A model generated the notes under the pieces. The model worked only from the letters and a program-made list of their open reading frames with translations, was not told the DNA's origin and searched no databases. From positions 1 to 21,094 of the IMG/VR virus record IMGVR_UViG_3300034110_000273: a DNA stretch of 21,094 nucleotides; one strand, given 5' to 3'. This document shows positions 1-21,094 of the stretch, piece after piece (position 1 is the first letter of the stretch; each line of letters starts with the position of its first letter). This DNA is from a virus. The position numbers were made by a program, and so were the translations under genes.

Positions 1-166
1 CATACATCTTTTTTACTACGTCAAAGATTTTTTGGTGGCCTAAGTCATAGAATACTTCTGTTTTTAAGTGTCCAACAACTAATGGCAATGTTCTTTTATC
101 CATCAATATTGCACCAAGTATGCTTTTCTCTAACTCTCTGCTCTGTGGTAGTGTTACTAATTCCAT
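1..166 (-). CDS. dnaB: DnaB-like replicative helicase, N-terminal part (runs off left edge)
   Basis: Reading leftward from an ATG at 166-164 gives 55 residues before the window ends. They match the start of DnaB family N-terminal domains: LPQSRELEKSILGAIL (residues 6-21), then an FYDLGHQKIFDVV segment (about 39-51), the usual pattern of a P-x-E-x-E-x-x-ILGAIL helix followed by FYxxxHxxIF. DnaB is the ring helicase that unwinds the fork; the N-terminal domain makes the collar that contacts primase and loader. The ATP-binding RecA domain lies outside the window and was not seen. The ATG overlaps the stop of the upstream winged-helix gene by one base (TAATG), so initiator and helicase are translationally coupled, as in other phage initiator-helicase pairs. 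Family assignment is firm for so short a piece; whether the gene is intact is unknown. Confidence 0.82.
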   Translation of the reverse strand, partial: MELVTLPQSRELEKSILGAILMDKRTLPLVVGHLKTEVFYDLGHQKIFDVVKKMY

Positions 167-765
167 TATTTAAGGCTGATTTTAGTTGTTTGTTGTGTAG
201 TAGGTGTAAACTGATTGCTATTTCTCTTCCATGTTCTTACTGCTGCTTTCCAATCCTTCATAGGATTTTTACCTATTAACCATCCTCTTGCTTCGTAATG
301 GTCTATAAATTGTGAGCCATCTAAAGTAAATCCGATTTCCTTAGAATATTCATTTATTTGTTCAGCCGTAGGCCTTATAAATGTATTCTTATTGTTAGTA
401 TTATTGTTAGGTAAAGTTTTTTTACCAGTTTCGGTAAAGTTTTTTGACCGTTCAAGTAAAGTTTCTTTACCATCGGTAAACTTTTTGTAGTCGTTTAAAT
501 ACTCTAAAAACAATACTGAAACTTTAAGGTGTTTAGTGGCTGGATTTTTGACTATAAGTTCTTTCTCTACCAACTTAGTGATTATGTTAAGAACGGCTTG
601 TTTTGATAGGTCTAAATCGTTAGCCATGGTATCTTTAGACATATAGCACCAATGCGTTTCATTATTCTGCATACGCATAATCGTATCTAATACGCAGTAG
701 TCATTACAAGACAAGCTAAAGTGCTTCCTTATAGGATGAATTATTGTTGTGTAAAATTGTGACAT
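166..765 (-). CDS. Winged-helix replication initiator-like protein
   Basis: A 199-aa protein. Residues about 20-82 look like a winged helix: LSKQAVLNIITKLVEKELI (53-71) is a recognition-helix-plus-wing pattern. Residues 92-128 are a low-complexity polar linker rich in K, T and N. Residues 130-182 form a C-terminal domain ending in GWLIGKNPMKDWKAAVRTW, a signature seen at the C-terminus of many phage replication/DnaD-type proteins. Its place just before a DnaB-like helicase, joined by a TAATG overlap, supports a role in origin recognition and helicase recruitment, like lambda O or DnaD/DnaB-loader systems. The linker-encoding DNA carries four iteron-like dyads (listed separately). The role is inferred from architecture and context; a plain phage transcription regulator is the main alternative. 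Confidence 0.68.
   Translation of the reverse strand: MSQFYTTIIHPIRKHFSLSCNDYCVLDTIMRMQNNETHWCYMSKDTMANDLDLSKQAVLNIITKLVEKELIVKNPATKHLKVSVLFLEYLNDYKKFTDGKETLLERSKNFTETGKKTLPNNNTNNKNTFIRPTAEQINEYSKEIGFTLDGSQFIDHYEARGWLIGKNPMKDWKAAVRTWKRNSNQFTPTTQQTTKISLK
410..491. repeat. Four iteron-like 17-bp dyads inside the initiator gene; candidate origin
   Basis: Copies start at 410, 433, 455 and 475 (steps 23, 22 and 20 bp, about two helical turns). The best copy, GGTAAAGTTTTTTTACC at 410-426, is a 6-bp inverted repeat with a 5-bp spacer. Copies 2 and 3 differ from it at one and two positions; copy 4 keeps mainly the left half. On the coding strand the shared core ACTTTACC is read in two frames (as NFT in one copy and TLP in another), and the spacing is not a multiple of three. 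This points to selection on DNA, not on a peptide repeat. Lambda-type origins sit inside the initiator gene in the same way. Confidence 0.62.
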
Positions 766-959
766 TATTTCGTATTAGTTAATTTAAAATTTAAAGTTAA
801 CCATGCTAAAAATGCTAAAGAAATACAAAAAAACCAATACCAGTCTTTACCTTGACTAATTATTCCAATTGATTTTTGTATTAAATATGAAAATAGTGGT
901 ATAGCCCAAATAGCTACAGATGTAATAGGTGTTGCAAATTTTCTTTTTTGTAGTTTCAT
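765..959 (-). CDS. Small two-span membrane protein, unknown
   Basis: A 64-aa protein with a basic N-terminus (KLQKRK) and two hydrophobic stretches, about residues 12-30 and 41-59, separated by a short polar loop with KDWYW. No known family was recognised. It lies in the early operon between a small basic protein and the initiator and overlaps the initiator start by one base (TAATG), which supports it being translated. The start ATG is preceded by an A-rich leader without Shine-Dalgarno sequence, like its neighbours. Small membrane proteins in early phage operons are often superinfection-exclusion or host-takeover factors, but nothing here shows that. Confidence 0.6.
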   Translation of the reverse strand: MKLQKRKFATPITSVAIWAIPLFSYLIQKSIGIISQGKDWYWFFCISLAFLAWLTLNFKLTNTK

Positions 960-965
960 AGTTTA

Positions 966-1130
966 TTATTTTTTAATACGAAACACTACTAATCGATTTT
1001 GATAGGTAAATCTTTTCTTTTGTAGTGGGTTAAGTGCTTCTCGTATTGCTTGTGCGTTAATGTTGGTCTTTCTGTTTGCTGCTGCTATGGATATAAATTG
1101 CTCTTCTTCTTTGGTATCAAGGTAAATCAT
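966..1130 (-). CDS. Small basic protein, unknown
   Basis: A 54-aa protein when started at the ATG at 1130-1128. A longer frame begins at 1181 but would overlap the upstream membrane-protein gene by 44 bases; the inner start leaves a normal 7-base gap after that gene's stop, so it was preferred. The N-terminal third is acidic (DTKEEE); the rest is basic, with AIREALNPLQKKRF in the middle and a C-terminal RIKK. It could be a small DNA- or RNA-binding protein, but no motif was firmly recognised. It is part of the tightly packed leftward operon. Confidence 0.5.
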   Translation of the reverse strand: MIYLDTKEEEQFISIAAANRKTNINAQAIREALNPLQKKRFTYQNRLVVFRIKK

Positions 1131-1137
1131 TCTAACC

Positions 1138-1299
1138 TTAATAGAGTTCTCGAATCCTCTTGGTTCTAAATCTAATCCCATTGATGATGCGTTTTAGTTC
1201 GTAAATAACGTTTGCTGTAAATAGTATTGTAAATGCTAAGGGCAATGAAATTAGTATAAACTTTACTAACTCATAGATAAATATTATCGTTTGTTTCAT
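1138..1299 (-). CDS. Small single-span membrane protein, unknown
   Basis: A 53-aa protein. An in-frame ATG exists at 1365, but it lies inside the upstream 47-aa gene; the ATG at 1299 is 8 bases after that gene's stop and has an A/C-rich leader, so it is the likely start. Residues about 4-34 are hydrophobic (IIFIYELVKFILISL and onward), followed by a strongly basic tail with repeated K and R. By the positive-inside rule the tail would face the cytoplasm. No family was recognised. A holin-like role is possible on size and topology, but the early-operon location argues against it. Confidence 0.52.
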   Translation of the reverse strand: MKQTIIFIYELVKFILISLPLAFTILFTANVIYELKRIINGIRFRTKRIRELY

Positions 1300-1307
1300 G
1301 TTGTAGT

Positions 1308-1451
1308 TTAAAAAATCCAATTGCCTATTCTTGTTTGACATTTGATACATCTTTTGCAATACCATAACTGTTCGCCAGTTTTACTTTCATAGTACAAAAA
1401 ATAATCATGCCCCTTAAATAAGCATTGTAAATATGTTTTAAGTTTTTTCAT
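1308..1451 (-). CDS. 47-aa Cys-rich (zinc-ribbon-like) protein
   Basis: Reading the gap upstream of the membrane gene gives an ATG at 1451-1449 and a 47-aa protein ending at 1308. It has C10 and H15 (CLFKGHDY) and a cluster C32, C35, C38 within WYCKRCIKC. The pattern of a short N-terminal CxxxxH followed by CxxC is typical of tiny phage proteins that bind one zinc (resembling the DUF1660 type, from memory only). The following gene starts 8 bases later, and accepting this gene explains why that gene must use its internal start. Function unknown. Confidence 0.55.
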   Translation of the reverse strand: MKKLKTYLQCLFKGHDYFLYYESKTGEQLWYCKRCIKCQTRIGNWIF

Positions 1452-1538
1452 AGATAAAGATTAAAATAACCACCCCAAGTTCCCTAATTACTATTTATTG
1501 TTATAAAATATTTAATATCTTGAGGTGGTATTAGTTTA

Positions 1539-1697
1539 CTATTTGCCTTTAGGCGTTATAGGTGTTGTAGGTTTTTTGATGTCTTTATTAAGCCAGTCTA
1601 AAATTGTTTGTGCTCTATCTAATAATTTAGCATCCATTCCTTGACTTGCTGCAAACCATATTGCAAACTGCTCATTATTCATTGTTGGTTGGTTCAT
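1539..1697 (-). CDS. Small 52-aa protein, unknown
   Basis: An ATG at 1697-1695 opens a 52-aa frame ending with TAG at 1541-1539. It begins MNQPTMNNEQFAIWFAAS, has an amphipathic helix around residues 8-42 and a Pro/Thr-rich tail (PTTPITPKGK). Its start lies one base after the stop of the 154-aa gene (TAAcATG), the same junction used between 4331 and 4329, which supports translation. No family was recognised. It is encoded just downstream of the putative recombination pair. Confidence 0.5.
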   Translation of the reverse strand: MNQPTMNNEQFAIWFAASQGMDAKLLDRAQTILDWLNKDIKKPTTPITPKGK

Positions 1698-1698
1698 G

Positions 1699-2163
1699 TT
1701 ATTTTTTTAGTGATATTTTAAATGTGGTTGTGCTATACTTAGGAGCTGGGTAAATCATTTCTCCAGTCTCTGGGTCAACCAATGGGTCTTTAATAGTTTT
1801 AAGTAATGACTCTCTTTCTTTCTGCTTAAACTTAATAGCTTCTAATTCTTGGTTCATTTTAAGCCAAGTATAATCGCCATCATAAGCATACTTTACGCCA
1901 GATTCAAACTTACTAACTTCTGCTCCTAAGACCTCTGCTTTGCCTTGTGGATGCGTAGTAAGTATATCTACTACATCTTCCTTTAAATCTGCTCTAATGC
2001 CATCTAAAAGCTGAATGATAGCCTCTGCTTTAACAAGCATCTCAAGTGGATTGTCTCCAGTCTCTCTAAAATGCTGTACGATAGTTTGCTTTAGCAACTC
2101 AATGCTAAACTTTGATGGTTCGATAGAACTAAGTTCTACTTTTGGTAATAATTCTAAACTCAT
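1699..2163 (-). CDS. Conserved phage protein next to annealing protein
   Basis: A 154-aa soluble, charged protein. The middle (residues 30-80) is helical; residues about 84-120 carry a KFESGVKYAYDGDYTWLKMNQELEAIKFKQKERESLL segment (key residues SGVKY, W and L), and the tail includes DPETGEMIYPAPK followed by a short beta-rich end. This layout recalls small proteins commonly encoded beside phage recombinases in Bacteroidota phages, but no named family can be assigned with confidence. It begins 4 bases after the stop of the putative annealing protein, so a shared function in recombination or DNA end handling is inferred from position only. Confidence 0.6.
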   Translation of the reverse strand: MSLELLPKVELSSIEPSKFSIELLKQTIVQHFRETGDNPLEMLVKAEAIIQLLDGIRADLKEDVVDILTTHPQGKAEVLGAEVSKFESGVKYAYDGDYTWLKMNQELEAIKFKQKERESLLKTIKDPLVDPETGEMIYPAPKYSTTTFKISLKK

Positions 2164-2167
2164 AGTT

Positions 2168-2860
2168 TTATTTTTTGGTTAGGTTTTCTTTTTTCATGGA
2201 CAATAACTTCTTTAAAGTTTCGTTACTATCAAATAATTGCTTATATCCAAAGTACAAATCAGTAAGTTGCTTTACTTTAGTACACTTAGCAATCTCCATT
2301 TTAATAGCATCAATATCAATTTCTTCTTCTTCTACAATCTCTGCTACAACTTCTTGTACTGTTTGAGAAGGTTTTTTAGGAGTGTCTACTGCAAAGTCCA
2401 TTTCTTCTGCTGGTGTAGCTTCAAATCCTGCAGCTTTCATTAACCATGCAAGTAAGTTACGATACGCCTTACCGATTGCTCTTGTTTGTGCCATTGATAA
2501 TATTGCATACTCATCAAATCTCTTTTTGCTATGCTCAAAGTTGCTACAGATTGCTACTCCAGTAGCTACTAACTGACCAGTATTAATATTTCGTACTTCG
2601 CACTTAGCCATGTACTTTATTTCTACTTGACCAGGTTCTGTGCCTCTTCGAGTTAAGTCCGTAGTTTCTGTGATAATCGGCATTAACCCTAAAGAAGCTC
2701 CAGCGAATTGCCATCCTTCAACATTAACGAATTGCTTTCCTTGAATGTTGCTTGACAATCCTTTTTCTTTAATAAGTTTTGCTAAATCTTTAGATAAGTT
2801 TAGCATCGAGTCTGAGTTGATTAAATCAAACCTTGGTTGATTAGTTATTTCTGTGCTCAT
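2168..2860 (-). CDS. Putative single-strand annealing recombinase (ERF/Rad52-like group)
   Basis: A 230-aa protein. Residues about 15-150 form a compact domain: QGKQFVNVEGWQFAGASLGL (41-60), a beta-rich section with VEIKYMAKCEV, then YAILSMAQTRAIGKAYRNLL (118-137) and a closing AAGFEATPAEEM. The SMAQTRAxGKAxRxxL...AGxxxTPAEEM pattern is common in phage proteins thought to anneal single strands, analogous to ERF and Sak proteins. After it comes an acidic linker (VEEEEIDID) and a C-terminal helical segment, a layout typical of annealing proteins that bind SSB or partners. It sits beside a small partner gene and upstream of initiator and helicase, which fits a recombination-replication module. 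The family call is from memory of the motif and is moderate. Confidence 0.5.
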   Translation of the reverse strand: MSTEITNQPRFDLINSDSMLNLSKDLAKLIKEKGLSSNIQGKQFVNVEGWQFAGASLGLMPIITETTDLTRRGTEPGQVEIKYMAKCEVRNINTGQLVATGVAICSNFEHSKKRFDEYAILSMAQTRAIGKAYRNLLAWLMKAAGFEATPAEEMDFAVDTPKKPSQTVQEVVAEIVEEEEIDIDAIKMEIAKCTKVKQLTDLYFGYKQLFDSNETLKKLLSMKKENLTKK

Positions 2861-3050
2861 AATTTAGTTTTTTGGTTGTGTTAATTGATTGGTTAAAATA
2901 GGATGCTTCTACTATTGGATTGTGTTCCCAATAGTTTACTAATCTACTGATTAGGTTGTAAGACTCTTGGCTGTAGTTAATCTCATGTAGAATCTTAGCT
3001 ACAAATAGTTTTTTGTCTTGTTCTGATAGTTTGTGAAATGTAGAATACAT
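2841..3050 (-). CDS. Small helical protein, unknown
   Basis: A 69-aa protein, mostly helical and polar, with two likely helices around LSEQDKKLFVAKILHEI and SYNLISRLVNYWEHN. Its last 20 bases overlap the start of the annealing-protein gene, suggesting coupled translation. The leader is A/C-rich. No family, transmembrane segment or metal site was recognised. Confidence 0.5.
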   Translation of the reverse strand: MYSTFHKLSEQDKKLFVAKILHEINYSQESYNLISRLVNYWEHNPIVEASYFNQSINTTKKLNYEHRNN

Positions 3051-3061
3051 AGTGTTTGTTT

Positions 3062-3433
3062 TTATTTGTCTGAATATAATTTTGGTATCTTAATCTTCTT
3101 TCTTACTTCTTGATATTTCTCCATATAATATGGCACTACTTCAACATCGTTTGCGAAAGTGTTTATGCCATGTAAAACCGTAGTTCTATCTCTATTAAAG
3201 TATGGGGCAATTTGGGCGGATTTTTGTTTATAGTGAACATGAAGGATATAAAAGCACATATTTCGTGCAAGTACATTCTCTCTATATCTACCTTTATTTG
3301 TAATCATAATAGGCCTTATCTTAAAAACATTAGCCGCATGATTAATTACATTGTCTACTATTGCCTTATCTACCTCATAGTTTTTTGGTTTTAGTAAAGA
3401 CTTGCGTGTCATTCTAAATTTCGCTATAGTCAT
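3062..3433 (-). CDS. DnaA domain IV-like DNA-binding protein (stand-alone)
   Basis: A 123-aa protein. Residues about 44-90 match the C-terminal DNA-binding domain of DnaA: KGRYRENVLARNMCFYIL corresponds to the helix with the VxAR motif, and RDRTTVLHGINTF (81-93) is a close match to the DnaA signature RDHTTVLHAxxK, which reads the DnaA box. There is no AAA+ ATPase part: the protein starts only about 45 residues before this domain. Such stand-alone domains occur in phages and may compete with or mimic host DnaA, bind phage origin sites or act as regulators. It sits in the same operon as the helicase and initiator. Its last 20 coding bases do not reach the next gene; its own start overlaps the upstream 66-aa gene by 20 bases. 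Confidence 0.72.
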   Translation of the reverse strand: MTIAKFRMTRKSLLKPKNYEVDKAIVDNVINHAANVFKIRPIMITNKGRYRENVLARNMCFYILHVHYKQKSAQIAPYFNRDRTTVLHGINTFANDVEVVPYYMEKYQEVRKKIKIPKLYSDK

Positions 3434-3614
3434 TGATTTGGTTTTTTAGTGCTTTTAACTTGTTTGCATAGTAAGTTTTTACTATCTCAACTGTCTCGTA
3501 ATCGTGCTTCTCTAATCTTGTTTTTAATAGGTATGGTGAAAGTCCAGTGATAGCACAGATTTTTTTCATGTCTCCATGTCTCAGCATTGCTCTATAATCC
3601 GTTACTTGAATCAT
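3414..3614 (-). CDS. Small helix-turn-helix-like protein, unknown
   Basis: A 66-aa protein. Residues 12-50 (HGDMKKICAITGLSPYLLKTRL and on) can form a helix-turn-helix with ITGLS as the turn, a pattern like small phage regulators and XRE/MerR-type folds. It overlaps the upstream 97-aa gene by 23 bases and the downstream DnaA-like gene by 20 bases. Being just upstream of a DNA-binding DnaA-like protein suggests a regulatory or replication role, but that is inference from position. Confidence 0.52.
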   Translation of the reverse strand: MIQVTDYRAMLRHGDMKKICAITGLSPYLLKTRLEKHDYETVEIVKTYYANKLKALKNQINDYSEI

Positions 3615-3885
3615 CTTGTAGTTGGTTGTTTTGGTTAATTAATACTTGTCCTGCTTCTGTTAATGGTCTGCAGAATAATGTGAACGCCTTATCTCCGTCT
3701 TGGAATGTTACAGTTGTTTCCTCTGTATTAGCTAACATTAATCTAATAGCTGGTTCTTGGTCATCTATCTTCTCGTTAGTCGCTGCGAATACTTGTGGCT
3801 CATTATCGCCAAATTTAAAGCACCACTCACAAGGGAAAATAGGAGTTAATGTTTTTTCTACTAATTCTACTTCTTGGTTGTCCAT
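3592..3885 (-). CDS. Acidic early protein, unknown
   Basis: A 97-aa, acidic, soluble protein. It carries PCEWCFKFGDNEPQVF (CxxC at residues 19-22), then a beta-rich stretch (EETTVTFQDGDKAFTLFC) and a Gln/Asn-rich tail. The single CxxC with another Cys near residue 72 could be structural but does not make a clear zinc site. The A/C-rich leader fits the early-gene pattern. Not recognised as a member of a named family. Small acidic proteins of this kind in early phage operons are sometimes anti-defence proteins or DNA mimics, which cannot be judged here. Confidence 0.52.
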   Translation of the reverse strand: MDNQEVELVEKTLTPIFPCEWCFKFGDNEPQVFAATNEKIDDQEPAIRLMLANTEETTVTFQDGDKAFTLFCRPLTEAGQVLINQNNQLQDDSSNGL

Positions 3886-3887
3886 GT

Positions 3888-4124
3888 TTATTTGTTTTTG
3901 TTATAAATTTTTAAGTGTCTATCTATTCCTTGTACTGCTGCATCAAGTGAGGCGTAATAGCTATGTCTCCAGTAAAACCATTTACCATTTAGTATCATGT
4001 TATCCCATTTGATAATCATGCCTTTGTAGGTGTATTGTTTTGAGATTCTGCCGTTGCTGTTTACATAAGTAAACTCTTCTTTGATGCCTTTCTTCTTTTG
4101 TTCAAGGGATAGTTTTTGATTCAT
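3888..4124 (-). CDS. Small protein, unknown
   Basis: A 78-aa basic protein with a helical N-terminus (LSLEQKKKGIKEEF) and a beta-rich middle with aromatic residues (YTYKGMIIKWDNMILNGKWFYWRH), ending in a helix (LDAAVQGIDRHLKIY). The pattern of strands then a helix with DAAVxxID resembles small phage proteins that accompany replication genes, but no family name can be given. It begins 4 bases after its upstream neighbour and ends 2 bases before the 97-aa gene start. Confidence 0.52.
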   Translation of the reverse strand: MNQKLSLEQKKKGIKEEFTYVNSNGRISKQYTYKGMIIKWDNMILNGKWFYWRHSYYASLDAAVQGIDRHLKIYNKNK

Positions 4125-4128
4125 TTGT

Positions 4129-4329
4129 TTAGTTTGATGGGATTAGTACCTCGAACAAGACTTTCTCTTGGCTCTTAGGTTGTCCTTTTATCATGTTGCT
4201 GTATATTGAATACGCCTTATCATAATCTTTAGACATTGACCCAGAGACAATCATTCCGTCTTGTCTGGTAAAATAAAAAGTTTCGTTAAGTAAAAAGTCG
4301 AGCTCTTCGATAAATTGTAGGTTTTTCAT
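4129..4329 (-). CDS. Small protein, unknown
   Basis: A 66-aa protein from the ATG at 4329. An in-frame ATG at 4380 would add a lysine/glutamine-rich stretch, but that stretch lies inside the 45-aa zinc-ribbon gene read in another frame; the 4329 start follows that gene's stop by one base (TAAcATG), so it is preferred. Contents: an N-terminal helix (NLQFIEELDFLL), strands (FYFTRQDGMIVSG) and a helix (DYDKAYSIYSNMI). Not recognised. Confidence 0.52.
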   Translation of the reverse strand: MKNLQFIEELDFLLNETFYFTRQDGMIVSGSMSKDYDKAYSIYSNMIKGQPKSQEKVLFEVLIPSN

Positions 4330-4330
4330 G

Positions 4331-4468
4331 TTATTGGTTTTTTGGTGTTGTTGTTGTTTCTTCGTTGGTTTCTTCTTCATCTTCCCAGTCGCAGTACTCT
4401 AAGCACTCTGGACATAGGTTAATCTCTGGGTAGTTGGTATGTGCTCCACAGCAAGTAGAAAATGGCAT
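4331..4468 (-). CDS. 45-aa zinc-ribbon-like protein
   Basis: An ATG at 4468-4466 opens a 45-aa frame. It has C6, C7 and H10 in STCCGAHTNYP, then CPECLEYC (C19, C22, C26), followed by a very acidic stretch (DWEDEEE) and a Thr-rich tail. CC...CxxC pairs of this spacing are typical of tiny zinc-ribbon proteins common in Bacteroidota phages and plasmids. The start is 2 bases after the stop of the 68-aa gene and the stop is one base before the next start, so it fits exactly between neighbours. Function unknown. Confidence 0.6.
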   Translation of the reverse strand: MPFSTCCGAHTNYPEINLCPECLEYCDWEDEEETNEETTTTPKNQ

Positions 4469-4470
4469 AT

Positions 4471-4677
4471 CTAAGGATTTTTGGTGTTTAGTTTAGATAA
4501 TCGGCTGAAATAAGTTTTTGGGTCTCCTATTTTAGCTTTGCTCATGTTTGACTCATACTCCAATGGGTGTATGCAGTTTTTTGTCTCGTGACTGTAGTAG
4601 GCTTGTTCGCCTTTGTCAATTAGAATGCCAGTTATGGCACACTTCATTGGATGGGTTAAGGTAATTAATTGGTGCAT
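4471..4677 (-). CDS. Small putative zinc-binding protein, unknown
   Basis: A 68-aa basic protein with MKCAITGILIDKGEQAYYSH followed shortly by NCIHPLEYE. The C-x-x-TG-x-x-I-x-KGE pattern with a later C and H (C13, H30, C35, H37) resembles a small zinc finger of the kind that follows a beta-hairpin; metal binding is inferred. It is the first gene after the 344-bp non-coding gap with the 10-bp repeats, so those repeats would be part of its leader or lie between it and the 5022 gene. Leader: AACCAAAACAAATG type. Confidence 0.5.
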   Translation of the reverse strand: MHQLITLTHPMKCAITGILIDKGEQAYYSHETKNCIHPLEYESNMSKAKIGDPKTYFSRLSKLNTKNP

Positions 4678-4754
4678 TTGTTTTGGTTTAGTTTGGTAAA
4701 ATTAAAGGTTTTTTGTTATAATTTCATTTATTTTAGTTAATTTATTGTTAAAAA

Positions 4755-4859
4755 GGTTTTTGTCACAGATTTTTGTCATGGATTTTTAGCAGGTTTTTGG
4801 ATAGGGTTTTTGGCAGATTTTTGGCTACAAAAGATTTTTGGCGGTGCTGGATTTTTGGC
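4755..4859 (-). repeat. Eight copies of a 10-bp motif GRTTTTTGGC in a non-coding gap
   Basis: The gap 4678-5021 has no convincing gene. Within it the motif (minus strand GCCAAAAAYC) recurs at 4755, 4768, 4781, 4792, 4805, 4816, 4833 and 4850, with steps 13, 13, 11, 13, 11, 17 and 17 bp. The last three copies are identical (GATTTTTGGC). Irregular, non-triplet spacing argues against a coding repeat, and the units are too short and closely spaced for a CRISPR array. The core CCAAAAA resembles the A/C-rich boxes seen before many early genes. It could be a protein-binding array, a second origin element or a leader element. The rest of the gap (4860-5021) shows nothing clear. Confidence 0.65.
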
Positions 4860-5021
4860 ACTCATTAGTGTATTAAATAGCTTATTTAGTCAGCTTTTAC
4901 CGATATGCAAGGGCAAAGCATAGCTAAAATGCTATTAAAGGCACTTTTAAGGCTTAAATTTGGCTTATCTTATTTGGATAGTATAAAGATACCAACCGCA
5001 AAGAAAGTGGCTAAAAACGTC

Positions 5022-5228
5022 TTATTTTGCTAAATATTCTCTCCACCCTTGAGAGTGGTCTCTGTTTTGTTCCCACTCTATATCCGAAATAACGTCCTCT
5101 ATCTCCTCGTTTGTTATCTTATTGCTATTGTCATGGCAACAAATAGTACAAAAGATTGCATCACCAACGTATAAAACAAGCTCGTTTTTATGCTCGTTTA
5201 AATAGTAGCTGTCAATTTTAAAGCTCAT
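5022..5228 (-). CDS. Small acidic protein, unknown
   Basis: A 68-aa acidic protein with a beta-like N-terminal half (YYLNEHKNELVLYVGDAIFC), a CTICC cluster (Cys near residues 27, 30, 31), then an acidic helix (NEEIEDVISDIEWEQ) and a conserved-looking ending DHSQGWREYLAK. Not assigned to a family. It stands alone between two non-coding stretches (4678-5021 and 5229-5307). Leader: AACCAAAATCTAACACA before the ATG. Confidence 0.5.
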   Translation of the reverse strand: MSFKIDSYYLNEHKNELVLYVGDAIFCTICCHDNSNKITNEEIEDVISDIEWEQNRDHSQGWREYLAK

Positions 5229-5250
5229 TGTGTTAGATTTTGGTTTGTAC

Positions 5251-5293
5251 GGGTAAGCGGGGGAACTTACTCCGTTTCGGGGAATTTTACCCC
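5251..5293. repeat. Competing inverted repeats between two early genes
   Basis: GGGTAAG at 5251-5257 can pair either with CTTAC at 5266-5270 (5-bp stem) or, as GGGTAA, with TTACCC at 5287-5292. A third short hairpin, GGGG at 5279-5282 with CCCC at 5290-5293, excludes the second pairing. On the minus-strand transcript this lies between the 297-aa gene and the 68-aa gene. There is no T tract, so it is not a clear intrinsic terminator; an attenuator or processing site is possible. Confidence 0.3.
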
Positions 5294-5307
5294 ATCATCA
5301 GCAAGCC

Positions 5308-6201
5308 CTACAAAACAGCCACAATATTTTTAATTTCGGTCATGGGTATTTTATGACAGCCTACCGATACAATGTCGTTATCTACTCCGTTAAATGTGTA
5401 TTTATCAACGTGCTGACCGTTTGTTAATTGATTATTGATTAAACGCTGATAAGCTGTTAAAAATATATTTTTAGACATTTTTACGCCTCCACTTGTTTCA
5501 ATATTGTCCGTTTCTTTGTTATATCTTAAAAGATAGTGGCCCAAATTTGCATAGATTGACGATATTTTAAACTGACGAAAGGCCTCAATTTTTTCCTTTG
5601 CGTCAATTAGTGCTTTTGCCTCCGCTTTCTTTTTGTTTTCCTCTTGTTTTATTTGCCATTGCTTAAACTCTTTTGACTCTTGATATTCATGCAACCAATT
5701 AACAATATCGGAATATCTTTTATTTATAGTTTGATATTCAAATACTAAACCATCTAAACTAAAAAACGCTTTATAATTATCAAAAACGCCAATAGATACT
5801 TTTGTTTGTTCTATAAACCCGTTTTTTAATTTTGTTGCCGTTATTGCTTTCTTTTTTGCCTCCTCGGCATATTCTAAATAATTGTTTAAGTTTTCCAAAT
5901 GTGCATTTGACGCTAAATTAATATCCTCGAAAATTGTTTTTACTTTGAAAAAATGAACATTTGCGGGAATAGAACGCCAAACAAGGCTTTGATGTTTTGA
6001 GGTAGTATTGGAGTAGTGCTTATCATTAAATAGAACGCACTTTTGTCCGTTATGGTTTGTCATGTGTTGAGCAAGTTTGAAATGGTAGCCGTATGAATAT
6101 ATACTACCATATTCAAAAAACATATTGGAGCCCGTTCCATGTGTTTGAGTTTGATTAGCCCAAACGTGTGTAAGTTCGCTGTTGTTAAATTTTGTTTTCA
6201 T
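5308..6201 (-). CDS. Widely distributed phage/plasmid protein (DUF8033-like), unknown function
   Basis: A 297-aa protein. The N-terminal third has the pattern LTHVWANQTQTHGTGSNMFF, then YGSIYSYGYHFKLAQ and TSKHQSLVWRSIP. This F-N/S-x-E-x-x-H-x-W-A...SYG-x-HF...TTSKHQ signature is one I recall from a broadly spread family on Bacteroidota and other phages and plasmids (DUF8033-like); the name is from memory. The middle (residues about 100-210) is a long helical, lysine-rich region with coiled-coil character; the rest is mixed. No enzyme motif is visible. It is the largest protein of the early left arm. Because families like this sit among early and mobile-element genes, roles in takeover or counter-defence are often suspected, but nothing here proves one. 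Confidence 0.55.
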   Translation of the reverse strand: MKTKFNNSELTHVWANQTQTHGTGSNMFFEYGSIYSYGYHFKLAQHMTNHNGQKCVLFNDKHYSNTTSKHQSLVWRSIPANVHFFKVKTIFEDINLASNAHLENLNNYLEYAEEAKKKAITATKLKNGFIEQTKVSIGVFDNYKAFFSLDGLVFEYQTINKRYSDIVNWLHEYQESKEFKQWQIKQEENKKKAEAKALIDAKEKIEAFRQFKISSIYANLGHYLLRYNKETDNIETSGGVKMSKNIFLTAYQRLINNQLTNGQHVDKYTFNGVDNDIVSVGCHKIPMTEIKNIVAVL

Positions 6202-6228
6202 TGTGTTTTGGTTTTGTGTGTTATAGGT

Positions 6229-6426
6229 TTATTTGTTTCTTATATTGTCAATCATTGAATAAAATTGGTCATATAAATCATTAAATATTTCTTGAGCCTC
6301 CTCTGTATATTCTAAACAGTCGCTATCCTCAAGTTCATAAATCTTGATTGAGTCACTCCAATCATTGTGCAATTTATCGCACGCAAGTTCGCTAGCCAAT
6401 TCTACTATGTTAATATTGATATTCAT
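6229..6426 (-). CDS. Small acidic protein, unknown
   Basis: A 65-aa, strongly acidic protein: NIVELASELACDKLHNDWSD and a DSDCLEYTEEAQEIF segment. It looks all-helical with no membrane segment. It lies between two tiny membrane-protein genes and the 297-aa protein in the promoter-proximal part of the early operon. Unlike most early genes its leader lacks the AACCAAAA box. Not recognised. Confidence 0.5.
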   Translation of the reverse strand: MNININIVELASELACDKLHNDWSDSIKIYELEDSDCLEYTEEAQEIFNDLYDQFYSMIDNIRNK

Positions 6427-6444
6427 TTTATAAATGTTTAAAGG

Positions 6445-6549
6445 TTATTTGTATTGAGTTAACTCTTGCCATATTGTTTTGGCTAATGTGTAAAGTAATA
6501 TACCGCCAATAAATAAGGCGATAAATTCAAAAAGGCTAATTGTTTGCAT
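6445..6549 (-). CDS. 34-aa single-span membrane protein
   Basis: The ATG at 6549 opens a 34-aa frame starting MQTISLFEFIALFIGG and ending in a polar tail, with one hydrophobic stretch (residues about 5-24). It overlaps the end of the preceding 38-aa membrane gene by 14 bases, and both begin MQT, suggesting a tandem pair, perhaps from an old duplication. Very short, so the call rests on hydrophobic pattern, position and coupling. Confidence 0.42.
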   Translation of the reverse strand: MQTISLFEFIALFIGGILLYTLAKTIWQELTQYK

Positions 6550-6652
6550 CGTTGTCGATTAAAAGGTGAATTAATAGTTTGCCAATGTTTGCCATGAATA
6601 AGCTAAATAAAACCAATTCGGCAATCAATAAGATGTTTGAAAATGTTTGCAT
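6536..6652 (-). CDS. 38-aa single-span membrane protein, first gene of early operon
   Basis: The ATG at 6652 opens a 38-aa frame: MQTFSNILLIAELVLF then a hydrophobic run to about residue 31, ending IDNDANN. It has the typical leader (AACCAAAACAAAACACA before ATG) and is 29 bases downstream of a candidate promoter. The N-terminal MQT and the single span match the following 34-aa protein. Function unknown. Confidence 0.48.
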   Translation of the reverse strand: MQTFSNILLIAELVLFSLFMANIGKLLIHLLIDNDANN

Positions 6653-6680
6653 TGTGTTTTGTTTTGGTTAAATGATACAG

Positions 6681-6712
6681 CTAAGATAAGTACCAAATAT
6701 TAAATAAACAAA
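6681..6712 (-). promoter_or_regulatory. Candidate leftward early promoter
   Basis: Minus strand TTTG (6712-6709) is followed after 20 bases by TATCTTAG (6688-6681), one mismatch from the Bacteroidota -7 box TAnnTTTG. It lies just upstream of the first leftward gene. The whole left arm could be read from it. Confidence 0.42.
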
Positions 6713-6743
6713 AAAAAGATTAAATATTATTAAATTATTTTGC

Positions 6744-6759
6744 GGTCTATATTTAGACC
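6744..6759. promoter_or_regulatory. Inverted repeat, possible operator
   Basis: GGTCTA-tatt-TAGACC is a perfect 6-bp inverted repeat with 4-bp spacer. It lies 32 bases upstream of the candidate leftward promoter and 3 bases from the iteron-like copy at 6763. A repressor-binding role is inferred. Confidence 0.38.
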
Positions 6760-6762
6760 AAT

Positions 6763-6779
6763 GGTAAACTTTCTTTACT
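6763..6779. repeat. Extra copy of the initiator-gene iteron
   Basis: GGTAAACTTTCTTTACT matches the four dyads within the initiator gene (best fit to the copy at 455-471, differing at three positions). A half site ACTTTACC at 6918-6925 and GGTAAACTTTAC at 8066-8077 are weaker relatives. It suggests that the initiator or another operon product binds the central control region. Confidence 0.5.
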
Positions 6780-6795
6780 ATCCTTATAAGGTCGG

Positions 6796-6910
6796 TATAC
6801 ATTTTATAATGTATATACTTTATATAATATATACAATATATAATATAATACTTATTGTATTATATATTATATAATGAATACTAAAATAAATAATGTATAT
6901 TATATTATAT
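6796..6910. other. Very AT-rich palindromic control region (possible unwinding element)
   Basis: Almost only A and T. It contains a perfect 8-bp inverted repeat with 4-base loop at 6796-6815 (TATACATT/AATGTATA) and a 9-bp inverted repeat with 5-base loop at 6843-6865 (ATATAATAC/GTATTATAT). It lies in the divergent gap 6653-7246 between leftward and rightward genes. Such DNA is typical of promoters, origins or both. The remaining part, 6926-7209, shows no convincing gene; it holds a short C-rich patch near 7110-7122. Confidence 0.5.
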
Positions 6911-7209
6911 TGGGACTACTTTACCAAAGTATGTTAGCCCTTAATTGTGTGTCGGTTGTTATGTTCCGTAAATGGTAGGGTAACAAATTGTATGTATAAA
7001 TATAGTACCAATTACAGCCCAATTAGTACCTAATTTAACATAATGGTAATTATAAGACAATTCGACTACTGAATATCAATCGTTTATGTATGTTAATTTA
7101 TACCACTATACCCCCTACCCCTTTCATTCGTGTAATCAATGTTACAACGCCAATGTGCCCTTCACATTTTTGATATAAAACATTGTTTTCACCAATTTTA
7201 ACTTTTGTA

Positions 7210-7240
7210 TTGTTGTTTTGGTATAATAGTTGTAGCTTTG
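7210..7240 (+). promoter_or_regulatory. Candidate rightward promoter before zinc-ribbon gene
   Basis: TTG at 7210-7212, a 20-base gap, then TAGCTTTG at 7233-7240, an exact match to TAnnTTTG. The ATG follows after 6 bases, so the transcript would be leaderless or nearly so. Confidence 0.5.
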
Positions 7241-7246
7241 ACTTCT

Positions 7247-7441
7247 ATGAAAGATACTTGTGCAAAAAGAAACTATAAGTGCAAATGTGGTTGTGTGATG
7301 GAAGATTATGTATGGGCCTCAGAAATACGAACTCATAAGGTGGCTTGTTTCAAGTGTGGCAATACGCTTAGTTTTGACCAAATCAAGGTAGATAAGGTAG
7401 TGAGTATTGTGTCTATCAGAACGCCAACCAAAAACAGATAA
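7247..7441 (+). CDS. 64-aa zinc-ribbon protein upstream of small terminase
   Basis: A 64-aa protein from the ATG at 7247; a TTG-initiated extension from 7205 is in frame but would place the promoter box inside the gene, so the ATG was chosen. It has KCKCGC (C12, C14, C16) and CFKCG (C34, C37), a zinc-ribbon arrangement, followed by a basic tail. It ends one base before the small terminase start (TAAtATG). First gene of the rightward arm. A DNA-binding or regulatory role next to the terminase is plausible but unproven. Confidence 0.62.
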   Translation: MKDTCAKRNYKCKCGCVMEDYVWASEIRTHKVACFKCGNTLSFDQIKVDKVVSIVSIRTPTKNR

Positions 7442-7442
7442 T

Positions 7443-7979
7443 ATGAACGCAGAGTTTAAGGACATAACGAAAGAAGCATTTATCATTGCTTATAGGGAGA
7501 ATTTTGGGAATATTACCATTGCTTGTCAAGCGTGTGGGATTAGTAGGACTATGTATCAGAATTGGATGAAGAATGATACTGAGTTCAAGAAGGCTTTGGC
7601 TGAAATAGAGCCAGAGGAGATTATGCTTGACTGGGGTGAGCATAAGTTGATGGAGAGGATTACCAAGGGTGATACTTTGGCTACTATGTTCTTGCTAAAG
7701 ACTAAGGGCAAGAGAAGAGGTTACATTGAAAAGACTGAGGTTGCTCATGAAGGAGATGTGGTGAAGCAGATTACGGTGAACGTAGTGAAGCCATCGGAAT
7801 TACCTAACTTGCAGAAGCAACTCGATGGAGATGAGAATATAATAAACTTCGATACTCAGAAAGATAACAGCTTTACTGTTCCAGCCACATTGGCTTCCGA
7901 GATACCAGAAATTCCATTATATGACCATAGCACTGGCGACTTGTTGGATATGAACGACCAAAATGAGTTCGAGGAATAA
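7443..7979 (+). CDS. terS: Terminase small subunit
   Basis: A 178-aa protein. The N-terminal half has a helix-turn-helix: NITIACQACGISRTMYQNWM (residues about 23-42), followed by a long helical region through HKLMERITKGDTLATMFLLKTKGKRRGY, the pattern of small terminase subunits, where GDxxxxxFxLKxxGKxRGY is a recurrent end of the core. The C-terminal third is polar and acidic, probably contacting the large subunit. It binds the packaging site and helps the large subunit load DNA. An in-frame TTG start at 7407 would overlap the upstream gene; the ATG at 7443 is one base after that gene's stop. Large terminase follows after an unusual 380-bp gap and a 50-aa gene. Confidence 0.8.
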   Translation: MNAEFKDITKEAFIIAYRENFGNITIACQACGISRTMYQNWMKNDTEFKKALAEIEPEEIMLDWGEHKLMERITKGDTLATMFLLKTKGKRRGYIEKTEVAHEGDVVKQITVNVVKPSELPNLQKQLDGDENIINFDTQKDNSFTVPATLASEIPEIPLYDHSTGDLLDMNDQNEFEE

Positions 7980-7986
7980 TATGTCT

Positions 7987-8002
7987 CCGACATTGATGTC
8001 GG
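7987..8002. repeat. Perfect inverted repeat after terS
   Basis: CCGACAT-TG-ATGTCGG lies 8 bases after the small terminase stop. With no following T tract it is not a standard terminator. It opens a 380-bp non-coding gap (7980-8359) which also has TTGTGTCACAA at 8081-8091, TTGTGACAA at 8104-8112, and a direct repeat TGATTGATAAA at 8023 and 8045. A packaging (cos or pac) or operator role is possible. Confidence 0.4.
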
Positions 8003-8257
8003 GAACATCTATAAACTTTAAATGATTGATAAATGACCTTTTATTGATTGATAAAGTTTTCTATTGGTAAACTTTACATATTGTGTCACAAATATTTTAC
8101 AAATTGTGACAAAGTCGGTAGTAATACTACTCTATTATCAAAAAATGTAAACTGTTCAAGTTTTGATAGTGTTCATATAATAGCCGTACACTTGTTATAC
8201 TTTTATGTATTAAAGTAACATATATTCGTACGATAATGTGTCATAAAACGCACTTTT

Positions 8258-8284
8258 TGACTTATGTTTGTCCGATATAAGTCA
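8258..8284. promoter_or_regulatory. Inverted repeat overlapping a promoter-like box upstream of terL
   Basis: TGACTTAT at 8258-8265 and ATAAGTCA at 8277-8284 form a perfect 8-bp inverted repeat with an 11-base spacer. TATGTTTG at 8263-8270 matches TAnnTTTG and overlaps the left arm, as an operator over a promoter would. The upstream TTG box is not clear. The next start is 90 bases downstream. Confidence 0.4.
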
Positions 8285-8359
8285 CATTAGGGCCTACCAT
8301 CTATAAAACCAAAAAGTATTAACTTCGTTTTTACCAAGCCAATTTTTTAATTTTTCCCT

Positions 8360-8512
8360 ATGAGCCCAGAAGAAAAACAAGCATTAATTGATTACATATA
8401 CCATTTTGCTTGGGTATATGGAAGATATTATCATGTTGGAGATGCTGAAAAGATATTAGAACAAGTTGGGCAAATAGTTGAATTACCAGAAAAAGTAATT
8501 AATGAACTATGA
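8360..8512 (+). CDS. Small 50-aa protein before large terminase
   Basis: The ATG at 8360 opens a 50-aa frame: MSPEEKQALIDYIYHFAWVYG, then GDAEKILEQVGQIVELPEKVI. It looks like a small helical bundle. Its stop overlaps the large terminase start (ATGA at 8509-8512), so translation is coupled. No family was recognised; by position it could assist packaging. Short, but the coupling and codon pattern support it. Confidence 0.55.
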   Translation: MSPEEKQALIDYIYHFAWVYGRYYHVGDAEKILEQVGQIVELPEKVINEL

Positions 8513-9645
8513 ACGTAACCACCAACATCGTTTTCGAAATACTGCAAAACAGCCAAAAAAAAATATCTGTTATGCAAGGCGGAACAAGGTCTGGCAAAAC
8601 CTACAATGTATTGACCTGGTTTATCGTAAAATTGCTACAAGAAAAAGGGAAGACACTAACTATCTGCCGTTCATCGTTGCCATCCATAAAAGGCTCAGTA
8701 ATGAGAGACTTTATAGAAATTCTGTCGAAATATGGCCTATACTCAGAAGAAAAGCACAACAAGTCAGAAAATCTTTACTTCTTAGGAGGCAACACCGTAG
8801 AGTTTGTCTCTACAGACCAGCCACAAAAAATAAGAGGCCGTAAAAGAAATTATCTGTTTATTAACGAGGCCAACGAGGTAAACTACGAATCTTGGATGCA
8901 GTTAGCCCTAAGAACCACAGAAAAGATTGTAATTGACTATAACCCTTCAGACTACTACTCTTGGATATACGACAAGGTAATAACCAGAGAAGATACTGAC
9001 TTTACCATCACTACCTACAAAGACAATCCATTCCTTGAGAAATCATTGGTGGAGGAGATTGAGAGACTAAAGGATGCTGACCATGAATACTGGAGAGTTT
9101 ATGGTTTAGGTGAAAGAGCAATATCAGAGGCAACTATTTATACCCATTGGAAACGCAGAAGAAACTTTCCCGAAGGAGGAGAAATATTTTATGGACTGGA
9201 TTTTGGCTACAACAATCAAACCGCACTGGTGCGAATCAAACACTTCGACAATGAGATGTTTGTGGAGCAACTCATCTACGAAACTAAAATGTCTACATCA
9301 CTACTCATCGATAGGCTAAAGGCTTTTGGCTTTGACAAGCGTACAGAGATATTCGCTGATGCTGCTGAACCCAAGACCATAGCTGAGATTAATAAGGCTG
9401 GATTTAGTCTTAAAAGTGCCGTTAAAGACGTTTTTGCTGGTATCAACAAGGTAAAGTCATTTCCACTGATAGTTAAAAGCGATTCGTTAGATTTGTTGGA
9501 TGAGTTTAAAAACTATAAATGGAAAACCGACAACGATGGCAATACGTTGGATGAACCAGTTAAGTTTAGAGACCACTTGATGGATGCCATGAGGTATGCC
9601 ATATACTCAAAATTTGCCAAACCGAAAAGAGGTTGGGTAGTGTAG
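8509..9645 (+). CDS. terL: Terminase large subunit (PBSX-type)
   Basis: A 378-aa protein with an ATPase and a nuclease domain. Walker A is GGTRSGKT (residues 24-31), the Walker B region YLFINEAN (115-122) with its catalytic Glu at 120, and a coupling-like motif IDYNPSD (142-148). The nuclease half has GLDFGYNNQTAL (229-240, D231), FADAAEP (282-288, D284) and RDHLMDAMRYA (354-364, D355/D359), the three-acid set of the RNase H-like fold. The length is near the low end for this family but complete. It cuts concatemers and pumps DNA into the prohead through the portal. Start chosen at the ATG overlapping the 50-aa gene's stop. Confidence 0.95.
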   Translation: MNVTTNIVFEILQNSQKKISVMQGGTRSGKTYNVLTWFIVKLLQEKGKTLTICRSSLPSIKGSVMRDFIEILSKYGLYSEEKHNKSENLYFLGGNTVEFVSTDQPQKIRGRKRNYLFINEANEVNYESWMQLALRTTEKIVIDYNPSDYYSWIYDKVITREDTDFTITTYKDNPFLEKSLVEEIERLKDADHEYWRVYGLGERAISEATIYTHWKRRRNFPEGGEIFYGLDFGYNNQTALVRIKHFDNEMFVEQLIYETKMSTSLLIDRLKAFGFDKRTEIFADAAEPKTIAEINKAGFSLKSAVKDVFAGINKVKSFPLIVKSDSLDLLDEFKNYKWKTDNDGNTLDEPVKFRDHLMDAMRYAIYSKFAKPKRGWVV

Positions 9646-9666
9646 GCTAAAAATTTGTTACTTTTG
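9633..9666 (+). promoter_or_regulatory. Late promoter before portal gene
   Basis: TACTTTTG (9659-9666) matches TAnnTTTG and continues as GTAAAAATA, the same extended box seen before 14387 and 19514. A TTG at 9633-9635 lies 23 bases upstream. The portal start follows after 17 bases. Confidence 0.6.
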
Positions 9667-9683
9667 TAAAAATATCATATAGC

Positions 9684-11114
9684 GTGAAATTAACTGACAT
9701 ATTCGGAGCCATTAATCCTTTTCAACAAAAGGCACAAGCTCCTAATGGAATGATACAAGTTACCAGTCCATTTGCCGATTTTGGAGGATTACTTGCTGGT
9801 AGAACTTTATATCCAGAACTTAACCAAAGAAAATTTGTTCTTGACTACGAAAACAATAGTGAGGTGTACGCCATCATTAAGCGTATATCAAAAACTGTAT
9901 CTACTGTTCCATTTTACGTTTACAAGGTAAAGGATAAGAAATCCCTTACAAGATATGAAGCACTCACTAAAAACTCAAACACTACTCAAGACTTAGCGAA
10001 AGCAGAGTTAATGAGAGTAAAGGCTGTAAGTGAGATTGCTGATTCCCCATTAAATATCTTATTAGAAAAACCAAACCCTTATCAATCTCTTTCTGAGTTT
10101 ATTGAAAGCGTTATTGGTTATAAACTTATTTGCGGCAATTCATTTGTTTGGGCTAACCGATTAGAAAGCGGTAAAGTTCAAGAATTAGTCGTGCTCCCTC
10201 CGCAATACATGGCCATCATATCTGATGGTACTATCAATGGGGTTGAAGGTTATTCTTTTACACTTGTTGGATGGGATTTCTTAGATGCGAAAGACGTAAT
10301 CCATCTAAAATACTTCAACCCTTACTTTGACACTAACGGTAATCAATTATACGGATTAAGCCCATTACAAGCTGCTTACAGAACTGTTCAGCGTTCCAAT
10401 GATGCAAAGGACACTTCGGTTGGTATGTTGCAGAATCAAGGCCCGAAAGGTATCTTATATGCAGATGAGTCTAACAACTTTGGACAAGAAGAAGCTGGTA
10501 AGTTAAAAGAAGATTTCTACAATCAATACGGAACTAAGAGCCAAGGACAAATCGTTCAGAACGCTGGTAAGATTTTAATTGCTGGTGCTAAATTAGGATG
10601 GGTTAACATGGGCTTATCCCCTATCGACCTTCAGCTTTTAGAATCTGAGAAAGTTACCCTTAGAGAACTTTGTAATGTGTACGGTGTGAACTCTGCACTA
10701 TTTAACGACCCAGATAACAAGACTTATAACAACATGAAAGAAGCTAAGAAGGAAATGCTTACGCAAGTAGTACTTCCAGAATTAGTGGCACTTCGTGATG
10801 CTTTCAATAGATTCTTTGCAACTGAAATTGGCAATGGCTACTATATCGATTTCGATATTACAGTGTTCCCAGAGTTACAAGAGGACATGAAGGAACTTTC
10901 TGGTATCTTATCTCAGTCTTGGTGGATTACTCCTAACGAGAAAAGAGCAGCAATGCGTTACGATACTTCTTTAGACCCAGCTATGGATGAAATCTTTATC
11001 CCAGCAGGTTACTTACCTATCGATGAGCTTACTATGTTGCAAGACCCAAGAGATGCTCAACAACAAGGAGATTACAATATCCCACCAGTTAAAAATTTAA
11101 AAAATGGAATTTAA
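9684..11114 (+). CDS. Portal protein (HK97 family)
   Basis: A 476-aa protein with a GTG start placed 17 bases after the extended promoter box; an internal ATG at residue 23 is a weaker option. Features of HK97-type portals are visible: NNSEVYAIIKRISKTVSTVPF near residue 57, an LLEKPNPYQSLSEFIESV segment around 125-142, GNSFVWANRL, and the clip/wing region with LCNVYGVNSALFNDPDNKTYNNM near residues 340-360, followed by the long helix MLTQVVLPELVALRDAFNRFF. Portals form the dodecameric ring at one capsid vertex through which DNA passes and to which terminase and connectors dock. It directly follows terL and overlaps the next gene by 11 bases, the normal order for this module. Confidence 0.93.
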   Translation: MKLTDIFGAINPFQQKAQAPNGMIQVTSPFADFGGLLAGRTLYPELNQRKFVLDYENNSEVYAIIKRISKTVSTVPFYVYKVKDKKSLTRYEALTKNSNTTQDLAKAELMRVKAVSEIADSPLNILLEKPNPYQSLSEFIESVIGYKLICGNSFVWANRLESGKVQELVVLPPQYMAIISDGTINGVEGYSFTLVGWDFLDAKDVIHLKYFNPYFDTNGNQLYGLSPLQAAYRTVQRSNDAKDTSVGMLQNQGPKGILYADESNNFGQEEAGKLKEDFYNQYGTKSQGQIVQNAGKILIAGAKLGWVNMGLSPIDLQLLESEKVTLRELCNVYGVNSALFNDPDNKTYNNMKEAKKEMLTQVVLPELVALRDAFNRFFATEIGNGYYIDFDITVFPELQEDMKELSGILSQSWWITPNEKRAAMRYDTSLDPAMDEIFIPAGYLPIDELTMLQDPRDAQQQGDYNIPPVKNLKNGI

Positions 11115-11505
11115 GTCATTTGATGAAGCCTTTAAGGTTGTAGAAGATAATTTATCAGAGAAGCGAGTAAACAAGACTAACCCAAAAGGTATCAGTCATG
11201 CAAACAGCTTAATTTCAAGTGGTGACGTTACTAAGCCATCATCTTGGGAAAGACCATCTGTAGAAATGGAGAATGCTTACATCGAGGAGAATGGATGGGA
11301 TGAGTTCTCTAAATGGTTCTTAGGTGTTGATACCGCTATGGACAAAGAAACTAAAGGACACTATGGCTACATATATACTTCTGATTTTAAAACAGTTGAT
11401 AGGGAAGGATTACGAGCAATCAGACAAAGGTCGGCACAAAACGGACTAAAAGGTGTGTTTGCAGCAGCAGGAAAAATGATTGAAGCTATAGACGGAAAAG
11501 AATAA
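11104..11505 (+). CDS. Conserved phage head-module protein, unknown
   Basis: A 133-aa protein. Residues about 44-110 carry a strong pattern: KPSSWERPSVEMENAYIEE, EFSKWFLGVD, then ETKGHYGYIYTSDFKTVDREGL and IRQRSAQNG. I recall this W-x-x-P-S...F-x-KWFLG-D...Y-TSDFK-x-V-x-R-x-G-L...IRQRxAQ pattern from proteins encoded between portal and protease in many phages, sometimes fused to them. It starts inside the portal gene end and joins the next gene by TAATG. Likely a minor head or assembly factor; no enzymatic residues are clear. Confidence 0.65.
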   Translation: MEFKSFDEAFKVVEDNLSEKRVNKTNPKGISHANSLISSGDVTKPSSWERPSVEMENAYIEENGWDEFSKWFLGVDTAMDKETKGHYGYIYTSDFKTVDREGLRAIRQRSAQNGLKGVFAAAGKMIEAIDGKE

Positions 11506-12344
11506 TGGCTAAGATAGTTACTCCTTCTCAGCAGTTCGCTTTGCAGCAAAAGATTGCAAGGAAGTCAGTAAGAGAGTATCAGCCTAAAATATTGGCTGCT
11601 TTACAATCTGATTTTGACAAGGCTGCTCAGTTGGTTAAGGACTACGGAGTTCAGCAAACTATCAATAATCAGAATGCGTTATTTGACGGCAAAGAGATTA
11701 ATAATATTTTACGAACTTTGTACGAGACGACTGGCGGATATACTGCCATGACGTATGAAAAGATATTTGATAAGTTTAAAAAAGCAGAATCAGTAGATTT
11801 AGACCCTCTGAACATCATGGATGAATGGTTAGCGTTTATGTTGTCTTATTGGACAACCTATAGCGGAACTAAGATGTACGGAATTGAAAATACTACCAAG
11901 AATGAGATTACAAGGATATTGAACGGCTCTATTAGATACGGACAAGAAAATAACTTGAGTCTTAACGAGGTTAATTCACTTGCGATTAAAAACCTACAAG
12001 AAGGTAAAATTAACAACGCAAGGAGTCTGCTGATTGCAAGAACGGAATCACATCAAGCATTAAGTGCTGGTATGATGGGTGCAGTTAAATTTGTTAACAT
12101 ACCTTTGCTGAAGCAATGGGTGGCAGCAGATTATCCTGCTAAGAATAATAGGTACAGAAGTTGGCATCGAACATTGGATAGACAAACCAATCCAGATGCA
12201 GGAGGAGTAAGAATACCGATTAATCAGCCGTTCCTTGTGAATACGCCAGAAAGAGGAGTAATTGAGATGCAATACGCACATGATGCAAACGGAGGTGCAA
12301 TGAATAATTGTAACTGTAGATGTTGTACTGTGTTTATTGCTTAA
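11505..12344 (+). CDS. Minor head/morphogenesis protein (SPP1 gp7 / Mu gpF-like)
   Basis: A 279-aa protein. The C-terminal half holds the family core: SLLIARTESHQALSAGM (RTE at 179-181), KQWVAADYPAKNN..RYRSWHRTLD (203-225) and a closing NCNCRCCTVFI (268-278), with Cys residues that may bind metal, as in many members. The N-terminal half is mainly helical. Members are minor capsid proteins needed for DNA retention or prohead assembly and are usually encoded beside the portal. Tight overlap TAATG with the previous gene. The Cys-rich tail and RTE motif make the family call firm; the exact role in this phage is inferred. Confidence 0.85.
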   Translation: MAKIVTPSQQFALQQKIARKSVREYQPKILAALQSDFDKAAQLVKDYGVQQTINNQNALFDGKEINNILRTLYETTGGYTAMTYEKIFDKFKKAESVDLDPLNIMDEWLAFMLSYWTTYSGTKMYGIENTTKNEITRILNGSIRYGQENNLSLNEVNSLAIKNLQEGKINNARSLLIARTESHQALSAGMMGAVKFVNIPLLKQWVAADYPAKNNRYRSWHRTLDRQTNPDAGGVRIPINQPFLVNTPERGVIEMQYAHDANGGAMNNCNCRCCTVFIA

Positions 12345-12354
12345 ACAAAAATAT

Positions 12355-13128
12355 ATGAGTAATTTTTATAACAAAAAAGGAGTTAGTGGAGTACCAGTCG
12401 ATATGGCTGATGACTCAAGAACCATTACGGTTTACTATTCCGCATTCGGTAATGTAGATAGCGATGGCGATGTAATTATGCCAGGTGCTTTTACTAAGTC
12501 TATTAAAGAGAATGGCCCACAAGGCAAGAATAGAATCTGGCACTTGTTTAACCACTCTACAGACAAACCAGTATCTAAGCCAAAGGAATTGGCAGAAGAT
12601 AATTTTGGTCTATTGTCAAGAATTAAGATGCCAAATACAACTTTAGGTAGAGATACTTATGAGTTGTATAAAGAAGGTCATATCACAGAGCATAGCATTG
12701 GATTCCAGACTGTAAAGTCTCAAGCTAAATCTGGATATAACGAGATTCAAGAAATTAAATTGTTTGAAGGTTCCTCAGTTTTATGGGGTGCCAATTCTAA
12801 TACGCCAACCGTTATGGTTAAGTCTGAAATCAAGTCAACTCTAATTGATGAGATAGCTAAAACTATCAAGTCATTGAGAAATGGTTTCTATACTGACGAA
12901 ACTTTTGGTTTGTTAGAGTTAAAGCTCAAGCAATTACAACAATATCTCGCTGAGATGGAAGAAGATGAATCAGTCGCTTCAGAAGAACAACCGCCAGTAG
13001 ATGCTCCAACTGAGTTGCAACCAGTAGGTGAATCAGAAGATGAGGCATTGGAAGATGAAGATGACCCGATGGTTTCCATTGAATTAGAGGTAAACAAATA
13101 TTTACAATCATTTAAAATTTTCAACTAA
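12355..13128 (+). CDS. Prohead protease (HK97 gp4/U35 type)
   Basis: A 257-aa protein from the ATG at 12355 (an in-frame TTG at 12337 would overlap the previous gene). Residues about 22-45 have SAFGNVDSDGDVIMPGAF, the classic family opening. WHLFNHSTDKPVSKPKELAED (62-82) carries the likely catalytic His (H67), and EHSIGFQ (112-118) the catalytic Ser (S114). The C-terminal 60 residues are very acidic, a likely scaffold- or capsid-binding tail. It cleaves scaffold and capsid delta domains during maturation. It is joined by TAATG to the capsid gene, as usual. Confidence 0.93.
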   Translation: MSNFYNKKGVSGVPVDMADDSRTITVYYSAFGNVDSDGDVIMPGAFTKSIKENGPQGKNRIWHLFNHSTDKPVSKPKELAEDNFGLLSRIKMPNTTLGRDTYELYKEGHITEHSIGFQTVKSQAKSGYNEIQEIKLFEGSSVLWGANSNTPTVMVKSEIKSTLIDEIAKTIKSLRNGFYTDETFGLLELKLKQLQQYLAEMEEDESVASEEQPPVDAPTELQPVGESEDEALEDEDDPMVSIELEVNKYLQSFKIFN

Positions 13129-14294
13129 TGGTAGAAGAAATTAAAAGTGCATTCGAAGGCATCAAAACAGAAGTATCTGGAGCAATCGAAAATGCAAAAG
13201 CTGAAAGTGCAGTAGCAGTAGAAGGCTTAAAAACTGAATTAGAAGAATTAAAATCTCAAATCTCTGTAGTTAAAGATGCTGCAGACAAATTAGAGGCAAA
13301 AAGCAATCGTAAGACAATGAACGAAAATCAATTTAAAGGTTTCAATGCCACTTTAGGTGAGCAAATTGAAAAGAATGCGGACAACATCGCAAAATTAGGT
13401 CGTGGTGAAATGAAGAACACTTCTTTCATTATGGACACTAAAGCAGTAGGTAACATGACAGAAGCAGTTAACTTGACTGGAGATATTCCACGTCAGTATG
13501 CTAACCAAGTTTATGGTTTACCTTCTCGTAAAATCCACGTTAGAAGTTTGTTACCAGTAGGTACAATCTCTCAAGGATTATTTACTTTCCCTCAAGAAAC
13601 TGGTGGTGAAGGTGCTCCTGCTAACCAAACTCAAGGTAGTGCAAAAGCTCAAGTTGATTTCGATATTAGCATGGTTAATGCTCCTGCACAAGTTATCGCT
13701 GGTTACGTTAAAATCTCTCGTCAAATGTTAGATGACGTTCCTGCTATGACTTCTTTCTTACAATCTCGTTTGTTAGAGAAATACTTAGTAGCTGAAGATG
13801 CTCAGTTATTATTTGGTTCTGGTTCTGGTGTTAACTTGACTGGTTTGACTATCAACGCTGCTGCTCCAACTGGTGCTGCAACTGTAGATGTTGAGCAATT
13901 AGTACAAGCTATCGCACAAGTAGAAGCAAGTAACTACTCTGCAACTGGTATCTTGATTAACCCTACAGATTGGGCTAACATCGTGAACACTAAGAACACT
14001 AACTCTGCGTACTCTTTACCAGGTTCTACAGTGGTTACAACTGATGGTCAATTATCTATCGCTGGTATTCCTATCTTCAAGTCTACAGCAATGACTGCTG
14101 ATAAGTTCTTAGTAGGAGACTGGTCAATGGGTGCTCAAATCATGCAACGTAACGGTATCTCTGTTCAATTCTTTGACCAAGATGGTAACAACGCTATCGA
14201 GAACATGATTACAGTTCGTGTTGAGGCAAGAATCGCATTCCCTATCTACTACGCTGGTGCGTTTGTATATGGTGATTTCGGTAACGTAGCTTAA
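13128..14294 (+). CDS. Major capsid protein (HK97 fold)
   Basis: A 388-aa protein. Residues 1-about 60 form a coiled-coil delta domain rich in A, E and K (scaffold-like, expected to be removed by the protease). The body fits HK97-like capsids: NLTGDIPRQYANQVYGLPSR and KIHVRSLLPVGTISQG, then QGSAKAQVDFDISMVNAPAQVIAGYVKISRQMLDDVP, AEDAQLLFGSGSG, and a P-domain helix with LVQAIAQVEASNYSATGILINP, ending VRVEARIAFPIYYAGAFVYGDF. Codons are markedly regular (much use of CT-ending and strongly expressed-type codons) as expected for the most abundant virion protein. An intrinsic terminator follows 21 bases after the stop. Confidence 0.94.
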   Translation: MVEEIKSAFEGIKTEVSGAIENAKAESAVAVEGLKTELEELKSQISVVKDAADKLEAKSNRKTMNENQFKGFNATLGEQIEKNADNIAKLGRGEMKNTSFIMDTKAVGNMTEAVNLTGDIPRQYANQVYGLPSRKIHVRSLLPVGTISQGLFTFPQETGGEGAPANQTQGSAKAQVDFDISMVNAPAQVIAGYVKISRQMLDDVPAMTSFLQSRLLEKYLVAEDAQLLFGSGSGVNLTGLTINAAAPTGAATVDVEQLVQAIAQVEASNYSATGILINPTDWANIVNTKNTNSAYSLPGSTVVTTDGQLSIAGIPIFKSTAMTADKFLVGDWSMGAQIMQRNGISVQFFDQDGNNAIENMITVRVEARIAFPIYYAGAFVYGDFGNVA

Positions 14295-14314
14295 TCTTAG
14301 ATTAACTCAAATAT

Positions 14315-14344
14315 AAAGGGGTGGCCAAAAGCTGCCCCTTTTTT
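14315..14344 (+). terminator. Intrinsic terminator after major capsid gene
   Basis: AAAGGGGTGGC (14315-14325), loop CAAAA, GCTGCCCCTTT (14331-14341): an 11-bp stem with two G-T wobbles, followed by more T. It ends the portal-to-capsid operon. Confidence 0.9.
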
Positions 14345-14363
14345 ATGTCTACTATATTTTAGT

Positions 14364-14371
14364 TATTTTTG
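14364..14371 (+). promoter_or_regulatory. Late promoter before connector operon
   Basis: TATTTTTG matches TAnnTTTG and continues GTAAAAATA, like the boxes before 9684 and 19514. It sits 19 bases after the terminator and 15 before the connector start. No clear TTG upstream. Confidence 0.55.
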
Positions 14372-14386
14372 TAAAAATAATGGTAT

Positions 14387-14932
14387 ATGCAGATTATAAG
14401 GGATGTCACAACCACAGTAGAGCCAGTTTCAGAACCAATAACATTGTCTGAAGCTAAGAACTATCTAAAGGTTGACTTTGATGATGATAACGACTTAATT
14501 AGCTCTTTAATAGTGGCTGCAAGGGTTAGATTAGAAAAATATGCTGGTGTAGCTATGACAGCTCGTACTTTACAAGTTGTAGCTTATGTAGATGAGTTTA
14601 TTGAACTACCTTATGCTCCACTTAACAATATCACTAAGGTAGAATATTGGGATAATAACGAATGGACAGAAATGTCAATCCCTCAGTACAATATCTTAGG
14701 CACTACTTACAAGAAGCTATACATGAACTCCTTTACTCACATGGAGTTTAGGTTTACCTACACTTGTGGTTATGCAACTACTCCTGCAATAATGAAAACA
14801 GCTTTGTATAAGATACTTGCTGATTTGTACGATTACAGAGAATCTTCTGTAGAAGATAGTAAGCCAAATGCTAATATAGCATCTGCATACGAACTAATGA
14901 AGCCTTATAAACGAGTAAGCATAATATTATAA
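14387..14932 (+). CDS. Head-tail connector (gp6-like adaptor)
   Basis: A 181-aa protein. Its N-terminal VEPVSEPITLSEAKNYLKVDF...DNDLISSLIVAARVRLEKYAGVAM (residues 11-58) is the hallmark of gp6/gp15-like head-tail connectors (P-x-x-x-E-P-I-T-L-x-E-A-K-x-x-L-x-v...D...L...I..AR..iE...g). The C-terminal part has a GYATTPAIMKTALYKILADLYDYRE helix pair. It forms the ring below the portal that closes the DNA channel. The stop overlaps the next gene's ATG (TAATG). Confidence 0.88.
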   Translation: MQIIRDVTTTVEPVSEPITLSEAKNYLKVDFDDDNDLISSLIVAARVRLEKYAGVAMTARTLQVVAYVDEFIELPYAPLNNITKVEYWDNNEWTEMSIPQYNILGTTYKKLYMNSFTHMEFRFTYTCGYATTPAIMKTALYKILADLYDYRESSVEDSKPNANIASAYELMKPYKRVSIIL

Positions 14933-15318
14933 TGATAAGTAGACTTAAAAATAGGATTACTTTCCAATCTAAGGTTTCAGAATCTGATGGTGCTGGTGGT
15001 CAAGTCTTAACTGATGTTGACTATTATACTTGTTGGGCTGAGATATTTAGGGATAATCAAAACAAGACAAACATTGCTGGTAAGGATTCTATATCAGATA
15101 ACATTGTTTTTAGGATAAGAGATGCCAATAGTATCTCTATTTCTAATGACCTTACTATCTTGTATGATAGCAATATCTACTTGATTAGCAGCGTAATAGA
15201 TGAGTTTGACGGCCACAACTTTTTGAGAATCACTTGTTCTACCTTAAAGAGAGTTGGTACTTGGGATAGTATTACTGCTTTCTGGGAGAATATTAGTACA
15301 ACCTGGGAAACTACTTAA
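14932..15318 (+). CDS. Head closure / head-tail joining protein
   Basis: A 128-aa protein. Early part SRLKNRITFQSKVSESDGAGG..LTDVDYYTCWAEI (residues 3-37) is the typical opening of head-tail joining proteins (L-R-x-R-I-x-x-q...D..GG...W...W-A-x-v), followed by a beta-barrel core with IVFRIRDANSISISNDLTILYD and LISSVIDEFDG. It plugs the portal-connector channel. The Trp-rich tail (WDSITAFWENISTTWE) is an addition typical of Bacteroidota phages. TAATG overlap with both neighbours. Confidence 0.85.
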   Translation: MISRLKNRITFQSKVSESDGAGGQVLTDVDYYTCWAEIFRDNQNKTNIAGKDSISDNIVFRIRDANSISISNDLTILYDSNIYLISSVIDEFDGHNFLRITCSTLKRVGTWDSITAFWENISTTWETT

Positions 15319-15785
15319 TGTCATTTACTATAAATAAAACAGCAAGTGTTACTAACCTATCAAAAAGGTTAAAAGAGGCACCATTTTTAGTTACTCAACA
15401 AGTTCAGAAGATAATCAATGAATCTGTATTAGAAATAGAAAGCAAAGCAAGGGCAAGAGCACCATTAGGGAAAGTAAATGGAGGTAAATTAAAGGCTTCT
15501 ATATATAGCACTCCTTATACAATGAATGCAGGAGCAAAAGTGGGTTCAAAAGGATATATGGGTAGAAAGTCTAATTATTCTCCTTTTGTAGAGTTTGGTA
15601 CTGGTAATGATTTTCAGATTCCAGTGTATAGAAACCTAAGCATGAACAAACTTGAGGGCTATGCACAGACGTTTAAACGGAGTAATGGAAATTTAGTAAA
15701 TTTGCCCCATAGACCATTCTTATTCAACTCGGCTTCAGAAGAACTATATAAAATGGTTAATAAAATAAAAAAAATTAAAATATAA
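15318..15785 (+). CDS. HK97 gp10-like tail-completion protein
   Basis: A 155-aa protein with the gp10 family layout: helix QQVQKIINESVLEIESKARARAP (residues 27-49), LKASIYSTP, KVGSKGYMG and YSPFVEFGTG (86-95), then LPHRPFLFNSASEELYKMVNKI at the end. Y-x-x-x-VEFGTG and the R-P-F ending are diagnostic. It takes part in joining head and tail. TAATG overlaps before and after; the giant fibre gene follows directly. Confidence 0.87.
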   Translation: MSFTINKTASVTNLSKRLKEAPFLVTQQVQKIINESVLEIESKARARAPLGKVNGGKLKASIYSTPYTMNAGAKVGSKGYMGRKSNYSPFVEFGTGNDFQIPVYRNLSMNKLEGYAQTFKRSNGNLVNLPHRPFLFNSASEELYKMVNKIKKIKI

Positions 15786-18700
15786 TGGCTACTCTTCAAG
15801 GTAAAGCGGTAAAAAATACATATAGACAAGTACTACAGATTGGTGCTAATAATGTTGGAGTAAGTGGTACTTTACAGCCAGTTCAAGATGGTGCAGGGGT
15901 AAACACTGCTTTATCTCTTTCTACTTTAGCTGCAACTGTTAATGGTGATTTAACTATTACTGGCGACTTGATTATTACTGGTGGTGGCTTACAGATTAAA
16001 GACCTTATCGATGATACTGTAGCAGCATTGATTCAAAATGGTACTGGAATTACATGGACTTATAATGATGGTGCTGCAACCTTAACTGGTAACTTTACTG
16101 GAACTACAAGCGTTGTACCAGAAGGTAGCAATTTATACTATACTCAAGGTAGATTTGATTCAGCTTTCGCTGCTAAGAGCACAACAAACTTGGCAGAAGG
16201 AACGAATCTTTATTTTACAGAAGCAAGAGGTAATGCAAACTTTGCAACTAACCTTGCGGCAAGTGATACAAATGATTTAGCAGAAGGTTCTACTAATCTT
16301 TATTACACTAACGCAAGAGCAAGAACTGCCTTAAGCGTAACTGCTGGAACTGGTCTTTCTTACGATAACACAACTGGTGTTTTTAACTTAGCTGCTATTC
16401 CAAACGCAAGTTTAACTAATAGCTCAATAACAATCAATGGTCAAGCGGTATCATTAGGTGGTACAGTTACTTTGACTACTACAAACATTGCTGAAGGAAC
16501 TAATTTATATTGGACTACTGCAAGAGGTAATGCTAATTTTGCAACTAATTTAGCTGCTTCTACTACAACTAACTTAGCAGAGGGCACCAACCTATATTAC
16601 ACTCAAGCGAGATTTGATACTGCTTTTAGCAATAAGAGTACAACTAATTTAGCTGAAGGAACTAACCTTTACTATACACAAACAAGGTTCAATAATGCTT
16701 TAGCTGCAAAAACTACAACAGATTTAGCAGAAGGCACAAACTTATACTATACTGATGCTCGTGCAAGACTTGCATTATCATCATCTGCAACTGGATTATC
16801 TTATGCTAACAATAGTGGTGTATTTAGCTTAACTGCTGGTTATGCGATTCCTACTACGGTTAAATTAGGTGAATACGATATAGCTTACAATCGTTCTATC
16901 GTATCTGCTGCAGTAACTGGTACATCAACAAAGACTTTAAGCCTAACTCAACAAGATGCTAACGTAATCACAGCAACTTGGACTGACCAAGGTATCACAA
17001 CAATAAACGGAACTGCAAATCAAATTGCAGCTACAACTGTAGGTAATACTACAACACTTGCATTTACTAATGACGTTACAATGCCAAACAACTTAGTTGT
17101 AAGTGGTAACTTAACTATAAATGGTACTGCAACTTATGTAAACACAGAATCAATATCTTCTAAAGACCCATTGTTTGAGGTAGCTAATACTAACAACACA
17201 ACAGATGCGGTTGACATTGGATATTATGGTAGATACTATGATTCTGTTCAAGAAAGAGTAGAGTTTACTGGATTATTCAGAGATGCTTCTGATGCTGGTA
17301 AGTTTAAAATATTTACTGGTTTAGTAGATGAGCCTACAAACGTAGTTAACACTACTGGAACTGGTTATACAGTTGCAACTTTAGTTGCTAACGTAGATGG
17401 TAACTTAAATGGTACAGCAAACGCTGCAAACATCTTATCTACTGCAAGAACAATAGCTGCAAGTGGAGATGCTACATGGTCAGTTAGCTTTAATGGCTCT
17501 GCAAACGTATCATCTGCCTTAACTTTAGCTAATACTGGAGTTACTGCAACAACTTACGGAACTTCTACTGCTGTGCCTACAATCGCTGTAGATAGCAAAG
17601 GCAGAATCACAAGTGCTTCTAATACAAACATTACTTTCCCAGTTACAACAGTTAACGGATTTGCTGGAACAGTAGTTTTAACAACATCAGATGTTGCTGA
17701 GGGAACGAATCAATACTTTACTACAGCAAGAGCACAAGCTGCTATAACTGGTGGTGCATCAAGCGTAGTAACTGCTAACTTAACTGCATCAAGAGCATTG
17801 GTTTCTGATGGTAGTGGTAAGATTGCAGCAAGTGCGACTACAACAACTACAGAGATAGGTTATTTAGCTGGTGTTACAAGTGCTATACAGACTCAGCTTA
17901 ATGGTAAGTTAAATTTAACTGGTGGTACTTTGACTGGCGGATTAATAGGAACTACTGGTAGCTTCTCAAGTAGTGGTAGTGGAGATACTTTCACTATTGG
18001 CCATACAAGCGGAAGTGGCATAGCTCTAAACATTACTAAAAGTGGTAACGGAGAAGGATTATATATAAACAAAGCAAGTGGTAGTGGTAACGCTGCTACA
18101 ATCATAGGTACTTTAAACGCAACTACTTTAGTTAAGAGTGGTGGTACAGCATCTCAGTTTTTAATGGCGGATGGTAGCGTTAATACTGCAGTTTTACCAA
18201 GTGGTGCTTATCTACCTTTAGCTGGTGGTACACTTACTGGTGCTTTAAGTGGTACAAGTGCTACATTTAGCGGTCAAGTTAAAACGGGAAGTTCTGGTAT
18301 ACAATTTAGTGCACAATCTGGAGGAAGTACTTATGATATAGGTTCAAATGCAGTAGTTGGTTCATCAATGTATATTTATAATAGCATTGGTCAATATTTA
18401 TTTACAATGGCTCCTACTGGTACTGCTGCATTCTCAAGTACATTGATGGTTAATGGCTCTACTGTTTCAAATGAAGGATTAAGCGTACAATACAATCAAG
18501 CTAAAACATTTACGACTCAAACGGCAGTATCAAGATGGCATTCAAACGAAGCAACTGGCTCTCAATTTAAACTTAACTTATTTGCTATTGGTAATGCAAC
18601 GGGTTCATCAAGAGTCTTTAAATTTCAAACATCTAATGAAGGTGTAGCAAATGATGGTATAATTGCTTTACAACCTGATGGTGGCAATGTTGGAATCGGA

Positions 18701-19483
18701 ACGGTTATTCCAAGTGCTAATCTTCATGTTAGTAGTAGTGCAGATACTGGTATAGTTATAAATTCAAGTGCAGGTGCATATACTGGTTATTTAAATATTC
18801 ATAGTGCAGGTGGTGGAGCATCTGTGATTAGAGGCATAGGCGGTACACCATTTTTATTTGAGGTAGGCGGAAGCGAACGAATCAGAATCACATCGGGGGG
18901 TAATTTATTAATAAATAATACAAGTACAGTAGGTAGTAAATTAATTGTAAAAGGTGATAGTACAAATAATACTGGATTTGCAGCTATTTTTTGGGATTCA
19001 AGTTCAAATGATTTATTTTATTTAAGAAATGATGGATTAGTAAACACTGGTTCAAGACCAGCTTCACCTTATAATAATACAAATGCAGTTGTTCCTAACT
19101 TAGTAGTTAGTTCAAGTGGAACACTAGAAAGGTCTGTTGCTTCAAGTAAAAGATTTAAAGAAAATATTTCAGATTGGAATGAAAATGGATTAGAAACAAT
19201 TTTAGCTTTAAAGCCAAGAACATTTACATATAAAGCTGATTATTATAAAAATCCAGAATTAGAAATGTTGGGTCTTATAGCAGAAGAAGTAGCAGAAGTT
19301 TCTCCATTCTTAGCAGACTTCGAAAATCAAGATAGAACTGGTCAAGTAGAAAACGTAAGATATGCTAATATTGTAGTTCCTTTGATTAAAGCAGTTCAAG
19401 AACTTAAATCTGAAAAAGATGTACAATTAGCAGAATTAAGAGCACAAATAGAAGAATTAAAAGCATTGATTGCAGCTAAATAA
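15785..19483 (+). CDS. Large fibre protein with S74 intramolecular chaperone
   Basis: A 1232-aa trimeric-fibre-type protein. Residues 1-about 110 are a small-residue beta-rich attachment region. Residues 111-330 hold seven EGTNLYYT-type repeats, with an eighth at 639-646. The middle is Thr/Ser/Gly/Ala-rich beta structure with GGTASQFLMADGS and AYLPLAGGTLTGAL segments common in Bacteroidota phage fibres, then IRITSGGNLLIN near residue 1036. Residues about 1118-1232 are a Peptidase_S74 chaperone: ASSKRFKENI (S1120 as likely cleavage nucleophile), LALKPRTFTYK, LGLIAEEV and a terminal coiled coil. This domain trimerises the fibre and then cuts itself off. Unusually it lies between gp10-like and tail-terminator genes, so a head, collar or neck fibre is as likely as a tail fibre. 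A receptor-binding role is inferred. Confidence 0.9.
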   Translation: MATLQGKAVKNTYRQVLQIGANNVGVSGTLQPVQDGAGVNTALSLSTLAATVNGDLTITGDLIITGGGLQIKDLIDDTVAALIQNGTGITWTYNDGAATLTGNFTGTTSVVPEGSNLYYTQGRFDSAFAAKSTTNLAEGTNLYFTEARGNANFATNLAASDTNDLAEGSTNLYYTNARARTALSVTAGTGLSYDNTTGVFNLAAIPNASLTNSSITINGQAVSLGGTVTLTTTNIAEGTNLYWTTARGNANFATNLAASTTTNLAEGTNLYYTQARFDTAFSNKSTTNLAEGTNLYYTQTRFNNALAAKTTTDLAEGTNLYYTDARARLALSSSATGLSYANNSGVFSLTAGYAIPTTVKLGEYDIAYNRSIVSAAVTGTSTKTLSLTQQDANVITATWTDQGITTINGTANQIAATTVGNTTTLAFTNDVTMPNNLVVSGNLTINGTATYVNTESISSKDPLFEVANTNNTTDAVDIGYYGRYYDSVQERVEFTGLFRDASDAGKFKIFTGLVDEPTNVVNTTGTGYTVATLVANVDGNLNGTANAANILSTARTIAASGDATWSVSFNGSANVSSALTLANTGVTATTYGTSTAVPTIAVDSKGRITSASNTNITFPVTTVNGFAGTVVLTTSDVAEGTNQYFTTARAQAAITGGASSVVTANLTASRALVSDGSGKIAASATTTTTEIGYLAGVTSAIQTQLNGKLNLTGGTLTGGLIGTTGSFSSSGSGDTFTIGHTSGSGIALNITKSGNGEGLYINKASGSGNAATIIGTLNATTLVKSGGTASQFLMADGSVNTAVLPSGAYLPLAGGTLTGALSGTSATFSGQVKTGSSGIQFSAQSGGSTYDIGSNAVVGSSMYIYNSIGQYLFTMAPTGTAAFSSTLMVNGSTVSNEGLSVQYNQAKTFTTQTAVSRWHSNEATGSQFKLNLFAIGNATGSSRVFKFQTSNEGVANDGIIALQPDGGNVGIGTVIPSANLHVSSSADTGIVINSSAGAYTGYLNIHSAGGGASVIRGIGGTPFLFEVGGSERIRITSGGNLLINNTSTVGSKLIVKGDSTNNTGFAAIFWDSSSNDLFYLRNDGLVNTGSRPASPYNNTNAVVPNLVVSSSGTLERSVASSKRFKENISDWNENGLETILALKPRTFTYKADYYKNPELEMLGLIAEEVAEVSPFLADFENQDRTGQVENVRYANIVVPLIKAVQELKSEKDVQLAELRAQIEELKALIAAK
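16121..16753 (+). repeat. Seven-fold coding repeat in the fibre gene
   Basis: Seven units around EGTNLYYT (residues 113, 138, 167, 237, 266, 291 and 316) followed by xAR or xxRF and an Ala-rich segment; an eighth is at 17699. The units are similar at protein level but diverged in codons, so they are old, not a recent slippage product. Confidence 0.85.
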
Positions 19484-19498
19484 TTTTACCTAAATTTG
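19466..19498 (+). promoter_or_regulatory. Late promoter before tail genes
   Basis: TTG at 19466-19468, 22 bases, then TAAATTTG (19491-19498), continuing GTAAAAATA as in the other two late boxes. The next ATG is 15 bases downstream. The TTG lies in the end of the fibre gene. Confidence 0.6.
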
Positions 19499-19513
19499 TA
19501 AAAATAACCAAAT

Positions 19514-19675
19514 ATGACAATAACATTAAACGCAGAGCAAATTAAGCAATTAGATGGCTTTTTTCAAGAGTTACCGACAAAGTATGGCTTACCCCTTATT
19601 AAGTTCTTTGGTGAGCTAAATGAGGCTCAAAATGGCCAACAAACGGATTCTAAAGAAGTAGAGGTAGAAGGATAA
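19514..19675 (+). CDS. Small 53-aa protein, unknown
   Basis: The ATG at 19514 opens a 53-aa frame: MTITLNAEQIKQLDGFFQEL, then LPLIKFFGELNEA and an acidic tail (SKEVEVEG). Two amphipathic helices are likely. It is the first gene after a late promoter box and overlaps the tail terminator start by one base (TAATG), so it is translated with it. Not recognised; possibly a small assembly factor. Confidence 0.58.
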   Translation: MTITLNAEQIKQLDGFFQELPTKYGLPLIKFFGELNEAQNGQQTDSKEVEVEG

Positions 19676-20103
19676 TGAAAGACTGCGGATATGCTATACG
19701 AAAGGCTTATTTCGACAAGATAAATGCTAACGCCTACGAGTTATCGGTATATGATACCATAGCTCCAGATGGTGCCGAGCCTCCATTCTTGTTGATAAGT
19801 TCTCAGACATCAGTAGAGAATAGCGACAAAACAAGCTATAACTTTGATGTAAGCATACAGTTTGACATTGTATATAGGACATTTAAGTCTGGAGAGGTAG
19901 GTCAAAAGTCAGTAGATGAATGGGCTAATGGCTTATTGGAAATCATAGGAGTAGCTCCTGCAGATTACCCAAATGCTTCTCCAGATTTCAAAATAGTTAC
20001 AAGGAATATGGTATCAAACCAGGCTACTTTTGACTATGTAGAAGAAACATATATTTTTAGAAGAGTTATAGTGGTAGACCACTTTGTAACTCAAACAACA
20101 TAG
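19675..20103 (+). CDS. Tail terminator / completion protein
   Basis: A 142-aa protein. DCGYAIRKAYFDKI at the start, then FLLISSQTSVENSDKTSYNFDVSIQFDIVYRT (residues 39-70), VDEWANGLLEII and a beta-rich end with TFDYVEETYIFRRVIVVDHFV. This matches the small alpha/beta fold of tail terminators (DUF3168 / lambda gpU-like). Such a protein caps the tail tube. The position, after the joining proteins and before the major tail protein, agrees. The following homing endonuclease starts one base after its stop. Confidence 0.7.
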   Translation: MKDCGYAIRKAYFDKINANAYELSVYDTIAPDGAEPPFLLISSQTSVENSDKTSYNFDVSIQFDIVYRTFKSGEVGQKSVDEWANGLLEIIGVAPADYPNASPDFKIVTRNMVSNQATFDYVEETYIFRRVIVVDHFVTQTT

Positions 20104-20104
20104 T

Positions 20105-20737
20105 ATGTACTTATATAAGATACTGAACAAGAATACTGGGAAGGCTTATATCGGACAAACAATAAATAAGCCAGAGGTAAGGTTTGGTTACCATACTCAA
20201 AGGCTAAAGAAAGGTACTCACGACAACCAGTACCTTCAGCGTTCTTTTAATAAACATGGCATAGATTCCTTTATGTTCTATACCATCTTAAAAACTGATG
20301 ACTTAGAAAGTCTTAATCTTTACGAAGAGCAGTTCATTAAGATTCTAAGAGCAACAGATAGGAACTTCGGATATAACATTAGAGCAGGTGGTGCTAATAG
20401 TAAATTATCAGAAGAGCATAAAAGAAAGATAGGATTAGCAAGTATAGGCAGAAGACAGACAGAAGCAAATAAAAAAGCATTATCTGAAAGAAGCAAAGGG
20501 AATACATGGGGAAGATTGACAAAAGGCAAGATTGTAAATGATGACTCTAAAAAGAAGATGTCAGAATCTGCAAAACTAAGAGGGAATGACAACCTTAAAA
20601 AGCCATGTATCGTTTATACGGATAATGGTACATTTGTTGGAGAATTTGAGAGTAGATTAGAGGCAAGTGTGAAGATGGGAATAAGTTATGGTCACTTTAA
20701 AAGACTAAGAAGAACAAATAAGATTATAATTAAATAA
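20105..20737 (+). CDS. GIY-YIG homing endonuclease
   Basis: A 210-aa protein. The catalytic domain opens MYLYKILNKNTGKAYIGQT (residues 1-19: a LYK...AYIGQT form of GIY-YIG), with R27 in EVRFGYH and an acidic E74 (YEEQFI) as likely catalytic residues. Residues about 98-165 hold repeated NUMOD3-type elements (LSEEHKRKIGLASIGRRQT and KKKMSESAKLRGN), and the tail (EASVKMGISYGHFKRL) is a helix-turn-helix-like DNA-binding segment. It is a free-standing homing endonuclease, a selfish gene that cuts related genomes lacking it. It interrupts the usual tail terminator-major tail protein pair, starting one base after the terminator gene's stop. Confidence 0.93.
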   Translation: MYLYKILNKNTGKAYIGQTINKPEVRFGYHTQRLKKGTHDNQYLQRSFNKHGIDSFMFYTILKTDDLESLNLYEEQFIKILRATDRNFGYNIRAGGANSKLSEEHKRKIGLASIGRRQTEANKKALSERSKGNTWGRLTKGKIVNDDSKKKMSESAKLRGNDNLKKPCIVYTDNGTFVGEFESRLEASVKMGISYGHFKRLRRTNKIIIK

Positions 20738-20772
20738 TAAATAGGATTTTAAACATATAAAAAAAACATAAT

Positions 20773-21094
20773 ATGGCAACCACAGGAATTTTTAATGGCA
20801 CTTTACTTGTAGTAAAGATAGGTGGAGTAGCTGTAGCTCACTCTACATCTTGCTCTTTATCAGTATCAACAGACTTACCAGATTCTACTACAAAAGATAG
20901 TGGAGGATGGGCTCAACAAATTCAAGGACTTCGTTCTTGGTCAGTATCAACAGACGGATTAGCGGTAATCGAATCTGCTGCAGCTGGTGTAAACGTAGAA
21001 GATTTATTTTCTTCTGTAAGTTCAAGAACTGATGTAACTTTGACTTTCTCTACTTTCGTAAGTGGTGACAAGATTTGGACTGGAACTGCAGCGG
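20773..21094 (+). CDS. Major tail (tube) protein, N-terminal part (runs off right edge)
   Basis: The first 107 residues of a protein beginning MATTGIFNGTLLVVKIGGVA. The opening with a short beta segment, then HSTSCSLSVSTDLPDSTTKDSGGW and QIQGLRSWSVSTDGLA, is the standard start of phage tail tube proteins of the TP901-1 type: a strand with A-x-S/T, D...D-s-s-T-K-D-s-G-G-W, and G-x-R-x-W-x-x-x-x-D-G-l. It polymerises into the tail tube. The leader is A-rich with no Shine-Dalgarno. The start is 35 bases after the homing endonuclease stop. C-terminal half not seen. Confidence 0.85.
   Translation, partial: MATTGIFNGTLLVVKIGGVAVAHSTSCSLSVSTDLPDSTTKDSGGWAQQIQGLRSWSVSTDGLAVIESAAAGVNVEDLFSSVSSRTDVTLTFSTFVSGDKIWTGTAA

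Follow-up and report, generated by a model that had tools for sequence, protein, structure and literature searches.

Three kinds of described system come close to the element reported here. Iteron origins (lambda O, plasmid) are recognized as direct repeats at a conserved non-coding position beside replication genes, spaced so as to lie on one helical face and changing with their initiator, and DnaA-box clusters are found at oriC and datA. The third kind is the rut site, the loading site of the transcription terminator Rho (lambda tR1), for which the published rules are C>G across 78 nt with a C every 11-13 nt (PMC6407284); Rho itself has YC-binding clefts (PMC12350095). Here, we report an array of eight short repeats at positions 4755-4859 of a 21,094-base virus record from IMG/VR (the window, i.e., the whole stretch of DNA analysed). 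We tentatively read the array as an RNA-level Rho-loading element that would bound leftward early transcription.

In the left part of the window, the early genes lie on the - strand (their direction of transcription is what we call leftward) and encode a DnaB N-terminus, a Rep with HTH_36, a DnaA domain IV that stands alone and small unassigned proteins; the right part contains the packaging and structural genes, on the + strand. The Rep/initiator protein (166-765, - strand), in which HTH_36 is found, resembles replication initiation families. The stand-alone DnaA domain IV (Bac_DnaA_C) protein is encoded at 3062-3433 (- strand) with the AAA+ domain absent, and its matches among named phages are few and distant (Polaribacter P12002L, Pelagibacter HTVC034P, others). 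Between the early and late genes, the divergent intergenic region contains nested palindromes in very AT-rich DNA (6814-6911). On the structural side there is a large tail-like protein with numerous TTNLAEGTNLYYT repeats (15785-19483) and, amid the structural genes, an ORF at 20105-20737 whose N-terminus presumably resembles a GIY-YIG homing endonuclease. The phages carrying the array are uncultured and probably infect Bacteroidota, the host phylum being suggested by the nearest named-phage terminases (Bacteroides and Flavobacterium phages, about 35-37% identity) and by Bacteroidota-like leaders and promoters. Terminase searches of 791 Flavobacteriales/Bacteroidia genomes gave best matches of only 39% and 47% and no host, and among the named phages searched there was neither a DNA match to the array region nor a close relative.

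The array lies in a 344-bp gap (4678-5021) within the leftward early operon, flanked by two same-strand ORFs: a conserved 68-aa gene with no assigned function (4471-4677, - strand) directly after it in the operon direction and another 68-aa gene (5022-5228, - strand) directly before it, the latter position being taken by other genes in many relatives. The earlier note had described the gap as non-coding and had named a translated product as the alternative explanation; each frame of the gap contains 5-10 stops, which rules such a product out. All eight copies have the same orientation, with + strand starts at 4755, 4768, 4781, 4792, 4805, 4816, 4833, and 4850, i.e., steps of 13, 13, 11, 13, 11, 17, and 17, with identical sequence in the last three; positions, copy number, and step sizes are as first noted. 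The repeat GRTTTTTGGC, as it had been written, is real: four of the eight copies match it exactly and four with one mismatch. If one mismatch is tolerated, 12 matches occur in the window (mean 3.2 and maximum 6 in 100 shuffles), and clusters of at least five copies did not occur in any of 300 first-order Markov shuffles. Its final GGC, however, is not conserved as such in relatives. On the - strand, the copies read [CT]AAAAA[CT][CT], and across relatives the conserved unit on this early-operon strand is V-[C, rarely T]-AAAAA-Y-Y-Y: the base before the unit is almost never T, A5 is invariant save for A6 variants, and the third position after the A-run is a pyrimidine in about 98% of copies.

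Across the arrays, the steps are mostly 11, 13, and 17 within a full range of 9-37, leaving spacers of 1 to about 30 nt. Odd steps greatly outnumber even ones among distinct neighbouring pairs (218:24 in window-type phages and 75:22 in the second lineage described below, counts that are inflated by kinship), and this excess extends across nearly the whole step range. The best period among those tested is about 12. Coherence at 10.5 bp, the helical repeat, is 0.348 versus 0.351 for random steps in the window lineage and 0.247 versus 0.361 in the second lineage. The idea that the spacers form hairpins is not supported, as pairing within them is not above that of shuffles, except weakly in long spacers, and Rfam models gave no match to positions 4400-5300 up to E = 1.

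On the downstream side in the operon direction, the next gene is preceded by an AT-rich leader (4678-4754, - strand), in which TAATTTTA, at about 4697-4704 on the same strand, is a -7 candidate of Bacteroidota type, judged against the consensus from PMC6847099; the counterpart in L003 reads TTTG-N20-TAATTTTA. The promoter score below the arrays is only slightly above shuffles, i.e., the -7 candidate is weak. The upstream segment (4860-5021, - strand) is alike in the closest relatives (TTTAGCTATGCTTTGCC..GCATATCGGTAAAAGCTGACTAAA) and is replaced by a different, palindrome-rich sequence in more distant ones. A CCAAAA core that the array was thought to share with a leader box of many early genes did not hold up as a specific link. 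Translation leaders in Bacteroidota have adenines at -14 to -11 (PMC6847099), and the similarity is that of such an ordinary A-rich leader; the array unit is invariant in ways these leaders are not, and the arrays of the second lineage lie where no leader exists, which also argues against the link.

Relatives, all of them metagenomic fragments, were gathered by neighbouring proteins or by terminase, never by the array. When the 297-aa protein and the DnaA-domain protein served as baits, 75/75 loci reaching the gap (some contigs counted twice) contained four or more clustered copies. When the terminase was the bait, 30 contigs extended over the DnaA-domain gene, each of them with the array (30/30), and the terminase-bait contigs that lack the array end before the DnaA-domain region. 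The search in relatives that the earlier note had proposed thus finds the array in every close relative covering the gap, and for this reason the array must have some function. The strict three-copy pattern, in the long contigs tested, occurs at a single location where it is present. Genes have been inserted directly after the array in L004, L005, and L008 and between two array parts in L062/L378, which makes this border of early and replication genes a hot spot for insertions. Polaribacter P12002L and Pelagibacter HTVC034P, the DnaA-domain phages named above, contain no such cluster. A scan of the genome collection for prophage or host arrays returned, among the matches listed, only unrelated tandem repeats, mostly of 11-13 bp. 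At L276:6713-6941 and other Flavobacterium genome loci there are tandem 13-bp repeats with CAAAAAYC in up to 18 copies, and these look unrelated to the phage array.

The second lineage, the prim-pol phages, was reached via a scan for three spaced copies (among the matches listed) and a prim-pol helicase search; the set is defined by one bait. Their terminases are 61-69% identical to that of the window, and their replication module differs from the window's, consisting of prim-pol and then the DnaA-domain gene (dnaA_C), both rightward. The array is located either between prim-pol and dnaA_C or 3' of dnaA_C, with CAAAAA always on the strand opposite to dnaA_C, and with respect to the terminase and the leftward early genes it is oriented as in the window. 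The array is missing from about half of the prim-pol phages. An intrinsic terminator is absent in 13 of the 16 phages with the array 3' of dnaA_C and present in 11 of the 14 with the array 5' of it (Fisher p 0.003, ignoring kinship).

We consider the array to be a cis-acting element at the border between early genes and replication module, one strand of which would be read by a host factor, Rho being our first choice. The nascent leftward RNA would then carry (V)CAAAAA-YYY repeated 5-12 times with unstructured A-runs, and a pyrimidine-C step per 9-13 (17) nt would make a near-ideal Rho-loading (rut) track. In window-type phages, such an element could make the expression of the replication genes conditional, in the position that tR1 has in lambda; the leftward early transcript of many prim-pol phages would be stopped there before reaching dnaA_C and prim-pol. 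Transcription through the array, Rho binding, and termination are all predictions from sequence, to be distinguished from the array's conservation, motif, orientation, spacing, and low sense-strand structure, which are observed. Of 14 arrays tested, 11 show the regular-C pattern of the rut rules. All tested arrays contain more C than G, yet several members show an equal C excess at many other loci, and the excess is unremarkable in L391 and L428, which speaks against Rho. The A-runs are unpaired at 86% in sense RNA versus 41% in antisense; against the same reading, spacer-shuffled arrays are even less structured than the real ones, and a few arrays fold well as RNA. Further support for Rho loading comes from other observations: all relatives covering the gap have the array, its orientation to the leftward early genes is constant despite different replication modules, steps of 11 and 13 dominate without a 10.5-bp phase, the third base after the A-run is nearly always a pyrimidine, a host reader would be in line with the lack of a tracking phage protein family and the variable DnaA-domain recognition residues, and the arrays 3' of dnaA_C mostly sit where no intrinsic terminator was found. 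The rut fit is good for window-type phages and for these 3' arrays; about half of the prim-pol arrays lie behind an intrinsic terminator, opposite to the dnaA_C transcript, and so may lack transcription in the needed direction. To our knowledge, Rho needs no invariant A5, which is a point against it. The gene starts 4-6 nt past the last copy in L004, L005, and L008 are awkward for a terminator, and the odd-numbered spacing is left unexplained by Rho loading. We favour this reading only weakly, because of how the copies are spaced and oriented and because helical phase is lacking, and it is nearly tied with a DNA-level role near the origin.

According to that possible explanation, which we rate only slightly lower, the array is a homotypic cluster of DNA sites near the origin, bound as duplex or as fork single strand by a host or phage initiation factor, where it would aid loading or priming while separate iterons serve as the primary origin. 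Nearly all prim-pol arrays adjoin dnaA_C, on either side and whatever the transcription direction, and they lie in or near a gap with origin-like iterons and a TTGATWATCAA palindrome; neither the side of the putative origin on which the array lies nor its strand polarity differs between the two lineages. The near invariance of A5, A6 variants apart, fits DNA sites as well, and the arrays 5' of dnaA_C, behind a terminator, are probably untranscribed in the direction that an RNA reading needs. As in iteron origins, the copies are direct repeats at a conserved non-coding position beside replication genes; the spacing, however, does not keep them on one helical face (no coherence at 10.5 bp, hence no duplex phasing), and the motif is constant although the Rep, prim-pol, and DnaA-domain proteins differ or diverge. 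Both lineages also have better origin iterons elsewhere. The linker region of rep contains a 20-nt palindrome (GGTAAA..TTTACC) in three copies spaced by steps of 22-23 bp (407-471), about 4.3 kb from the array and kept at the DNA level in relatives down to about 57% Rep protein identity, a layout known from the lambda O gene. Other short repeats (ATCGCGTACC, GACGTTACC, GTGGAACA, others), often around the TTGATWATCAA palindrome, occur at the 3' end of prim-pol with or without the array, i.e., also in the half of the prim-pol phages that lack it; their iteron sequence varies from phage to phage (L173, L204, L225, L227, L436-L501). The rep and prim-pol iterons are the more plausible primary origins, and because they are better candidates, the array is probably not the primary origin itself; the second origin element that the earlier note had suggested is no more than possible. 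The constant presence of the DnaA-domain protein (77/77 contigs compared, with and without the array) also fits a role near the origin, but its recognition helices vary (RDHTT, RDRTT, SDHTT, QHHTS, CHHAS, others) while the array motif is unchanged, and the recognition stretch is identical in L461, which has the array, and L500, which does not. No phage protein family tracks the array among the 77 contigs compared. We therefore rejected a phage-coded reader; the absence of a tracking family and the variable recognition residues point to a conserved host reader, and a slowly evolving host factor is the simplest candidate.

A homotypic operator or titration array, through which a transcription regulator or nucleoid protein controls the adjacent genes, appears unlikely to us. 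It would account for an invariant site of 8-10 bp in arrays of differing copy number and spacing, such as loose operator clusters have, and some downstream leaders, e.g., those in L003 and L018, contain CAAAAACTT again between a -33-like and a -7-like box; no phage gene family co-occurs with the array, however, except genes also found without it, promoter-like scores next to the arrays exceed those of Markov shuffles by only about 1-3 s.d., and for the arrays 3' of dnaA_C there is no obvious promoter that they could control. Bending by phased A-tracts is very improbable: A5/A6 runs at 11-bp steps are its classic ingredients, but neither lineage exceeds random steps in its coherence at 10.5 bp, and DNA curvature is thereby largely refuted. 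The array is not CRISPR-like either, as had been noted before, since CRISPR arrays have near-identical repeats of at least 20 bp with unique spacers of constant length, and here a unit of 8-10 bp is separated by spacers of 1 to about 30 nt. A terminase pac site also seems not to fit, as no TerS-type protein of the prim-pol kind turned up in the window lineage, and phages that have the array share a TerS family with phages that do not. DnaA boxes are likewise dismissed, the repeats not matching TTATNCACA and the window not being enriched in such boxes.

Phages of this group are common in IMG/VR, and they share a decision point, marked by an element that is kept universally at a single locus even where the replication module has been exchanged. 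Should the array load Rho, it would provide a natural rut consensus of unusual clarity and, with it, a way to study how Bacteroidota use Rho; should its role lie in replication, it would represent a part of an origin whose evolution is not tied to that of the phage initiator.

Compared with the known systems, the array shares with DnaA-box clusters a DnaA-domain-IV protein encoded nearby, whose gene is flanked by arrays in some phages, but its motif does not resemble TTATCCACA. Like iteron origins, it is built of direct repeats, lies in a gap close to replication genes and is bordered by AT-rich DNA; unlike them, it has a unit of only about 9-10 bp at steps of 9-37 without helical phase, shares its genomes with other iterons better suited to the origin role, and is absent from half of the prim-pol relatives. 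In contrast to rut sites, it is made of a near-invariant CAAAAA-YYY unit, its C>G excess is not always outstanding, and some arrays apparently lie outside leftward transcripts, termination being here a prediction only. Like lambda tR1, it would yield a leftward, C-containing, and poorly structured RNA with pyrimidine-C steps every 9-13 nt, and it sits between early and replication genes. It is conceivable, if rather less than probable, that these traits together define an undescribed class of phage cis-element, i.e., a homotypic odd-step CAAAAA-YYY array that a conserved host factor would recognize in single-stranded form, as RNA or as fork DNA, and that has stayed at the border of early and replication genes despite module exchange.
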